Below are positions 1 through 64,000 of a DNA stretch of 64,000 bases, piece after piece. Position 1 is the stretch's first letter, and each line of letters opens with the position of its first letter. The stretch spans positions 1 to 64,000 of the forward strand of contig JAAUZC010000020.1 of the NCBI GenBank assembly GCA_014804795.1, written 5' to 3'. The stretch comes from Lachnospiraceae bacterium. Lineage in GTDB: Bacteria; Bacillota; Clostridia; Lachnospirales; Lachnospiraceae. The notes beneath the pieces are model-generated. The model saw nothing but the letters and a program-made list of their open reading frames with translations, was not told the origin of the DNA and did no database searches. Position numbers and translations under genes: made by a program.

Positions 1-128
1 GCAGTGCCGCTCGATTCCGCTTTGCTTCATCTCGCTCACGGGCTTCGCCCTATCACTTCGCAATCTGACAAAATTGACTGCAAGCAGTCATTTTGCCATC
101 TTACTTCGTGGCACTGCTCATTGCCAAC
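1..128 (-). ncRNA. Structured transcribed repeat element, copy A (continues past left edge)
   Basis: Read on the minus strand, this stretch starts just downstream of a sigma-A promoter (135-163) and folds strongly. A long hairpin (66-98) has arms TGGCAAAAT and ATTTTGTCA around GACTGC/GCAGTC. An enclosing GCAAT/ATTGC helix, a GGGCGAAGCCC hairpin and an outer closing helix GCAGTGCC/GGCACTGC (110-117 with 1-8) follow. The same architecture recurs at 44756-45046 with small changes. One difference turns an A-U pair into G-U on the minus strand only, so RNA is the likely functional form. No coding ORF is credible here; the 103-aa plus-strand ORF is its shadow. Whether it is a leader or an independent RNA cannot be told because the window ends. 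Bases 164-304 show nothing else. Confidence 0.5.
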
Positions 129-134
129 GTGTAT

Positions 135-163
135 ATTATACCACATTCTCCCGTTTCTGACAA
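135..163 (-). promoter_or_regulatory. Sigma-A promoter of repeat element A
   Basis: On the minus strand there is a -35 TTGTCA (158-163), a 17-bp spacer and a perfect -10 TATAAT (135-140). Transcription would start around position 128, at the edge of structured element A. The second copy of the element has a promoter at the same relative place. Confidence 0.65.
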
Positions 164-304
164 TTTTGACGAAAAGTTCCAACAAATTTTGGTTTTTGTT
201 TCCAACTATTTTATTTTTCTCACATAATTTTCATCTGAAGAACACACTTTTGACACATTTTCCGCTTATAGTAAGTATTGATAGTCAAAGCAATTCACTA
301 TCTC

Positions 305-360
305 CCCCCTCATAAGTAAAAAGCGCCTGATTCGTCAGGCGTTTTTTACTTATGAGGGGG
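305..360 (-). terminator. Nested terminator hairpin downstream of recJ
   Basis: A compact hairpin CGCCTGA/TCAGGCG is followed on the minus strand by a T run, a classic intrinsic terminator for recJ. It is enclosed by a second perfect stem, CCCCCTCATAAGTAAAAA with its complement, so the whole 56-bp stretch is one long near-perfect palindrome. The outer stem could also serve plus-strand transcription. Confidence 0.85.
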
Positions 361-387
361 ATGCGCATGCGAACTCCTTATTCTTGT

Positions 388-2157
388 TTAACAGTAATTC
401 GTCACCACAAACTCAATTTCTCTCCGTCCCCGGTACTCATTCAGATTCGGATAGTATGTAATTGTAAGCGGCAGTGATACGCCGCCTCCCGAAAACAGCC
501 TTCCCGCATCCGCGCCGTACTTTTCCAAGAGAAATTTCTCCATTCCTTCCACATCTCCGAAATAAACCAGTGTATGCGCAATATTTTCCTGATCCAGCGC
601 ATCAAATTTGACCACATTCCTGTTCTTTCCGAAAATCCGTCCCGAGCGAAGCAGTACGTTTTTCTGGGCAAAAACCGGTTTCGGATTCCCTGTCCCGAAT
701 GGAGCAAGCAGTTCCAGCTCCTGAATAAATCCCTCTGAAACATAGGACAACGGCAGAGCAATATCGATATGTACTTTCGGCGTAAAATCATCCTCTGTCA
801 GAGAACAGTTCTCGTTCAGCCTTTGCCGCAGCTTTGCCACATTTTCTTTGACAAGAGAGAGACCGGCCGCCATCTTATGTCCGCCGAATTTTTCAAACAG
901 ATCTTTGCAGGCGGAAAGATGTGCAAACATATCATACCCTTCTATGGAACGCCCGGAACCTTTTACTCCCTCCTCCGCATCCGTCAGAACAATTGTCGGC
1001 CTATGATATTTTTCCCTGATGCGTCCTGCTATGATTCCCGCAAGGCTTTCATGACAGTCCGGCAGGTATAAAATCAAAACTTTATCCCTTTTGTCGGAAC
1101 TGAAACTGTCCCGCTCTTTTCTCTCAAGCAGCTTCACCGCCTGCCGCACGCCGGCCTCGGTCATCTCTTTCCGGCTGTCATTTAAATTCTTTAATTCCGC
1201 CGCCATTGGCACGGCCTTTTTATAGTCTTCCTCCAGCCAGAGTTTCAAAGAAAGCGCTGCACTCTCCAGCCTCCCGGAAGCGTTGACGCAAGGTCCTAAC
1301 ACAAAACCGATATGATAAGCTTCTATCTTCCGCATATCCAGTTTATTTACTTCTATCAGCGCCCGCAGCCCCGGATGGGAAGTATGGCTCATCCGCTTCA
1401 GTCCCTCTTTGACAATAATGCGGTTTTCATCTTTCAGTTCCATTACATCGCCTATCGTCGCAAAAGCCGCAGGCTCCAGCAATGTGTTAAGAAGCTCTCT
1501 ATCTACCCCTAATGCCCATGCCAGTTTCCAGGCAACCACAGCGCCGCAGATACCGGAAAACGGATAAGTCTCTCCCGGCTGTTTCGGATCCACCACCGCC
1601 TCCGCAGGCGGCATAGAATATACCCGCTCCCCGCCCGGATTTTCTTCCGTAAAAGGCACCTCATGGTGATCGGTCACTATCACCTGCATACCAAGCCGAT
1701 GTGCTAACTCAATCTGATCCGCCGCTGCGATCCCATTGTCACAGGTCACGATCAACTCTACTTTCTCTGCAGCAGCCTGCTCGATCAGATGGTCATTCAA
1801 TCCATAACCGTCCTTTATCCGATGCGGAATCGCCATATCCACATCCGCTCCCAGAGACTGAAAAGAACGCACCAGAATATAGGTGGCGCAGACGCCGTCT
1901 ATATCATAATCCCCGATCACGCGTATTTTTCTCTTTGCTTCGATTGCACTTTTTATGACAGATACGGCCTGATCCATACCCTTCAACAGTTCCGGCGCAT
2001 ACAGATCTTGTATACTTCCATACAAATATTTTCTGATTTCTTCTTCTCCGCAGACATCCCTGTTGCGTATCAGCCTCGCAAGCACCGGCGAAATATCAAA
2101 TTTCTTCGCTATCGCATCAAAGTCCGCTTTCTTCGCAGCCACAAACCAATTTGCCAT
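388..2157 (-). CDS. recJ: Single-stranded-DNA-specific exonuclease RecJ
   Basis: RecJ degrades single-stranded DNA 5' to 3' in recombination and repair, in the cytoplasm. The protein shows the DHH phosphoesterase motifs: GDYDIDG near residue 82, TDHH near 162, NASGRL in the middle, and the DHHA1 region with GSGRS and a GGH motif in the C-terminal half. A C-terminal OB-like region follows. The ORF track extends to 2322. I prefer the ATG at 2157 (589 aa, MANWF) because it has a purine-rich ribosome binding site and the extra 55 residues are translated hairpin DNA (2184-2208 and 2270-2380). The gene lies downstream of secDF on the same strand, separated by two hairpins, and ends in a strong terminator. 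Confidence 0.93.
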   Translation of the reverse strand: MANWFVAAKKADFDAIAKKFDISPVLARLIRNRDVCGEEEIRKYLYGSIQDLYAPELLKGMDQAVSVIKSAIEAKRKIRVIGDYDIDGVCATYILVRSFQSLGADVDMAIPHRIKDGYGLNDHLIEQAAAEKVELIVTCDNGIAAADQIELAHRLGMQVIVTDHHEVPFTEENPGGERVYSMPPAEAVVDPKQPGETYPFSGICGAVVAWKLAWALGVDRELLNTLLEPAAFATIGDVMELKDENRIIVKEGLKRMSHTSHPGLRALIEVNKLDMRKIEAYHIGFVLGPCVNASGRLESAALSLKLWLEEDYKKAVPMAAELKNLNDSRKEMTEAGVRQAVKLLERKERDSFSSDKRDKVLILYLPDCHESLAGIIAGRIREKYHRPTIVLTDAEEGVKGSGRSIEGYDMFAHLSACKDLFEKFGGHKMAAGLSLVKENVAKLRQRLNENCSLTEDDFTPKVHIDIALPLSYVSEGFIQELELLAPFGTGNPKPVFAQKNVLLRSGRIFGKNRNVVKFDALDQENIAHTLVYFGDVEGMEKFLLEKYGADAGRLFSGGGVSLPLTITYYPNLNEYRGRREIEFVVTNYC

Positions 2158-2183
2158 CTTATCCCTGCTCTCTCTACAAAACA

Positions 2184-2208
2184 GGGCAGGGCTTACTCCG
2201 CCCTGCCC
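2184..2208 (-). terminator. GC-rich hairpin just upstream of recJ
   Basis: GGGCAGGGC and GCCCTGCCC form a perfect 9-bp stem with a 7-base loop. On the minus strand it is followed by TGTTTTG, so it may terminate or attenuate secDF transcription about 25 bases before the recJ start codon. The U tract is interrupted, so strength is uncertain. Confidence 0.5.
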
Positions 2209-2269
2209 GTCATTTTTCTCATATTTTCTCTGCAAAATAACATAAACTGGAGTCTGCCAGCCTGGAAGA

Positions 2270-2380
2270 AAATATCCCTGAAGCAGCCCTGCTAAACGCC
2301 GGCACTTAGCGAGGTATTTCACGAGCTTAGTGTCCGCTGCGTTTAGCTCGGAGCGAGAGCGCGCTGCAGAAGGGATATTT
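2270..2380. repeat. Long imperfect palindromic element between secDF and recJ
   Basis: The outer arms AAATATCCCT (2270-2279) and AGGGATATTT (2371-2380) are exact inverted repeats. Inside, CTAAACGC (2292-2299) and GCGTTTAG (2339-2346) flank a further CACTTAGC / GCTTAGTG pair. The whole 111-bp unit therefore folds into a long cruciform-like stem. It has no coding character. The high GC and arm structure resemble a dispersed repeat, but no second copy occurs in this window. Confidence 0.55.
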
Positions 2381-2411
2381 CTATCCGGGCGTCCGGCATG
2401 GCCTCATACAT

Positions 2412-4580
2412 TTATTTCGCTTCCTCTTTCTGTTTGATCTTCGTCCTGAGCACAAACCACAGCGCCCCCGTAATGCATACCGATGAATAAGTACCGCAAA
2501 GAATACCGGCCATCAGCGGCAGAGCAAACTCACGAATGCTGGAAACGCCAAACACATACAAAGCCGCCACCATGATAAAAGTAGTCAAAGAAGTAAAGAT
2601 ACTTCTGGAAAGCGTCTGTGTGATGGAGTGGTTTACCATCTCCTGCAGATCATCCTTTCTTGTCATGCCCCGCATATTCTCCCTGATACGGTCAAAGATA
2701 ACAATGGTTGCATTGATGGAATAACCTACGATCGTCAGCATACAGGCTATAAAAGTGGAACCTACGGAAACTCTTGTCACCGCATAGAACGCCAGCACTA
2801 CCAACACGTCGTGAATCAATGCGATCACCGCACTCGCGCCGAACCGGATGTCCTTAAACCTGAACCAGATGTAAAGCAGCATGCAGACTGTTGCAATAGC
2901 AACCGCCACGATTGCATCCATCTGTGCTTCGGAACTGATCGTTGAACTGATGGTCTCTTCCGTGATCGGATAAGCCTCATCCAGCTCAAAGTTCTCCTCC
3001 ATCATACTCTCTAACGTTTCTCTCTCATCCACACTTAACGTTCTGGTCTTAAAGATGACCTGATTACTGCCCGCCACTTTCTGAACCTGTACGTTTGCAT
3101 CACCTGTGATTTCTTCAATACCCGGCACTACTTCGGCATCCAGTCTTTCAATAGAGTAATCTTCCGTAAAGGTAACCGTAGTCTGCGTACCGCCCATGAA
3201 ATCCAGAGAGTAATTCAACGCGCCGTTTCCGCCGCCCTTCTGCACACCCATGACAACAAAACCTGCAAGAATAGCCACAGCGGAAATGCCGAAGAATATA
3301 TGCTTTTTGCCAAGGAAACCAATGGACTTTTTCTCTTTTGCCACACCGAAGAGCTTCACGGAATCAAGTCCCAGCCCCATCAGTGCATTTAAAATAATAC
3401 GGGTGACAAACACCGCCGTAAACATGGACAGGATAATACCGAGCACCAGTGTCTGTGCAAAGCCCTTGATCGCGCCCGTCCCCCGGGCCCACAGAACAAC
3501 AGCAGCGAGCAGGGTCGTAACATTACCGTCGATAATAGCGGACAAAGCCTTGTTAAAACCGATCTTCACGGAAGAAGCCACTGTCTTTCCGGTAGCCAGT
3601 TCCTCACGGATTCTGGCAAAGATGATCACGTTTGCATCCACCGCCATACCGATACCCAGAATAATACCCGCAATACCCGGCAGAGTCAGCGTTATATTAA
3701 AGGATCCCAGTAAAATAACGACCATTTCCACATACATGCCAAGCGCTAACACTGCAGCCAGACCCGGCAGGAAATAAACCGCTATCATAAACACCGCGAT
3801 AATGGCAAAGCCGACTGCACCGGCGATCAGAGCTGTCCGGATCGCGTCGGAACCGAGCTGAGCCCCTACCACATTGCTTCGCAGCTCTTCCAACGTCAAT
3901 GTCAATCCGCCGATACGGATTGTCGAAGCCAGATTTTCCGCCGCTTCAAAGGATTCCATATTGGTGATCACACAGTTGCCGTCCGTGATCTGCTGCTGTA
4001 CCGCAGGCCAGCTGATAATTGCATTGTCATATATGATATAAATCGGATCATGATTGGGTGCTGCCGCTGCCGTAGCATCAGAGAACTTTTTCGCGCCCTC
4101 ATCAGTCAGTGTCAGCCTTACCTCATAGTCAATGCTCCCCATATCGCTCTGTCTGCTGGCTGCCTGGGCATCCACGACATCCGTGCCCTCCAAAACCAAC
4201 TCGCCGTTTATATCATAAAATTCCAGAGAGCCGGGGCGCCCCAGTTCCGACAAAATCTCATTGGCATCCGCCACACCGGGGATTTCGATACTGATCCGGT
4301 CGTTTCCTTCCTGATAAACCTGCGCTTCCGTGCTGTAACCCTCCACACGTTTCTGCAGCTTGTAGATCGTATCGCTCATATCCGCGGCACTGGGATTTTT
4401 TTCACCCACTACCTGATACGTGATGCTGACACCACCCTCTAAGTCAAGTCCCAGCTTGATATCTTCACCGGAACCTGATTTTGTTTCTCCCCAGCCATAT
4501 ACGGCGGTATATCCGAACAGCGCTAAAAGCGCTATAAAGATCACCAGTACAATGGCTGATTTTACTTTGCTCTGTTTCAT
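2412..4580 (-). CDS. secDF: Fused protein translocase subunit SecDF
   Basis: This 722-aa membrane protein fuses SecD and SecF, which use the proton gradient to assist late steps of Sec-dependent export. It starts with one membrane helix, followed by the SecD signature KLGLDLEGG near residue 42. An extracytoplasmic P1-like region follows, then five further helices (about 245-400) with the conserved GIAGIILGIGMAVDANV stretch. A second half opens with another helix near 425, LDFMGGTQTTVTF (SecF-type) near 460, and a second five-helix bundle. SecDF fusions are common in Firmicutes. Start: ATG after AGGAGAATAGGATT. It follows the SCIFF maturase, with the structured element at 4601-4706 in between. 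Confidence 0.95.
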   Translation of the reverse strand: MKQSKVKSAIVLVIFIALLALFGYTAVYGWGETKSGSGEDIKLGLDLEGGVSITYQVVGEKNPSAADMSDTIYKLQKRVEGYSTEAQVYQEGNDRISIEIPGVADANEILSELGRPGSLEFYDINGELVLEGTDVVDAQAASRQSDMGSIDYEVRLTLTDEGAKKFSDATAAAAPNHDPIYIIYDNAIISWPAVQQQITDGNCVITNMESFEAAENLASTIRIGGLTLTLEELRSNVVGAQLGSDAIRTALIAGAVGFAIIAVFMIAVYFLPGLAAVLALGMYVEMVVILLGSFNITLTLPGIAGIILGIGMAVDANVIIFARIREELATGKTVASSVKIGFNKALSAIIDGNVTTLLAAVVLWARGTGAIKGFAQTLVLGIILSMFTAVFVTRIILNALMGLGLDSVKLFGVAKEKKSIGFLGKKHIFFGISAVAILAGFVVMGVQKGGGNGALNYSLDFMGGTQTTVTFTEDYSIERLDAEVVPGIEEITGDANVQVQKVAGSNQVIFKTRTLSVDERETLESMMEENFELDEAYPITEETISSTISSEAQMDAIVAVAIATVCMLLYIWFRFKDIRFGASAVIALIHDVLVVLAFYAVTRVSVGSTFIACMLTIVGYSINATIVIFDRIRENMRGMTRKDDLQEMVNHSITQTLSRSIFTSLTTFIMVAALYVFGVSSIREFALPLMAGILCGTYSSVCITGALWFVLRTKIKQKEEAK

Positions 4581-4600
4581 AATCCTATTCTCCTATCCTG

Positions 4601-4706
4601 GTTCCGCATAAGTCCTGACAGTACACTTTAACCGAAATTAATTCCCGGCCGTATATTCATACGTCCGTAAATCAATTTGTGCACTGTCCCGATTTATGCT
4701 GTTTTT
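4601..4706 (-). repeat. Intercistronic structured element E1
   Basis: This element fills the gap between the stop codon of the maturase and the ribosome binding site of secDF. Outer helix: GACAGTACAC (4617-4626) with GTGCACTGTC (4679-4688). An 8-base bulge TTTAACCG follows on one side only. Inner helix: AAATTAATT (4635-4643) with AATCAATTT (4670-4678), closing a 26-base loop that contains CCGGCCGT and TCCGTA. The two mismatches are A-C on the plus strand and become G-U on the minus strand, so the minus RNA folds better. Elements E2 (33084) and E3 (55947) share the architecture with different pairing sequences. Confidence 0.65.
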
Positions 4707-4711
4707 TATAT

Positions 4712-6148
4712 TTACTCCGCCTCTGCGGCTTTTAACATGATCGCACACTCTATCCGCTTTCGCTGCAGCTCGCAGCCGATCTCATAGGTATCTGTTATGC
4801 TCCCGTGAAAATTGTAAGAGTTTGCCGCGCAGCCGCCGCTGCAGTAAAATTTTGCAAAACAGTCTTTACATTTTTCTTTCGCATATACATTGCACTCTTT
4901 AAAGTTGTCCCTGATATCCGTGCGAAGGATTCCTTCATCCACATTGCCCATCAGAAATTCCTCCTGTCCGACAAACTGATGACAGGGATAAAAATCTCCC
5001 CAGGGCGTGACCGCAAGGTATTCCGTTCCGCTGCCGCAGCCCGACAGCCGCTTTGCCACACAGGGACCACCCTCTAAATCTATCATAAAATGGAAAAAAT
5101 TGAAACCTTTTCCTTCTTTTTTATAGCGAATTATTTCTTTGGCCAGATTATCGTACTCTTCCAGGATTACCGGAATATCCTCTTCCCGGATCGCGTACTC
5201 TTCCGTTTTCTCCGCAACCACCGGTTCCACGGATATCTGTTTAAAGCCCAGATCCGCCAGATGCAGCACATCCTTCGAAAAATCAAGGTTGTTTCTTGTG
5301 AAAGTACCCCGCACATAGTAATTCATCTGACCCCGGCTTTCAGCCACTTTTTGATATTTCGGCACTACCATGTCATAACTGCCCTGCCCGCCCCTGAAGG
5401 GCCTCATCAGGTCATGGATTTCTTTCCGCCCGTCCACAGACAGAACAATGTTTGCCATCTCCTTATTGCAGAATTCCAGTATCTCATCATTCAAGAGTAC
5501 GCCGTTGGTAGTCAGCGTAAACCGGAATTTTTTATGGAACGGTTCTTCCAGACTTCTGCCGTAAGCCACCAGATCCTTCACCACCTGCCAGTTCATCAGG
5601 GGTTCTCCGCCGAAAAAGTCCACTTCCAGATGAACACGGTTCCCGGAATTTGCCACCAGAAAATCTAACGCCTTTTTTCCGACTTCAAATGTCATAAGCG
5701 CCCGCCTGCCATGATACTCTCCCTCTTCCGCAAAACAGTATTTGCAGGCAAGATTACAGTCATGGGCAATATGCAGGCACAGTGCCTTCACGACAGTTTT
5801 TCTGTTTTTAAAATCAAAAATATAATTTTTATAGATATCCTTTGTATAAAGCCGGTTCGCCCCGGCCAGCGCAAACAGTTCTTCGGCTATCTCCCGCTTT
5901 TCCTCTTCCGAACCGGAAAGCTCCCGCAAAGCTTTTGCCGCTTTTTCCAGAAGCTTTTCTGAAATACCGTCTTCCTGTTCCTTTTCCGGAAGTTCCCCGG
6001 AATCACTTTCTTTCTGCTCCTGCCACGCTTCCCAGACAGGTTCCAATAACGGCACCGCCTGATAGCTCAGCTCGTCCATCACATGAACACTTCCGCTGTT
6101 CACATCCAAAACAATAGGATATCCGTTATTCACATACTGATGTATCAT
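4712..6148 (-). CDS. scfB: SCIFF/ranthipeptide radical SAM maturase (SPASM type)
   Basis: This 478-aa enzyme is expected to install thioether cross-links from cysteine sulphur to neighbouring residues in the six-cysteine peptide encoded next to it. The radical SAM cluster motif is CNLACKYC (Cys131, Cys135, Cys138), followed by GGEPL near 180. The C-terminal SPASM region holds the expected cysteines (CGSG, YPCHQF, CKDC, CSGGCAAN and a late GCELQ) for two auxiliary iron-sulphur clusters. The N-terminal 100 residues probably recognise the peptide (inference). It lies 115 bp downstream of the peptide gene, same strand, presumably one transcript. The family is almost universal in Clostridia. Start: ATG at 6148. 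Confidence 0.93.
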   Translation of the reverse strand: MIHQYVNNGYPIVLDVNSGSVHVMDELSYQAVPLLEPVWEAWQEQKESDSGELPEKEQEDGISEKLLEKAAKALRELSGSEEEKREIAEELFALAGANRLYTKDIYKNYIFDFKNRKTVVKALCLHIAHDCNLACKYCFAEEGEYHGRRALMTFEVGKKALDFLVANSGNRVHLEVDFFGGEPLMNWQVVKDLVAYGRSLEEPFHKKFRFTLTTNGVLLNDEILEFCNKEMANIVLSVDGRKEIHDLMRPFRGGQGSYDMVVPKYQKVAESRGQMNYYVRGTFTRNNLDFSKDVLHLADLGFKQISVEPVVAEKTEEYAIREEDIPVILEEYDNLAKEIIRYKKEGKGFNFFHFMIDLEGGPCVAKRLSGCGSGTEYLAVTPWGDFYPCHQFVGQEEFLMGNVDEGILRTDIRDNFKECNVYAKEKCKDCFAKFYCSGGCAANSYNFHGSITDTYEIGCELQRKRIECAIMLKAAEAE

Positions 6149-6263
6149 ATAAATAACCTCTTTATCCGTTTTCCCTCACACCACAAAGAAGCAGCGAGAG
6201 ATTTCCCGCTGCTTAAAACTGACAAATCTGCTTCCTTTTCGATATGTCTGTGATACGCAGTAC

Positions 6264-6410
6264 TTATTTCTGAACTTTTTCACAACTCTGATTACCAACC
6301 GTACAGGAAGTCTTGCATGCTGACTGGCAGGATGTCTGACACTCGCCGCAGCCGCCTTTCTTCATGGATTCCTTCAAGTCTCTGGTCGTTAATGTCTTAA
6401 TATGTTTCAT
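6264..6410 (-). CDS. scfA: SCIFF six-cysteine ribosomal peptide precursor
   Basis: This 48-aa precursor begins MKHIKTLTTRDLKES and carries six cysteines in about 25 residues (GGCGECQTSC... SACKTSC ... SCEK), the defining pattern of SCIFF (six Cys in forty-five). It is the substrate of the adjacent radical SAM enzyme. The ORF track starts at 6482, but the ATG at 6410 has a perfect AAAGGAGG site upstream and matches family length. The function of the mature peptide is not established in any organism I know of; the conservation suggests a housekeeping or quorum-type role (inference). Confidence 0.93.
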   Translation of the reverse strand: MKHIKTLTTRDLKESMKKGGCGECQTSCQSACKTSCTVGNQSCEKVQK

Positions 6411-6535
6411 AACAGGACCTCCTCCTTTTATATCGGCTTTCTTTTGTCCGCGTCCGCAGGTATATCCCTGCGGACACATCATCTAGGAGTATAGCATAAA
6501 AGTCCGGAGATGAAAAGAGGGATTGAAAAATTTTT

Positions 6536-7840
6536 CTATTTTACTGCTTCAAATGCCGCTTCCAATGCCGCGATCAGATCTTCTACCTTCTCAATACCAA
6601 TAGAAAGACGAATGGTATTTTCTTTAATGTCCTGCTCCTCCAGCTCTTGCTTTGTGCACTGGCTGTGGGTCGTGGTAGCCGGATGGATCACAAGGGATTT
6701 CACGTCCGCCACATTGGCAAGCAGAGAGAAGATCGCCAGATTATCAATGAATTTCTGGGCTGTCTGCCCGTCTCCTTTGATCTCGAATGTGAAAATGGAG
6801 CCGCCGCCGTTTGGCAGATATTTCTTATAAAGATCATGTGTCGGCTCACCCGGAAGCGAAGGATGGTGCACAGCTTCCACCTGCGGGTGGTTTGATAAAT
6901 ATTCTACGATCTTTAATGCATTGCTCACATGGCGTTCCACCCGGAGAGATAAGGTTTCCAGTCCCTGCAGGAAAACAAATGCGTGGAACGGGGAAAGAGT
7001 TGCGCCGGTATCTCTCAGGATGACTGCGCGGATATAGGCGACAAAAGCTGCCGGGCCCGCCGCATCGCTGAAGGATACACCATGATAACTCGGATTCGGT
7101 TCGGATATCCACGGATATTTTCCTGCCGCCTTCCAGTCAAAGTTTCCGCCGTCAATGATCACGCCGCCGATAGCCGTCCCATGGCCGCCGATAAACTTTG
7201 TGGCGGAATGCACTACAATATCTGCGCCATATTCTATCGGACGGATCAGATAAGGGGTCGCAAAAGTAGAATCCACCACCAGCGGAATGTTATATTTATG
7301 CGCTACTTTGGACACTTCTTCCAGATCGATCAGATTGGAGTTCGGATTGCCCAGAGTCTCTACGAAAATCGCTTTTGTATTTTCCTGAATAGCCGCCTCA
7401 AAAGAACCTTCCACATAAGGATCGACAAACGTAGTCGTCACATTATTATTTAACGGGAATGTATGTGCCAGATAATTGTAGGTTCCGCCATAGATCGTTT
7501 TGGACGCTACAATATGCTCTCCTGCCTGTGCCAGTGCCTGAAAAGTATAGCTCAATGCCGCCGCACCGGATGCCACTGCCAGCGCTGCCGCACCGCCTTC
7601 CAGAGCCGCAATACGCTGTTCAAATACATCTTCCGTCGGGTTTGTCAGTCTTCCGTAAATATTTCCTGCATCTTTCAGGCTAAAACGATCCGCCGCATGC
7701 TGTGAATCATGAAATACATAGGATGTAGTTGCATAAATCGGCACCGCCCTCGCATCTGTCACCGGATCTGCCTGTTCCTGTCCGATATGCAGCTGCTTTG
7801 TTTCAAATCCCCAGTTTTTAGAATCTCTGATATCTGCCAT
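6536..7840 (-). CDS. metY: O-acetylhomoserine sulfhydrylase (aminocarboxypropyltransferase)
   Basis: This 434-aa PLP enzyme makes homocysteine from O-acetylhomoserine and sulphide (direct sulfhydrylation for methionine) and may also act on O-acetylserine. It belongs to the Cys/Met metabolism fold-type I family. SGAAALSY (about 92) is the phosphate-binding stretch and HSATKFIGGHG holds the PLP lysine (Lys215). Length above 420 and the WGFETKQLHIGQ start favour MetY over MetB/MetC. Start: ATG preceded by AGGAGGAAATC. It is monocistronic by appearance, with a hairpin terminator upstream (7935-7983) separating it from the next gene. No S-box or T-box leader is visible in the roughly 90-base upstream space. 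Confidence 0.92.
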   Translation of the reverse strand: MADIRDSKNWGFETKQLHIGQEQADPVTDARAVPIYATTSYVFHDSQHAADRFSLKDAGNIYGRLTNPTEDVFEQRIAALEGGAAALAVASGAAALSYTFQALAQAGEHIVASKTIYGGTYNYLAHTFPLNNNVTTTFVDPYVEGSFEAAIQENTKAIFVETLGNPNSNLIDLEEVSKVAHKYNIPLVVDSTFATPYLIRPIEYGADIVVHSATKFIGGHGTAIGGVIIDGGNFDWKAAGKYPWISEPNPSYHGVSFSDAAGPAAFVAYIRAVILRDTGATLSPFHAFVFLQGLETLSLRVERHVSNALKIVEYLSNHPQVEAVHHPSLPGEPTHDLYKKYLPNGGGSIFTFEIKGDGQTAQKFIDNLAIFSLLANVADVKSLVIHPATTTHSQCTKQELEEQDIKENTIRLSIGIEKVEDLIAALEAAFEAVK

Positions 7841-7934
7841 GATTGATTTCCTCCTGTTTACTGATCTATATCCGCTGTCTCTTATTTTGTCATTAAATAC
7901 ATACTATCACAGCGGGTTTATTCTGTATAATATC

Positions 7935-7983
7935 TAAAAAAGATACCCGGCTATAAGATTTTCCTATAGCCAGGTATCTTTTT
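7935..7983 (-). terminator. Strong bidirectional terminator
   Basis: AGATACC-C-GGCTATA and TATAGCC-A-GGTATCT form a long stem with one mismatch. It is flanked by an A tract on one side and a T tract on the other, so it can end transcription in either direction. It separates the MORN gene region from metY. Confidence 0.85.
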
Positions 7984-7985
7984 CT

Positions 7986-8102
7986 CTATGGCCTGTACCA
8001 CTCCGAAAAGCATACCACTTCCCCGTCTTCCAGATCTACCATCGCAAAGTCTGCATCCGTCAATATCTGCTCAATCGGATAGCCACTCTCAAAATCGGCC
8101 AT
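7986..8102 (-). CDS. Short ORF, possible gene remnant (38 aa)
   Basis: An ATG at 8102 opens a 38-aa reading frame, too short for the ORF track. It begins MADFESGYPIEQ, ends EVVCFSEWYRP, and its stop is next to the terminator at 7935-7983. An AGGA sits 8 bases before the ATG. A TGA lies immediately upstream in frame. The sequence has a normal amino acid mix and looks like the C-terminal end of a larger acidic protein whose 5' part is lost, but I do not recognise the family. It lies 42 bases after the MORN gene stop and could be a small downstream cistron. Low confidence. Confidence 0.35.
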   Translation of the reverse strand: MADFESGYPIEQILTDADFAMVDLEDGEVVCFSEWYRP

Positions 8103-8144
8103 TCATATCCTGACATCAAGTGACTATCCGGCAAACTATGCTTA

Positions 8145-9947
8145 TTAATCCATCAAAGAAGAAATAAATTCTCCATTGTCAAATATACCTTCATACAGCA
8201 GATTCCCATCCGCGTCATATTCTCTGCCCTCACCTGAGTAACTCCCTGCCTGCCAATTACCTTCATATTTAATCTTCCCATTTGGCCAATAAGAAATGCC
8301 TTGACCATTCCATTCGTCATCAAGAAAATCCCCCTCATAATTTTTAATGCCAGTATTGTCATATGAGATGCCATATCCGCTTCGATAACCGTTTTCGCAA
8401 TTACCTTCATAATTGATTGTTCCACTTTCTAAATATATAGTTCCAAGGCCGTTTGGTTTCCCACTTGCAAAATCACCTTCATAATATTTTTCTCCATTTT
8501 CCCAAAACCAAGTCCCTTGTCCGTTCCAACTCCCGGAACTCCAATTTCCCGAATATTGAGGAGTTCCATCTCTATAATACTTGGTGCCAGTGCCATTCTT
8601 AACTCCATTGTTGAAACGACCATCATACTGAAGGGTCATTCCATCCTCATAATATAATTTGCCATATCCAGAATATTGATCGTCCTGCCATCCGCCAATA
8701 TATTCTATCGTTCCATCCTCCCGATAACTGGTGCCACTCCCACTCTTTTTGTCATCGACCCAATCCCCGTCAAATCGTGTATTACCATTTTGCCAGTAAA
8801 GCGTTCCCCTGCCGTTATAGTTATTTCCATCCCACTCTCCTATATATCGGACTCCTCCGCCGCTGAAATAGGAAGTTCCTTCAACAGATTTTCCACTCTC
8901 ATAAGTTCCATCAAAAAGAATAGTCCCATCTGGATAATACTTTTTCCCGGGTCCATTGATAGAGCCATTCAGATAAGTCCCCGCTATTTTATAAATCTTT
9001 TTATTAGAGGAATCTAAAAACCATTCATTTCCATAACCGTTATACTCCCCTCCGAAAAAGACCCCTTCATACTTGCTTTCTATACCATACAAGGTTCCGT
9101 AACCACAGTATTCGCCCTCTACGAACTGTCCCTCATAGTAAAGATTAGGATCCACATCTTCCCCTTTCTCGAACGTATATTCTGCATCGTATCGATATTC
9201 ACACCCCTGACCATCAGGGAGCCCATCTTTATAAAATCCCTCGTATACGCATTGATAGGATTGTGAAACCTCTGTATTATGAACAGTATTAATCAGTTCA
9301 AACTCTTTTCCATAACCGTCAAACAGGTTATTTTTAAATCCTCCAATATAAACAAGTTCACCCTGACTGTTGAACAGCCGACCCATTCCGGACGCAAATT
9401 CCCCAGTGGCATTACCAAAGTACTGCTGCATCTCTCCTGTACTGGAATTATTGATTTCCAATGGGCAATACTGCGTTTCCATGATGATATTCATTGCAAG
9501 AATAAGTGTGATGCATTCGACCACAACAATAACCAGATCACCCCGTTTTATGTTTTCCGCACGGCCATTCTGTTCGCCAGACTTTGCATAAAGTTTCGGA
9601 GAAAAATCAAGAGATAAAAATGAACATGCAGCCGAAATCAGTATGGAAGTGAACAGCGGATTCAGTGCCGTAACCGATTTATTAAAAGAATAAGATTTTT
9701 GAAAAAAAGGAAAGCAAATGATGAACAAAATCACAGTCGACAGCACCGTCATGATTAGAAACGGAAATGACATGAAAATTTTCGGGACTTTAATGGGATA
9801 AAGCCATATAATCCGCCCTCCCTTGCCGCAGTTGGGACATTTGCTTCGTTCCTCCTTTTTGAATTCATTTCTATCATAAGTAAATATTTTCTTGCAGTGC
9901 CTACATTTAAGGTAAAATGAATCCTTATCTTGTGCAATATAACGCAT
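8145..9947 (-). CDS. MORN-repeat membrane protein with zinc ribbon
   Basis: The protein (600 aa from the ATG at 9947) opens with a zinc ribbon, CRHC near residue 14 and CPNC about 20 residues later. Three probable membrane helices follow (about 45-170). From about residue 180 to the end run roughly 15 MORN-type repeats of about 23 residues (YEGxWxxGxxNGxGxxY pattern), for example FDGDWVDDKKSGSG and YEGNWQAGSYSGEG. MORN repeats form elongated sheets that bind membranes or proteins; a toxin, effector or immunity role cannot be assigned. The ORF track begins at a TTG (10037); I prefer the internal ATG because the extension lacks domain character. It is divergent from the barnase gene. No enzymatic domain is seen. 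Confidence 0.75.
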   Translation of the reverse strand: MRYIAQDKDSFYLKCRHCKKIFTYDRNEFKKEERSKCPNCGKGGRIIWLYPIKVPKIFMSFPFLIMTVLSTVILFIICFPFFQKSYSFNKSVTALNPLFTSILISAACSFLSLDFSPKLYAKSGEQNGRAENIKRGDLVIVVVECITLILAMNIIMETQYCPLEINNSSTGEMQQYFGNATGEFASGMGRLFNSQGELVYIGGFKNNLFDGYGKEFELINTVHNTEVSQSYQCVYEGFYKDGLPDGQGCEYRYDAEYTFEKGEDVDPNLYYEGQFVEGEYCGYGTLYGIESKYEGVFFGGEYNGYGNEWFLDSSNKKIYKIAGTYLNGSINGPGKKYYPDGTILFDGTYESGKSVEGTSYFSGGGVRYIGEWDGNNYNGRGTLYWQNGNTRFDGDWVDDKKSGSGTSYREDGTIEYIGGWQDDQYSGYGKLYYEDGMTLQYDGRFNNGVKNGTGTKYYRDGTPQYSGNWSSGSWNGQGTWFWENGEKYYEGDFASGKPNGLGTIYLESGTINYEGNCENGYRSGYGISYDNTGIKNYEGDFLDDEWNGQGISYWPNGKIKYEGNWQAGSYSGEGREYDADGNLLYEGIFDNGEFISSLMD

Positions 9948-10189
9948 AATAGTATCTTCCCCATAATAATCAATATTGTTTTTGTTGCCGGCTTCAAGAA
10001 ATACATAATACCCAGCATAGTCTCTGTTTAACAGCAATCAAAAACAGGCAATGTAGAACAGTAGAGCATTAGAAAATTCTTTTATATTTTCCCTCTCTAT
10101 ATTTTTTATATTTTATCAAAATTTGTCGAATTTGCAAACTGTTTTCTGCAACTTGATTTACCTTCATGATAATATTTCTCATATTTTTA
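9948..10189. other. AT-rich divergent intergenic region
   Basis: The spacer between the divergent MORN and barnase genes is very AT-rich, with T runs and no ORF of note. It holds the barnase promoter at its right end (10190-10218). On the minus strand only weak promoter-like hexamers are seen for the MORN gene (TTGATT, 16 bp, TATGCT). No repeats, tRNA or clear hairpin are visible. Confidence 0.5.
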
Positions 10190-10218
10190 TTGACAAAACT
10201 TTTCGGATATCACAAAAT
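10190..10218 (+). promoter_or_regulatory. Putative promoter of barnase/barstar genes
   Basis: A perfect -35 TTGACA (10190-10195) is followed after 17 bp by CAAAAT (10213-10218), which matches the -10 consensus at four of six positions. The start site would be about 40 bases before the GTG start codon of the RNase gene. Confidence 0.55.
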
Positions 10219-10263
10219 TGAAACAGAAAAACGCAAAGAACAAATATGTGAGGAGATATAAAA

Positions 10264-10791
10264 GTGAAAAAACGACTACACTTTTTTATAATACCGCTGC
10301 TGCTTTTTATGTTAGCCGGCTGCGGTCAGACCCCTGAACCCCCTGTCACAGAAGCGTCCCAAACTGCTGTCGATTCCACAACAGCAATTGAATCAAATGA
10401 GCGGGACAATCTCAATACAGATGCCGACGCCCCTGTCCTATCGGAAGACGGCTCCTACACCTCCAAGGAGGATGTGGCTCTATACATTTATCAATATGGA
10501 CATCTGCCTTCAAACTTCATCACCAAAAAGGAAGCAGAAGAGCTGGGCTGGAGCGGCGGCTCTCTGGAACCCTATGCACCGGGCAAGTGTATCGGCGGAA
10601 ACCGATTCGGCAATTATGAGGGACTCCTGCCGCAAAAGGATGGCCGCAGCTATACCGAATGTGACATAGACACTCTGGGAGCCGACAAACGCGGTGCCAA
10701 GCGCATTGTATTTTCTAATGATGGTCTGATATACTATACGGAAGATCACTATAAAAGCTTTGAACTTTTATACGGCGAAGCCGATCCCTGA
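10264..10791 (+). CDS. Barnase-like ribonuclease lipoprotein
   Basis: A signal peptide with lipobox LAGC (Cys20) is followed by a Thr/Ser/Asp-rich linker to about residue 60, then a complete barnase fold region. It matches barnase by eye: LPSNFITKKEAEELGW, APGKCIGG, then the catalytic set. Glu132 would be the general base (barnase Glu73), Arg143 and Arg147 correspond to Arg83 and Arg87, and His162 in EDHYKSF corresponds to His102; Arg-to-Arg and Arg-to-His spacings equal those of barnase. It should cleave RNA at the cell surface or after release. Start is a GTG with GAGGAG upstream. A barstar-like gene follows 76 bp later, as expected for self-protection. Anchoring as a lipoprotein is unusual for barnase. 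Confidence 0.88.
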   Translation: MKKRLHFFIIPLLLFMLAGCGQTPEPPVTEASQTAVDSTTAIESNERDNLNTDADAPVLSEDGSYTSKEDVALYIYQYGHLPSNFITKKEAEELGWSGGSLEPYAPGKCIGGNRFGNYEGLLPQKDGRSYTECDIDTLGADKRGAKRIVFSNDGLIYYTEDHYKSFELLYGEADP

Positions 10792-10867
10792 TCAGAATGA
10801 AATACAGCAACGGACATTACACCCAAAATTTATCGGAAACCCCGAAACCGGAAAAGCCATCACAAAA

Positions 10868-11158
10868 ATGGAGATAACCAGAAAGATGCTTATTTGTATA
10901 TTAGACGGAAACAACATCACAAACAGAGAAATACTCCACGACACGTTAGCCGCCTCCCTTCAGTTTCCCGATTGGTACGGCAGGAATCTGGATGCCTTAT
11001 ACGACTGTCTCTCGGAAATACGGGAGGAAACCGAGATCCTGCTTTTGCATGAAGAAGCTCTGGAAAATCATCTGGGATGCTATTCCAAAGCCTTTAGAAA
11101 ATCAGTAGATGACGCATGTCTGGAAAATTCCAGAATACATTTTAAGTCATACACCTAA
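10868..11158 (+). CDS. Barstar family ribonuclease inhibitor
   Basis: This 96-aa protein carries the barstar core: FPDWYGRNLDALYDCL aligns with barstar PEYYGENLDALWDCL, including both aspartates (barstar Asp35 and Asp39) that block the RNase active site. It has no signal peptide, so it should act in the cytoplasm on RNase not yet exported. The ORF track starts at 10760 inside the RNase gene; I choose the ATG at 10868 (another ATG at 10886 is possible, weak ribosome binding sites for both). It follows the RNase gene on the same strand and ends 14 bp from the convergent HD-GYP gene, with no clear terminator in between. Confidence 0.85.
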   Translation: MEITRKMLICILDGNNITNREILHDTLAASLQFPDWYGRNLDALYDCLSEIREETEILLLHEEALENHLGCYSKAFRKSVDDACLENSRIHFKSYT

Positions 11159-11172
11159 GCTGTTAAGACTAT

Positions 11173-12258
11173 CTATTGTTCATCAGGTATCCGATAGGCT
11201 TTACTGATCTCCTCTTCCACAGCAAAAAAGCAGTCTAAAAGATGAGGATTAAATACTCCGCAAGCCCCCGACCATATCATTTCCAGCACCTTCTTTCTGG
11301 GAAACGGTCCTTTATAGACACGCGGACTGTTCAGAGCATCATATACGTCGGCCAAAGAAACAATCTGAGCCCAAGGGGATATCTCATCTTTCGCCAAATG
11401 ATCAGGATATCCATTTCCATCCCACCGCTCATGGTGATGACAGGCAATATCACACGCATATTTGTAGATGCCGCCCTCTCTCAGCTGGGTGATTTTTTCC
11501 AATAATACCACGCCCTGTGTTGTATGGGTCTTCATGATCTCATACTCTTCATTCGTCAGCTTTCCCGGCTTTGTCAGAATTTCATCGGGAATCGCAATCT
11601 TTCCCACATCATGCATGATAGAGGCAATCGCAATATTCTCGATTTCCTCTGCGCTCAACCCTTCAACAAAATCCGTATTCTCCAGTATGAACTTTGTAAT
11701 ATCATAGATACGGTTTACATGCTCACCCGATTCTGCATCACGGAATTCAATGGCGGTAGCCAACGCTTCTATCATACCCCGGTTCAACCGGCTGATTCTG
11801 TTCGACTGTTCTTTCAGTTCGAACTTTTGCATTTCTATCATATTATGGAGGCGTTTCCGGGCGGCAAACAGTTCAAGGACCGACTGAACCCGTCGACGCA
11901 CCCTGTGAGGCATCACAGGCTTCATAATGATATCCATTACTCCAAGCTCATAAGCCTCCTGTTCCAATATGATTTCATTCTCAGCCGTGATCAGGAATAC
12001 GGGAATCTCATCCAGCACTTTCATCTTCGCCAGATGCCGCAAGACCGTCATGCCATCCATACCCGGCATAACTACATCCAGTAAAATAGCACAAAAACTC
12101 TCACGGTTCGTCAGAACCTCCGAGAGGCCCTCACTTCCGCTTCCCACTTCTCTGACCTTATAAAAATTCTCAAAAATCTTTCCCAGAATCCTACGATTTA
12201 CTAAATCATCGTCAATGATCAAAATGGTATTAAAACTATCCCTGTCATGCTGCTCCAT
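11173..12258 (-). CDS. Response regulator with HD-GYP domain
   Basis: The N-terminal receiver domain (about 10-130) has the acidic pocket IIDDD and phospho-acceptor Asp61 in LLDVVMPGMDG. A coiled linker leads to an HD-GYP domain (165-355) with an intact HDVGK (His216-Asp217) and HHERWDGNGYP (GYP at 283-285). HD-GYP proteins hydrolyse cyclic di-GMP or related cyclic dinucleotides, so phosphorylation probably controls second-messenger breakdown. It is last in a minus-strand group of kinase, HPt and a related regulator, 39 bp after the latter, so it is probably an output of that phosphorelay (inference). Confidence 0.9.
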   Translation of the reverse strand: MEQHDRDSFNTILIIDDDLVNRRILGKIFENFYKVREVGSGSEGLSEVLTNRESFCAILLDVVMPGMDGMTVLRHLAKMKVLDEIPVFLITAENEIILEQEAYELGVMDIIMKPVMPHRVRRRVQSVLELFAARKRLHNMIEMQKFELKEQSNRISRLNRGMIEALATAIEFRDAESGEHVNRIYDITKFILENTDFVEGLSAEEIENIAIASIMHDVGKIAIPDEILTKPGKLTNEEYEIMKTHTTQGVVLLEKITQLREGGIYKYACDIACHHHERWDGNGYPDHLAKDEISPWAQIVSLADVYDALNSPRVYKGPFPRKKVLEMIWSGACGVFNPHLLDCFFAVEEEISKAYRIPDEQ

Positions 12259-12297
12259 AATATCTACTCCCCATCAATGCCCGGCCTGTATCTTTCT

Positions 12298-13317
12298 TTA
12301 TAAATAATAATCAAAAATCAAAGGCTCACATTCTTCCAGCAAATTATATACTTCTTTACCTGCCACGGACATGCCGTCCTCTACCAGATGTGCAATAATA
12401 AACTTGATCGGCTTGGCCTTATCGCCATAGAATCTTGAACGCCTTTCATCCAATTCATCCAGTACCCGGCAAATCTGATTATAAATGGAATTACACTTTC
12501 CCTTGATTCCATGAGGATATCCTCTCCCGTCATAACGTTCATGATGGTGGAGGCACATACCGGAACATATCTCCACGAAATACCGGCAGGCTTTTGATCT
12601 GTTCAGCTTGATCAGATTGGCGCCCAATATCGTATGCTTTTCCTTATCCCGGTTCTTCACAAAACCTTCTAACGAGTCTTTCTGCTTTTCCTCCGGAACG
12701 AACATTTCGCCGATATCGCAAAAATATGCCGCTTTACTGATAAGCATGATACTGTCCGGATTCAAATCTCCTCCGCGCCTGCGGTATGCATTCAACATGA
12801 TCTGCATCAGATCTGCCCGCCTCTGATACCGTTCATCGCTCTTCTCATGATTATCCAGATAAGCCTTATAAATGGTCTCCAGATCCGCAATATATTTCAT
12901 TGTCTCTATCAGTTCTTCCCTTGTAAGATCATACTCGGGAATAACCCCCGTTCTTAACCTGAGACGTTCCAGCACATCATCTTTGTCATATGGCTTCTTG
13001 ATAAATTCGCTCACATCATACTGAACCGCTTTCTGCACGTTCTCTATCGTGGTCTCTGTAGACACTACCAATACCGGAATATCATCTATTCCTTTTTCTT
13101 TCATAAAACTCAATACATCAAATCCGTCAATATGAGGCATAGACAAATCTAACAAAATCACATCCAGTTCATCTCTCATCGTAGTAATATATTCAAACGC
13201 CTTGTTTCCGCTGTCTGCCTCTATAACCTTAAAAGAGCTCTCCAGAATGTTTTTCAAAATCATTCTGTCTACCATACTGTCATCTACGATCAATACCCGC
13301 TTTACATCCTGTGCCAT
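12298..13317 (-). CDS. Response regulator with degenerate HD-GYP domain
   Basis: A receiver domain (1-125, IVDDS and acceptor Asp57 in LLDLSMPHIDG) is joined to an HD-GYP-like domain (about 150-335). The family signature HDxGK reads FCDIGEMF here, so the first metal-binding His is Cys200 and the Lys is Glu. The GYP region (HHHERYDGRGYP, 266-268) is kept. Loss of the HD pair suggests it no longer hydrolyses cyclic dinucleotides and instead acts as a sensor, scaffold or partner of the intact HD-GYP regulator downstream (inference). It sits between the HPt gene (51 bp gap) and that regulator. Confidence 0.85.
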   Translation of the reverse strand: MAQDVKRVLIVDDSMVDRMILKNILESSFKVIEADSGNKAFEYITTMRDELDVILLDLSMPHIDGFDVLSFMKEKGIDDIPVLVVSTETTIENVQKAVQYDVSEFIKKPYDKDDVLERLRLRTGVIPEYDLTREELIETMKYIADLETIYKAYLDNHEKSDERYQRRADLMQIMLNAYRRRGGDLNPDSIMLISKAAYFCDIGEMFVPEEKQKDSLEGFVKNRDKEKHTILGANLIKLNRSKACRYFVEICSGMCLHHHERYDGRGYPHGIKGKCNSIYNQICRVLDELDERRSRFYGDKAKPIKFIIAHLVEDGMSVAGKEVYNLLEECEPLIFDYYL

Positions 13318-13368
13318 TTTCCGCTTCTCTCCTGCTCTGCAATCTATCTTTTTGCCGCCCCGGTTTCA

Positions 13369-13725
13369 TCATGCCCCGTGATTTTTAATACATTCCACAA
13401 TTTTCTCCTGAACAGGCAGCACCTTCTCCATCGCTACTCCCGCTTCTTTTGGCTTGCCGTCCCGCAATAGTCCCAGTACTTCCATATAACCGTTAAAAAG
13501 CGGTGTGATCGATAAATTCCCGGTCATCCCCTTCATCATATGTACCTGTCCTATCAAATCCTCTACATTATCCTTTGCAAAATCTTCAAGGTTGATCTTG
13601 TTTTCATTTACCGTATCCACAAATATTCCAAGCATTGTCTCATAGAAGGCCTCATCGCCCATCACGCGATCGATTCCTTCATCTACATTCACTCCCAAGC
13701 TCTCCAACTCATCTCTGTATCCCAT
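13369..13725 (-). CDS. Histidine phosphotransfer (HPt) protein
   Basis: This 118-aa helical protein has the HPt signature VHMMKGMTGNL, with His62 as the phospho-accepting residue and the usual Lys-Gly three and four residues later. HPt proteins pass phosphate between receiver domains. Its place 27 bp downstream of the hybrid kinase and just before two response regulators makes it the probable link from the kinase receivers to those regulators. It may also serve the second, divergent kinase (inference). Confidence 0.85.
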   Translation of the reverse strand: MGYRDELESLGVNVDEGIDRVMGDEAFYETMLGIFVDTVNENKINLEDFAKDNVEDLIGQVHMMKGMTGNLSITPLFNGYMEVLGLLRDGKPKEAGVAMEKVLPVQEKIVECIKNHGA

Positions 13726-13752
13726 AATTCACTCCATTCATTCTACTTTCTA

Positions 13753-16710
13753 TTATGCATTTGTTAACAGTTCCTTTTTATCTAACACATCTTTTATTGT
13801 TTTTTCAAGCACTTCCAACATGATCGGTTTCGCCACATGGGCATCCATGCCCGCCTCCAATGCATCTGCCACATCTTCCACAAATGCATTCGCTGTCATG
13901 GCAATAATGGGAATGGTCTCCGCACAGGGATGATGCCCTGTTCGTATCACTCTTGTGGCCTGATAACCATCCATTACAGGCATCTTCACATCCATAAGGA
14001 TAAAATCATACGCCTCTATTTCGGAAGCTTCAAACAGGTCCACGGCCTCCTGCCCGTTTTCCGCCACATCATAGGTTGCTCCGCAGGATGTAAGTATTTT
14101 CTGCAGAACGAACCTGTTGACCTTATTATCCTCCACCATCAGGATATGCTTATCTTTCATGATGCTGTCCCTTGCCTTAGACAGTCCAGCTCCTTCAGAA
14201 GAATTTTTGTATGTCACCCGCTTAATAGCTTCCTTAAATGTAGACAGGAAAAACGGTTTTGACATAAAGTGGTCTATCCCCACCTCCTGAGCCTCTTCTT
14301 CAATATCAGTCCAGTCATAAGCGGTGATGAGCAAAATCGGAATCTTCTGTTTATAATCTCTCCGAATCAGTCCTGCCACCTCCAAGCCGTTTGCTTTCGG
14401 CATCTGCCAATCCAGTAAGATCAGATCATAGGGTTCTCCTCTTTCCTTTGCCTCACACAGCGCGCTGACCACCATCTCTCCGTCTGTAACATAATCTACG
14501 GTGACTCCCCTCTCGGACATGACCTGAACTACATTCTCACACACATCCCTGTCATCATCCACTACGATGATACGCCTGATGCCATGTTCTTCCCAAAAAC
14601 CCGAATCTTCTTCCTTTTCCTGTATCCGCAGATTCAGTTCCACTGTAAACACAGACCCCTCCCCCAGTCTGCTCTCTATCGACAGTCTGCCGCCCATGAT
14701 ATCCACCAGATTTTTGGTGATAGCCATGCCAAGTCCCGTGCCCTGAACCTCATTTACCATCGAATTCTGTTCCCGGGTAAAAGGATCAAAAATAACTTTC
14801 TGATACTCTTCGGACATCCCCGGTCCGTTATCCTTTATTTGAAAAAGAATATGGCTGAAACCCTTTGAAATCTGCGGCAGTTCTCTCGCCGTAAATTCAA
14901 TCCTGCCGCCTTTTGGCGTATACTTCACCGCATTTGACAAAATATTGATAAAAATCTGATTGATACGCGTCTTATCTCCTATCAGATGCTCATATCTGAA
15001 ACAGGACGTATTGATAATCAGAGTCTGCTCTTTTGCCTTCACCTGAGGACGGATAATACTGTTGATCCTCTCGATAAGCTCCGCGAGATTCACTTCTCCG
15101 ATGTTCAGCATCATTTTACCGCTCTCAATTTTGTTCATATCCAGAACATCATTGATCAATCCCAGCAAATACTGGCTCGAAGCATCTATCCTCTTCGTAT
15201 ACTCCAATACGCTCTCGGGATTGTCCGCTTCCTGCTGCAGCAATGTAACAAGACCTATGATCGCATTCATCGGAGTCCTGATATCATGGCTCACACTGCT
15301 CAAAAATGTGCTTTTCGCCTTATTTGCTTCCTTTGCCGAATCTAACGCTGTCTTCAGGCTATCCTGTATTTTTCTGTTTTCTGTTCTGTCAGATATATAG
15401 AAAACATATTTCTTCTCGTCCTGTATGTACGTGCAGTAAACAGTCTCCTGAAACCATTTACGCTCCCCTGTCTTAGGATTGACCCGCTCCACCTCTATCG
15501 GCGGCAGCGACTCATCTTCCTTCATCCCATCCAGCATATCCTCTGTGAAAGCCAATGCCTTTAAATCACCCAGGGGTTCCCCCGGCGAAATGGAAATGCC
15601 CCACAGACGTTCAAAATTCGGACTGACATACTCTACGATCTTTTCGTTCTCCTCCAGCATGATATAGGCATCATCCGTATTATTCGCAAGATAGTTTGCC
15701 AGAATTCTGAACTGCTGCTCTTTGTATTCTTTTTCCAGTTCCTTCTCTAAGAGATCTCTGTGAGCCCCCCAGGCAAATAAAACAAATGTGAACAAAAACG
15801 CTATCAGCACGACTGCAACCGCAATACCTGTCTGGGAACCGCTTACGATCCGGTTCGCCTCATCCATGACCGCCGTTCTGGGTACAATAGATATCAGAAA
15901 CCATCCGTCCACATTATCCAACGGAATATAAGTATATATGTATGCGTTCTCTTCTTCATGGAAAACTATCGTTCCGGTCTTATCCTCATTCAGCGCCACT
16001 TTCAACTCGGCAATCTGTTCCTCGCAGTCCTCATCGCCTTCATACATATCAAAAATATTTTGTCCGATGGGATCCCTTTCCGTTTGAAACGGACGCACCA
16101 GAACATCACCGTCAGCGTTCACAACATATGCGAACCCCTGATCATTATAAAAAGAAAGGGTGAATTCTTCCGAAATCCGGTCCGACTCATATCCTTTCTG
16201 AATCATCCCTTTCGCGCCGTCCTTAAAAGTAAAGCGCTCATAATACCCAAACATCTGCGTCTCCGTATATATGCTGATATACGACTCCCTGACGCCTGTG
16301 TCCGAATAACCGAGCAGGTTATTCCAGCCTTTCTCGCTTAACTGTGTGACTTCCTTTGACTTACTGTTGTAATATTCTCCCGTATCCAGATTTATTACGC
16401 TGTAAATCGCACCTACATCAAAAAAAACCGCCAGCTTATCCTGGATCCTTTCCACATCCTCAGAATCCAGGCTGGAAAAATCCCCCGCATAGCTGTGGAT
16501 CCGCTCCAGATCCCTTCTGATAAAACTGTCAAATGCCTGTTGATGCTGCTTTGTCACGATTTGGACATTCGCGATCGTCTGATCCATCAGGCAGTCTCTT
16601 ATATATCGTATATAGTAGAAAGATGCCACTATTACAAATACTATGCTTGCCACACCCACAAAATACATCCAATACTTTTGAAGGTATCCCCTCTTTCTTT
16701 TCTCACCCAT
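13753..16710 (-). CDS. Hybrid sensor histidine kinase with two receiver domains (kinase 1)
   Basis: This 985-aa membrane protein has, in order, a helix (13-35), an extracellular sensor region (about 40-285, likely dCache type), a second helix (293-315), a PAS-like domain (335-450) and a HisKA domain with His475 in SSVSHDIRTP. Next come an ATPase with N, G1 and G2 boxes (NILSNAVKYTP, DNGPGM, GTGLGMAI), then receiver 1 (713-830, Asp767 in LLDWQMPKANG) and receiver 2 (855-975, Asp907 in LMDVKMPVMDG). It should sense an external signal and start a phosphorelay. Start: ATG after AAAGGTGAACAGCGG. The nearby kinase 17181-20132 is a full-length paralogue. The operon continues into HPt and two HD-GYP-type regulators. 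Confidence 0.93.
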   Translation of the reverse strand: MGEKRKRGYLQKYWMYFVGVASIVFVIVASFYYIRYIRDCLMDQTIANVQIVTKQHQQAFDSFIRRDLERIHSYAGDFSSLDSEDVERIQDKLAVFFDVGAIYSVINLDTGEYYNSKSKEVTQLSEKGWNNLLGYSDTGVRESYISIYTETQMFGYYERFTFKDGAKGMIQKGYESDRISEEFTLSFYNDQGFAYVVNADGDVLVRPFQTERDPIGQNIFDMYEGDEDCEEQIAELKVALNEDKTGTIVFHEEENAYIYTYIPLDNVDGWFLISIVPRTAVMDEANRIVSGSQTGIAVAVVLIAFLFTFVLFAWGAHRDLLEKELEKEYKEQQFRILANYLANNTDDAYIMLEENEKIVEYVSPNFERLWGISISPGEPLGDLKALAFTEDMLDGMKEDESLPPIEVERVNPKTGERKWFQETVYCTYIQDEKKYVFYISDRTENRKIQDSLKTALDSAKEANKAKSTFLSSVSHDIRTPMNAIIGLVTLLQQEADNPESVLEYTKRIDASSQYLLGLINDVLDMNKIESGKMMLNIGEVNLAELIERINSIIRPQVKAKEQTLIINTSCFRYEHLIGDKTRINQIFINILSNAVKYTPKGGRIEFTARELPQISKGFSHILFQIKDNGPGMSEEYQKVIFDPFTREQNSMVNEVQGTGLGMAITKNLVDIMGGRLSIESRLGEGSVFTVELNLRIQEKEEDSGFWEEHGIRRIIVVDDDRDVCENVVQVMSERGVTVDYVTDGEMVVSALCEAKERGEPYDLILLDWQMPKANGLEVAGLIRRDYKQKIPILLITAYDWTDIEEEAQEVGIDHFMSKPFFLSTFKEAIKRVTYKNSSEGAGLSKARDSIMKDKHILMVEDNKVNRFVLQKILTSCGATYDVAENGQEAVDLFEASEIEAYDFILMDVKMPVMDGYQATRVIRTGHHPCAETIPIIAMTANAFVEDVADALEAGMDAHVAKPIMLEVLEKTIKDVLDKKELLTNA

Positions 16711-16731
16711 CCGCTGTTCACCTTTCTGTCC

Positions 16732-16944
16732 CTAAACATCCGGATATCTTCTCTGCCCCAACCGCTTTTCGGCATCCCTCTGCCCAACTACACAGTCGTG
16801 TGCGTACTTCATCAACATTGCTGTCATTAGCAGCAGCTCCTGATTTTCCGGCGGAAGCTCATTTGCGTTATTCACAGTCTCATTTAGTGTAGTAACTTTA
16901 TCTGCAGAATCGCTTTGCCTTGTCCATGTCTTCTTAAATTTCAT
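16732..16944 (-). CDS. Doubtful small ORF upstream of kinase 1
   Basis: A 70-aa frame (from ATG 16944, MKFKKTWTRQ) ends 21 bp before kinase 1, and the kinase ribosome binding site lies in that gap. The middle, NELPPENQELLLMTAMLMK, looks like a protein helix. The longer ATG at 16974 used by the ORF track lies inside the promoter spacer (16965-16993), so it cannot be the start. The ATG at 16944 has no Shine-Dalgarno sequence. It may be a small leader cistron or simply the 5' untranslated region. Confidence 0.3.
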   Translation of the reverse strand: MKFKKTWTRQSDSADKVTTLNETVNNANELPPENQELLLMTAMLMKYAHDCVVGQRDAEKRLGQRRYPDV

Positions 16945-16964
16945 ATTATGTTTTACATTAATAA

Positions 16965-16993
16965 ATTGTACCATCGGGTCTTTTCATTGTCAA
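16965..16993 (-). promoter_or_regulatory. Sigma-A promoter of the kinase 1 operon
   Basis: On the minus strand TTGACA (16988-16993) is followed by exactly 17 bp and TACAAT (16965-16970), a near-consensus promoter. It is back to back with the kinase 2 promoter, only 41 bp apart, so a single bound regulator could affect both. Confidence 0.75.
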
Positions 16994-17034
16994 TGAATAT
17001 CACCAAAAATCGATCATACACCGGATGAACTTCC

Positions 17035-17063
17035 TTGACAATAAATTTACGGTAATATATACT
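17035..17063 (+). promoter_or_regulatory. Sigma-A promoter of kinase 2
   Basis: TTGACA (17035-17040), a 17-bp spacer and TATACT (17058-17063) make a near-consensus promoter. The leader to the ATG at 17181 is about 110 bases and can form a CCGATA/TATCGG hairpin. No known riboswitch, including the cyclic di-GMP type I class, is recognisable in it. Confidence 0.75.
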
Positions 17064-17180
17064 GACTATGGAAGCAACATCTGAAACAGGGCAATAGGTA
17101 ACCGATACATGTGCTGTTCAGTCTATCGGCAGACAGAGCAGCATTCACAAAGATATACCCAAATATGAAGGTGGTTCGGA

Positions 17181-20132
17181 ATGATTGAAAAAATCAAGAA
17201 ATACCAACGTTTGTTGTTTGTTGTTTTGATTGTTATTTGTATAGGATGCGCTTCCGCTATTGGAATCAGCTATGTCAAGGCGCTGCAGAACAAACTGCAG
17301 AATCAGGCCATTCAAAATGTCATGACAGTGACCCTGCAGCAACAGCAGGCATTCGACAATTTTATCTCCCAGGACACGGAACGGGTACACAGCTTCGCAA
17401 CTTATTTTGCCAACTCCGGCAAAAACCCGGAGGAAATACAGGAACAGCTGACAATATTCAACGACATAGACGCTACTTATGCCGTAATCTGCCTTGATGA
17501 GGGATTGTTCTGCTGCAATGCCTTCGAAGATATTCTTCCGATAGATGAAGAAAATCTGGAAACCTATCTCGGTCTCACCGGCACCGGTATCCGTGACAGC
17601 TATATCGGACCTTATACCGGCATCCCAAGGTTCTGTTATTATGAGACCTTCACCTTTTCCGACGGTCATAAGGGCCTGATTCAAAAAAGCTACGACCGCA
17701 GCAGAATTTCCGAAACTTTTTCACTCTCTTTCTACAATAACCAGGGCTTTTCCTATGTAATAAACCAAAACGGGGATATTCTGCTGCGAGCCGCCGATAT
17801 GCTTGACAATCATTTTTATGAGAATATTCTTGACCTACTGACCGATACCCAGGCTGACCCGGAGGATATTGAGCAGTTCAGGCAGGCATTGAACACCCGG
17901 GCAACGGGCAGCATAATATTCACAGGGAAGCTGAAGGATTATGTCTACAGTTATGTCCCCATGGAAAATGCGGAAAACTGGTATCTGGTCTCTATCGTGC
18001 CAATGGACGCGATCACAGACGAAGCAAACCACCTGCTGTTGGATTCTCAAAAAACAGTGGGGCTCCTGATCCTTATTCTGCTCATTTGTGTCCTGCTCAT
18101 TCTGTCGATGTTTCTCACCGGTAAATATATCAAGGCCAAGGAGCAGGATGCTGATTATCAGACACAGCTGTTTGATATCTTCATTAGTTATCTTTCGCGC
18201 AATACAAACGATATTTATATGATGTTGGATCATAAAACGGAAACCCTCGAGTATGTCAGCCCCAACGTAAAGCAGGTGCTTGGCGTGGATCCGGAAGACG
18301 TGATCGACGTTCTTAAAGCTTCCGATATGACTGCAGATTCTGAGTCTGTTGAGGCTTACTATAAACAGCTTCAGTCCATGATCCCCGGTGAAACAGTGCT
18401 TTCCCGGACTACGGAGCGAATCAATCCCCAGACCGGAGAACACCTATATTTTCAGGAAAATGCCTACTGCGCAGTCGTTCATGGCCGTATCAAACGCATG
18501 GCCTATATCTCTGACCGAACGAAAGAGCGGCAGGTTCAGGCAAATCTGACTGAGGCGCTGCAGATGGCTAAAATCGCCAGCGAGGCTAAAAGCACTTTTC
18601 TGAGCAGCATCAGCCACGACATCCGCACTCCCATGAACGCTATCATCGGTTTCCTGACCCTGATGCGGGATGAGGTGCATAATCCTGAAACGGTGATGGA
18701 ATATAATAAACGCATTGATGCTGCCAGCCAGCATCTTTTGGGCCTCATCAACGATGTGCTGGATCTGAACAAGATTGAGAGCGGCAGCGCTACGCTGAAC
18801 ATTGTCGAGTTCACTCTGGCCGAGATCATTGACGGACTTAACACCATTATCCGTCCTCAAACCAACGCCAAAAACCAGACTTTCGATATTTCCGTCTCCC
18901 AATTGACTTACGAACATCTGTCGGGCGACAAGCTGCGGATCAATCAGATTCTGATCAATCTTCTGTCCAACGCCGTGAAGTATACACCGGAAAACGGAAC
19001 TATTGAACTGCAGATAGAAGAACTGCCTCAGACAATAGAAGACTATAGCCGTATCCGTTTTACCGTCAGCGACAACGGCCTGGGAATGAGCGAGGATTAT
19101 CTGAAAGTGATCTTCGACCCGTTCACCCGGGAAGAGACTAAAAACACCCGGCAAATACAGGGTACCGGCCTGGGGATGCCCATCACTAAAAGCCTGGTGG
19201 AGTTGATGGGCGGCAGCATTCACGTGGAAAGCGAACCGGGCAAAGGAAGCACCTTTACCGTGGAGTTGACGCTGCACATTCAGGAACAGAACGAAGAACC
19301 CGCGTTCTGGAAAGATCACAATATAACCAAAATCCTCGTAATTGATGACGAGGAAGAGATATGCCTCAATATCATAAAGGCGATGTCCCAGACAGGCGTA
19401 GCCACAGACTATTCCACAAATGGTGCGAAGGCAACCCAAATGCTGCTTGCGGCCAGAAAGGAAGGTTCCCCTTACAGTCTGGTTCTTCTGGACTGGAAAA
19501 TGCCGAATCTCAGTGGACTGGAGACCGCCCGCCTCATCCGGGAAAACTATCCGGACAAAATACTTATCTTCCTCCTTACCGCTTACGACTGGAGTGATAT
19601 CGAGCAGGAAGCTTCTAAAAGCGGCGTAAACCACTTTATGCCCAAACCTTTTTTCGTGAGTACGCTCAAGGAGGCCGTCCATCAGATAACCGCGGGTGAT
19701 GAAAAAAAAGCTGATGACACTCTGTCCAATGTAGTTCGAGAAAAACATATTCTTGTCGTGGATGACATGAAAGCCAACCAGTTCATCTTGTCCAAGATCC
19801 TGGGCACTCTGGGTGCCCGCTGCGACATTGCAGGCAACGGACAGGAAGCCGTAGAGATGTTCGAAGCTGCTGTTTCCGATACATATGACCTGATTCTGAT
19901 GGATGTGCAGATGCCTGTAGTAGACGGCTACACTGCTACCGGAATGATTCGAGGCAGCAGCCACCCTTTGGCGAAAACAATACCGATCATTGCCATGACC
20001 GCCAACGCCTTTGTGGAGGATATACAGAACGCTCTGGATGCCGGTATGGACGCTCATGTGGCCAAACCGGTTCAACGAAATAAACTTCTCGCTACCATTC
20101 AAGAGGTGATGAAGAAATATGAGAATCCTTAA
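17181..20132 (+). CDS. Hybrid sensor histidine kinase with two receiver domains (kinase 2)
   Basis: This 983-aa paralogue of kinase 1 has the same layout. A helix (10-30), an extracellular sensor (about 40-285) and a second helix (293-313) come first. A PAS-like domain, HisKA with His479 (SSISHDIRTP), an ATPase (NLLSNAVKYTP, DNGLGM, GTGLGMPI), receiver 1 (Asp771, LLDWKMPNLSG) and receiver 2 (Asp908, LMDVQMPVVDG) follow. The kinase and receiver modules are near-identical in motif to kinase 1, but the sensor region is more divergent, which suggests duplication followed by a change of ligand. Start: ATG with AAGGTGG upstream. It has no HPt of its own nearby, so it may share the one at 13369. A strong terminator follows. 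Confidence 0.93.
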   Translation: MIEKIKKYQRLLFVVLIVICIGCASAIGISYVKALQNKLQNQAIQNVMTVTLQQQQAFDNFISQDTERVHSFATYFANSGKNPEEIQEQLTIFNDIDATYAVICLDEGLFCCNAFEDILPIDEENLETYLGLTGTGIRDSYIGPYTGIPRFCYYETFTFSDGHKGLIQKSYDRSRISETFSLSFYNNQGFSYVINQNGDILLRAADMLDNHFYENILDLLTDTQADPEDIEQFRQALNTRATGSIIFTGKLKDYVYSYVPMENAENWYLVSIVPMDAITDEANHLLLDSQKTVGLLILILLICVLLILSMFLTGKYIKAKEQDADYQTQLFDIFISYLSRNTNDIYMMLDHKTETLEYVSPNVKQVLGVDPEDVIDVLKASDMTADSESVEAYYKQLQSMIPGETVLSRTTERINPQTGEHLYFQENAYCAVVHGRIKRMAYISDRTKERQVQANLTEALQMAKIASEAKSTFLSSISHDIRTPMNAIIGFLTLMRDEVHNPETVMEYNKRIDAASQHLLGLINDVLDLNKIESGSATLNIVEFTLAEIIDGLNTIIRPQTNAKNQTFDISVSQLTYEHLSGDKLRINQILINLLSNAVKYTPENGTIELQIEELPQTIEDYSRIRFTVSDNGLGMSEDYLKVIFDPFTREETKNTRQIQGTGLGMPITKSLVELMGGSIHVESEPGKGSTFTVELTLHIQEQNEEPAFWKDHNITKILVIDDEEEICLNIIKAMSQTGVATDYSTNGAKATQMLLAARKEGSPYSLVLLDWKMPNLSGLETARLIRENYPDKILIFLLTAYDWSDIEQEASKSGVNHFMPKPFFVSTLKEAVHQITAGDEKKADDTLSNVVREKHILVVDDMKANQFILSKILGTLGARCDIAGNGQEAVEMFEAAVSDTYDLILMDVQMPVVDGYTATGMIRGSSHPLAKTIPIIAMTANAFVEDIQNALDAGMDAHVAKPVQRNKLLATIQEVMKKYENP

Positions 20133-20137
20133 GAAAG

Positions 20138-20166
20138 CGGCAGGCCAAACAGCCTGCCGTTTATTT
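20138..20166 (+). terminator. Intrinsic terminator of kinase 2
   Basis: A perfect 8-bp stem CGGCAGGC/GCCTGCCG with a six-base loop is followed by TTTATTTT, directly after the stop codon. Confidence 0.9.
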
Positions 20167-20189
20167 TATCGGTTTTGTCTGCCTGCTTC

Positions 20190-20564
20190 CTAGCTCAACA
20201 TACCGCCCAGCATGCCGCCTCCCACACACAACAGCATCGTCGTTGTAAAGTCCGAAGAAAGCTGCGGAAACGAACGGTTTACAACCGCGGATATCACAAA
20301 TAATATCGCAAAGTACAGTGCCCCCATTGCTGCTCCCCAGAAAAATTTTTTTGTTCCCGTCTTCTTTCCCGTAACAAATCCGGCAAAAAAGGATGCCGCA
20401 ACATAGATCAGGATAATAGCGGCATTTACTGCTTTTTCCGATAAGTGCAGTTTATAAAGCAAAAGGGCCAGTAACAGCAAAAGCCCTCCTGTCAGAATAT
20501 AGGAAAACAGCAGGCATTTTAATGTAAACAAAATCTGTGGCATATACTTTTTAGAAATAGGCAT
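20190..20564 (-). CDS. TIGR04086-family membrane protein
   Basis: This small integral membrane protein (124 aa) has four predicted helices: about 12-35, 42-65, 72-92 and 100-122. The glycine-rich end CVGGGMLGGML and the overall pattern match the TIGR04086/YrzE-like family found in Clostridia; its function is unknown. The ORF track starts at 20642, but the ATG at 20564 has a strong GGGGAGGAG site, so the upstream part is excluded. It ends convergently with kinase 2 and is divergent from the CNNM gene. Confidence 0.75.
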   Translation of the reverse strand: MPISKKYMPQILFTLKCLLFSYILTGGLLLLLALLLYKLHLSEKAVNAAIILIYVAASFFAGFVTGKKTGTKKFFWGAAMGALYFAILFVISAVVNRSFPQLSSDFTTTMLLCVGGGMLGGMLS

Positions 20565-20635
20565 ATTTTCTCCTCCCCAGGAATCAATCCCCGATAAAAT
20601 TTTTATTATATTTTCCTTAAACAAATATATGCGTC

Positions 20636-20664
20636 TTGACAATACAGTATTCTATTTATACAAT
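20636..20664 (+). promoter_or_regulatory. Sigma-A promoter of the CNNM/CorC gene
   Basis: TTGACA (20636-20641), 17 bp and TACAAT (20659-20664) lie about 37 bases before the preferred ATG at 20701. This supports that start over the longer frame. Confidence 0.8.
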
Positions 20665-20700
20665 GTATGTTGTTCAAAGACAGAAAAGAAAGGAAACCTT

Positions 20701-22005
20701 ATGGATACCACCGGTGTCATACAACTGCTTATCTTACTTATTCTTTTGATGTTATCCGGCTTTTTTTCCTCTGCGGAAACGGCGTTTACCTGTACCAATA
20801 AAGTGCGGCTTCGCTCCCTCGCCGAGGACGGCAATAAAAAAGCCATTCGCGTACAAACCATTTTAGAATCTTACAGTAAAATGCTCAGCACCATTTTAAT
20901 CGGCAATAACATTGTCAACATTGGTGCTTCTTCGCTTGCCACTACCCTGACGATCCGTCTGTTCGGCAGCCAGTTTGTGGGGTTTTGCACCGGGCTTTTG
21001 ACTTTTCTCGTACTGATATTCGGTGAAATCGTACCAAAAACCTGGGCGGGTGTTCACGCTGATCAGATAGCCCTTGCCTACAGTGGTATTATCCATATTT
21101 TGATGTTGATACTGACTCCTGTAATCTGGGTCGTAGACAATATCGCCCAGGGTATTATCCGCCTTTTTCATCTCGGGGCCAAACCCGGAGAAAGCAGTAT
21201 TACGGAAGATGAACTGCGCACATACGTGGATGTGAGCCACGAGGAGGGCGTTATCGAATCCGAAGAACGGGAATTTATTCATAATGTGTTTGATTTTTCG
21301 GACTCTACCGCGTCGGAGATCATGATACCGAAAATTGACGTAGCCGCTGTCTCCTCCTGCGCCACTTATGAGGAAATTTTTGCGCTGTTTAAAAAGACCA
21401 TGTATACAAGAATTCCTGTCTATGAGGAAGAAAACCCCGATAATATCATCGGTTTTATCCATATGAAGGATTTTCTTTTAACAAAGGATTCTCCCAGATT
21501 TAAGATCGGCAAACTGCTGCGGAAAGTACACTATACTTATGAGCGCAAAAAAACTTCCGATCTCTTTGTGGAACTGCGTGAAAAGGCTACCAGCCTCGTT
21601 ATCGTACTGGATGAATACGGTTCTGCTGTCGGCATGATCACAATGGAAGATCTGTTGGAAGAGATCGTTGGAGAGATTCGCGATGAATATGATGCGGATG
21701 AGGCGGAACTGATCAAGCATATTGATGATGATACATACCTTATTGAAGCCAGCATGAAGTTGGATGATGTAAATGATGCGCTGAATCTTTCCCTGGAATC
21801 CGAGGATTACGATTCTTTAGGCGGCATTATGATCGACAAGCTGGACAGACTGCCTAAAAATAATGAAACTATCCTGTTGGAAGACGGCACTACGCTTCAG
21901 GCAAGAGGTATTTTTCAAAACCGCATCCGCAAAGTGCTGTTAAAGATTCCCGAGGTTCCCATGGAAGAAAGCAGTATCGCTGAAAAGGAGCCCTACAACA
22001 TTTGA
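20701..22005 (+). CDS. CNNM/HlyC-CorC family transporter
   Basis: This 434-aa membrane protein has an N-terminal DUF21 (CNNM) transmembrane domain (about 1-180, with FFSSAETAFT near 22 typical of the family). A pair of CBS domains (about 200-330, MIPKIDVAAV and IVLDEYGSAVGMITMEDLLEEIVGEI) and a C-terminal CorC_HlyC domain (about 345-425, DDVNDALNLSLESEDYDSLGG) follow. Relatives move or sense magnesium or other divalent cations; the older label haemolysin is misleading. Start: ATG at 20701 with AAAGGAAACC. The final 13 bp overlap the end of the convergent ABC gene, so no terminator separates them. Confidence 0.92.
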   Translation: MDTTGVIQLLILLILLMLSGFFSSAETAFTCTNKVRLRSLAEDGNKKAIRVQTILESYSKMLSTILIGNNIVNIGASSLATTLTIRLFGSQFVGFCTGLLTFLVLIFGEIVPKTWAGVHADQIALAYSGIIHILMLILTPVIWVVDNIAQGIIRLFHLGAKPGESSITEDELRTYVDVSHEEGVIESEEREFIHNVFDFSDSTASEIMIPKIDVAAVSSCATYEEIFALFKKTMYTRIPVYEEENPDNIIGFIHMKDFLLTKDSPRFKIGKLLRKVHYTYERKKTSDLFVELREKATSLVIVLDEYGSAVGMITMEDLLEEIVGEIRDEYDADEAELIKHIDDDTYLIEASMKLDDVNDALNLSLESEDYDSLGGIMIDKLDRLPKNNETILLEDGTTLQARGIFQNRIRKVLLKIPEVPMEESSIAEKEPYNI

Positions 22006-22664
22006 TACACTTCTTCCAGCTTTCGGTTTTCTTTTTCGACCGCCGCAATTCTGCCGTTCTTCAAGAAAATATTGTTATCAGAGATACTGCTTATAAAATC
22101 CAGTATGTGACTTGAAATGATAATGATGCTTCCCGTATTTTTTGCCGCTCTGATAGATTGCTTAAGCGCAATGATTCCCGATGTATCCACACCATTCGTT
22201 GGTTCATCCAGAATGATCAACCGCGGATTTCCGAGAAAGGCGGCGATAATTGCAACCTTTCTCTGATTTCCCATTGACAGCTTATGAAAATCCTGATTCT
22301 GATACTCTGTCAATCCAAACGCAAAAACAGCCTGCTCTATTTCCTTCTTAAACTGTCCGCCATATTTGTAGTCGGATACCATGTTCAAAAAGTTTTTTAC
22401 AGTCAATCCGCGGGCAAGTTCCATCTTATCGGGCATATAACCGATCTGTCCCCGGTTTTCATATTCTCTCGTATCACAGCCGTCGATCAACACGGTGCCC
22501 TCATCTGCATTTAATACCCCTGCCATGATTTTCAGCAAAGTACTTTTTCCTGCGCCGTTCGGACCAATGATTGCTGTTATTTCTCCGTTATTACAGGAAA
22601 AATGAATATTCTCTATTCCGTTTTTCTCATCATAATATTTTGTAACCTCATTTACTGAGAGCAT
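21993..22664 (-). CDS. ABC transporter ATP-binding protein
   Basis: This 223-aa ATPase has Walker A GPNGAGKSTL (near 33), the signature LSMGNQRKV, Walker B LIILDEPTNGVD and an H-loop SSHILD. It resembles ATPases of ABC-2 exporters. It starts (ATG at 22664, GGGGGGAAG upstream) 13 bp inside the end of the membrane gene 22652-23749, which indicates translational coupling and makes that protein its partner. The substrate is unknown. Confidence 0.9.
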   Translation of the reverse strand: MLSVNEVTKYYDEKNGIENIHFSCNNGEITAIIGPNGAGKSTLLKIMAGVLNADEGTVLIDGCDTREYENRGQIGYMPDKMELARGLTVKNFLNMVSDYKYGGQFKKEIEQAVFAFGLTEYQNQDFHKLSMGNQRKVAIIAAFLGNPRLIILDEPTNGVDTSGIIALKQSIRAAKNTGSIIIISSHILDFISSISDNNIFLKNGRIAAVEKENRKLEEVYQML

Positions 22665-23749
22665 ATTTCTTCCCCCCATTTCTGCATAATCCTTTTATAC
22701 AGCCAGACCATGACCGCAATACCGACAGGCGGAAGGACAGCCATGATCAGCAGGCCTGTTTCACACAGCGTGACCGCCGCTTCTTTATCCCTGCCTATAG
22801 TAAGATAAAGATAAACCTGCACCAGATACCAGAACATAAGCAGATAAGACAACAGAACAAAACTGACTGCTGCTGTTACCATCTCCTCTGTCATACTGTA
22901 AAAGAGCAATAGGGGAATCATGATATTGAATGCTGCCCCTGCCAAAAAATGAACATGCAGATACCGCGAAACAGGAACTCCTATCTCTGAAAAATACTGA
23001 AAATTACTGCTTTCATTTCTCCAATATCCGTCATTCAGTAAAATCAGAAATGCTTCTGCCCAAAAGAATATACTTCCCCGGAGCATATGAATCTTTGCGC
23101 AATATATCATAAAAGCAATCAATACAATCTTGCCGAACATCAGTCCTCTGCATTGATATAACCCGCAAACGGTTATTTTCAAAAGTTCCAATATCGGATG
23201 AGTTTTGAAGATATCCGCTTTCCTGTTTTTCCTTTTGCCCGTCCGATAACGGAAAAGACGCTTTTTTCTTTTACTGCCGTCTGAATCCATCCTGTTGTAA
23301 CAAAGACCAAAACTAATGATAAACAGCACTGTATATACCGGAATTAACAGCCATCCCGGCACAACTTCACTATCACAAACGGCAAGCAGCATAACGCAGG
23401 CGCAGCCATACCAGTTATGCTGTTGAAGCATCGTACAAATACATCCCGCTCTTTTGCTGACTGCAAGCTGATAAAATAAATCCTTATTTCTATGATAAGC
23501 TTCATACACAATCCGCTTCATCGCAACGCTGAATGCAATGATGAAAAACACCATTAATATCGCGATTACTTTACCGCTTTCCATATTTACTGTGAGAGAA
23601 AATTCCTTTATCCGTTCGCAGAACCTTGGAGCGACAAGCTTCATTGCCGCAAGACTTGTCACAGCAAATAAGGTAATCTGTATCACCACATATTTAAAAT
23701 TTGATATTTTTCTCCAAAGAGTTAAACCGGTTTTTAAATCTTTCAGCAT
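22652..23749 (-). CDS. Putative ABC-2 type membrane component
   Basis: This 365-aa protein has about eight to ten hydrophobic segments and basic cytoplasmic loops (for example RKKRLFRYRTGKRKNRK). It does not show a signature I can name. Its coupling to the downstream ATPase gene (13-bp overlap) is the main reason to call it the permease of that transporter. It probably forms a two-gene export or resistance operon. A TATAAT hexamer on the minus strand at 23830-23835 may be the -10 of its promoter; the -35 is weak. Confidence 0.65.
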   Translation of the reverse strand: MLKDLKTGLTLWRKISNFKYVVIQITLFAVTSLAAMKLVAPRFCERIKEFSLTVNMESGKVIAILMVFFIIAFSVAMKRIVYEAYHRNKDLFYQLAVSKRAGCICTMLQQHNWYGCACVMLLAVCDSEVVPGWLLIPVYTVLFIISFGLCYNRMDSDGSKRKKRLFRYRTGKRKNRKADIFKTHPILELLKITVCGLYQCRGLMFGKIVLIAFMIYCAKIHMLRGSIFFWAEAFLILLNDGYWRNESSNFQYFSEIGVPVSRYLHVHFLAGAAFNIMIPLLLFYSMTEEMVTAAVSFVLLSYLLMFWYLVQVYLYLTIGRDKEAAVTLCETGLLIMAVLPPVGIAVMVWLYKRIMQKWGEEICSQ

Positions 23750-23906
23750 TTGATTTCACCTGACATGGTAACGAAAAAATCTTTGAGCGCGCAGGGCGGC
23801 AGACGCTCAGCGGCTGGATTTTCGAGTATATTATACCTTATTTCCCCTCTCTGTGCATTAAATAAATTGTATGATTACGCCATTTATAACAATTTGTAAA
23901 ATTAAC

Positions 23907-23915
23907 TGTTATAAT
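23907..23915 (+). promoter_or_regulatory. Extended -10 promoter upstream of sigma-factor operon
   Basis: TGTTATAAT (23907-23915) is a perfect extended -10 without a good -35. It would start transcription about 105 bases before the sigma-factor ATG. The rest of 23750-24027 is AT-rich and shows no ORF. Confidence 0.5.
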
Positions 23916-24027
23916 GGAGAATGAAAATCATTGACATCTAATATTTTAATTTTTTTCACTATACCCGCACATTTTCCCCGGCTTATCCGTTAATCATAAC
24001 ATCAACCAAAGAAGGAGCTTCCCCGAC

Positions 24028-24546
24028 ATGTCCATGGATATCGGAGAGCAGTACGACAAAATTTACCGCTACTGCTATTTTAAACTGCATAACAGGGAAA
24101 CCGCAGAGGATATCACTCAGGAGGCCTTCCTGAGGTATCTGGAAAGATACCGCCACGCCTCCCCGGAGACGGCACTGAAATACTTATACACGATTGCCGG
24201 AAATCTCTGCATTGACGAATTTCGAAAGCCGGCCGGCATACCCCTGGAAGAAAATCCCCGGAAATGCATTGCTTCACTTTCAGGAAAAGGGATCTGTATC
24301 ACTTCCTCCGAAAATGCTGTTTTGTCTTCCGGGGAGGAGGAAGTGTTGACTGCTCTTATCCTGCGCGGCGCACTATCCGAACTTTCCGATGAGGAACAGG
24401 AACTTCTGTTGTTGAGATATGTCAATGAAGTGCCCGCCGGCGTGATTGCAAAACTCTTTGGTATTTCCCGGTTTACGCTGCGCAGGCGTCTCCTTGCGGC
24501 ATCCGAAAAACTGAAAACCAAACTGAGAGAGGAGGATTTTATATGA
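24028..24546 (+). CDS. Sigma-70 family (ECF-like) RNA polymerase sigma factor
   Basis: This 172-aa protein has an N-terminal region 2 (YDKIYRYCYFKLHNRETAEDITQEAFLRYLERY) with the AEDITQEAFL core that binds RNA polymerase, and a C-terminal region 4 helix-turn-helix (LSDEEQELLLLRYVNEVPAGVIAKLFGISRFTLRRRL). It should direct transcription of a small regulon, probably this operon. Its stop overlaps the next gene by 4 bp (ATGA), so the next membrane protein may be its anti-sigma factor or an envelope partner. Start: ATG after AAGGAGCTTCCCCGAC. Confidence 0.85.
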   Translation: MSMDIGEQYDKIYRYCYFKLHNRETAEDITQEAFLRYLERYRHASPETALKYLYTIAGNLCIDEFRKPAGIPLEENPRKCIASLSGKGICITSSENAVLSSGEEEVLTALILRGALSELSDEEQELLLLRYVNEVPAGVIAKLFGISRFTLRRRLLAASEKLKTKLREEDFI

Positions 24547-25268
24547 GACAGACATGGATAAAAGAATGGGAGGAAGAACTGCGCAGCGCCTTTGCAGCAC
24601 CAAAGCCCCTGCGTAAAGAGGAATTCCTGCAAAAGATCATGCCCCCGCAACTGCATTTTTCTGCTTTTCTTATGATACAGCTTCACTACATCCGCAGGCG
24701 CTTCTGGATCATTTCCGCTCTTGTTTTTGCCGCGGTTTCGTTTGGCAGTTTCGTACTTTCAGCCGATACTCTCTGGGCCGTTTCCGCTTTTACGCCGCTT
24801 CTTGCCCTTATGACGGTCGCCGAGACAGGCCGGTCAGAACAATATGAGATGGCGGAATTGGAGATGGCCACCTGTTTTTCCTTAAAAAGCGTACTCCTTG
24901 CCAGACTCGGTATTCTGGGTCTTGGCAACCTGCTTCTCTTTTTTCTGCTTCTTCCGGTGGGCCTTTTCCATAGCCGGATACGCCCCTTGCAGGCGGGACT
25001 TTATATCATAACGCCATTTTTACTGACAACCTTTCTGTGCCTGCACATTGTCCGCAGACACCGTGAGAAAGAAACGATCTATCTGTGCACAGGTATTTCT
25101 GTTTTTATCAGCCTTTTTATCTACCCGCTGCGCCTCACGCTTCCCCGGCTGTATGAAGAAAGTGCTCTCAGAAACTGGATCATTGTCTCCGCACTGCTTT
25201 GTGTCGGCATCATAAAACAATATCAAAATCTTATCACTCAGGAGGAACTGACATGGAACTTATCATAG
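24543..25268 (+). CDS. Membrane protein, possible anti-sigma or ABC partner
   Basis: This 241-aa protein has a cytoplasmic N-terminus of about 50 residues (WIKEWEEELRSAFAAPKPLRKEEFLQKI) and then about six membrane helices (58-230). It is translationally coupled to the sigma gene upstream (ATGA overlap) and overlaps the ATPase gene downstream by 16 bp. The layout fits an anti-sigma factor with a multi-helix anchor, or a permease subunit. No zinc anti-sigma motif (HxxxCxxC) is present. Function not assigned. Confidence 0.7.
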   Translation: MRQTWIKEWEEELRSAFAAPKPLRKEEFLQKIMPPQLHFSAFLMIQLHYIRRRFWIISALVFAAVSFGSFVLSADTLWAVSAFTPLLALMTVAETGRSEQYEMAELEMATCFSLKSVLLARLGILGLGNLLLFFLLLPVGLFHSRIRPLQAGLYIITPFLLTTFLCLHIVRRHREKETIYLCTGISVFISLFIYPLRLTLPRLYEESALRNWIIVSALLCVGIIKQYQNLITQEELTWNLS

Positions 25269-25954
25269 ACCGTTTGTCAAAACAGTATCAAAACAAAATT
25301 GCCGTAGACCGTATTTCCCTGACACTTCATAAAGGCGTCCACGGCCTGCTCGGCGCAAACGGCGCCGGCAAAACCACTTTTATGCGTATGCTTTGCGGCA
25401 TTCTAAAACCCACCGGCGGCACCATCACTTTTGACGGGATCGATGTCAGTGAAGAAGCCTACCGCAGAGTTCTCGGGTATCTGCCACAGGACTTCGGCTA
25501 CTATCCGGAGTTTTCCGCCATGGACTTTCTGCTCTATCTGGCCGCTTTAAAAGGGCTGCCGAAAGATACGGCAAAGCGAAGGACAAAAGAATTGCTGGAA
25601 CTTGTCTCTCTGTCGGATATGACGCGGAAAAAGATCAAAACTTTCTCCGGCGGCATGAAACAAAGACTCGGCATCGCCCAGGCGCTGTTAAATGACCCGA
25701 AACTACTGATTCTGGATGAGCCCACCGCAGGGTTAGACCCCAAAGAGCGCGTCCGCTTCCGGGAACTCATTGAAACCCTCGGAAAAAACAGTATTGTTCT
25801 ACTGTCCACCCATATCGTATCGGACATCGAACATATTGCGGATCAGGTGCTGATGATGAAGGACGGTCAGCTTATTTATCAGGGTAAGTGGAATGAGACA
25901 AAGGGGGATCTGGAATCCTTTTATCTGAAACAATTTGAATCGGAAAATGTATAA
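25253..25954 (+). CDS. ABC transporter ATP-binding protein
   Basis: This 233-aa ATPase has Walker A GANGAGKTTF, signature FSGGMKQRL, Walker B LLILDEPTAGLDP and H-loop STHIVSD. It is typical of ABC-2 exporters of antibiotics or peptides. I use the ATG at 25253 (CAGGAGGAACTGAC upstream) rather than the longer frame. It works with the permease 25995-27206 and possibly 24543-25268. Confidence 0.92.
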   Translation: MELIIDRLSKQYQNKIAVDRISLTLHKGVHGLLGANGAGKTTFMRMLCGILKPTGGTITFDGIDVSEEAYRRVLGYLPQDFGYYPEFSAMDFLLYLAALKGLPKDTAKRRTKELLELVSLSDMTRKKIKTFSGGMKQRLGIAQALLNDPKLLILDEPTAGLDPKERVRFRELIETLGKNSIVLLSTHIVSDIEHIADQVLMMKDGQLIYQGKWNETKGDLESFYLKQFESENV

Positions 25955-25994
25955 AGTATATTTTTTACTCACTCAATCAAAAGGAGACCCATTT

Positions 25995-27206
25995 ATGAAT
26001 AATCTGAACATACTTTACAAATATGAACTGAAAAAAATTACCGACAGAAAAATTTTCCGGATCACGCTGTTTCTGTGCCTTTCTGCCATTATTTTGCTTA
26101 CCGTAATACAGCTTAGCGGAAAATACTATGTAGACGGGGAAGTGGCCGATACCCATTATCATATGTTTCGGGTGGACCAAGCGTATGAAAGGGCGCTCTC
26201 CGGCAGAGCCATAGACGATGCGCTGCTGAAAGAAACCATAGAGGCCTATCAAAAAATCCCGGATCCGGAGGGCAGATATACGCTGACGGAGGAATACCAG
26301 ACCTGCGCCCGCCCTTACGCTGCAATCTGTCAGCTGATCAGCCGCTGGGGGGATACGGATTTTCTGGAAGATATCCTGAAATGGGAGCCGGATGAAAAAG
26401 CCTTTTATCAGGCCAGGGAAAATTTGCTGAAAGAACACTGGCAGCACTATTTTCTGACGGAATCCGAGAAAACATTCTGGATGGAGAAAGAATCACAGCT
26501 CCGGATACCCTTCACTTACTATTATCATGAGGGTTACACGCAGTTTACCAAGTCCTTTAATACTTTGAGCATGCTGATCCAACTGTTTGCGGCAATCTGT
26601 CTTTCCGGTGTGTTTGCCACGGAGCACACAAGGCGGACAGACCAGCTCATCCTCTCCGGCGCAAATGGGAAGACAACGGTCTATCTCGCAAAAATTCTGG
26701 CCGGCATCACGGTTTCCTTCACCAGCACTGCTCTTATGTTACTCACTTCCGCTCTGGTTTCTCTGGGAATTTACGGACCCGACGGATTTTCCATGCAGAT
26801 GCAGGTAACACTCTATCCTTTTTCCTGGCCTATGAGTATCGGGCAGGCCTGTCTTATCATGAGTGGTGCCGCACTGGTTCTCTCCGTTTTTATCGCCACT
26901 CTGGTCATGATACTGTCGGAAGTCCTGCACAGCAATATCGCCGCAATGGCAGTTTCCACCGCTCTGCTCATTCTGGGAACATCCATCAGTATGCCGCCGC
27001 AGTACCGGATTGCCGCCCAGATATGGAACTGGCTTCCGTTTTCTTTCCTGAATATATGGAATATCTTTGATGTGAGGACCATTCCCGTGTTCGGCCGTTT
27101 TCTTGTGTCCTGGCAGATCGTACCGGTGCTTTACCTTCTCTGTGCTGCCCTGATCGCTGCCATCGGAAAGAAAGTTTATCAGAGATATCAGGTTTCGGGG
27201 AGATGA
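25995..27206 (+). CDS. ABC-2 type permease
   Basis: This 403-aa membrane protein starts with a cytoplasmic stretch and one helix (about 22-40), followed by a roughly 170-residue extracytoplasmic region. Five or more helices (about 205-395) contain the pattern EHTRRTDQLILSGANGKTTVYLAKILAG, typical of ABC-2 permeases in front of the second helix. It is 40 bp downstream of its ATPase with a strong AAGGAG site at the ATG at 25995. As last gene of the sigma-factor operon it is probably part of an envelope-stress or antimicrobial export system (inference). Confidence 0.85.
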   Translation: MNNLNILYKYELKKITDRKIFRITLFLCLSAIILLTVIQLSGKYYVDGEVADTHYHMFRVDQAYERALSGRAIDDALLKETIEAYQKIPDPEGRYTLTEEYQTCARPYAAICQLISRWGDTDFLEDILKWEPDEKAFYQARENLLKEHWQHYFLTESEKTFWMEKESQLRIPFTYYYHEGYTQFTKSFNTLSMLIQLFAAICLSGVFATEHTRRTDQLILSGANGKTTVYLAKILAGITVSFTSTALMLLTSALVSLGIYGPDGFSMQMQVTLYPFSWPMSIGQACLIMSGAALVLSVFIATLVMILSEVLHSNIAAMAVSTALLILGTSISMPPQYRIAAQIWNWLPFSFLNIWNIFDVRTIPVFGRFLVSWQIVPVLYLLCAALIAAIGKKVYQRYQVSGR

Positions 27207-27216
27207 TCTGTCCCCC

Positions 27217-27243
27217 GGGGCTGCCTGACTTTACGGCAGCCCC
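27217..27243. terminator. GC-rich hairpin between convergent ABC genes
   Basis: GGGGCTGCC and GGCAGCCCC form a 9-bp stem with a 9-base loop between the ends of two converging genes. There is no T run on either side, so efficiency as an intrinsic terminator is uncertain. Confidence 0.55.
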
Positions 27244-27252
27244 GCCTCCACT

Positions 27253-29907
27253 CTACTCGCTCTCCCGCAGCCTCTCTACAATACTCCTCTTCCGGAGACT
27301 CCGGTAGGCAAATACCGGCACGGCCACGGCCGAAAGCACAAGCACCGGCATGATGATCACAAAGGGCAGCACCTGAAAACGATACTCAAAAAACAGGATC
27401 ACATTGTTTATGGCTCCCAGAATGATCCGGGAAAGCAGACTTCCCAGAACCAAACTGATCATGCCGGAGATCACAACATAACTGATTCCCTCAAAGACAA
27501 GGGTTGTAAGCAGCTGGTCACCCGTCATCCCGATGCTCTGCAGCATGGCAAACTCCCGCTTTCTGGAGATGACCTCCGTGATCATGGCGTTGGTGAAATT
27601 CAAAATGCCGATCAGGGCGATCACTGCCGACAGGGTAATCCCGAAGGTCGCCATGATCCCCACCATACCCTCAAATTCATCTTCCAGTGTCTCTTTGCTC
27701 GTATAAGCCATCTCGGGATTGTTCTCCGTGTAGGCCTCAAGCGCTGCCCGAAAAGCCTCTTTATTTTCCTCCGCTACAAGATAGGACGCCGCAAAGAGAT
27801 ACGTATACTCATCCTCCGTATCAAACTCCGTAAGCGGCAGCACCACATCGCAGCCGTTTGCGGTGTATCTGTGGGTGTCCATACTGTAGGGGATTCCTAC
27901 GATGGCCATCACCTCGTACTCCTTTTCTTCAAGATTCTCGTAAGTAAAGCCCACAGTCGCTCCTGACGCATCCCTGATCTCATGGGAAATGGAATTTTCC
28001 CCGCAACTTTTCACGGTCACCTTGTCTCCGGGATGATAGATATGCTCCTCTGCCTCCAGTGTGTCACTTCCCAGTATCTGCGTCAGCAGAACATAATCCC
28101 CGGTCTTAAACCGTTCCATATCAAACGTCCCGTCCAACACTTCCAGATTGGAGAGAAGTTTCTCGCTGTAGGCGTAAAAGTTGCCGTCAAAATCCCTTTC
28201 ACCCCGCAGCATCTCCTCCAGCTCATCCACCGAAAAAGTATCCCGGCGAAGTTTTCCCTGATCGTCCAGATCCTGTAACCGTTCCATCGCGTTCCCGTCA
28301 AGCTGCAGAAAAGACCGGTAACGAATCCACATTTCCGTCTTTCCCCAGATGCCCTCCTGTGCCTCCGCCATCGCCAGAAATTCGGGTGCTATCCTCACAT
28401 CACCGCTTCTCGCCGCAGAGGAGATGGTGCCGATATTCCCCAGCACATAATCTCCCACAATGCGCTGTTCCAGATATTCGTCCAGCCGGAAACTCCCCAC
28501 GGCGGTCATTACCATTGTCAGAAGAATAATGCTTAAAGAAATTGCGGATATGACCACGGCAGTGGTCCTTCTGTTCCTGCCCAGATTGGCGAGGGCCATC
28601 GAAAGGGCATCAAAGCGGCCGCGGTCCCTCTGTCTTTTCTTCTTTTTCCTGCCTGTCGTCTTCCCCTTTCCGCCCATCTCCGCATACCGGACCGCTTCGA
28701 TGGGGGAAACGCTGCCCGCGATCCTGCCCGGTTTTCCGCTGCTGAGCCAGACCGTAAAAGCGGAAAATCCCGCACTGAACACTAAAATCCAGGGATTAAA
28801 CTCCAAAGAAACTTCCATCCCCCTGTAGGAATCCCCAAAGTCCAACAGAAAGGGCAGCAGAAGCTTTCCGATGCCGAAACCTGCGAGAAGTCCGATGGGA
28901 ATCCCCGCCGCAGACAGCAAGAATGCCTGCCGCCTGACCAGCCTGCGAATCTGCCCTTTGGTTGTCCCGATGGTCTTTAACAGACCGTAAAACCGGATAT
29001 CGCTGACAACGGATATCTGAAAAATATTGTAGATGATCAGATAACCGGTGAGCAGGATCACAAAAACCGCACCAAACAGAATGATCATCGTCATGGGATC
29101 CAGCGCTTCCATACGACTGCCCATATAGGCCCAGTTTACTCCGTAGGCCAGTTCCGTCCCCGGCTCATAGCCCGCATTCTGAATGACGGTCCGTATTTTT
29201 TCCTCCACATTTTTCGCGTTTTCAAAGTAGAAATCGCCGGCCAATAATCCTGCGCCGCAGTACTCCGGGTGTTCCTCTGTCCACAGCAGGAAATCTTCAT
29301 CGGTATAGGAACCCTTTAAGTCTGTCCAATAGTCTTCCGACACAAAAAGCTCACTGGCATGGGCGATGGCATCCCCTCTGTAAAACCCGCACACCACAAA
29401 TTCCTCTTCCACCGTCTCCCCCATAAAAGGAAACCTGAGCGGCACCCTCGTCCCGAGCTCGCAGGGCAGCCCCAGTTCATCCAGCACAAAGGTATCCACG
29501 ATGATCTCGTTTTTCGCCTCCGGCATGCGCCCCTCTTCCAGTGTGATAAACATGTCATACAGCATGCTCTCATCCGGCGTATAGCGGATCTCCGCCTGAC
29601 GCTTTATGAGATTGTCCGCCATGCCGATCAGAATTGTGTAACCGCTTGCTTTCACAAGCGGATCCGCGGCGATTTCCTCATACTGTTTCATCGTCGCCGT
29701 TTTTAACCCTGCGTGAAAGCGCCCGCCGACTTCCCGCATAATCTCTTCTTCGGCCGCCTGCATGGCACCGCTCGTCAGGGAAAAGACCGCCGTGAAAAGA
29801 ATCCCGGTCAGAGTAATCGCCAGGATTGCAAATACATTCCGCATGCGGTTGTTTTGAAGGCTCCTTGCCGACAGCCTGCGGATGGATGCACCGTTATTGT
29901 TTCTCAT
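27253..29907 (-). CDS. FtsX-like ABC permease (MacB type)
   Basis: This 884-aa permease has an N-terminal helix (25-48), a large extracytoplasmic region (to about 265), three helices with a FtsX signature near 265-400, a basic cytoplasmic loop (GRKKKKRQRDRGR), another helix and extracytoplasmic domain, and three C-terminal helices. The two FtsX units show the usual doubled layout of Firmicutes macrolide/peptide-type exporters. It overlaps the ATPase gene by 4 bp. Such systems often export or detoxify peptides or move lipids; the substrate is not evident. The two-component system immediately upstream is the probable regulator. Confidence 0.9.
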   Translation of the reverse strand: MRNNNGASIRRLSARSLQNNRMRNVFAILAITLTGILFTAVFSLTSGAMQAAEEEIMREVGGRFHAGLKTATMKQYEEIAADPLVKASGYTILIGMADNLIKRQAEIRYTPDESMLYDMFITLEEGRMPEAKNEIIVDTFVLDELGLPCELGTRVPLRFPFMGETVEEEFVVCGFYRGDAIAHASELFVSEDYWTDLKGSYTDEDFLLWTEEHPEYCGAGLLAGDFYFENAKNVEEKIRTVIQNAGYEPGTELAYGVNWAYMGSRMEALDPMTMIILFGAVFVILLTGYLIIYNIFQISVVSDIRFYGLLKTIGTTKGQIRRLVRRQAFLLSAAGIPIGLLAGFGIGKLLLPFLLDFGDSYRGMEVSLEFNPWILVFSAGFSAFTVWLSSGKPGRIAGSVSPIEAVRYAEMGGKGKTTGRKKKKRQRDRGRFDALSMALANLGRNRRTTAVVISAISLSIILLTMVMTAVGSFRLDEYLEQRIVGDYVLGNIGTISSAARSGDVRIAPEFLAMAEAQEGIWGKTEMWIRYRSFLQLDGNAMERLQDLDDQGKLRRDTFSVDELEEMLRGERDFDGNFYAYSEKLLSNLEVLDGTFDMERFKTGDYVLLTQILGSDTLEAEEHIYHPGDKVTVKSCGENSISHEIRDASGATVGFTYENLEEKEYEVMAIVGIPYSMDTHRYTANGCDVVLPLTEFDTEDEYTYLFAASYLVAEENKEAFRAALEAYTENNPEMAYTSKETLEDEFEGMVGIMATFGITLSAVIALIGILNFTNAMITEVISRKREFAMLQSIGMTGDQLLTTLVFEGISYVVISGMISLVLGSLLSRIILGAINNVILFFEYRFQVLPFVIIMPVLVLSAVAVPVFAYRSLRKRSIVERLRESE

Positions 29908-30695
29908 ATGAGCACCTCCTCATCCGCCTGTGCTGCCAATCTATTCGCTTTTCCGGAAGCCGCTGTAATCTCCGGCGATACAACATCACGGTCAGGAAGT
30001 TCCCCCGGGCTGTCGTCACGCTTTGTATGATCATCCACGATCCTGCCGTCCTCAATGTGGATGATCCTGTCGCTCAGCTGCGCTAACGACTCGTTGTGAG
30101 TGATCATCACGATCGTCTGATGGAACTGCTCGCCGGTCAGCTTCAAAAGCCCCAGCACTTCCTGGGTCGTCTTGCTGTCCAGATTTCCGGTGGGCTCGTC
30201 GGCGAGAATAATAGCCGGTTTTGTCACAAGCGCCCGGGCGATCGCAACTCTCTGCTGCTGCCCGCCGGAAAGCTGCCCCGGAAAGGCATCCAGTTTGCTC
30301 TCAAGCCCCAGTGTCTGAACGATCTGATGCATAAACTTCTTGTCCACTCTTCTGCCGTCCAGTTCCATCGGAAGCACGATATTCTCTCTGACGCTCAAAA
30401 TCGGCACCAAATTGTAACTCTGGAAAACAAAGCCGATCTGACGTCTGCGGAAAATCGTCAAATCTTTTTCGTTCAGTTCAAAAATCTTTTTTCCGGCCAC
30501 AGTCACTGTGCCGGAAGTGGCATAATCCAGCCCGCCGAGCATGTGTAAAAGTGTGGACTTCCCGGATCCGGAAGTACCTACCACCGCAGCGAACTCTCCC
30601 TCCTCTATCTTTAAATCCACACCGTCCAAAGCTTTGACCTGAATGTCACCGTCTCCGTAATATTTTTTCAGATCTTTTGTCTCCAATATTGTCAT
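29904..30695 (-). CDS. ABC transporter ATP-binding protein (LolD/MacB type)
   Basis: This 263-aa ATPase has Walker [13 protein letters not shown]-loop [10 protein letters not shown], signature [15 protein letters not shown] and Walker [13 protein letters not shown], all hallmarks of the MacB/LolD group that pairs with FtsX permeases. It carries about 35 extra C-terminal residues, acidic and Ala-rich, beyond the usual end. Start: ATG with CAGGAGG upstream. It forms an operon with the permease (ATGA overlap). Confidence 0.93.
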
Positions 30696-30819
30696 ATGAT
30701 TCCTCCTGTTTTAGGTTATATAGTTCTTCTATGATACACGGATTGCTCCGCATTTCATGCTCCCGCAATCCTAAAACATTCGAAATCCGCCCTGATCGGG
30801 CTTCTTTCTCATGTTTTGC

Positions 30820-30882
30820 GGGTCCCAAGGTCAAAAATCCTTTTGCAAGCAAGCTTGCATCGGATTTTAGACCTTTTGACCC
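30820..30882 (-). repeat. Long hairpin element in the ABC operon leader
   Basis: GGGTC..AAGGTC, AAAATCC and GCAAGC pair in order with GCTTGC, GGATTTT and ACCTT..GACCC to form a 63-base hairpin with a two-base tip and only small internal loops. It lies about 125 bp upstream of the ATPase ATG. The rest of 30696-31027 contains no credible gene; the 81-aa minus ORF there is the translated hairpin region. It may be a dispersed repeat or an attenuating leader. Confidence 0.55.
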
Positions 30883-31027
30883 TGGTATCATAATACCAGA
30901 TACATCTTACAGTATCCTGACAGAACGGAAAAAATATTATGACAATTTTGTCAGAAAAAAACTGCGGCGCAGGTATGCCTGCCGAGCGCAGTTACACAAA
31001 ATGGACTGAAAATAAGAATTCCAAAAT

Positions 31028-32050
31028 CTACTTTGGTTCATTTAACAAAAACAAAGAGAAGCTGCTGCCCTTCCCCACATTGGAGGACACGGTGATATAT
31101 CCTTTTTCGCACTGTAAGATCAGCTGTGCCAGATACAGCCCCAGACCGCTTCCCTCCTGTCCCTCCACTTCCTTTCCCCGGTAAAACCGCTTGAAAATAC
31201 GGTTGAAGTCACTTTGAGGAATACCGATACCTTCATCCGAAATCGTAATCTTTGTATAAATGTCAAGTCTGTCAAGCGTTATTCTGACGCTGCTGTTTTC
31301 CGGCGAGTATTTGACAGCATTTTCCAGGATGTTCGACATCGCCTCCGCCGTCCACTTCGGATTATGATACAGATTAAAGTCCTGAAAATCTTCCACGATC
31401 AGCTTCATATTTTTGGAGGACGCCTGCGCAAAAACAGAACTGACAGCCTTTGCGACCGTCTCTTTAATCCCTGTGTACTCCGCAGTAAAACGAATCATGC
31501 CGTTTTCCAGTCTCGACGCTTTCAGAAGATCTGCCATCAGCCACTGCATCTTATCCGCCTGACTTTTCGTATGCGCCAGAAATTCTTTTCTGCGCTCTTC
31601 CTCCAGCGCAGCATTCTGTAAAAGTTCCATATTCATCATGATATTGGCAAGCGGCGTTTTCAGCTGGTGTGAAAGGTCTGAGATCAGTTTCATCACCTGG
31701 TTTTTATCCTCCATAGCCTGCCTCTCGACAAACCTCACTCTCGACAAAATGCGCCGCAGCTGGCTGATAATGCGGGATTCCCTTGTTTCCAGCACATCCG
31801 CGTTAATATTCCGCAGTGTGGACTTTCGCTGCAGCCGCCGACTATGTGCAGATCGCCGCCCGGTTCCCTGTTCCATGGAATATGTGTGTGATTCATCCTC
31901 CTTCTCCGCCATACTGTCTTGCCAGAACTCTTCCAGAATAGTATCCATCCGCTTCCACTGCCACAGAAAATAAGCTGTACTCAAAATGAGCACAGCAACA
32001 CATACCAAAAGGCACAGGGCAAGTATCAGAATGATTGTTTCCGCCCTCAT
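31028..32050 (-). CDS. Sensor histidine kinase
   Basis: This 340-aa kinase has one N-terminal membrane helix (6-30), a short Arg-rich linker, HisKA with His128 in SDLSHQLKTPLAN, and an ATPase domain with NILENAVKYSP, DEGIGIP and GSGLGLYL. There is almost no extracellular loop, so it probably senses signals in the membrane or through a partner such as the neighbouring ABC transporter. The ATG at 32050 overlaps the regulator stop (ATGA), so I reject the longer ORF. Confidence 0.92.
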   Translation of the reverse strand: MRAETIILILALCLLVCVAVLILSTAYFLWQWKRMDTILEEFWQDSMAEKEDESHTYSMEQGTGRRSAHSRRLQRKSTLRNINADVLETRESRIISQLRRILSRVRFVERQAMEDKNQVMKLISDLSHQLKTPLANIMMNMELLQNAALEEERRKEFLAHTKSQADKMQWLMADLLKASRLENGMIRFTAEYTGIKETVAKAVSSVFAQASSKNMKLIVEDFQDFNLYHNPKWTAEAMSNILENAVKYSPENSSVRITLDRLDIYTKITISDEGIGIPQSDFNRIFKRFYRGKEVEGQEGSGLGLYLAQLILQCEKGYITVSSNVGKGSSFSLFLLNEPK

Positions 32051-32736
32051 ACATTCTCCTCCCACAGATAGCCGATTCCCTGAATCGTGCGGATATGGTC
32101 TTTTCCCAGCTTTTTCCGCAGGCGGCTGATATTGACGGAGAGTGTATTCTCCTCCACATAGTTCCCGTCCGCATCCCAGATACGCTGCAGAATCTGCTCT
32201 TTCAAAAGCGCCTGGTTCTTGTTTTCCATGAAATATTGCAGCAGCCGGAACTCGGTCATACTAAGTTCCAGTTCTTTTTCTCCACAGGATACACGAAACG
32301 TTTCCAAATCCAGCACAATGTCTCCGGACGAAATAATCCGCCCTGCATCTTTCACCTCTTTACCCTCCGCCTTTCTGCGCAGAATATTCTGCAATCTAAG
32401 CTTTAAGACAGAGACCGAAAACGGCTTTGTCATGTAATCATCGGCTCCGCTTGTAAGCCCCATGATCTCGTCCGTCTCCAGATCTCTCGCTGTGAGCATC
32501 AAAATAACGGTATCCGCATCCTGACCTGAAAGCTGCCGTATCCTCTTACAGAATGCAATACCATCCCCGTCCGGCAGGTTCAAATCCAGAATAACAGCAA
32601 CGGGACTTTCCCTCTCAAAAAGTGAATATCCTTCCTGTAGGGTCCGCGCGCTTGCCGTTTCATAGCCATCCTGTTCCAACGCAAAACAGATTCCACTGTT
32701 TAAGCCTATATCGTCTTCAATGATCAATATTTTCAT
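32047..32736 (-). CDS. OmpR-family response regulator
   Basis: This 229-aa regulator has a receiver domain (IIEDD, acceptor Asp in LDLNLPDGDG, conserved Lys in MTKPFSVSVL) and a C-terminal winged helix (LSMTEFRLLQYFMENKNQALLKEQIL, then VNISRLRKKLG). It is coupled to the kinase gene by a 4-bp overlap and probably controls the ABC operon downstream. Its first 20 bp overlap the end of the small gene 32717-33079. Confidence 0.93.
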   Translation of the reverse strand: MKILIIEDDIGLNSGICFALEQDGYETASARTLQEGYSLFERESPVAVILDLNLPDGDGIAFCKRIRQLSGQDADTVILMLTARDLETDEIMGLTSGADDYMTKPFSVSVLKLRLQNILRRKAEGKEVKDAGRIISSGDIVLDLETFRVSCGEKELELSMTEFRLLQYFMENKNQALLKEQILQRIWDADGNYVEENTLSVNISRLRKKLGKDHIRTIQGIGYLWEENV

Positions 32737-33079
32737 GTTTTTTGTAATGTCCGATCTCTATTTCCGGAAAATGCTCTTCCAGATAATCAAGCACTTCTTT
32801 CGCATCCTCCGGATGTTCCATACGCAGCTTATGCTGTTTGTCCCGTTTATCTATCAACATCAGATAATGCTCTGTCAACGGAAATTCCCCTACCTCTCCG
32901 CTCTCAATGCGCAGATACGCCTTTTTAATCTCTTCATAAGCAATCGCATGAATCCTGATAAAATAGCGGTAAAACAGGAAATGCTCTCCCAGACGGGCTT
33001 CCGCCGCCTTTTTTCCCTTTTGAAATTCTTCACGAAGCGCCTCTTCGGAGGCGCTTCCGGCAAGCACTTTGATCTTCAT
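32717..33079 (-). CDS. Hypothetical protein (120 aa)
   Basis: This is a soluble, charged, mostly helical protein with a Lys/Glu-rich composition and a C-terminal EIEIGHYKKHENIDH. I do not recognise the family. It overlaps the regulator gene by 20 bp, which implies coupled translation. The ATG lies immediately at the end of structured element E2 and has no normal Shine-Dalgarno sequence (ACGGGACTAAAAT before ATG), so the element may affect its translation. Confidence 0.65.
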   Translation of the reverse strand: MKIKVLAGSASEEALREEFQKGKKAAEARLGEHFLFYRYFIRIHAIAYEEIKKAYLRIESGEVGEFPLTEHYLMLIDKRDKQHKLRMEHPEDAKEVLDYLEEHFPEIEIGHYKKHENIDH

Positions 33080-33083
33080 ATTT

Positions 33084-33190
33084 TAGTCCCGTAACAATCC
33101 TACCAGCACACTTTATCCGGGCTTACATTTCCGGCCGTCTGAAATGCAACATCCGTAAATGAAGCCGTGCGCTGTCCGAGTATCTGCTGT
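33084..33190 (-). repeat. Intercistronic structured element E2
   Basis: This element lies exactly between the aspS stop codon and the start of the next gene. Outer helix: CAGCACAC (33104-33111) with GTGCGCTG (33167-33174). An 8-base bulge TTTATCCG follows. Inner helix: GGCTTACATTT (33120-33130) with AAATGAAGCC (33157-33166), closing a 26-base loop that contains CCGGCCGT and TCCGTA. Compared with E1 the inner helix is rewritten on both sides but still pairs, which is compensatory change. Confidence 0.65.
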
Positions 33191-34993
33191 TTATTCCACT
33201 TCCTTAGAATTTTCCTTCACAATCGCAATTCCCAGTTCCTCAAGCTGCGCCTCGTCCACCACATTGGGCGTCTCGCACATCAGATCGGAAGCGTCCTTCA
33301 CTTTCGGGAACGCGATCACCTCTCTGATACTGTCCGCATGGGCAAGCAGCATCATAAGACGGTCCACGCCGTAAGCCAGCCCCGCGTGAGGCGGCACGCC
33401 GTACCGGAAAGCGGAGAGCAGATATCCGAATTTCTCCCAGGCCTTCTCCTGCCCGATGCCCAATACCTCAAACATCTTCTCCTGAATATCATTCTGGTGG
33501 ATTCTGACGGAACCGCCGCCAATCTCTACGCCGTTTAACACAATATCATAAGCCTTTGCCCGCACTCTGCCCGGATCGGAATCAATATACTGCCAGTCTT
33601 CTTCCATCGGCATCGTGAATGGATGATGCATCGCCATATAACGGTTTTCTTCTTCGGACCACTCAAGTAACGGGAATTCCGTCACCCAGAGGAAATTATA
33701 CTGGTTCGGATCATACAAACCGAGCTGTTTTCCGAGTTCCAGACGAAGCTGCCCAAGTACACCCCACACGATTGTATTTTTATCCGCCGCAAATAACAGC
33801 AGATCGCCGTTTTCGCCGCCCATCGCCTGAATCAGCGCCGATACCTCTTCCTCCGTCAGGAATTTTGTGAAAGAGGACTTTACAGTACCGTCTTCTCCGA
33901 TACACAGATAGGCAAGTCCTTTCGCACCGCTGCCCTTCGCCATATCCACTAATGCATCTATTTTCTTTCTGGGCATAGCGCCCTGCCCTTTAACATTGAT
34001 GCCCCGTACCGAGCCGCCGTTTTCCAGTGCGGAAGTAAAGACACCGAAACCGCATCCTCTCACCACTTCCGATACGTCCACCAGTTCCATGCCGAAACGG
34101 GTATCCGGTTTATCGGAGCCGTAACGATCCATCGCCTCCTGCCATTTCATGCGCGGCAGGGGAAGCTCCACATCCAGGCCGATGCTTTCTTTGCAGACGT
34201 ACTGAATCAGCCGTTCATTCACGTCAAGTACATCCTCCACATCCACAAAGGAAAGTTCCATATCCGCCTGGGTAAATTCCGGCTGTCTGTGCGCCCGCAA
34301 ATCCTCGTCTCTGAAACATCTTGCAATCTGGAAGTACCTGTCATATCCGGAACACATGAGAAGCTGCTTGTAGAGCTGAGGGGACTGGGGCAGTGCATAA
34401 AAGTTGCCCGGATGCACCCTGCTGGGTACAAGATAGTCCCTTGCGCCCTCCGGTGTAGAACGGCATAAGATCGGTGTCTCGATCTCCAGAAATCCTTCTT
34501 TCGCCATAAACTCCCGCATCGCCATAACCATTTTACTGCGCAGCATTAACTTCTGCTGTAAATCCGGTCTTCGCAGATCAAGGAATCTGTATTTTAGACG
34601 AATCTCTTCCTTTGTTTTAGAATCGGATTCAATAGGAAACGGCGGTGTCTCCGCTTCCGCTAAAACACGCACCTGCTTTGCCCTTACCTCAATCTCACCG
34701 GTGGCAAGATTCTCATTTACCGCGCCGCCGCGCTTCTCCACGGTACCTGTCACCGCAATAACAAACTCGCTTCGCATTTTCTCCGCTTTGGCAAACGCCT
34801 CACTGCCGCAGTCCGCTTCCTCAAAAATAAGCTGTAAAATACCGGAACGGTCCCGCAGATCCACAAAAATAATACCGCCCTTATTTCTCTGTTTCTGTAC
34901 CCAGCCCATTACGGTCACTGTCTCTCCCACATTTTTGATGGAGAGTTCCGCGCATCGATGACTCCTTTTCAATCCCTGTATTGATTCTGCCAT
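33191..34993 (-). CDS. aspS: Aspartyl-tRNA synthetase
   Basis: This 600-aa class II synthetase charges tRNA-Asp. It has an N-terminal OB-fold anticodon-binding domain (VTVMGWVQKQRNKGGIIFVDLRDRSG), motif 2 FRDEDLRAHRQPEFTQ, the bacterial GAD insertion (about 290-420) and the class II motif 3 GLAYGVDRLMMLL near the C-terminus. Length is normal for the bacterial type. It lies 35 bp downstream of hisS, a common Firmicutes pairing. No T-box leader is visible. Start: ATG with AGAGGGAAG upstream. Confidence 0.97.
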   Translation of the reverse strand: MAESIQGLKRSHRCAELSIKNVGETVTVMGWVQKQRNKGGIIFVDLRDRSGILQLIFEEADCGSEAFAKAEKMRSEFVIAVTGTVEKRGGAVNENLATGEIEVRAKQVRVLAEAETPPFPIESDSKTKEEIRLKYRFLDLRRPDLQQKLMLRSKMVMAMREFMAKEGFLEIETPILCRSTPEGARDYLVPSRVHPGNFYALPQSPQLYKQLLMCSGYDRYFQIARCFRDEDLRAHRQPEFTQADMELSFVDVEDVLDVNERLIQYVCKESIGLDVELPLPRMKWQEAMDRYGSDKPDTRFGMELVDVSEVVRGCGFGVFTSALENGGSVRGINVKGQGAMPRKKIDALVDMAKGSGAKGLAYLCIGEDGTVKSSFTKFLTEEEVSALIQAMGGENGDLLLFAADKNTIVWGVLGQLRLELGKQLGLYDPNQYNFLWVTEFPLLEWSEEENRYMAMHHPFTMPMEEDWQYIDSDPGRVRAKAYDIVLNGVEIGGGSVRIHQNDIQEKMFEVLGIGQEKAWEKFGYLLSAFRYGVPPHAGLAYGVDRLMMLLAHADSIREVIAFPKVKDASDLMCETPNVVDEAQLEELGIAIVKENSKEVE

Positions 34994-35028
34994 TTTTCTT
35001 CCCTCTTTTCTGTCGTTGTTTTATTTTC

Positions 35029-36291
35029 CTAATATTTCAGTGCTTCTCTGTAAAACTCTTTAAATTCCGTATATCCCTGCGCTGTCAACTGCTCTTTCTG
35101 GAACTTCTTGTTTTTATTCATGCGGGTGACAAGCACTTTCTTTCCGCTTTCGCGCTCTGCCTGCGCCTGCCTCATTACGTTCGTCATCACTTCCGCCGAA
35201 ATGCCTTTTTCGATCAGATAAGCCGTTTTTTCTGCCGCTCCCGGCACTTTAAATCCGCTCTCCAGAAGCAGCAGGATAATCCGTTCAAAACCGATTGAAA
35301 AGCCACATGCAGGTACATCTTTCCCTGTAAACTTTCCTACCATCTTATCATAACGTCCCCCGCCTCCGCAGCTTCCGCCAAACTCCGGCATCGCAATCTC
35401 AAAGATCGTGCCCGTATAGTAGGACATGCCGCGCACAAGAGTCGGATCAAATATCAGTTCAAAAAAATCACCCTTTGATGCATTTACACTGTCCAGAATT
35501 TCCTGAAAACCTGTGCTCACTTCCTCCGCCAGATATCCGGCAAGCTTTTCTGTTACATAAGCCGCCTTATCTTTCGCCGCCTCCATCTCTTCAAACAGGC
35601 TTAAATATTTCTCCACTACGGCTTCCCCGTATCCTGCGGATAATAGCTCAGCGCGCACACCAGAGAGACCGATCTTGTCCATCTTATCTAAAATAATAAA
35701 GACTTCATCATAGCTTTCTTCGGCAAAACCGCTGTAAGCCGCCATCGCCTTCAAAATCTGTCTGTCATTGATACGGATCTGGAAATTTTTGAATCCCAGC
35801 TTCCCGAGCGTCGTTGTCGTGGCCAAAATCAATTCTATCTCCGCCAGATTTGACGCTTCCCCAAGAATATCAATGTCACACTGCATAAACTGTCTGTACC
35901 GCCCTCTCTGAGGCCTGTCCGCCCGCCATACATTCCCCATCTGCAATGCTTTAAAGGGTGCGGGCAGTTCGCCGCTGTGCGCCGCATAGTAACGTACAAG
36001 AGGTACCGTCAGATCATAGCGCAGACCGCCGTCCGTCAGGTCTTCCTCCTTTACCTCTCCTTCCAGTTTCAGTTTTTCGCCCCTCTTTAAAATCTTGAAG
36101 ATCAGTTTTTCGTTTTCTCCGCCTGCCTTGCAATTGAGATTTTCCAGATGCTCCACTGCAGGTGTCTCCATAGATGTAAAACCAAAACTTCCATAAGTAT
36201 CTTTAATAACGCCTATCACATAATCTCTGATTTCCATTTCCTCCGGCAGAATATCTTTCATGCCGGTAACCGGTTTCTTACTTAATGCCAT
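35029..36291 (-). CDS. hisS: Histidyl-tRNA synthetase
   Basis: This 420-aa class II synthetase charges tRNA-His. It has motif 1 (TPAVEHLENL), motif 2 (VWRADRPQRGRYRQFMQCD), the histidine-binding loop with SCGGGGRYDKMVG, motif 3 (ACGFSIGFERI) and a C-terminal anticodon-binding domain. I take the ATG at 36291 (MALSKKPVTG, GGGGAG upstream) rather than 36321. It heads the hisS-aspS unit. No T-box element is visible upstream. Confidence 0.96.
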   Translation of the reverse strand: MALSKKPVTGMKDILPEEMEIRDYVIGVIKDTYGSFGFTSMETPAVEHLENLNCKAGGENEKLIFKILKRGEKLKLEGEVKEEDLTDGGLRYDLTVPLVRYYAAHSGELPAPFKALQMGNVWRADRPQRGRYRQFMQCDIDILGEASNLAEIELILATTTTLGKLGFKNFQIRINDRQILKAMAAYSGFAEESYDEVFIILDKMDKIGLSGVRAELLSAGYGEAVVEKYLSLFEEMEAAKDKAAYVTEKLAGYLAEEVSTGFQEILDSVNASKGDFFELIFDPTLVRGMSYYTGTIFEIAMPEFGGSCGGGGRYDKMVGKFTGKDVPACGFSIGFERIILLLLESGFKVPGAAEKTAYLIEKGISAEVMTNVMRQAQAERESGKKVLVTRMNKNKKFQKEQLTAQGYTEFKEFYREALKY

Positions 36292-36462
36292 AATTTTTCT
36301 CCCCGTTCTTTTACTTAACACTTAATATTACAATGAAATGGAATACTTTTCAAGAGTTTAGATGACAATATGATTTAAATAGTAACAGTTCGGCCATGAA
36401 CCGCCGCCCTAAATGAAATTTTATTTGTATCAAAAAAAATACATAAAAAAATGAAATAACTA

Positions 36463-36491
36463 TAGACAAAAATGAGAATAACTACTATTAT
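36463..36491 (+). promoter_or_regulatory. Promoter of grcA
   Basis: TAGACA (36463-36468), 17 bp and TATTAT (36486-36491) form a fair sigma-A promoter. Downstream lie a 16-bp direct repeat TACTATTATTAAATTA (36483-36498 and 36515-36530) and a perfect dyad AGTAATCATTACT (36506-36518) between them, a candidate operator. The ribosome binding site is AAGGAGG. Confidence 0.55.
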
Positions 36492-36555
36492 TAAATTAAA
36501 GAAACAGTAATCATTACTATTATTAAATTATAATTCTTTTAAGGAGGAACTTATT

Positions 36556-36801
36556 ATGGCAACAAGCACAAACGCACAGGTAGACAATCTCGTCAGCTTA
36601 TTAGACGGCTATTCCACAAAGGGCGGACATCATTTGAATGTAAACGTATTAAACAGAGATATGTTACTGGATGCTCAGAAACATCCTGAGAACTATCCGC
36701 AGCTTACGATCCGTGTTTCCGGTTATGCCGTAAACTTTATCAAGCTGACCCCGGAACAGCAGGCGGACGTAATCAGCCGTACTTTCCATGAGTCAATATA
36801 A
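36556..36801 (+). CDS. grcA: Stand-alone glycyl radical cofactor protein (GrcA/YfiD-like)
   Basis: This 81-aa protein is the C-terminal glycyl-radical piece of pyruvate formate-lyase as a separate polypeptide. [20 protein letters not shown] followed by [15 protein letters not shown] matches E. coli GrcA closely, with Gly56 as the radical-bearing residue. Such proteins replace the oxygen-damaged end of pyruvate formate-lyase and restore activity. This version lacks the N-terminal 45 residues of E. coli GrcA. Start: ATG with AAGGAGGAACTTATT. A terminator follows at once, so it is a single-gene unit, as expected for a stress-induced spare part of an anaerobe. Confidence 0.9.
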
Positions 36802-36821
36802 AACAGTAAGCACTATCCTTA

Positions 36822-36853
36822 AAAACCCGATGCATCTCTGCACCGGGTTTTTT
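36822..36853 (+). terminator. Intrinsic terminator of grcA
   Basis: AAAACCCG..TGCA and TGCA.CGGGTTTT pair, followed by more T residues. The stem is symmetric, so it may also serve the opposite strand. Confidence 0.9.
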
Positions 36854-36862
36854 AACGCTTCC

Positions 36863-37507
36863 CTACTCCTGAATAATAGAATATCCAAATGCATTTGCAA
36901 ATGCATCAATCGGTTTCTTTTCTTTACACATACTGCAGTTTTCCGGCTCGTACTTTCTGTAATCAGGGATATCCGCCATACTGAACAGGGAATTGATCGT
37001 TATCCCTCCTATGCTGTTTGCCGCACTGAAAATCGCGCTGATACCGCTGATCGTCGCCCCATAGTATCCGAGCGCACGCACAGCTCTGACAATAGTCTCG
37101 CCCGTCGTTACAGATGCTAAAAGCAGCAGGACATTCTTCCCTCTCACCATCGGTTTTAAGTTTTCCCGAAACAGCATCTGACCGGAAGCCGCAAACTCCG
37201 GCGTGATAATATACATCGTTTTATGGGAATTCATAGAATATATCCCTGCTTTTGTCAGCTCCTCTGCTAAATATCCCCCAATAATTTCACAGCCGTCCAT
37301 ACAGACGATCGTATCCACAACCGTTGTTGCCAGTATCTGTTTGCTGAGCTCTGCTGCGACAGCCGCCGCCTCACTCTGCCTTGCCTTTAAAGCTGTCATA
37401 TCCAGATAATAGTTTACGTGGGAGTTGGGTGTTGCAAAATGCCCGGGTATCACTCTTAATGCTACTTTCGGATGTTCCTTCGATTCAATTTTAATTACGT
37501 CCTGCAT
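36863..37507 (-). CDS. Phosphoribosyltransferase-like protein
   Basis: This 214-aa protein has a type I PRTase-like core. DTIVCMDGCEIIGGYLAEEL and VLLLLASVTTGETIVRAVRAL occupy the places of the PRPP-binding region of orotate phosphoribosyltransferases, though the usual two acidic residues before TTG are ASV here. A Cys pair CSMCKEKKPID near the C-terminus may bind metal. It could be an orotate PRTase relative with a changed or regulatory role. Start: ATG at 37507 with GGAGGTATG upstream. It is divergent from degV. Confidence 0.75.
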   Translation of the reverse strand: MQDVIKIESKEHPKVALRVIPGHFATPNSHVNYYLDMTALKARQSEAAAVAAELSKQILATTVVDTIVCMDGCEIIGGYLAEELTKAGIYSMNSHKTMYIITPEFAASGQMLFRENLKPMVRGKNVLLLLASVTTGETIVRAVRALGYYGATISGISAIFSAANSIGGITINSLFSMADIPDYRKYEPENCSMCKEKKPIDAFANAFGYSIIQE

Positions 37508-37654
37508 AACATACCTCCTCCAAAGTTGTTTGATAATACCATAATTTTATTTTAATTTATTACGCAATTTTAGTCAAGAAAAGATGACATAGTTTAATAT
37601 ATACTTACATATTTATTAAAACTATCTAAAATGCATGCAATTCTTTCAAAGAAG

Positions 37655-37663
37655 TGCTATACT
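37655..37663 (+). promoter_or_regulatory. Extended -10 promoter of degV
   Basis: TGCTATACT is an extended -10 element about 32 bases upstream of the ATG; the -35 region is weak (ATGCAA at 17 bp). Confidence 0.5.
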
Positions 37664-37695
37664 GTTGATAAATACTTGAGGAAGGGACTGTTGAT

Positions 37696-38517
37696 ATGAA
37701 AGACTTTACTATTTTTACAGACGGAGATGTCGATGTACCGAAACCCTATGATGCAGATGTCATTGTACTGCCGCAGTATTACTATTTTGATCCCAATATT
37801 GTTTACGGCGATGAACAGATTTTATCCCGCGAAGAATTTTTTGAAAAATTAAGCAGCCAGAGAGCGTATACTTCCGGCGTCAACCCTGACTTAGCCCGCC
37901 GGCGTTTTGAGGAAGTCCTAAAAGCCGGCAAAGACATTTTATGTATTACAGTGTCTTCCGGGCTCAGTGGTTCCCACAATACGATCTGCGCTGTCGCTCA
38001 GGAATTGGCGGAAACTTATCCTGATGCTGCAATTAAAATTATCGATTCCTTAAGCGCTACTCTTGCCTGCGGTTTTCTCTGTGCGGACGCTGTTGAATTA
38101 AGAAAACAGGGAAAATCTATCGAAGAGACTGCTGCCGATATTGAAAGACGCTCAAAACTGTTGGATATTTACTTTGTTGTGGATGATTTCAAATATCTGG
38201 TGCAGGGCGGCCGGGTATCCCCCGCTGTCGGAAAAATCGGAGATATTCTGGATATCAAACCGATCCTGACTATGCGTGACGGACATATTGAAGCATATAA
38301 GAAAACCAGAGGCTTCCATTCAGCGCTGCGCAATATCCAGACTATAGCGGAAAGCCGAAAAGCGGCCCGCATCGGCAATATTTATGTTGGAAATGAAGAA
38401 ATGTTTGAAAAATGCAAATCCTATGTTAAAGGCACCAGCGAAGCAAAGCTGAACCTCATTATCTCCTCCCATGTAGGTCCCGATACCACCGGCATTGCAA
38501 TCGAATGGGAAGAATAG
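37696..38517 (+). CDS. DegV family fatty-acid-binding protein
   Basis: This 273-aa protein shows the DegV fold: N-terminal FTDGDVDVP, VNPDLARRRFEEVLKAGKDILCITVSSGLSGSHNT (the conserved TSxPS/SSGLSGT-like ligand site) and FKYLVQGGRVSPAVGKIGDILDIKPIL. Relatives bind fatty acids and deliver them to fatty acid kinase (FakB role). Start: ATG at 37696 with GAGGAAGGGA upstream. It is a single gene with its own promoter and terminator. Confidence 0.9.
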   Translation: MKDFTIFTDGDVDVPKPYDADVIVLPQYYYFDPNIVYGDEQILSREEFFEKLSSQRAYTSGVNPDLARRRFEEVLKAGKDILCITVSSGLSGSHNTICAVAQELAETYPDAAIKIIDSLSATLACGFLCADAVELRKQGKSIEETAADIERRSKLLDIYFVVDDFKYLVQGGRVSPAVGKIGDILDIKPILTMRDGHIEAYKKTRGFHSALRNIQTIAESRKAARIGNIYVGNEEMFEKCKSYVKGTSEAKLNLIISSHVGPDTTGIAIEWEE

Positions 38518-38543
38518 AACAGAATTTATATTCCATTATAAAA

Positions 38544-38578
38544 GGCGGCTGTCCTTTCGGATAACCGCCGTCTTTATT
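38544..38578. terminator. Bidirectional terminator between degV and pnp
   Basis: GGCGG.TGTCC and GGATA.CCGCC form a stem with a TTTC loop. T-rich tails are present on both strands (TCTTTATTTT on plus, CTTTTATA on minus), so it can end both converging genes. Confidence 0.85.
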
Positions 38579-38582
38579 TTCT

Positions 38583-40673
38583 TTACTTCTGTGCTACATC
38601 CTTCATGGAGAAGCTGATTCTTCCCATCTTATCTTTTCCAAGACATACAACTGTCACCATATCGCCCAAGGTCAGCACATCTTCCACATGATTGATTCTC
38701 TCTTTTGCAATTTTTGAAATATGAACCATGCCTTCCTTGCCCGGTGCAAACTCAATGAATGCGCCAAACTCCTTGATGCTGACTACTTTACCCTTAAATA
38801 CCTGGCCCGCTTCAAAATCAGTCACGATAGTCTTGATCATTTCCACTGCTTTATCCATCATCGCCTGCTCTGTGCCGCATACGGAAACCTGTCCGTCATC
38901 TGTGATGTCGATCTTCACACCGGTACGGGCAATGATCTCATTGATTGTCTTACCTCGCTGTCCGACCACATCACCGATCTTCTCCGGATCGATCTGCAGA
39001 GAAATGATCTTCGGCGCATAAGGTCCGACTTCCGCTCTCGGTGCGGAAATGGCAGGTTTCATACAGGTATCCATAATAAACATTCTCGCTTCGCGGCAGC
39101 GTGCGATCGCACCTTCCACGATAGGTCTTGTCAGACCGTGGATCTTGATATCCATCTGGATTGCTGTAATACCCTCTGTTGTACCTGTTACCTTAAAGTC
39201 CATATCGCCAAAGAAATCTTCAAGACCCTGGATATCGGTAAGCAGTACAAAATCATCATCCGTATCGCCTGTTACAAGGCCGCAGGAAATACCGGCTACC
39301 ATCTTCTTGATCGGTACGCCCGCCGCCATCAGGGACATACAGGAAGCACAGGTAGAAGCCATAGATGTTGATCCGTTGGACTCAAAAGTCTCTGATACGG
39401 TACGGATCGCATAAGGGAACTCCTCTATGGACGGCAGTACCGGCAGAAGCGCTCTCTCAGCCAGTGCGCCATGTCCAATCTCTCTACGTCCAGGTCCTCT
39501 GCTTACTTTCGTTTCACCAACAGAGTAGGAAGGGAAATTATAGTGATGCATATATCTCTTTTCTGTGATGTTAACGTCCAGCCCGTCCACTTTCTGTGCT
39601 TCAGACAAAGGCGCCAGTGTAGTCACGTTACAAATCTGTGTCTGTCCGCGGGTAAACATAGCGGAGCCGTGTACTCTCGGAATAATGTCAACCTCCGCTG
39701 CCAGCGGACGAATCTGGTTTAATTCACGGCCGTCAGGACGCTTGTGGTCTTTTAAGATCATCTTGCGGACTGTCTTTTTCTGATACTGATATACCGCTTC
39801 TCCAAGAACAGCCAGCCACTCTTCTTTTTCAGCAAATGCCTCTTCCAGTCTCTCTGTGACCTTTCTGATATTTTCCTCACGTACCTGCTTTTCATCCGTG
39901 AAAACAGCTGTTTCCATCTCTTCAGGCGGTACGATCTTTTTGATCTCTTCAAACATTTCTTCGGGGATTGCGCAGCTTACATATTCATGTTTCGGCCTGC
40001 CGCATTCCGCTACGATCTGATTGATAAATGCGATGATCGTCTGGTTGATCTCATGCGCTTTGTAGATAGCGGCAAGCATTGTATCTTCCGGAATCTCATT
40101 TGCGCCTGCTTCGATCATGATCACTTTCTGTGCTGTGGAAGCAACAGTCAGCCTCATATCACCCTTATCCCACTGTTCCTGACCGGGGTTCACGATCAGC
40201 TCTCCATTTACCATACCGATCTGGGTCATAGCACAGGGACCGTCAAACGGAATATCCGAAATGCAGGTTGCAATAGAAGTACCGATCATCGCCACCAGTT
40301 CAGGACGGCATGCTGGATCTACCGACATTACCATATTGTTTAATGTCACATCGTTTCTGTAATCTTTCGGGAACAGGGGACGCATCGGCCTGTCAATCAC
40401 ACGGCTTGTCAATACTGCGTTCTCGGAAGCCTTCCCCTCTCTCTTGTTAAATCCTCCCGGAATTTTTCCTACAGAATAAAATTTCTCTTCATATTCTACA
40501 CTGCACGGGAAAAAGTCAATACCATCTCTGGGCTTTTCGGAAGCCGTTGCTGTGGAGAGCACCGTTGTCTCACCGTACTGCATAAAAGCACAGCCATTTG
40601 CCTGTTTGCCGACTCTGCCGATATCCACTTTTAAAGTACGTCCGGCAAGTTCCATTGTGTAAGTCTTGTACAT
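38583..40673 (-). CDS. pnp: Polyribonucleotide nucleotidyltransferase (PNPase)
   Basis: This 696-aa trimeric enzyme degrades RNA 3' to 5' using phosphate. It has two RNase PH domains (about 1-230 and 310-540; FNKREGKASENAVLTSRVIDRPMRPLF and GPGRREIGHGALAERALLP), an all-alpha linker, a KH domain (IGDVVGQRGKTINEI) and an S1 domain (FKGKVVSIKEFGAFIEFAPGKEGMVHISKIA). It lies downstream of rpsO, the classic rpsO-pnp arrangement, with a 319-bp spacer full of hairpins. Start: ATG with AAAGGAGAAGAGAAAAATT. Confidence 0.97.
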   Translation of the reverse strand: MYKTYTMELAGRTLKVDIGRVGKQANGCAFMQYGETTVLSTATASEKPRDGIDFFPCSVEYEEKFYSVGKIPGGFNKREGKASENAVLTSRVIDRPMRPLFPKDYRNDVTLNNMVMSVDPACRPELVAMIGTSIATCISDIPFDGPCAMTQIGMVNGELIVNPGQEQWDKGDMRLTVASTAQKVIMIEAGANEIPEDTMLAAIYKAHEINQTIIAFINQIVAECGRPKHEYVSCAIPEEMFEEIKKIVPPEEMETAVFTDEKQVREENIRKVTERLEEAFAEKEEWLAVLGEAVYQYQKKTVRKMILKDHKRPDGRELNQIRPLAAEVDIIPRVHGSAMFTRGQTQICNVTTLAPLSEAQKVDGLDVNITEKRYMHHYNFPSYSVGETKVSRGPGRREIGHGALAERALLPVLPSIEEFPYAIRTVSETFESNGSTSMASTCASCMSLMAAGVPIKKMVAGISCGLVTGDTDDDFVLLTDIQGLEDFFGDMDFKVTGTTEGITAIQMDIKIHGLTRPIVEGAIARCREARMFIMDTCMKPAISAPRAEVGPYAPKIISLQIDPEKIGDVVGQRGKTINEIIARTGVKIDITDDGQVSVCGTEQAMMDKAVEMIKTIVTDFEAGQVFKGKVVSIKEFGAFIEFAPGKEGMVHISKIAKERINHVEDVLTLGDMVTVVCLGKDKMGRISFSMKDVAQK

Positions 40674-40992
40674 AATTTTTCTCTTCTCCTTTTCTTCTTA
40701 AATCTTATTATGATCATCAGGCAGAAGAGACCGAAACTACAGAAAATGCCACTTCTTTTTTCTGTATAGGAACTCCTCTTACCGGAAAGTCTGCCGCTTC
40801 TCAAAATCTATCTCCGGGAAATAGCACTTTCTGTGGTCTCGGGATATTTCTCCTACCTGAACTGAATACCCTATACGCAGAAAATTCTGCTTTACAGAAT
40901 TACTCTCGTTTCAAGCGTTTACGCTTGAAACTGGGAAAGGCGTCACCAAAAACAACGTCCCCGGTTACGCCCTCCCCTTTATACTCTTATCT
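40674..40992 (-). promoter_or_regulatory. Structured rpsO-pnp intergenic leader
   Basis: This spacer holds no gene but several hairpins. A GGCGT.ACC/GGT.ACGCC stem lies at 40933-40976 and a perfect GTTTCAAGCG/CGCTTGAAAC stem at 40908-40931. Two mutually exclusive hairpins overlap at 40877-40890 (GCAGAA/TTCTGC) and 40883-40901 (AATTCTG/CAGAATT). A TACAGAAAA/TTTTCTGTA stem lies near pnp (40738-40766). In E. coli the same spacer is cut by RNase III for PNPase autocontrol; a comparable role here is inference. Confidence 0.5.
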
Positions 40993-41259
40993 TTACTTTC
41001 TGATGCCAAGTCTTTCAATCAGAGTACGATATCTTTCGATATCTTTTTTCTTTAAATAATCCAGAAGACCACGTCTCTGACCGATCATCATATACATACC
41101 GCGACGGGAATGATGATCTTTCTGGTTCACTTTCAGATGCTCTGTCAGCTCCTGGATTCTTGCTGTCAGAATCGCGATCTGTACTTCCGGTGAACCTGTA
41201 TCGCCCGGTGTTCTCTCATACTCTTTGATAATTGCTGCTTTCTTTTCTTTGGAAATCAT
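40993..41259 (-). CDS. rpsO: 30S ribosomal protein S15
   Basis: This 88-aa protein is full length for S15 and matches throughout: [58 protein letters not shown]. It binds 16S rRNA at the central three-way junction and is needed for small-subunit assembly. It has its own promoter (41351-41379) and a leader (41289-41332) that could be bound by S15 itself. Start: ATG with AGGAGGAGG upstream. Confidence 0.98.
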
Positions 41260-41288
41260 TGTTTTTTCCTCCTCCTATTTATAACCGC

Positions 41289-41332
41289 CGGATACTAAGA
41301 GCAGGTCGGAGTTTCCTCACTCTGGGTATCGG
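41289..41332 (-). promoter_or_regulatory. Putative S15 autoregulatory leader of rpsO
   Basis: On the minus strand the leader pairs CCGATAC with GTATCCGG, then AGAG with CTCT, around a GAG-GAAA-CTC hairpin, giving a short multi-branch fold just before the ribosome binding site. S15 commonly represses itself by binding such leaders; this specific fold is read by eye only. Confidence 0.5.
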
Positions 41333-41350
41333 CTGAACTCATACTGTTTT

Positions 41351-41379
41351 ACTATACCATAAAATGTAAATAATGTAAA
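41351..41379 (-). promoter_or_regulatory. Sigma-A promoter of rpsO
   Basis: TTTACA (41374-41379), 17 bp and TATAGT (41351-41356) on the minus strand, about 90 bases upstream of the rpsO ATG. Confidence 0.7.
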
Positions 41380-41417
41380 CAAAAAAATTTGAACTGTTGC
41401 AATAAGCGCCAATTTAA

Positions 41418-41957
41418 TCATCGACTGCTTTCCCGATGTTCCCCGATAATTTTTTCCATCCAGATCATATGATACCAGCGTCCGAATTTATAGCCGCATT
41501 TATAAAATTCCCCGGCCTTTGAAAAACCCAGATGTGCATGGAACTCTGCGCTGTTTTTATTAAGATACTCGTCGTCCGCTTCCGGATAAGCGATACAGGC
41601 GTATAAATTCAAAATTTGCATTTTACGCAGTCTGTTTTCAAGTTCTTCATAGAGCATCCTTCCAAAACCACTTTTCAAAGCAGTATGGTCAAGATATATT
41701 GTCAGTTCACATGACCAGTCATAAGCAGCCCGCCTGACAAATGGACCCGCATACGCGTACCCCTGTATTTTCCCGTCCTTCTCCACTACAAGATAAGGAT
41801 ACTTTTTCATCGTATTCCTCATCCTGCTTTCGAATTCGGCAAGTGTCGGCACATCGTACTCAAAACTGATAGCTGTATGCTCCACATAATACGCATATAT
41901 TTCCAATATGCGTTCCGCATCTTCAAGTTTTGCATCTCTTACGATTGCCATATCCAC
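41418..41957 (-). CDS. GNAT family N-acetyltransferase (phosphinothricin acetyltransferase-like)
   Basis: This 179-aa protein opens with IVRDAKLEDAERILEIYAYYVEHTAISFEYDVPT, the pattern of the Pat/MnaT group of GNAT enzymes. Y.YAGPFVRRAAYDWSCELTIYLD and GFGRMLYEELENRL (acetyl-CoA loop, usually Q/RGxGxG; here SGFGRM) follow, then LGFSKAGEFYKCGYKFGRWYHMIWMEK. It probably acetylates amino-acid-like or methionine-derivative substrates; the real substrate is open. The start may be GTG 41957 (best spacing to AGGAG) or ATG 41951. It is 10 bp from the NlpC/P60 gene and presumably co-transcribed. Confidence 0.88.
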   Translation of the reverse strand: MDMAIVRDAKLEDAERILEIYAYYVEHTAISFEYDVPTLAEFESRMRNTMKKYPYLVVEKDGKIQGYAYAGPFVRRAAYDWSCELTIYLDHTALKSGFGRMLYEELENRLRKMQILNLYACIAYPEADDEYLNKNSAEFHAHLGFSKAGEFYKCGYKFGRWYHMIWMEKIIGEHRESSR

Positions 41958-41967
41958 TATCTATCTC

Positions 41968-43026
41968 CTAAGAATTGATAATCCGCACCACTTTCACCGG
42001 CGTCCTGTAATTACAGCTGCTGATCCTTATTCCCGTCTTCGGCGAACTGGCATGTATCACCTGTCCGCCGCCGATATAAAGCGCCACATGATTGATATAT
42101 CCTTTTCCTCCGTAAAAGAACAAATCCCCCGGCTTTGCTTCCGATGCGCTTATCTTTGTCCCCATATTTGCCTGCGCTCTTGAAGAATGCGGAAGGCTGA
42201 TGCCAAACTGCTGATAAACACGCATGGTAAAACCGGAACAGTCTGTTCCTTTCGTCAAACTGCTGCCGCCATACACATAGCGGTTCCCCAAAAACTGCTT
42301 TGCATACTCACAAATACTTACACGGACGTCAGAAACTCCCGCGCCGTACAACAGCTCCGTCATTGTAACCGCCGTATTAAGCTGCTCCTCAAGCTCCACA
42401 TATTCCCCGGCAACATACACTGTCTCATCATCCAGCATGATCTCAACCCAGCCGTTATCAAGAGTCTGCACATATTCAAGCATCTCGCCCTGTGCAACCT
42501 GCGTATAGATAGACGCTTCCGTGCTGGGTTCCTGTCTGACGCGCAGTGCGTCCGCATGCACTACTGCATAAACAGAAATCAGATCCATCGCTTTCAATCT
42601 GGCTTCTGAACCGGTAAAGAGAAACTCCGTCTTAACATATCCTTCCACCTTCCCTGAGGTGATCTTTGACCAGTCCCCGTCCTGTTCAATAATTTCACAG
42701 GCGCAATCCCTCGGCAGCTTTCCCACTAAGGAGGCACTCTCATCCGCCCCGGCCCTGATGTTCAGATTGTTTTCCACATTGGCAATACCCAGATTTTTAT
42801 ACCCGAACATCTCAATGCTCTCCGCTTCCGCCAGGATCTCTTCATCGCTCTTTTCTGTCTCCATCAGCATTTCGCTTCCCACAGGGGCAAGCATTACATC
42901 GCTTCTTCTTACTTTCTCTTCCGCCCGTGCCGGAAAACCCGTCCGTAAAAATATTCCTGCGGCAAGAAACATGCCGCAGAAAACTATAACCTTTCTATTC
43001 CAAAGTTTTCTTATGTATAATGCCAT
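41968..43026 (-). CDS. Secreted SH3-NlpC/P60 peptidoglycan hydrolase
   Basis: From the ATG at 43026 the 352-aa protein has a signal peptide (VIVFCGMFLAAGIFLRTGFPARA). Two bacterial SH3 domains (about 85-145, NLNIRAGADESASLVGKL; 155-215, ALRVRQEPSTEASIYTQV) and a C-terminal NlpC/P60 domain (about 235-350) follow. The catalytic Cys lies in TDCSGF and the His in INHVALYIG. It should cut peptide stems of peptidoglycan outside the cell, for wall remodelling or daughter-cell separation. The longer start in the ORF track (GTG) leaves the AAGGG site inside the ORF, so the ATG is preferred. Confidence 0.92.
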   Translation of the reverse strand: MALYIRKLWNRKVIVFCGMFLAAGIFLRTGFPARAEEKVRRSDVMLAPVGSEMLMETEKSDEEILAEAESIEMFGYKNLGIANVENNLNIRAGADESASLVGKLPRDCACEIIEQDGDWSKITSGKVEGYVKTEFLFTGSEARLKAMDLISVYAVVHADALRVRQEPSTEASIYTQVAQGEMLEYVQTLDNGWVEIMLDDETVYVAGEYVELEEQLNTAVTMTELLYGAGVSDVRVSICEYAKQFLGNRYVYGGSSLTKGTDCSGFTMRVYQQFGISLPHSSRAQANMGTKISASEAKPGDLFFYGGKGYINHVALYIGGGQVIHASSPKTGIRISSCNYRTPVKVVRIINS

Positions 43027-43077
43027 ATCCATACCCTTCACTGATATGCAGTACGTTATATCAATTTTTGTACGTTT

Positions 43078-44724
43078 TTAATCTTCTGCCTCTTCATTAT
43101 CACTGCCATAAATGGAGAAGGCAATATTTGTTGCATGGTCGGAAACTCTCTCAAGTCCCGATACAATATCCGAAAACAGCATTCCCGCTGCCGGTGTACA
43201 TTCGTTTCTTGTGAGCCTGTCCACATGATGCTGCTGCAGTTCCCTTTCCTTTTCATCTACCGCCGCTTCCAACCTCACAATATCATTCAAATGCTCTAAT
43301 GTACCATTTGCAAACATGTCCACTGAATAGCGGACCACTGTATTGACCATGTCCAACATCTCGCCCAATTCATGCTGCGCATCTTTGCTGATCAAGATAT
43401 TTTCTTCTCTTCTTCTGACAGCGCTGTCCGCAATATTCTCCGCATGATCACCGATTCTCTCTATGTCGTTTACCACATGGAAGAGGCCGCCGATCATCTT
43501 CGCATCCTCTATCGGCAGGGTTGTCTGGTTGATCTTGACAAGATACCCTGTGATCGCATGATTCAGGAAGTTAATGTTTTCTTCCACAGAATAAACTTCC
43601 TGTATATCCTCTTCATCCAACGTGACCAGTGCATTCATTGCTCTGTTTAAGTTCTCGCTGGCAAGAGAAGCCATACGGTCGATTTCCTTTATTACTTCCA
43701 CAACTGCCGTGGCCGGATTCAAGACTACTTTATTGCCGATATATTTAAGCTGGAAGCTGTCTCTGTAACCTACATTCTTGTCGCTGCCCGGTATGAGGAC
43801 ATAAGTCAGCTTCACGATGGCGCCGATAAACGGTGTCAGCACGATCACAAGGAATATCTTGATAAACATGTGCGCGTAAGCCACAATACGTCCCGGGTCA
43901 TTGCCCGCCATGCTCTCAAACATCCAAAGCAGTTTATCCATTGCAAACTGTAAGATTATGTACATGATAACCGTGCCGAAAACATTGAACAGCAGATGTA
44001 TCATAGCTGCCCGCTTTGCGTCTTTCTTACCGGCAAGAGATGCCAGAATGGACGTTGTGCAGGCTCCGATATTACAGCCCAATGTAATATACATACACAT
44101 ATCCAGTCCCATCAGTCCCTGATTTGCCATTAACACCATAATACTGACCGTCACAGAGGAACTCTGAATGATCGCCGTCAATACAAAACCAAGCAGGATG
44201 CCGAGAAGCGGACTTTTCAGCGCCGCAAACATATCCATAATAACCGGAGATTCTTTCAGTCCGGACATAGCTCCCGACATTGTAGCAAGCCCCATAAACA
44301 ATACGCCAAAGCCGACGATCACCTCACCGATCTTTTTCATCGCCTCTTTTTTGCAGAACATCACCATGAGCACACCGAGTAATAAAATAACCGGTGCAAC
44401 TTTCTCCAGTTTAAAAGATACAAGAAGGGCTGTTACTGTTGTTCCGATATTGGATCCAAAGATAACGCCCGCCGCCTGAAACAGAGTCATCAGACCGGCG
44501 TTTACGAAACTGACTACCATAGCGGTACAGGCAGAAGAAGATTGAATCACTGCCGTAAAGATAAATCCTACCAGAATACCGGTAAAACGATTTGTGGTGA
44601 ACATTTCCAGAATTCTTCTGAGTTTTGCACCGGCTACTTTTTCAATGCTGTCACTCATGACACGCATGCCATACAAAAATAGCCCAAGCCCTCCGGCCAT
44701 CGATAATATTATGCCAGCTTCCAT
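43078..44724 (-). CDS. Na/Pi cotransporter with PhoU-like C-terminal domain
   Basis: This 548-aa protein has two inverted Na/Pi transport repeats with the QSSSA and QSSSV motifs (FIFTAVIQSSSACTAMVVSF; FVLTAIIQSSSVTVSIMVLM) in about eight to nine helices (1-310). A cytoplasmic PhoU-like helical region (about 345-540) includes VNDIERIGDHAENIAD and GLERVSDHATNIAFSI. It should take up phosphate with sodium. Start is the ATG at 44724 (GGGGAGGAAAAT); the ORF extension is translated repeat DNA. Its leader is the large structured element B. Confidence 0.93.
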   Translation of the reverse strand: MEAGIILSMAGGLGLFLYGMRVMSDSIEKVAGAKLRRILEMFTTNRFTGILVGFIFTAVIQSSSACTAMVVSFVNAGLMTLFQAAGVIFGSNIGTTVTALLVSFKLEKVAPVILLLGVLMVMFCKKEAMKKIGEVIVGFGVLFMGLATMSGAMSGLKESPVIMDMFAALKSPLLGILLGFVLTAIIQSSSVTVSIMVLMANQGLMGLDMCMYITLGCNIGACTTSILASLAGKKDAKRAAMIHLLFNVFGTVIMYIILQFAMDKLLWMFESMAGNDPGRIVAYAHMFIKIFLVIVLTPFIGAIVKLTYVLIPGSDKNVGYRDSFQLKYIGNKVVLNPATAVVEVIKEIDRMASLASENLNRAMNALVTLDEEDIQEVYSVEENINFLNHAITGYLVKINQTTLPIEDAKMIGGLFHVVNDIERIGDHAENIADSAVRRREENILISKDAQHELGEMLDMVNTVVRYSVDMFANGTLEHLNDIVRLEAAVDEKERELQQHHVDRLTRNECTPAAGMLFSDIVSGLERVSDHATNIAFSIYGSDNEEAED

Positions 44725-44755
44725 ATTTTCCTCCCCATATCGCACAACATATGCC

Positions 44756-44998
44756 GCAGTGCGCATTCGGTAAATCTTCGATTTCCCTCTTTCGCGGGCT
44801 TCGCCCTATCACTCTCTGATCAGGCCGCTTTACCCCGCAGTGCACGCTCGCAAAACCTCCGGTTTTACTCGCTCGCGGGCTTCGCCCTATCAGACCCTGA
44901 TTCGGCTGCTTTACCCCGCAGTGCACGCTCGCAAAACCTCTGGTTTTACTCGCTCGCGGGCTTCGCCCTATCACTCTGCAATCTGACAAAATTGACTG
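44756..44998 (-). repeat. 81-bp tandem repeats (three units)
   Basis: GCAGTGC occurs at 44756, 44837 and 44918, exactly 81 bp apart. The units from 44837 and 44918 are nearly identical (CCCCGCAGTGCACGCTCGCA and onward); the unit from 44756 is diverged in its middle part but keeps the CGGGCTTCGCCC hairpin. The rest of 44725-45110 is the gene leader and promoter. Confidence 0.8.
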
Positions 44999-45046
44999 CA
45001 AGCAGTCATTTTGTCATCTTACTCCGTGGCACTGCTCATTGCATAC
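44756..45046 (-). ncRNA. Structured transcribed repeat element, copy B (leader of Na/Pi gene)
   Basis: Transcription from the promoter at 45053-45081 runs through GCAATGA and GCAGTGCC (45028-45035), then a hairpin (44984-45016) whose 15-bp arms TGACAAAAT.GACTGC and GCAGTC.ATTTTGTCA differ only by a bulge. Three tandem 81-bp units follow, each with a GGGCGAAGCCC hairpin; the first two also have AAAACC/GGTTTT, and each ends in GCACTGC, complementary to the 5' GCAGTGC. The same element, with one unit, is at 1-128. Combined with the Na/Pi gene 32 bp further on, it forms a leader of about 325 bases. The 116-aa ORF across it is not believable as a protein. Confidence 0.55.
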
Positions 45047-45052
45047 GCGTAC

Positions 45053-45081
45053 ATTATAACCTGTTTGTCGACTTCTTTCAA
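45053..45081 (-). promoter_or_regulatory. Sigma-A promoter of repeat element B / Na/Pi gene
   Basis: TTGAAA (45076-45081), 17 bp and TATAAT (45053-45058) on the minus strand. The spacing to the start of the folded element is the same as for copy A, although the spacers differ in sequence. Confidence 0.7.
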
Positions 45082-45110
45082 CAAAAAAGTCTCTCTGCCC
45101 GAAAATCACG

Positions 45111-46277
45111 TTATCCGGAAGTACGGCTCATCTCCAACAGCTTCTGCCGCATCTCATTCTCAATCTTCCCGAGTTCTTCCTCTGCGCTTCTTCTTCTGGC
45201 GCGGCCTTCCTCCTGTATCTTTATCACCTCGTCCAACGTACTGATAAGTGTCTGGTTCGTCGCCGTCAACGTCTCAATATCCACTATGCCCCGCTCGCTT
45301 TCTCTGGCTGTTTCAATGGTTGCGCTCTTAAGCTTTTCCGCATTTTTCTTAAGCAGCTCGTTGGTCATATCCGTCACTTCCCGCTGTGCCTTTGCCGCTT
45401 CGCCCGCATGCTCCGCTCCGATAGCAATAACCATCTGGCTTTTCCACAGAGGTATCGTATTTACCAGAGTAGACTGTATCTTTTCCGACATAGCCGTATC
45501 GTTTCCCTGAATCAGCCGAATCTGTGGCGCCATCTGCATGGATACTGCCCTCGTCAGTTCCAGATCATAAATCTTCTTTTCAAAGCGCTCGCACATAGCC
45601 GCATAGTCCTTTGCCGCCTGTGTATCCTCCGGCAGCCCGCTTCGCTGTGCTTTTTCAAGTAATTTTGGCAGTTCTTCGGTCTTTGCCTGCCCCAACTTCT
45701 TTTTGCCCGCCAGAATATACATGGAAAGTTCCTTAAAATAATTCAGATTCAGCTCATACATCTTGTCCAACATTGCCACATCTTTCAGAAGTGTCACCTG
45801 ATGATTTTCCAACACTTTGACAATCTTATTGATATTATTTTCCGCCTTATCATATTTCGCTTTCAGACTGTTCAGTTTATTACTGCTTTTTTTAAAGATT
45901 CCGAGAAATCCCCTTTCCTCTTCCTCATCAAAACTCTTAAGTTCCGCCACCACCCCTGTGAGCATCTGGCCGATTTCTCCCATATCTTTGGTGCGCACAT
46001 TATTTAAAGCGTTCTCCGAGAAATCAGCGATCTTTTTCTGGCTGCCCGCTCCATAGCACAATACCATCTGGGTATTGGTAATATCGATCTGCTTTGCGAA
46101 ATCATCTACCATCTTCTGTTCTTTCGCTGTCAGCACCACCTCAGGCTCTTTCTTTGAAACCTCCTCTTCGGACTGTGCCCCGCTCTCCACAGGTGCCGAC
46201 GTCTTTTCCGCAAATATCTCCGGCTCAAAAGTAAGTACAGGGGCCTCCTTCAACATTTCATCCAAATTGTTTGCCAT
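45111..46277 (-). CDS. Toxic anion resistance protein (TelA family)
   Basis: This 388-aa cytoplasmic protein is mostly long helices. It matches TelA/YaaN: DITNTQMVLCYGAGSQKKIADFSENALNNVRTKDMGEIGQMLTGVVAELKSFD, then the FLGIFKKSSNK stretch and DVAMLDKMYELNLNYFKELSMYILAGKKKL. Members are linked to tellurite and cell-envelope-antibiotic tolerance; the mechanism is unknown. It is 53 bp downstream of the XpaC-like gene, the same pair as B. subtilis xpaC-yaaN. Start: ATG with AGGAGGATAT. Confidence 0.92.
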   Translation of the reverse strand: MANNLDEMLKEAPVLTFEPEIFAEKTSAPVESGAQSEEEVSKKEPEVVLTAKEQKMVDDFAKQIDITNTQMVLCYGAGSQKKIADFSENALNNVRTKDMGEIGQMLTGVVAELKSFDEEEERGFLGIFKKSSNKLNSLKAKYDKAENNINKIVKVLENHQVTLLKDVAMLDKMYELNLNYFKELSMYILAGKKKLGQAKTEELPKLLEKAQRSGLPEDTQAAKDYAAMCERFEKKIYDLELTRAVSMQMAPQIRLIQGNDTAMSEKIQSTLVNTIPLWKSQMVIAIGAEHAGEAAKAQREVTDMTNELLKKNAEKLKSATIETARESERGIVDIETLTATNQTLISTLDEVIKIQEEGRARRRSAEEELGKIENEMRQKLLEMSRTSG

Positions 46278-46330
46278 GATATATCCTCCTAATCCTTATC
46301 ATTACAGGTTTCGATCTGCATCTTCTTTTC

Positions 46331-47698
46331 TCAAGTAAACTCCATCTCCTTCGTAAGCCCTTCTCTTGCCAGCATGCTCTTTAATACCCGTGCATCCGCA
46401 GTCGCATCAAACACAGCATCCTGAAACAGATTATTTAAAAGCTCCGCAAACGCCTGGTTGATAATATCCAGCGTTTTTTCTATCTCCGCCTTTGCCTGCA
46501 AAACCTCTTCCCCCGGCACACTGATCCTGTCAAACTCTTCATATGCCTCCACCAGTTTCAGGGTAGTCGGCAGATAGTAATCCATGGGTTTATGCATCCG
46601 ATGCATCTGCTCAGGATGTTCCCTTACACTGTCAAAAATCTCTTTTAACAGATTTTCCAGTCGGAACAGCTTATCGGAAATCACTTCCCCCTCAATGTTA
46701 TCATTCAGATCTCTCAGTTTGCGGATACACTCCATTCCCTCCGACACCATGGCGTTCAGTTCATTTTCCGGAGAATTTTCCGCTGGTCCGCTGCTTAAGT
46801 CTTGTCCGTCCGGCACATGACCTGTAACGGCCGCCTTTTTCTCCTCTTCTTCTCTGATCCGCCTGTTTTTTTCCGCCTCCAAATACTGCCCGTAAACCAG
46901 ATCATTCAACATGAAGCAGGTTTCCTGCTCGTCCAGATGTCCCTCAGGAAACATCCCTGCCTTCAGCATTTTCCGGATGTCCTTTTTTACATAACCGTCG
47001 CTTTTTCCTGTTGCTTTTGCCAGTTTTTCAATATCACCGTACATTTTCGAGCCACACAGATCTATGTATCTGTCTGCCCGTTTTAACCGCTTCCACTTAC
47101 TGATGCCGGTTCCGATCATCCCCGCAAATCCTGCCATAAGCGCCAGATGAATACCCCAACTCGCCAAAGTGCCCGATACACCGATGAAAGAAAGAAACAT
47201 CCTTCCAATCATGGCTAATCCCATAACGCCGACGCCGATGCCGCCAAATACCTGATACAGAACGCCTGAAACACTTCCCACCTTGTTTTTCCTTACCGCC
47301 GGAACACTCGCGGAACTCTGCCTGCACGTAAACTGCTCCGGCTGCCCGGACTGCTCTCTGTACTTGAACTGCACCTCCCTGAACTGCTCTTTGTACCTGA
47401 ACTGTTCCTTCCTGAAGTGCTCCTGACGTCTGCGCTCTTCCTCGCGTCTGAACTGTTCCTGCCGGTCCCTTCGATTTTCTTCCTGTTTTTTTCTCTCCTC
47501 AGCTTTCTGCTTCCATTTGGAAATATCCTCAGATGAAACAGTGCCTTTCGCAATCTGCTTTCCCACTTCATTCAAAGTATCTGTCACCGTCTGGGCAACA
47601 AGGTTGTTCAGAACTTTAAAATCCCCGCTCTGTAAAGCATCCGCAACCGCGTCCTTTATCCGCTCCCCCATATTATTTTGATTATGATTTCCATTCAT
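46331..47698 (-). CDS. XpaC-like 5-bromo-4-chloroindolyl phosphate hydrolysis family protein
   Basis: This 455-aa protein has an N-terminal amphipathic region and a highly charged Arg/Glu/Phe/Gln repeat stretch (about 65-130). Two membrane helices (about 150-195) and a C-terminal cytoplasmic helical domain of the XpaC family follow (YIDLCGSKMYGDIEKLAKATGKSDGYVKKDIRKML and YYLPTTLKLVEAYEEFDR). The family name comes from an old X-phos assay; the true role is unknown, probably membrane-stress tolerance with TelA. The FRxEEQFRxxE repeats look like an expanded low-complexity insert. Confidence 0.85.
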   Translation of the reverse strand: MNGNHNQNNMGERIKDAVADALQSGDFKVLNNLVAQTVTDTLNEVGKQIAKGTVSSEDISKWKQKAEERKKQEENRRDRQEQFRREEERRRQEHFRKEQFRYKEQFREVQFKYREQSGQPEQFTCRQSSASVPAVRKNKVGSVSGVLYQVFGGIGVGVMGLAMIGRMFLSFIGVSGTLASWGIHLALMAGFAGMIGTGISKWKRLKRADRYIDLCGSKMYGDIEKLAKATGKSDGYVKKDIRKMLKAGMFPEGHLDEQETCFMLNDLVYGQYLEAEKNRRIREEEEKKAAVTGHVPDGQDLSSGPAENSPENELNAMVSEGMECIRKLRDLNDNIEGEVISDKLFRLENLLKEIFDSVREHPEQMHRMHKPMDYYLPTTLKLVEAYEEFDRISVPGEEVLQAKAEIEKTLDIINQAFAELLNNLFQDAVFDATADARVLKSMLAREGLTKEMEFT

Positions 47699-47729
47699 TC
47701 TAACAAAACCTCATTTCATCCGCAAGTCA

Positions 47730-48653
47730 TCATTTTCTGTGAACATAATATCGGCCCTCGGCGATATCTGCGGCCATCTGTTTTTTCAACGCTTCCACGG
47801 ACTCAAATTTATATTCCGGCCTGTGGAAAGAAAACAGCCTGACCGTAATCTCTTTTCCGTAGATATCCTGCGCAAAGTCGTAGAGGTAAGTCTCCACTCC
47901 GGCCTGCTTTTCATCATTTACTGTAGGCTTGCAGCCAATATTTGTAATCCCTTTATATACCTGCTCGCCAAAGGAAACCTCTGAAAAATAAACGCCATAG
48001 GGCGGCAGCAGTTTTTCTTTTTCGGGCAAAAGATTTACGGTAGGCATTCCTAACCTTCTGCCCAGCTTTTTCCCGTGAGCTACGATGCCGCTCACACTGT
48101 AAGCTTCCCCTATCAGGCGCTCCGCTTTCTCCATATCGCCTGTTTTTATCACTTCCCGCACATAACTGGAACTGATCTCCACTTTCTCCAGACAGACTTT
48201 CTCGATGATCTCCGTCTGATAGCCAAACTGTGCGGACATTTTTTTCAGCAGTGCTGCATCGCCTTTTCCTTTTTTCCCGAATGACAGATCTCTCCCCGCC
48301 GCAATATAGGCCGTCTTCATCTGTCCTGCCAGTACCCTTTCGATAAACTGCTCCGGTTCTATTGCCGCTGTCGTAAAATCCAGTGGAAATTCGATCAGCA
48401 CATCTATACCAAGTTCTTCAAAAATCCTGCGTTTCTCTTTCTTTGTTGTCAGCTCCGGCAGGCTTATTCCGGAAAAAAGTACTGCCGGTGACGGATCAAA
48501 TGTAAAAACCACCGCCTGCAGCCCTCTCTCTTTCTGCTCCAACACATGCCGCAGAAGGCTCTGGTGTCCCCTGTGAATCCCGTCAAACTTTCCGATTGCC
48601 ACAGCCGACGGCCTGTTTAATTGAAATGCAGTTTCTTTTTCAATGATCTGCAT
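47730..48653 (-). CDS. ribF: Bifunctional riboflavin kinase/FMN adenylyltransferase
   Basis: This 307-aa enzyme makes FMN from riboflavin and then FAD. The N-terminal nucleotidyltransferase has GKFDGIHRGHQSLL (near 22) and SSSYVREVI. The C-terminal flavokinase has HGKKLGRRLGMPTVNL (near 195) and GITNIGCKPTV. Both domains are complete. It is the last gene of the rimP-truB operon; the 110-bp gap to truB shows no hairpin. Confidence 0.96.
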   Translation of the reverse strand: MQIIEKETAFQLNRPSAVAIGKFDGIHRGHQSLLRHVLEQKERGLQAVVFTFDPSPAVLFSGISLPELTTKKEKRRIFEELGIDVLIEFPLDFTTAAIEPEQFIERVLAGQMKTAYIAAGRDLSFGKKGKGDAALLKKMSAQFGYQTEIIEKVCLEKVEISSSYVREVIKTGDMEKAERLIGEAYSVSGIVAHGKKLGRRLGMPTVNLLPEKEKLLPPYGVYFSEVSFGEQVYKGITNIGCKPTVNDEKQAGVETYLYDFAQDIYGKEITVRLFSFHRPEYKFESVEALKKQMAADIAEGRYYVHRK

Positions 48654-48764
48654 CTGCTCTTCCTCTCTCGCAAAATCGCCAAATTATTCCATAACAGTTT
48701 GACCACACATCACTAAGTCAAAGTCAAATTCAGCCCGCTCATTCAACTTAATAACGTGATTCAC

Positions 48765-49736
48765 TCATCCCGGCAAAAACATCTTCCAGGGCTTTAACGT
48801 TTTTCTTCCTTTTTCCAGCAGATATACCCCGTAGAAAATTCCGTTTCTATGGTATACCCTGACGGGACTGTTATCCGGCAGTTTTTCTAAACTGACGTCT
48901 TTCGTTTCCGCCGCAGAAAAACGCAGTTTATTTCCGTTTTCCAACAAAGCACATTGCGTCCCTTCTGTGACCATCACCGCCGGATACTCCTTAAAACAGC
49001 CATCCACCGGTATCAGCACACTCTCCAATCCCGCACTGTCACGGATCTGTTCTATTTCCGCCAATGTATGTGCCTTTTCCAGTTCAAAACTTCCAACCCT
49101 TGTCCGCACAAGAGAGCTCATCGCAGCGCCGCACCCCAGTCTTTCCCCGATATCCTGACACAATGTACGGATATAGGTTCCTTTGGAACAAACTACTCTG
49201 ATGCGCAGTTTTGGCAGAGCAGAAAAATATACCGTCTGATGAGCCTCTTTTTCAGCGTGACCCGCAGACGGCAATAATTCTATTTCTTCTATATCTATTT
49301 CCCGCGGCTTTCTCTCCACTTCCACGCCTGCGCGGGCAAGCTCATAAAGCCGCTTTCCATTCACCTTGAGCGCCGAATACATGGGCGGCATCTGAAGCTG
49401 TTTTCCCCGAAAAGAAAGAATTGTCTTTTCCATCTCTTCCACGGGTATTTCCCGCCATTTTTCGCCGCTGTCCGTGAGTATTTTCCCCCAAATATCCTGG
49501 GTGTCGGTGGTGATGCCGAGCGTCATCTCCGCCACATATTCTTTGCTGCGGTCTGTCAGCATATCGCAGAGTTTTGTAGCATTTCCCAGGCATACCGGTA
49601 GCACTCCCTCCGCATTCGGATCAAGCGTTCCCGTATGCCCGATCTTTTTCTGACGGCATATCCCCCGCAGCTTCGCAACCACATCATTCGAGGTATAATC
49701 CCTCTCTTTTCTGATGATCAGTATTCCGTTAAGCAC
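48765..49736 (-). CDS. truB: tRNA pseudouridine-55 synthase
   Basis: This 323-aa enzyme converts U55 of the T-loop in tRNAs to pseudouridine. It has the catalytic motif KKIGHTGTLDPNAEGVLPVCLG (Asp near 38), RGKQLQMPPMYSALKVNGKRLYELAR and a C-terminal PUA-like part. The start overlaps the end of nrnA by 8 bp, so the genes are translationally coupled. Confidence 0.97.
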   Translation of the reverse strand: MLNGILIIRKERDYTSNDVVAKLRGICRQKKIGHTGTLDPNAEGVLPVCLGNATKLCDMLTDRSKEYVAEMTLGITTDTQDIWGKILTDSGEKWREIPVEEMEKTILSFRGKQLQMPPMYSALKVNGKRLYELARAGVEVERKPREIDIEEIELLPSAGHAEKEAHQTVYFSALPKLRIRVVCSKGTYIRTLCQDIGERLGCGAAMSSLVRTRVGSFELEKAHTLAEIEQIRDSAGLESVLIPVDGCFKEYPAVMVTEGTQCALLENGNKLRFSAAETKDVSLEKLPDNSPVRVYHRNGIFYGVYLLEKGRKTLKPWKMFLPG

Positions 49737-50697
49737 CGGCTTCCTCCAATTGTTCCTCTATATGTACTGACAGGTTATTGATCACATCATAGAATGTACC
49801 GTTCATTGTACAGCCCGCCGCTCTCACATGGCCGCCGCCGCCGAACAGTTCCGCTATCTTTGCCACATTGACCTTTTCACCCGAACGCAGACTCACCTTA
49901 TATTGCATTGTTCTGATCTCATACATAAACACTGCGCACTCTGCGCCTTTTGTAAGCTTGAGCTGACTGACGATTCCCTCTAAATCCGCTCCGGTCACCT
50001 GATAAAACTCCATTGTCTTTCTGTTGATATAACTGACAATACACTTCCCGTCCATGATCAGCATACTCTCAAGAAGCGCCCGCCCCATAACCTGATTCTG
50101 CACATATGTCTTCTCATAAAAAGTTTCTTCGATCAGCTTTGAAAAATCAAATCCGTAACTGATCAGCTTTGCGGCGGCCTGCATTGTTTTCGGTGAAGTG
50201 CAGGAGTAACGGAATACTCCTGTATCATGTACAATGCCTGTATATAACGCCGCCGCAATATCCGCGTCCAGCATATCTTCTTCCACCAGCTCATACACAA
50301 GCTCACTGGCAGAACTCGCCTCCGGATAAATGTAGTTATACATTCCCGTACCGTCCGCATTGCTGACGTGATGATCAATATTGACCGTTGTCTTCGCCTT
50401 ATCAAATAATCTTTCGGCGCTGCCCAGCCTCTCTTTGCCGCAGTCCACGGCAAAAAATACATCAAACTCTGCCTCTTTCGGTACTTCTTTTCCCAATATC
50501 ACGATGTCCCGAAAGCCTTTGATACAGGAAAAAATATCAGACGGTTTTTCCAGAAAAACTTTCACTTCTTTTGCAGGAAACAGCTTTTTCAGATACAGAG
50601 AAAGCCCCAGGCAGGAACCGACACAATCGCCGTCCGGTCTGATATGCCCGCCGATTCCGATTCTCTCCGCATCTTTACATATTTCCTTGATATTCAT
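49729..50697 (-). CDS. nrnA: Bifunctional oligoribonuclease/PAP phosphatase NrnA
   Basis: This 322-aa DHH/DHHA1 phosphoesterase degrades very short RNAs and linear dinucleotides such as pGpG, and hydrolyses 3'-phosphoadenosine 5'-phosphate. Motifs: GGHIRPDGDCVGS (near 17), VDCGKERLG, VNIDHHVSNADG (near 108) and DHHA1 FGGGGHVRAAGC (near 288). It usually sits between rbfA and truB in Firmicutes, as here. Because cyclic dinucleotide breakdown ends in dinucleotides, it also completes the HD-GYP pathway (inference). Confidence 0.95.
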   Translation of the reverse strand: MNIKEICKDAERIGIGGHIRPDGDCVGSCLGLSLYLKKLFPAKEVKVFLEKPSDIFSCIKGFRDIVILGKEVPKEAEFDVFFAVDCGKERLGSAERLFDKAKTTVNIDHHVSNADGTGMYNYIYPEASSASELVYELVEEDMLDADIAAALYTGIVHDTGVFRYSCTSPKTMQAAAKLISYGFDFSKLIEETFYEKTYVQNQVMGRALLESMLIMDGKCIVSYINRKTMEFYQVTGADLEGIVSQLKLTKGAECAVFMYEIRTMQYKVSLRSGEKVNVAKIAELFGGGGHVRAAGCTMNGTFYDVINNLSVHIEEQLEEAGA

Positions 50698-50726
50698 GAT
50701 ACTTCCCTCTTTTCTGCACTTGCTTT

Positions 50727-51095
50727 TCAGTCTCCTGATGAATGGCCCGCCATTACCTCATCGATTTTTTTTGACATATCGACACCGTAGGCAATGGACT
50801 GATCCATCACAAAAGTAATCTCCGGCGTATTGCGCAGATTGATCTGCCTTGCCAGCTCTTTCCTGATATAACCTCCGGCACTTTTCAGACCGGCTAACGT
50901 ATCTTCCTGTGCCTTTTCGTCCCCCAGCACGCTGATCCACGCCTTACACGTCTTTAAATCCGGCGCCACTGTCACAGCGACAACTGACGTCATCGGATGA
51001 ATCCTCGGATCCTTGATATCACTGCGGATAATCTCTGCAAGGACTCTATGCACTTCCCCGTTGATCCGGGTATTTTTTAGGCTGTTCTTTCTCAT
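50727..51095 (-). CDS. rbfA: Ribosome-binding factor A
   Basis: This 122-aa KH-type protein assists 16S 5'-end maturation and cold adaptation. It shows the typical RINGEVHRVLAEIIRSDIKDPRIHPMTSVVAVTVAPDLKTCKAWISVLG and RKELARQINLRNTPEITFVMDQSIAYGVDMSKKIDE. Its ATG directly abuts the infB stop codon, so translation is coupled. Confidence 0.96.
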   Translation of the reverse strand: MRKNSLKNTRINGEVHRVLAEIIRSDIKDPRIHPMTSVVAVTVAPDLKTCKAWISVLGDEKAQEDTLAGLKSAGGYIRKELARQINLRNTPEITFVMDQSIAYGVDMSKKIDEVMAGHSSGD

Positions 51096-54038
51096 TTACT
51101 CTCTTGGAACCTCCACCATAATATATGCTTCCACGATATCCAGTTCTTTCATCTGGTCATAACCATCAAATACAAGACCACACTCATAGCCGGCCCGTAC
51201 TTCTTTTACATCGTCCTTAAACCGCTTTAAGGAAGCAAGCTGTCCCTCATATATCTGCTCGCCCTCACGGGTGATACGGATCTTGCAATCCCGCTTAAAC
51301 TCACCGTCCAGCACATAGGAACCGGCAATATTGCCCACTGCGGAAGCTTTGAATATCTGGCGCACCTCTGCATGACCGATCACTTTCTCTTCATAAACCG
51401 GTGCAAGCATGCCCTTCATAGCGCGCTCCACATCTTCGATTGCCTTATAGATCACATCATATAACCGCACATCCACTTTTTCCCGCTCTGCGGTCGCTTT
51501 CGCCTGCACGTCCGGCTTTACGTTAAAGCCGATAATGATCGCGTTGGATGCGGAGGCAAGAGTAACATCGGACTCGTTGATCGCACCTACACCGCCGTGG
51601 ATACATTTTACTATTACTTCTTCGTTGGTGAGTTTGAGCAGGCTCTGCTTCACCGCTTCCACAGATCCCTGCACATCCGCTTTTACCACAAGGTTCAGCT
51701 CTTTTAAATCGCCCTCTTTAATCTGCGAGAACAGATCATCCAGAGACATACGCACTCTTGTATCCGCCAACATCTGTTCTTTATGCTGGGACAGATAAGT
51801 TTCGGCATAGCTCTTGGCTGTCTTGTCGCTGTCGTGGGCAAGGAATACTTCGCCTGCCACTGGTACGTCGGAAAGACCGAGAATCTCTATCGGCATGGAA
51901 GGACCTGCTTCCTTCACACGTTTGCCTTTGTCATCGATCATCGCTCTGACTTTACCGTAGCTTGCACCGGCAGACACAAAATCACCGATCTTTAATGTCC
52001 CTTTCTGCACCAGAATGGTCGCTACCGGCCCTCTGCCTCTGTCAAGTTCTGCTTCGATCACAAGACCTCTCGCTTTTCTCTTCTTATTCGCTTTCAGTTC
52101 CATGATCTCTGCCGTCAACAGAATAGTCTCTAACAGATCTTCGATGCCCGCTCCGCTCTTGGCCGATACCGGCACAAACTCTGTGCTGCCGCCCCAATCT
52201 GTAGGAACCAGTTCGTACTCCATCAGCTCCTGTTTTACCTTATCCACATTGGCCGCAGGTTTATCAATCTTATTGACTGCAACGATAATTTCCACGCCGG
52301 CTGCTTTGGCATGGTTGATCGCCTCCACGGTCTGGGGCATCACACCGTCATCCGCCGCAATCACCAGAATCGCAATGTCTGTCGCATTGGCGCCGCGCAT
52401 ACGCATCGCCGTAAACGCCTCATGTCCCGGCGTATCCAAAAACGTAATTTTTGAATTGTTAATGTTTACAGTATATGCACCGATCGCCTGTGTAATACCA
52501 CCGGCTTCTTTATCTGTTACGTTTGTCTTCCTTATTGCATCTAAAAGAGACGTTTTACCATGGTCAACGTGTCCCATCACACAGACTACAGGAGGACGTT
52601 TTACCATTTTTGCCACATCTTCCTCATCCTCTTTCAACAGTTCTTCGATCACATCCACCTGCACTTCTTTTTCGCACATGATCTCATATTCGATTGCAAT
52701 ATTCTCCGCTTCCTCATAGGAAACTTCCGTGTTCAGAGTCACGATCTGCCCTGCCAAAAACAGTTTCTTGATAATAACGGAGGGCTGCATTTTCATCTTG
52801 TCGGCAAGCTCTTTGATCGTCAGCTTCTCCGGCAGTGTGATGACCTTGATCTGCTCTTCCACTACGGTTTCTTTCTTTTCCGGTTTAATAAAGCGGCCCG
52901 CCTTATTTTTCAGTGCAGTCTTCTCTTCCTCCTCATAGATCATATCTTTTCTGGAGCGTTTATCCCTGTCCTGATTTCCGCGGCGTTTTTCATCCTGCGG
53001 TCTCTTTTCTGCCGGAGCTGCCGGTGCATCCATTGCAAAGCCTTTCCCCTGCCCGTTTCGTTTTCCGGGAGCCTGGTTTCTGCTATCCGGTCTAGCACTG
53101 CGGCCATTATTATTGAAAGGTTTATTGCCAGAACCGCTGCCAGTCTGACCCCTTTGATTATTCTGATATCCCGGACGGCTGCCGCTTTCATTCCTCCTGC
53201 CCTCGTTTTTGCCGCCTGCAGACTGTCTGCTATTTTGCCGCTCCCTGTTATCCCTGTTCTGGAATTCTCTTCTTTCATTACTTTTCTGCTCACTGAGTCT
53301 GTCTCCATTATTTGTGCGGGGTGCTTCAACAGGCCTGTTTTCTTTGTTTACAGGCTCTTTACTTTCCACCGCCGTCACTTTGATTTCCTCTTCTTTCGGC
53401 GCCACCGGTGCTTTTTTCACCGGTCTGTTATTCATCTGCGCTTTGTTGCGGTTTCCGAAATCATTTGTCACCGGCGTCGGTTTTACGCTGGGCTTGATCA
53501 AAGGTCTATACGGATTTGCCGCAGATACTGTTCTTGCCCCGTTTCCCTGAGGACGTCCCTGCCCCTGCTTTTCGGGTCTTCTGTCCCTGTCGCGACCGTT
53601 TCTGTCGGGATTGCGGTCAGAATTTCTTTCACCATTTCTGTTTCCCTGCATTTTACTGTTGCCGGAATTGTTAATGATGATGATTTTTTTCTTCTTTTTC
53701 GGAGGCTCCTCTGTTTTGGTTCCTTCCCCGACAGGTCTTTTTTCAGCCGCTGCCGGTTTTTCTTCTTTTCCTGCGGGTACCTCTTTCTTTTCTACAGGTG
53801 CGGTCTTTTCCGCTTTCACTGTTTCTTTTTCAGACACTGCCGGTTTTTCTGTTTCCAACACTTTCTCCTGTCCCTTATCTGCTTTCTTAAACTGTTCCTT
53901 TACCAACGCGATCGCCTCTTCCTCAATGGAGCTCTGCGCCGCTTTCACGTCCATACCCTTTTCTCTCAGGTATGTAATAACATCCTTACTCTGTATTTCC
54001 AACTCTTTGGCCAGTTCAAACACTTTCATTTTCGCCAT
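51096..54038 (-). CDS. infB: Translation initiation factor IF-2
   Basis: This 980-aa GTPase delivers initiator tRNA. An N-terminal IF2 domain (1-50, [25 protein letters not shown]) is followed by a long low-complexity region (about 65-390) rich in Lys, Glu, Asn, Arg and Gly. A second IF2_N domain (about 400-450) comes next, then the G domain ([10 protein letters not shown] near 488, DTPGHE, NKID) and domains II-IV to the end. The Asn/Arg-rich part (for example [12 protein letters not shown]) is longer than in Bacillus. Start: ATG with AGGGAGAG. It overlaps ylxQ by 23 bp. Confidence 0.97.
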
Positions 54039-54381
54039 ATATTACTCTCCCTTCATTCTGGTTCCGCATAAGCCCTGCATCTTCTTCTATGCGCTTCCGA
54101 ATCGCATCCGCCAGTCCCTTCTCCGTTATAGCAAGATTTACCCGCATTCCTTTTCCGATCGCATGCCCTAAAGCATCTTTGTCCCCATAGATACATATCG
54201 GAATATTCCTGTATGCACACATATCCGAAAAGTGTTTTCTGGTATTCCCGGAAGCATCCGATGCCAGGATGACCAGACAGGCTTTTCGACTTTTAATCGC
54301 TTTTTCTGTAGAAAACTCACCACTCACCACATTGCCCGCTTTTTCCGCAAGACCTATCATGGAATATATTTTATTTACCAT
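54016..54381 (-). CDS. ylxQ: L7Ae-family ribosomal protein YlxQ
   Basis: This 121-aa member of the L7Ae/L30e/S12e/Gadd45 RNA-binding fold resembles RPL7Ae-like proteins that bind kink-turn [62 protein letters not shown]. The gene overlaps ylxR (11 bp) and infB (23 bp). The last 15 or so residues ([19 protein letters not shown]) are coded by DNA that matches the right end of the E1 element (TTATGCGGAACCAG), so the C-terminus may have been remodelled by it. Confidence 0.93.
54050..54074 (-). repeat. Right-end remnant of an E-type intercistronic element
   Basis: On the minus strand GGGCTTATGCGGAACCAGAAT lies directly in front of the infB ribosome binding site, inside the end of ylxQ. It is nearly the same as the right end of E1 in front of secDF (GGACTTATGCGGAACCAGGAT). 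The rest of the structure is missing. Confidence 0.45.
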
Positions 54382-54643
54382 CTATCTCTTCAAACTCCTT
54401 TTCCAGCCTCTCATATATTTCCGACGGAATCTTCATCTGAAAAGAACGCTCCAGACCTTTTGTTTTCATCGCCCGTTGCAGACATTCTTTTGAAAAACAA
54501 AGATATGCGCCTCTTCCGTTCTTTCTGCCGGTAACATCGAATGTGAACTCATCATCCGCTGTTTTCAGTATGCGCAGCAGTTCCTTTTTACTTTTCATCT
54601 GTCCGCAGCCAATGCACTGCCTCATGGGAATTTTCTTTGTCAT
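54371..54643 (-). CDS. ylxR: YlxR family RNA-binding protein
   Basis: This 90-aa protein of the DUF448 group has MRQCIGCGQMKSKKELLRIL, then GRKNGRGAYLCFSKECLQRAMK, including the GRGAY motif and the paired cysteines. Relatives bind RNA and influence RNase P in some bacteria. I use ATG 54643 (AAAGGTTTGAG) instead of the longer frame, whose first 25 residues lack family resemblance. It is fixed between nusA and ylxQ in Firmicutes. Confidence 0.93.
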   Translation of the reverse strand: MTKKIPMRQCIGCGQMKSKKELLRILKTADDEFTFDVTGRKNGRGAYLCFSKECLQRAMKTKGLERSFQMKIPSEIYERLEKEFEEIDGK

Positions 54644-54701
54644 CTCAAACCTTTCTTTTTCGTTTCTATCCGTTCTCTTCCTTACAGACTTCTCCGGTAT
54701 T

Positions 54702-55928
54702 TTATTCCTGCAGTGCATCCTCCGGGCTTTCTTCCTCCGTCGGTTCTTCGTACTCTCCTACAGGCTCCTCATCATATTCCTCTGCCGACTCTCCGTATGT
54801 CTCATCATATTCATACGCATCATCCTCATAATCATCTTCATACTCATCATCGTCCAGATAGTCTTCATAACGGAATCCCGGAGCATCCTTCGCCTGGGTC
54901 TCCGATTTAATATCAATCTTGTAACCTGTCAGTTTTGCCGCAAGTCTTGCATTCTGTCCTGATTTACCGATTGCAAGGGAAAGCTGATAATCGGGTACTA
55001 CCACTTTTGCCGTCTTTTCCTCCGGGTCTGCAAACACTGCTACGATCTTGGCCGGGGCAAGTGCATTCTGAATAAAGTTACCCGGATTCTCATCCCACTC
55101 CACAATATCTATTTTTTCATTTCTCAGCTCAGCCACTACAGCATCCACACGGGCACCACCCTGACCTACACAGGAACCTACCGGATCCACATCCGGATCG
55201 TTGGAACGCACTGCCATCTTTGTCCTGCTGCCCGGTTCTCTTGCCACACTGACGATCTCCACCGTGCCGTCCTTGATCTCTGTCACTTCTTCCTCGAACA
55301 ATTTTCTGACCAGATTCGCGTGAGTTCTGCTGACTAATATCTTAAATCCCTTCTTTGTATCAGGCACACCCAGAATATATACCTTCACTCTCTCTGTCAG
55401 GCGCAGATTTTCTGTCGGTACAGTTTCTTTCTCCGTGAGCTGTGCATCTGCTTTTCCCAGATTAATGTTTATCGTACTGCCCACATAACGCTGTACAATG
55501 CCCGTAACCACCTGTCCCACTTTATCTCTATAAAAGTTAGAGACAGAACTTTTCTCTTCTTCTCTGATCTTCTGCAAAATAACGTTCTTCGCTCTCCCGG
55601 CCGCGATTCTGCTAAACTCGGCGGAATCCACTTCCATTCTGATCATATCGCCTGCCACTGCCGAAGAAGCGATCTCCTGCGCCTGCGCAAGAGCAATCTG
55701 CAGACTGTCATCTTCTATATCGTCCTCGGTCTCCACCACTTCCTTTTCATAATAGCAGTGAAAATCTCCGGTTTCCCTGTCTACTTCCACATAGACATTC
55801 TCATTTTTGCCCAGGTGCTCCTTGCAGGCCGCTTTCAGAGAATCTTCGATTGCGGCAAACAAGACGTCTTTGCTGATCTCCTTCTCCTTTTCCAGCATGT
55901 CAAGTGCCTTTAATAATTCGCTGTTCAT
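54702..55928 (-). CDS. nusA: Transcription termination/antitermination factor NusA
   Basis: This 408-aa protein binds RNA polymerase and controls pausing, termination and antitermination. It has an N-terminal polymerase-binding domain (1-125), S1 domain (about 135-200), KH1 (SNDPDVDPVGSCVGQGGARVDAVVAEL, near 240) and KH2 (VPDYQLSLAIGKSGQNARLAAKLTGYKIDI). The remaining 60 residues form a very acidic Asp/Glu/Tyr tail (DDDEYEDDYEDDAYEYDE) instead of the AR repeats of proteobacteria. Start: ATG with TAGGAGGAAAGATC. Element E3 fills the gap to rimP. Confidence 0.97.
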   Translation of the reverse strand: MNSELLKALDMLEKEKEISKDVLFAAIEDSLKAACKEHLGKNENVYVEVDRETGDFHCYYEKEVVETEDDIEDDSLQIALAQAQEIASSAVAGDMIRMEVDSAEFSRIAAGRAKNVILQKIREEEKSSVSNFYRDKVGQVVTGIVQRYVGSTININLGKADAQLTEKETVPTENLRLTERVKVYILGVPDTKKGFKILVSRTHANLVRKLFEEEVTEIKDGTVEIVSVAREPGSRTKMAVRSNDPDVDPVGSCVGQGGARVDAVVAELRNEKIDIVEWDENPGNFIQNALAPAKIVAVFADPEEKTAKVVVPDYQLSLAIGKSGQNARLAAKLTGYKIDIKSETQAKDAPGFRYEDYLDDDEYEDDYEDDAYEYDETYGESAEEYDEEPVGEYEEPTEEESPEDALQE

Positions 55929-55946
55929 TGATCTTTCCTCCTATTT

Positions 55947-56048
55947 TAGTTCCGCATCCGCCCTTTTGGCACACTGACACAGAAAACAAGTTTCCAGCCG
56001 CTCTGCGTCTGTAAATTATTTTGTGCGCTGTCCGGGCTTCTGCTGTTT
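55947..56048 (-). repeat. Intercistronic structured element E3
   Basis: This lies between rimP and nusA. Outer helix: GGCACAC (55968-55974) with GTGCGCT (56023-56029). An 8-base bulge TGACACAG (55975-55982) follows. Inner helix: AAAACAAGTTT (55983-55993) with AAATTATTTT (56013-56022), closing a 19-base loop. The fold and bulge length equal E1 and E2. The flanking AACAGCAGAAGC is duplicated just after the rimP stop codon. Confidence 0.6.
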
Positions 56049-56063
56049 TAAGCTTCTGCTGTT

Positions 56064-56531
56064 TTACAAATTGAGTGCCAGTCTGATAAGCGCCACATCG
56101 CTTCTGGCAAATTTTATGTTCTCATCCTCTCCCGACCCGATCGTAATGCTTTCTTCATCAAAAGCTTTCAGAATGCCGGAAAACTCTTTCTGCTTCTCTA
56201 TCGGCTTATAAGTTTTTACTTCCACTTCTTCCCCGATGCTCTTTAAAAGATGCTTATCCTTTTTCAAAGCCCGGCCAAGTCCCGGTGAACTTACTTCCAG
56301 TATATAGGCATCCTCAATAAAGTCCTCTTTGTCCATGATATCGGAAACTGCTCTGCTCACTTTCTCGCAATCCTCTATCGTAACGCCACCCTCCTTGTCG
56401 ATATAGGCGCGCAGATACCAGTCGCTCCCTTCCTTCACATACTCCACGTCGTAAATTTCCACGCCATTCTCTTCTGTAATCGGAAGCAGTATCTTTTCAA
56501 ATCTTGATTCATAATTCTCTTTCTTTGACAT
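56064..56531 (-). CDS. rimP: Ribosome maturation factor RimP
   Basis: This 155-aa protein is needed for 30S assembly. It shows LPITEENGVEIYDVEYVKEGSDWYLRAYIDKEGGVTIEDCEKVSRAVSDIMDKEDFIEDAYILEVSSPGLGRALK, the conserved N-terminal domain, then a C-terminal SH3-like domain. The ATG at 56531 (GAGAGGTGCT) is preferred: the ORF extension (SGLASPLFYC) is the translated leader hairpin. It is the first gene of the nusA-infB operon. Confidence 0.95.
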   Translation of the reverse strand: MSKKENYESRFEKILLPITEENGVEIYDVEYVKEGSDWYLRAYIDKEGGVTIEDCEKVSRAVSDIMDKEDFIEDAYILEVSSPGLGRALKKDKHLLKSIGEEVEVKTYKPIEKQKEFSGILKAFDEESITIGSGEDENIKFARSDVALIRLALNL

Positions 56532-56561
56532 AGCACCTCTCATTCTTACCGCCTCACAGTA

Positions 56562-56589
56562 AAAGAGTGGACTTGCAAGCCCACTCTTT
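56562..56589 (-). promoter_or_regulatory. Leader hairpin of the rimP-infB operon
   Basis: AAAGAGTGG and CCACTCTTT form a perfect 9-bp stem with a 10-base loop. On the minus strand it is followed by one more T and ACTG. It lies between the promoter and the rimP ribosome binding site, so it could attenuate the operon. Confidence 0.6.
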
Positions 56590-56616
56590 AACCTGTAATC
56601 CATATTTATCATCTCA

Positions 56617-56644
56617 AGTATAGCACTTTTTTCAGGAAATGCAA
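56617..56644 (-). promoter_or_regulatory. Promoter of the rimP-infB operon
   Basis: TTGCAT (56639-56644), 16 bp and TATACT (56617-56622), with TGC in front of the -10 (extended -10), on the minus strand. The leader is about 80 bases. Confidence 0.7.
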
Positions 56645-56679
56645 GTGTTTTTCGGATTTTTATTCACCATTCAGCGAAA

Positions 56680-58128
56680 TTAATTTTCATCATCAAACGT
56701 AATACTGTCAATGATCTCCTGAAACAGGATATCGGCCTCCTCCATATAATCTTCATATATAATAAAATCGAGATCCACATAAACCGTACCGTTCCAGACG
56801 CATACATAGCGTTCATAATAAGTCCCGCCGTCATTGCTCTGAAGCATGGCAATGGCATCTATGGCCGGATTGCCGTCAATCGATATTTCATCTACCACAT
56901 ATCCCTGATTTCCCAGGTTTTCATAAAGACTCTGCAGTTCCCCGGCATCATCGGAATCATAAGGCGTTATATAAAGTATCGCCATATCCCACGGATTTGC
57001 ATCCTCATAACGAGAATACGCATTATAGCCATCCCCTTCCTCATTTTCTATAATATCCCACAAGTAAGGAATGGAGAGAGTCATTCCCAGTTCCTCCACA
57101 TAACGACTCGTCATAACCGGTGCCGGTATGGGTCTTTCCTGATTCATCGCTTCATCCAGTTCTCTCTGCGTTATCACGATTGCAGAGCCGGAATCGGTAT
57201 CCTCCACAATTTTCTGTGCCACAACCCTTGTTGCAGGTCCCAATACAGAGAAATGATCCGCCCCTTCGATAACATAGCAGTGTATGTTGTTATTCTCGGA
57301 AGCCTCTTCCATTCTCTCCAGATTTTTCGAATTACCGTCTCTTCCCTCAATCAGGAAGGTAGGACTTTTTACATTGTCCAGCCAGTAGATCGGTGAACGC
57401 ATGATATACTCGTCCTCATTATCCGTATCAAAAGTGAACTGGCTGTTGTTGTGATATTTTATCTCATCTACCGCTCCAAAGCAGAATACCGCCCTGAATT
57501 TATCCGTGTACTCGGACGCAAGCAGCGCTCTTGTGCCGCCTGTACTGTGACCGCCCAGATAAATGCGCTCGGAATCCACATACGGCAGAGAAGCGGCATA
57601 CTCATAGGCGGATATGATATCATCCACTTCGCCAAACAACGTCTCATAATAACCGGGATTTCCGCTGCCGCCCCGGAAAGAGGGATACATCGTCAAAATT
57701 CCTGCCTGCCAGAAAGCCGACCCGGTCTGATCATCATCCCATTCCGGATAAACCCACGGAAAGTCATCAATGCCGTTGCCCCAGCCGCCGACTACCCATA
57801 TGATCAGAGGATGCTTTTCGCCATCGCCTGGATCGCTGGATACATATGCCGCCAGGTCTCCCACTTCAGATGAATAAGAAACCAGATCAAAAACCCCTTC
57901 CGGCGGCTCCGGTATGGAATAATCATCATTTTCCTTCTTCGCCAGCGTGGTGGTAAAAGCATCATGGGCCTCAGCGAAGCTGACAGAAGTGTCAATATTG
58001 GAATCGGCCACGGCGTCTTTACTTGAAAAACTTTTCTGTTCCCGCGCCGCTCCGCAGGCCGCCGTGAGAGACATTATCAAAATCATAAAAAATAATACAA
58101 CCGCTTTTCCAACTGTTTTTTTGCTCAT
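56680..58128 (-). CDS. Alpha/beta-hydrolase lipoprotein
   Basis: This 482-aa protein has a signal peptide with a lipobox-like SLTAAC (Cys25). It carries a hydrolase domain (about 75-310) with the nucleophile elbow GGHSTGG (Ser195), a probable acid at Asp264 (IEGRDGN) and His292 (GADHFSV). It resembles S9-type peptidases or esterases. The last 160 residues (from about 320, MTLSIPYLWDII...) form a separate domain similar in style to PsbP/DcrB-type lipoprotein tails (inference). The substrate is unknown. It is divergent from padR with its own promoter, so it may be under the same operator. Confidence 0.85.
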   Translation of the reverse strand: MSKKTVGKAVVLFFMILIMSLTAACGAAREQKSFSSKDAVADSNIDTSVSFAEAHDAFTTTLAKKENDDYSIPEPPEGVFDLVSYSSEVGDLAAYVSSDPGDGEKHPLIIWVVGGWGNGIDDFPWVYPEWDDDQTGSAFWQAGILTMYPSFRGGSGNPGYYETLFGEVDDIISAYEYAASLPYVDSERIYLGGHSTGGTRALLASEYTDKFRAVFCFGAVDEIKYHNNSQFTFDTDNEDEYIMRSPIYWLDNVKSPTFLIEGRDGNSKNLERMEEASENNNIHCYVIEGADHFSVLGPATRVVAQKIVEDTDSGSAIVITQRELDEAMNQERPIPAPVMTSRYVEELGMTLSIPYLWDIIENEEGDGYNAYSRYEDANPWDMAILYITPYDSDDAGELQSLYENLGNQGYVVDEISIDGNPAIDAIAMLQSNDGGTYYERYVCVWNGTVYVDLDFIIYEDYMEEADILFQEIIDSITFDDEN

Positions 58129-58164
58129 AAAACAATCTCCTTTGTCCGTATTGTTCTTGACCAG

Positions 58165-58193
58165 ATTATATCATCTAAATACGTCAATGTCAT
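58165..58193 (-). promoter_or_regulatory. Promoter of the hydrolase lipoprotein
   Basis: ATGACA (58188-58193), 17 bp and TATAAT (58165-58170) with TGA just before it (extended -10), on the minus strand. Confidence 0.65.
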
Positions 58194-58242
58194 TATAATT
58201 TTCAAGCACCTTGACATATCTGAACTGTTTTAAAATTTCTTC

Positions 58243-58271
58243 TTGACATATATAGATATCCGATATATTAT
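58243..58271 (+). promoter_or_regulatory. Promoter of padR-SEDS genes
   Basis: TTGACA (58243-58248), 17 bp and TATTAT (58266-58271). The -10 and spacer are covered by the direct repeats at 58251-58288, which suggests repression by a bound protein. Confidence 0.75.
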
Positions 58272-58288
58272 ATAGATATCCGATATAT
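58251..58288. promoter_or_regulatory. Putative PadR operator: two 18-bp direct repeats
   Basis: TATAGATATCCGATATAT occurs twice (58251-58268 and 58271-58288), 20 bp apart, i.e. on nearly the same face of the helix. Each copy contains the dyad ATATC-C-GATAT. It covers the -10 of the padR promoter, as expected of an autoregulated PadR repressor. Confidence 0.6.
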
Positions 58289-58331
58289 CGAACATCTACG
58301 CAAACAATCAAACAATACAGGAGGAATAAAA

Positions 58332-58661
58332 ATGGCTATTGATAAAAGTCTGGTTTCCGGCAGTACCACCATGTTGCTGCTCAAACTCTTATCCGAAAAA
58401 GACATGTACGGCTATGAAATGATCGAGGAACTGAAAAAGCGTTCAGAAAATGTTTTTGCTCTGAAAGCAGGTACTTTATACCCGCTGCTTCACGGATTGG
58501 AAGATAAAGGTCTCCTGACCTGTTATGAACAGGAGACACAGGGCAAAGTGCGCAAGTATTATTCCATTACGGGAAAAGGCAGAAAAGAACTGAATGAACG
58601 CAAAAAATCCTGGCAGGAATATTCCCATGCCGTAGCCAGTGTTCTCTGCTGCGAGGCATAA
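58332..58661 (+). CDS. PadR family transcriptional regulator
   Basis: This 109-aa winged-helix repressor of the short PadR subfamily shows SGSTTMLLLKLLSEKDMYGYEMIEELKKRSENVFALKAGTLYPLLHGLEDKGLLTCYEQETQGKVRKYYSITGKGRKEL. The GTLYPLLH helix is the DNA-recognition hallmark. The gene lies 13 bp upstream of the SEDS-like gene and probably represses both, perhaps with the divergent hydrolase. Start: ATG with CAGGAGGAATAAAA. Confidence 0.93.
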   Translation: MAIDKSLVSGSTTMLLLKLLSEKDMYGYEMIEELKKRSENVFALKAGTLYPLLHGLEDKGLLTCYEQETQGKVRKYYSITGKGRKELNERKKSWQEYSHAVASVLCCEA

Positions 58662-58674
58662 AAAGGAGGTTTCC

Positions 58675-60039
58675 ATGGACAGAACAGAATATTTAAACAC
58701 TTTAACAGAACAGATTCAAAATAAAAATGCAAAGAAATTGGTACTGGAAGAAATCATCGCCCATATCGAAGATCAGAAAGAGGCTTATCTTCTGGATGGA
58801 AAAAATGAAGCGGAAGCGGAAGAACTCGCCGTGAAAGAAATGGGAAACCCGATAGACACCGGCGCCAGACTCAATAAAATACACCGCCCGAAAACAGATA
58901 TATGGATGCTGCTTGTCATGGTCGTTTTGACATTGATCGGTATTATCATGCAGTCCATTATCTGTTCCGGATTTGACAACTTCACTGTTGCAAACAGCTA
59001 TCATATCAATACGATTCTTTTTAATCTGACAGGTTTTGCCCTTATGCTGGCTGTTTATTTTGCAGATTACCGCATTCTCGGAAAATATGTATGGTATATC
59101 TATGGTGTCTATCTCATAGCCGCTGTGGTCTTACCGCATATCCCGCCGTACTATGAGTATTCACACCACTGGCAGCTGGGACAGACCCTGAGCATACTGT
59201 TTGTCCCTCTGTTTGCGGTGCTATGCTATCAATTCAGAGGAGAAAAAGGAAAAGGTATCATCAAGGCCATCGGTCTGCTTTTCCTCAATATGCTTCTTCT
59301 GCTGCTTTTCGGTTACTATACTTCCGCTGCGATGATCCTTGCTTTCATGGCCTGCCTGATCACTCTGTGCGGAGCGGCGTTTAAAGGAATCTTCGGGGGC
59401 AGAAAAAAACTGCAGACAGGTCTGCTGCTTGCTTTTATCATAGGCGTCCCCACCCTGTTTTTCGGAGATGTGCTGTTATTTAACGGACGTTTTCTGTTTC
59501 TTGCAGAATATCAGATCAGGCGCATACAGGTGATGCTCCATCCCGCCGCCTTCGCAAGTGAAGCCGGATATCAGACCCTGTTAGTGCGAAACCAGCTCTC
59601 GGAGGCCTCCTTCTTCGGCGGCGGAAGCGTCGGAAAAGTCGGCGAACTGTCCGGCGCCTGGTGCGACTACGTGTTGATCTGCCTGACCGCTTATTTCGGT
59701 CTTTTCATTGCCCTCGCCGTGGTGCTTATCATCGCTGCTTATTTTATACGCTCTCTCCATATTTCTTTTATACAGAGCAACCGCCTGGGCTTTTTGTTAG
59801 GTATTTCCTGCAGCAGCATCCTGATCCTTAAGACCATTGTCTATGTGGCCATGAATTTCGGTGTTGGGCTCACGGTAAGTATCGATATGCCGTTTTTAAC
59901 ATACGGACTGCACTGTACGCTGATCAATTTCCTGTTTATGGGAATGATTCTCTCAGTGTACCGGAATACAAATATATTGCCCGAATACAATGACACGCCG
60001 CACTTCCGGCTGAGATTTGAAAAGATATCCAATAAGTAA
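58675..60039 (+). CDS. SEDS (FtsW/RodA/SpoVE) family protein with permease-prefix domain
   Basis: This 454-aa protein starts with a soluble helical domain (1-70, YLNTLTEQIQNKNAKKLVLEEIIAHIEDQKEAYLLDG) of the HAAS/permease-prefix type. About ten membrane helices follow, with SEDS features: GRFLFLAEYQIRRIQVMLHP.. GYQTLLVRNQLSEASFFGGGSVG in the large loop, and CDYVLICLTAYFGLFIAL where FtsW/RodA have the catalytic TDFIF aspartate. SEDS proteins polymerise glycan strands with a class B PBP; no PBP gene is adjacent. Start: ATG with AAAGGAGGTTTCC. It is co-transcribed with padR, so its expression is inducible, unlike normal cell-cycle SEDS genes. Confidence 0.85.
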   Translation: MDRTEYLNTLTEQIQNKNAKKLVLEEIIAHIEDQKEAYLLDGKNEAEAEELAVKEMGNPIDTGARLNKIHRPKTDIWMLLVMVVLTLIGIIMQSIICSGFDNFTVANSYHINTILFNLTGFALMLAVYFADYRILGKYVWYIYGVYLIAAVVLPHIPPYYEYSHHWQLGQTLSILFVPLFAVLCYQFRGEKGKGIIKAIGLLFLNMLLLLLFGYYTSAAMILAFMACLITLCGAAFKGIFGGRKKLQTGLLLAFIIGVPTLFFGDVLLFNGRFLFLAEYQIRRIQVMLHPAAFASEAGYQTLLVRNQLSEASFFGGGSVGKVGELSGAWCDYVLICLTAYFGLFIALAVVLIIAAYFIRSLHISFIQSNRLGFLLGISCSSILILKTIVYVAMNFGVGLTVSIDMPFLTYGLHCTLINFLFMGMILSVYRNTNILPEYNDTPHFRLRFEKISNK

Positions 60040-60081
60040 AAAGAAAGCGCTTATCTGAGATAGTTTCAATCTTTACACTTA

Positions 60082-60117
60082 TATCAGGGGCTGACGCGAA
60101 AGTAGCAGCCCCTGATA
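60082..60117. terminator. Hairpin between SEDS and DUF378 genes
   Basis: TATCAGGGGCTG and CAGCCCCTGATA form a perfect 12-bp stem with a 12-base loop between converging genes. No U tract follows on either side. Confidence 0.6.
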
Positions 60118-60122
60118 ATATC

Positions 60123-60329
60123 CTATTCGCAGGATACTTCGCCGGTTCTTCCATAGAATGTCAGAAGATACAGCCCGCAAATACCCACTACAGCATAAAT
60201 TGTCCGCGCTATCCAGCCGATTCCGAATAAGGATTCCACCAGATTGAATCTGAAAAACCCGATAAGTCCCCAGTTTACAGCGCCGATAATGCCGATTGTG
60301 AGTGCTATTATATTCAATGTTTTATTCAT
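60123..60329 (-). CDS. DUF378 family membrane protein
   Basis: This 68-aa protein has two hydrophobic helices (about 7-25 and 40-60) and the family pattern IGAVNWGLIGFFRFNLVESLFG...ARTIYAVVGICGLYLL (YuzA-like). Function unknown. Start: ATG with AGGAGGTATTATT. It is convergent with the SEDS gene. Confidence 0.88.
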   Translation of the reverse strand: MNKTLNIIALTIGIIGAVNWGLIGFFRFNLVESLFGIGWIARTIYAVVGICGLYLLTFYGRTGEVSCE

Positions 60330-60509
60330 AATAATACCTCCTCTGTCTTCATTTTAAGTTTCATTTGACACATAATATGTCACTTTTTAAAATCCCCTTA
60401 ACTCATGAAATTTATTCTTTTTTGCTTCAGATGGTTAAAGCTGCTTTTGGAGGCAGTTATTACAAAAAATAAAATTTTAACGGTTAGCGCAAAAATTTTA
60501 AAAAAGTAC

Positions 60510-60538
60510 TTGCATTTTTTCGAAATGTGTAATAAGAT
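60510..60538 (+). promoter_or_regulatory. Promoter of tRNA-Glu
   Basis: TTGCAT (60510-60515), 17 bp and TAAGAT (60533-60538). The start would be about 25 bases before the mature tRNA. The rest of 60330-60509 is AT-rich without a gene. Confidence 0.5.
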
Positions 60539-60568
60539 ATCTAAGTGCAAAACACATAACTACATCAT

Positions 60569-60640
60569 GGCTGATTGGTCAAGCGGTCAAGACGCCGCCC
60601 TCTCACGGCGGAAACAGGGGTTCGATTCCCCTATCAGCTG
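60569..60640 (+). tRNA. tRNA-Glu (anticodon CTC)
   Basis: A 72-nt cloverleaf: acceptor GGCTGAT with ATCAGCT, D arm GGTC..., anticodon stem CCGCC/GGCGG with loop CTCTCAC (anticodon CTC, reads GAG) and T arm AGGGG-TTCGATT-CCCCT. The discriminator is G and the CCA end is not encoded. The first acceptor pair is G1-U72 rather than G-C. It is a single gene, not part of an array, about 100 bp upstream of the rpsU promoter. Confidence 0.95.
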
Positions 60641-60739
60641 CGACTGTTTATAACAGCCCAACCCTAAGAATGCTGAAAAATTAAGTTTTTTTGGCATTTT
60701 ATTTTTTATCAGAATATTACAAAAAAATGGCAAAATAGG

Positions 60740-60767
60740 TTGACTAACAGAAAATTTGTGCTATAAT
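60740..60767 (+). promoter_or_regulatory. Promoter of rpsU
   Basis: TTGACT (60740-60745), 16 bp and TATAAT (60762-60767) with an extended TGC. The leader to rpsU is about 100 bases. Confidence 0.8.
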
Positions 60768-60875
60768 ATTTAAAGTATATAAGGCGGATGGTGCTTTGCA
60801 TATCGGTTTTATATATGAGAATAACCCATTCAGTCGTAAGAGTTGAAGGGACTGAAGGGAGGTCAGGGTGATTTA

Positions 60876-61052
60876 ATGTCTAACGTTATCGTAAAAGAAA
60901 ATGAATCTTTGGACAGCGCATTACGCCGCTTTAAAAGAAGCTGCGCTAAAGCTGGTATTCAGCAGGAGATCCGTAAAAGAGAACATTACGAGAAACCCAG
61001 CGTAAGGCGTAAGAAAAAATCCGAAGCAGCAAGAAAACGGAAATACAATTAA
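60876..61052 (+). CDS. rpsU: 30S ribosomal protein S21
   Basis: This 58-aa basic protein is a complete S21: [56 protein letters not shown]. It helps the small subunit start on mRNAs. I take the ATG at 60876; the extra 11 residues in the ORF track are the ribosome-binding-site region. A terminator follows. Confidence 0.97.
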
Positions 61053-61062
61053 TTCAAATATT

Positions 61063-61109
61063 AAACTGCTACCACATGAAATGCTTCATATGGCAGCAGT
61101 TTTTATTTT
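61063..61109 (+). terminator. Intrinsic terminator of rpsU
   Basis: AAACTGCT.CC.CATGAA pairs with TTCATATGGCAGCAGTTT, followed by a long T run (TTTTTATTTTTT). The end overlaps the stop of the convergent DUF624 gene. Confidence 0.88.
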
Positions 61110-61772
61110 TTACTCTTCTGCCGCTTCGGTTTCCTCATCTTCCGATTTTACTAATTGCTTCAGTTTATCAAATACGCACCGCAAAACCAGGGATTGCAGA
61201 GAAGCTACTGCCGCAAAACCTATGAACAGCCAGACGATAAAGCCGATCACAAGCGTCTGTGCTGTCAAAAATGTCACGATAACCGGTGCTATTGTTATGA
61301 CAAGGAGCAACGCCGTATACGGCAGTCTTGCAAATACCAGTATCACTGCATTTTTCAATGTATTTTTCACCGTATTTACAAACCTTGCCTGCAGTCCAAA
61401 AGCATAAATCATCGCACTGAAAAGCAGGCATGCCATAATCCCAAAAAGTACTCTGTAAAATGTCGCCAGATTATCCGACATCAGTTTCAGGGCGGAAAAA
61501 TCAATAATAAGTGCGATATCGGCCAAAAGAAAAATACTCCACAAAGCCGTACTCTGCTTCCAATTTTCCTTAAACGCTTTTAAATATCCTTTTACAATAT
61601 ATCCTTCTTCATTTTTTACTAACTTCAACGTAACCGAAAAAAGCGCCGTAGTGGAAGCTCCTATCGTAATGACCGGTACGGAACATACTAACCATAACAA
61701 ATTTAATATAACAAAATCAACAAGCCTGCTTATTCCCCGCACAATCGGATTATCTATCCAGTCAAAATTCAT
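61110..61772 (-). CDS. YesL/DUF624 family membrane protein
   Basis: This 220-aa protein has five to six helices. Its opening, NPIVRGISRLVDFVILNLLWLVCSVPVITIGASTTALFSVTLKLVKNEEGYIVKGYLKAFKENWKQST, is the hallmark of DUF624. Relatives often accompany carbohydrate ABC transporters, but none is adjacent here. The tail is acidic (KSEDEETEAAEE). The 80-bp tandem repeats lie just upstream. Confidence 0.9.
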   Translation of the reverse strand: MNFDWIDNPIVRGISRLVDFVILNLLWLVCSVPVITIGASTTALFSVTLKLVKNEEGYIVKGYLKAFKENWKQSTALWSIFLLADIALIIDFSALKLMSDNLATFYRVLFGIMACLLFSAMIYAFGLQARFVNTVKNTLKNAVILVFARLPYTALLLVITIAPVIVTFLTAQTLVIGFIVWLFIGFAAVASLQSLVLRCVFDKLKQLVKSEDEETEAAEE

Positions 61773-61787
61773 TTCTTTTTCTACCTT

Positions 61788-61923
61788 TCTTTTATGGCTA
61801 CTCCGCTTCGCTCCGAGCCAGTATAATATCTGACGATATTATATCATGTCTGCAAACAGACATGATATCTTTTATGGCTACTCCGCTTCGCTCCGAGCCA
61901 GTATAATATCTGACGATATTATA
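61788..61923. repeat. Direct repeat, 56-bp units at 80-bp period
   Basis: Two identical 56-bp copies (61788-61843 and 61868-61923) carry CCGCTTCGCTCCGAGCC and a perfect hairpin TATAATATC/GATATTATA. Between them lies another perfect hairpin, ATATCATGTCTG/CAGACATGATAT (61841-61868). It lies in the promoter region of the DUF624 gene. Confidence 0.85.
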
Positions 61924-61940
61924 CTATATTTCTTACACAT

Positions 61941-61975
61941 AAGAAAAGCCCTCTTTACAATTTGCAAAGAAGGCT
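61941..61975 (-). terminator. Intrinsic terminator downstream of the 73-aa membrane gene
   Basis: On the minus strand AGCCTTCTTT pairs with AAAGAGGGCT, followed by TTTCTT. It ends the unit of genes reading from alaS through 62009. Confidence 0.8.
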
Positions 61976-62008
61976 CTTAATTCTGTGATCAAACAGGTAA
62001 TACCTTAC

Positions 62009-62230
62009 TTATACTTTCGCCGCGCCTTTGATTATCATAACAATACCCACAATGATCAATACCGGAAATGCAATATAAAGTAATCCTGCGCATACAAGTC
62101 CGATCAGTATTACCGGCAGCAAAATAACCGTACAGATTAACTTCGCTATTCCCCAGGTTGCTTTCAGGCCAAATACAAACATCTTCCATACGACCCCTAT
62201 TAAAGCCACAAAAAATATGATCGTCAGCAT
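62009..62230 (-). CDS. Small membrane protein (73 aa)
   Basis: This very hydrophobic protein has two or three helices (about 1-22, 28-50, 52-70) and no recognised family. It starts with an ATG 42 bp after alaS, and a terminator follows. A role beside alaS is not known. Confidence 0.7.
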   Translation of the reverse strand: MLTIIFFVALIGVVWKMFVFGLKATWGIAKLICTVILLPVILIGLVCAGLLYIAFPVLIIVGIVMIIKGAAKV

Positions 62231-62272
62231 ATGACTGTCTCCTTCATCTGGTAATAAATCTTGAATCCCTAT

Positions 62273-64000
62273 CTACTTAATCTGGCCTTCCAGCACCTTC
62301 GCTGCTTCCGCTATCGCTGTGGAAATTCCATCCGGATTCTTTCCGCCTGCCTGTGCCATGTTCGGACGGCCGCCGCCGCCACCGCCTACAAAACCTGCGA
62401 TTCCTTTGATCAGATTGCCGGCATGAGCGCCCTTTTTCTGTGCTTCCCCGGTTGCCATCGCTACCAGATTGACTTTGCCGTCCTTAGCAGATGCCAACAC
62501 CACGACGCCTTCACCCAGCTTCTCTTTCAGCTGATCGCCCAAGTCACGCAGCCCGTTCATATCCACATCCGCCACGCTGACAGCTAAAAGTTTTACCCCT
62601 TTCACCTCTGCCACATTATCCATCACATCGCCAAGCGCCTCTTTTGCCGCCTTGCTCTTTAACGATTCATTTTCGCTCTGCAGCGCTTTCATATCCGCCA
62701 TTACATGTTTACACTTCTCTACAATGCCTGCCGGTGTTGTCTTTAACACTTTTGCCGCCTGATTTAACCGCTCTTCTATCTCTGCATAGTAGGAAAGCAC
62801 ATTGCTGCCGGTCAGCGCCTCTATCCTGCGGACACCCGCCGCCACACCGCTTTCGGAAATAATCTTAAACGCGGAAATCACACCGGTATCCTTTACATGA
62901 GTACCGCCGCAGAATTCTTTCGACTCGCCCATTTCCACGACACGAACCGTCTCCCCGTACTTTTCTCCGAACAATGCCATTGCGCCGGTCTTCTTCGCCT
63001 CTTCCACGGTCATGATCTTTGTCACAACCGGAACATTCGCCTCAATCTGTGCACTCACGAGTGCTTCCACTCTGGCAATCTCTTCCGTTGTCATAGCAGA
63101 GAAATGACTGAAGTCAAAACGCAGCCTGTCCGGATCATTATAGGAACCGGCCTGCTCTACATGCTCGCCCAGCACTTCCCTGAGCGCTTTCTGCAAAAGA
63201 TGTGTTGCACTGTGGTTTTTGCAGGTGTTCATCCTGCGGGTCTCATCCACATGGAGCGTTGCTTTGTCGCCGGTTTTCAGCATTCCCTTTGTCACTCTGC
63301 CGATATGGCCGACTTTGCCGCCAAGCAGTTTTACGGTATCTTCTACTGTAAACTCTCCCTCCGCCGTGGTGATCACGCCGTGATCTCCTGCCTGACCGCC
63401 CATCGTCGCATAGAAAGGAGTCTCTTTCACAAAAATCGTTCCTACTTCACCGTCTGTCAATGCATCCACAATTTCGGTTTCTGTCGTCATAACCGTAATG
63501 TCCGACTCATAAACCAGATTATCGTATCCGACAAATTCCGTTGTCACGGAAGGGTCAATAGACTCATAGACTGTAGCGTCAGCTCCCATGTAATTTGTCA
63601 CTTTACGTGCTTTGCGGGCTTTTTCTTTCTGCTGCTTCATGCAGCTCTGAAAACCCTCTTCCTCCACGCTAAAGCCTTTCTCCTCCAAAATCTCTTTTGT
63701 CAGATCAAGAGGAAAACCAAAAGTATCATAAAGCCTGAAAGCGTCTTCTCCTGCCAGCTCTTTCTTTCCTTCTTTTTCCAATGTCTCCATCATCTCACTC
63801 AGGATACTAAGCCCCTGATCGATCGTACTGTTGAATTTATTCTCTTCCTGGGTCAGTACATTCAAGATAAATGCTTTCTTTTCTTCCAACTCCGGATAAC
63901 CGTCCTTAGAACCCTCGATCACCGCTTCGGAAAGCCCTGCAAGGAATGTTCCCTGCACCCCTAACTTTCTGCCCTGGCGCGCCGCGCGTCTGATAATACG
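62273..64000 (-). CDS. alaS: Alanyl-tRNA synthetase (5' end outside window)
   Basis: The visible 575 residues cover the end of the aminoacylation domain (RRAARQGRKLGVQGTFLAGL) and the editing domain with HSATHLLQKALREVLG (zinc-binding HxxxH) and FCGGTHVKDTG. The oligomerisation and C-Ala domain ends in GGGGGGRPNMAQAGGKNPDGI. The frame stays open to base 64000, so the ORF start at 63958 is internal (a GTG codon) and the true start is beyond the window. The plus-strand 355-aa ORF is its shadow. Confidence 0.96.
   Translation of the reverse strand, partial: RIIRRAARQGRKLGVQGTFLAGLSEAVIEGSKDGYPELEEKKAFILNVLTQEENKFNSTIDQGLSILSEMMETLEKEGKKELAGEDAFRLYDTFGFPLDLTKEILEEKGFSVEEEGFQSCMKQQKEKARKARKVTNYMGADATVYESIDPSVTTEFVGYDNLVYESDITVMTTETEIVDALTDGEVGTIFVKETPFYATMGGQAGDHGVITTAEGEFTVEDTVKLLGGKVGHIGRVTKGMLKTGDKATLHVDETRRMNTCKNHSATHLLQKALREVLGEHVEQAGSYNDPDRLRFDFSHFSAMTTEEIARVEALVSAQIEANVPVVTKIMTVEEAKKTGAMALFGEKYGETVRVVEMGESKEFCGGTHVKDTGVISAFKIISESGVAAGVRRIEALTGSNVLSYYAEIEERLNQAAKVLKTTPAGIVEKCKHVMADMKALQSENESLKSKAAKEALGDVMDNVAEVKGVKLLAVSVADVDMNGLRDLGDQLKEKLGEGVVVLASAKDGKVNLVAMATGEAQKKGAHAGNLIKGIAGFVGGGGGGRPNMAQAGGKNPDGISTAIAEAAKVLEGQIK

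Follow-up and report, generated by a model that had tools for sequence, protein, structure and literature searches.

A multi-copy structured RNA element at the starts of genes in Lachnospiraceae, probably a mobile 5' leader

The window, a stretch of 64,000 nucleotides from a Lachnospiraceae bacterium (contig C20 of genome G000), carries at its left edge a promoter and a folded element, both read on the minus strand and preceded by a recJ-like gene. The features referred to below are the following.

1–8, minus strand: 3' strand of the outer helix P1, GGCACTGC, coinciding with the contig end
1–134, minus strand: candidate mobile structured leader element, its 3' end lost at the contig edge
about 9–37, minus strand: hairpin P4, the third hairpin after P2 and P3
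40–50, minus strand: hairpin P3, GGGCGAAGCCC, part of the common element structure
54–109, minus strand: long hairpin P2 with a CUUG tetraloop at 81–84, free in sequence and conserved in pairing
110–117, minus strand: 5' strand of P1, GCAGTGCC, with the invariant GCAATGA before it
135–140, minus strand: −10 TATAAT with TG in front, insertion place of the element and probable target duplication
158–163, minus strand: −35 TTGTCA of the promoter native to the murE operon; element-free congeners keep it, and by this comparison it is host and not element sequence
388–2322, minus strand: recJ-like gene upstream of the element, with a likely terminator at 324–341
30732–30890, minus strand: bona fide Clostridiales-1 RNA (RF01699, 134.8 bits), possibly distant kin of the element
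44754–45058, minus strand: copy B, comprising a full element together with partial tandem units of 81 nt and forming the leader of a Na/Pi-cotransporter-like gene (named from its first residues)

On the minus strand the window copy runs TTGTCA, 17 bp, TATAAT, ACACGTTGGCAATGA, GCAGTGCC, long hairpin, GGGCGAAGCCC, third hairpin and GGCACTGC, which ends at base 1; GGCAATGA lies between the −10 and GCAGTGCC. This confirmed the order of promoter, GCAATGA, long hairpin and closing sequence at position 1 that the initial annotation had read from the letters. With its 17-bp spacer the promoter matches the consensus at 11 of 12 positions. The outer stem of the approximately 125-nt element is GCAGUGC/GCACUGC, its end pair is GCAATGAGCAGTGC/GCACTGC, and identity of the window copy with other young copies reaches about position 143. 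Contigs C20, C26, C21, and C51 all break within identical element copies, and the window edge is thus an assembly break in a repeat. A look at the leftward neighbour, suggested with the initial annotation, was taken via synteny: the leader sequence on the recJ side continues, in five congeners, into murE-priA-def-fmt, which in the present genome sits on contig C51. This synteny shows the left neighbour missing from the window to be the murE operon.

The element is an RNA of the minus strand with four helices, P1–P4. Folded as minus-strand RNA, the window copy reaches −48.1 kcal/mol (z −3.8, none of 200 shuffles equally good), and the plus-strand fold is weaker (−36.3 kcal/mol, z −2.3). Across 73 element copies, 92.4% of cells were paired in the covariation analysis, with 552 double-change cells versus 153 in shuffled and at most 176 in slid alignments and a covariation score of 0.579 versus 0.160 and at most 0.139, respectively. 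All 17 predicted P2 pairs covary, six pairs of the terminal P1 pairing GCAGTGC/GCACTGC are kept in every copy, and the P2 tip is G[CUUG]C in 52 of 72 copies. The family is thus one in which shape is conserved and sequence is not; GCAATGA and ATAGGGCGAAGCCCG are invariant beside these free-sequence helices, both having been selected for by the exact-match search pattern. The strand had originally been deduced from a single G-U for A-U swap relative to copy B, which is real (TGGCAAAAT versus TGACAAAAT opposite ATTTTGTCA) and generalises: among 72 diverse copies, not fully independent of one another, P2 wobbles are of the minus-RNA type in 43 cases and of the mirror type in 16 (p = 6e-4). The strand claim therefore holds, and mismatches equal in number on either strand, named beforehand as the outcome that would speak against it, were not what the copies showed. 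A leader peptide starting at the conserved AUG was rejected as a candidate, since open-frame lengths scatter from 4 to more than 600 codons and so reveal no conserved reading frame. Neither in the window nor in the flanks of other copies was a terminator found after the closing stem P1.

The edge sequence had been presented as the second copy of a pair. It is a genuine copy, but of a large, apparently mobile family: BLAST matched the genome at 17 places, a number that includes partial matches and the tandem units of copy B, and a covariance model trained on 35 diverse copies with the promoter left out found 20 at E ≤ 0.001, about 14 copies being clear. Some of these are 98–100% identical despite unrelated flanks. 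The same model recovered copies in nine of nine genomes of the genus and in 80 of 150 Lachnospiraceae genera, where single genomes hold as many as 21. In other families of the Clostridia its matches were only sporadic. A pattern scan of GTDB yielded at least 117 stretches; among the matches listed, the records were overwhelmingly Lachnospiraceae or its genera, some being labelled only "Clostridia" or "bacterium". No element copy was found in the plasmid, phage, and viral collections searched. The tandem 81-nt units of copy B (44754–45058) are partial, combining P3 and P4 with the closing stem; other genera have comparable arrays (L133, L145, L118). A diverged form in another family (G353, L380–L389) has P1 lengthened by GCGAAAAATRAAG, and several of its copies lie right behind the T-tracts of intrinsic terminators.

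Comparison with congeners separates the element from the promoter in front of it. At the corresponding place and in the same register, congeners without the element (L271–L275) carry TTGTCA-17-TGnTAnnAT, reading TGTGGTACTAT, TGTGATATGAT, and TGTGGTAAAAT versus TGTGGTATAAT in the window. By this comparison the −35 and spacer at murE are the host's and the element is placed exactly at the native −10. The promoter-plus-hairpin element of the initial annotation consequently stands as to its two parts and falls as a single unit: −35 and spacer belong to the host murE, and the −10 looks like a target. A promoter in front is nevertheless the rule. A −10 with at most one mismatch lies at a constant position in 57 of 71 pattern-found copies and, mostly at the identical offset, in 32 of 50 model-found copies versus about 10% of control positions, the model having been built without the −10; −35 matches are weakly enriched over the set. 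Empty sites in congeners are clear in one case (murE) and probable in one. At the L003 locus relatives have a single TATAAT, and its counterpart in the alignment is the copy on the downstream side of the element; at L004 the sequences were too diverged for the empty-site alignment to be read.

In several copies the −10 is repeated directly on both sides of the element over 8–14 bp, and −10-type direct repeats abut it in L072, L107, L134, and L144 as well as in the genome's own copies L193 and L196. Exact direct repeats of at least 8 bp flank 11 of 115 copies (shuffled mean 3.8, maximum 8 in 300). Such repeats are thus statistically enriched and clear in about six copies, most copies having none or decayed ones, and as proof of target duplication for all copies the repeats alone were rejected. 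Taken together, direct repeats, empty sites, and the −10 in the model-found set favour insertion at the −10, which seems to be a target sequence duplicated on insertion. This targeting is not universal: copies in G353, G143, G106, and G046 are preceded not by a −10 but by terminators, other motifs or stop codons, and a −10 target common to all lineages was rejected on that ground. A second palindromic repeat family, with units of about 82 nt (TGACATGGTATAATATCGACAGATATTATACCA...TGTCTGCTTGC), has two units in tandem in the stretch that separates the element from murE (L266 on contig C51, about 120–290) and has kin at window positions 61788–61923. TGGTATAATA delimits this family as well, and the −10 may be a target common to it and the element. 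Elsewhere in the window, 15022–15320 and 18583–18881 form a 299-nt inverted repeat pair, 71% complementary and 3.3 kb apart, possibly two paralogous regions.

Orthologous copies in congeners record change after insertion. Compensatory pairs number 10 of 51 between L197 and L295, 5 of 49 between L296 and L297, and 4 of 43 between L284 and L288, with none broken. Because each structure was worked out from the very pair under comparison, intact pairs are favoured and the lack of broken pairs is partly built in; the double changes are still real. As judged from these alignments, the RNA fold is shown to be maintained in place after insertion, with gene conversion between copies as a source that could alternatively produce apparent compensation. 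L188 has its locus, promoter and ends in common with L284 and L288 but wholly different P2 and P4 hairpins, pointing to a probable cassette exchange or gene conversion between copies.

By a simple ORF caller, the nearest downstream gene is co-oriented at 53 of 57 pattern-found and 50 of 64 model-found loci, and usually starts within about 300 nt of the element. These genes include clpX, trkA, ugd, wecE, an LL-diaminopimelate-type aminotransferase gene, pyrF, ispG, and metK, and further xylB, pfp, plsC, pheT, mraY, folE, ppk, and holB; no pathway common to the downstream genes was found. The mRNAs of many unrelated housekeeping genes thus probably begin with a common folded RNA.

Among curated RNA families none matches the window copy above threshold; Rfam searched at E up to 10 gave chance matches only, and RF01699 gave no match even at E 10. 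Several related elements do match RF01699 over its full length, mostly below the gathering threshold of 48 bits (24.7–35.9 bits). One genomic element (C10:50389) exceeds it with 50.8 bits and scores 95.5 with the element covariance model; at this place (L197, L204; C10:50381–50604) the above-threshold element is followed by a partial tandem copy, and the stretch is a possible bridge between the two families. Both have a closing stem, a long hairpin with a GCUUGC tip and two more hairpins, both are multi-copy in Lachnospiraceae (83 of 150 genera for Clostridiales-1, 80 of 150 for the element), and the Clostridiales-1 copies inspected also lie upstream of co-oriented genes. Near-identical Clostridiales-1 copies occur in many Lachnospiraceae (e.g. 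G038). In contrast, the element has reduced hairpins 2 and 3, from which the conserved UGAGCAUGAAG and GCGGGAG... motifs are missing; aligned to the RF01699 model, L013 shows them as deletions, and hairpin 2 of the element is only GGGCGAAGCCC. The ends also differ (GCAGTGC versus TGATRCC). With mostly sub-threshold matches, one above threshold and none for the window copy, the element is a probable distant relative of Clostridiales-1, not a member. Clostridiales-1 has been classed among probable RNAs, probably without a cis-regulatory role and with no function given (Weinberg et al. 2010, PMC2864571). The positions of the copies at gene starts speak for revisiting this label.

Like MITEs, the element is short, non-coding, multi-copy and recently dispersed. 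Terminal inverted repeats are present (GCAGTGC/GCACTGC), yet their place is within the inserted unit, some 15 nt away from the −10. BOX, RUP and Correia-type MITEs are short, non-autonomous, modular and intergenic, sometimes form tandem units and can give stable RNA, all of which the element shares, its tandem units being occasional. It differs from them in sequence and hosts, in its strong orientation with the downstream gene, in its −10 insertion in this clade and in that structure rather than sequence is conserved. TnGBS, ISLre2, and ISKra4 insert 15–17 bp upstream of the −35, are oriented to sigma-A promoters and encode a transposase (PMC3942029). Oriented insertion at sigma-A promoters is common to them and the element. 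Unlike them, the element is located at the −10 and turns into the leader of the transcript. A literature search by sequence motif returned unrelated primers only and no paper on the element; as far as this search reaches, the family is previously undescribed.

In our view the element is probably a mobile unit of about 125 bp, MITE-like and non-autonomous, that acts as the 5'-leader RNA of host genes. This view builds on its observed structure, strand, copy number, dispersal, position, co-orientation, empty site and constraint in place. The element would insert just upstream of genes, in this clade into the −10 of existing promoters, leaving direct repeats of 8–14 bp, and would be mobilised in trans by a putative transposase; neither such a gene nor an autonomous parent element was seen, which counts against this reading. 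The host promoter would then transcribe it as the first approximately 130 nt of the mRNA, in the window that of murE-priA-def-fmt. 5'-proximal stem-loops slow mRNA decay in Firmicutes, and the leader RNA would for this reason most likely serve as a 5'-proximal shield against 5' exonuclease, or else insulate the leader of the gene. Shielding or insulation would make the insertion harmless or slightly beneficial, and it would be kept.

The main rival is a purely selfish MITE, with hairpins that serve mobility only, through recognition by a transposase or as single-stranded DNA, and with no gain to the host; the upstream, co-oriented position would then reflect target choice and the loss of harmful insertions. 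Recent identical copies, direct repeats, tandem arrays, and conserved ends around a free middle all agree with it, and what makes it rather unlikely in our view is that strand-specific wobbles are unexpected for an inert insertion, as are compensatory changes in orthologous inserted copies, though gene conversion could mimic the latter. The 5'-leader position and the invariant GCAATGA and ATAGGGCGAAGCCCG beside free-sequence helices, two motifs that the search pattern had selected for, would also suit a cis-regulator responding to a ligand or protein, either riboswitch-like or the target of a global RNA-binding protein. This seems improbable for an RNA whose downstream genes have no common pathway, in which no terminator or RBS-sequestering alternative was seen, and whose presence at one gene (murE) varies among congeners. 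Least of all do we expect a free-standing small RNA gene with its own promoter: the −10 at a fixed distance and the treatment of the kin Clostridiales-1 as an sRNA, not cis-regulatory, by Rfam and Weinberg et al. (2010, PMC2864571) speak for it, but the closing stem has no terminator behind it, the co-oriented gene usually follows within about 300 nt, and at murE −35 and spacer belong to the host gene.

Going beyond the mobile leader RNA that we favour, it is conceivable, if doubtful, that the element is a promoter-targeted mobile RNA that recognises a melted or sigma-bound −10, duplicates about 8–14 bp and gives mRNAs genome-wide one common 5' structure. It would then form, with Clostridiales-1 as sister lineage, a superfamily of mobile 5'-leader RNAs domesticated for transcript stability in Lachnospiraceae. 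For the biology of these gut bacteria, the element, found in over half of the sampled Lachnospiraceae genera, lies where the transcripts of many housekeeping genes probably start, provides a tangible way into a possible role of the long-unexplained Clostridiales-1 RNAs, and represents a rare case of a mobile element with an RNA fold demonstrably maintained after insertion.
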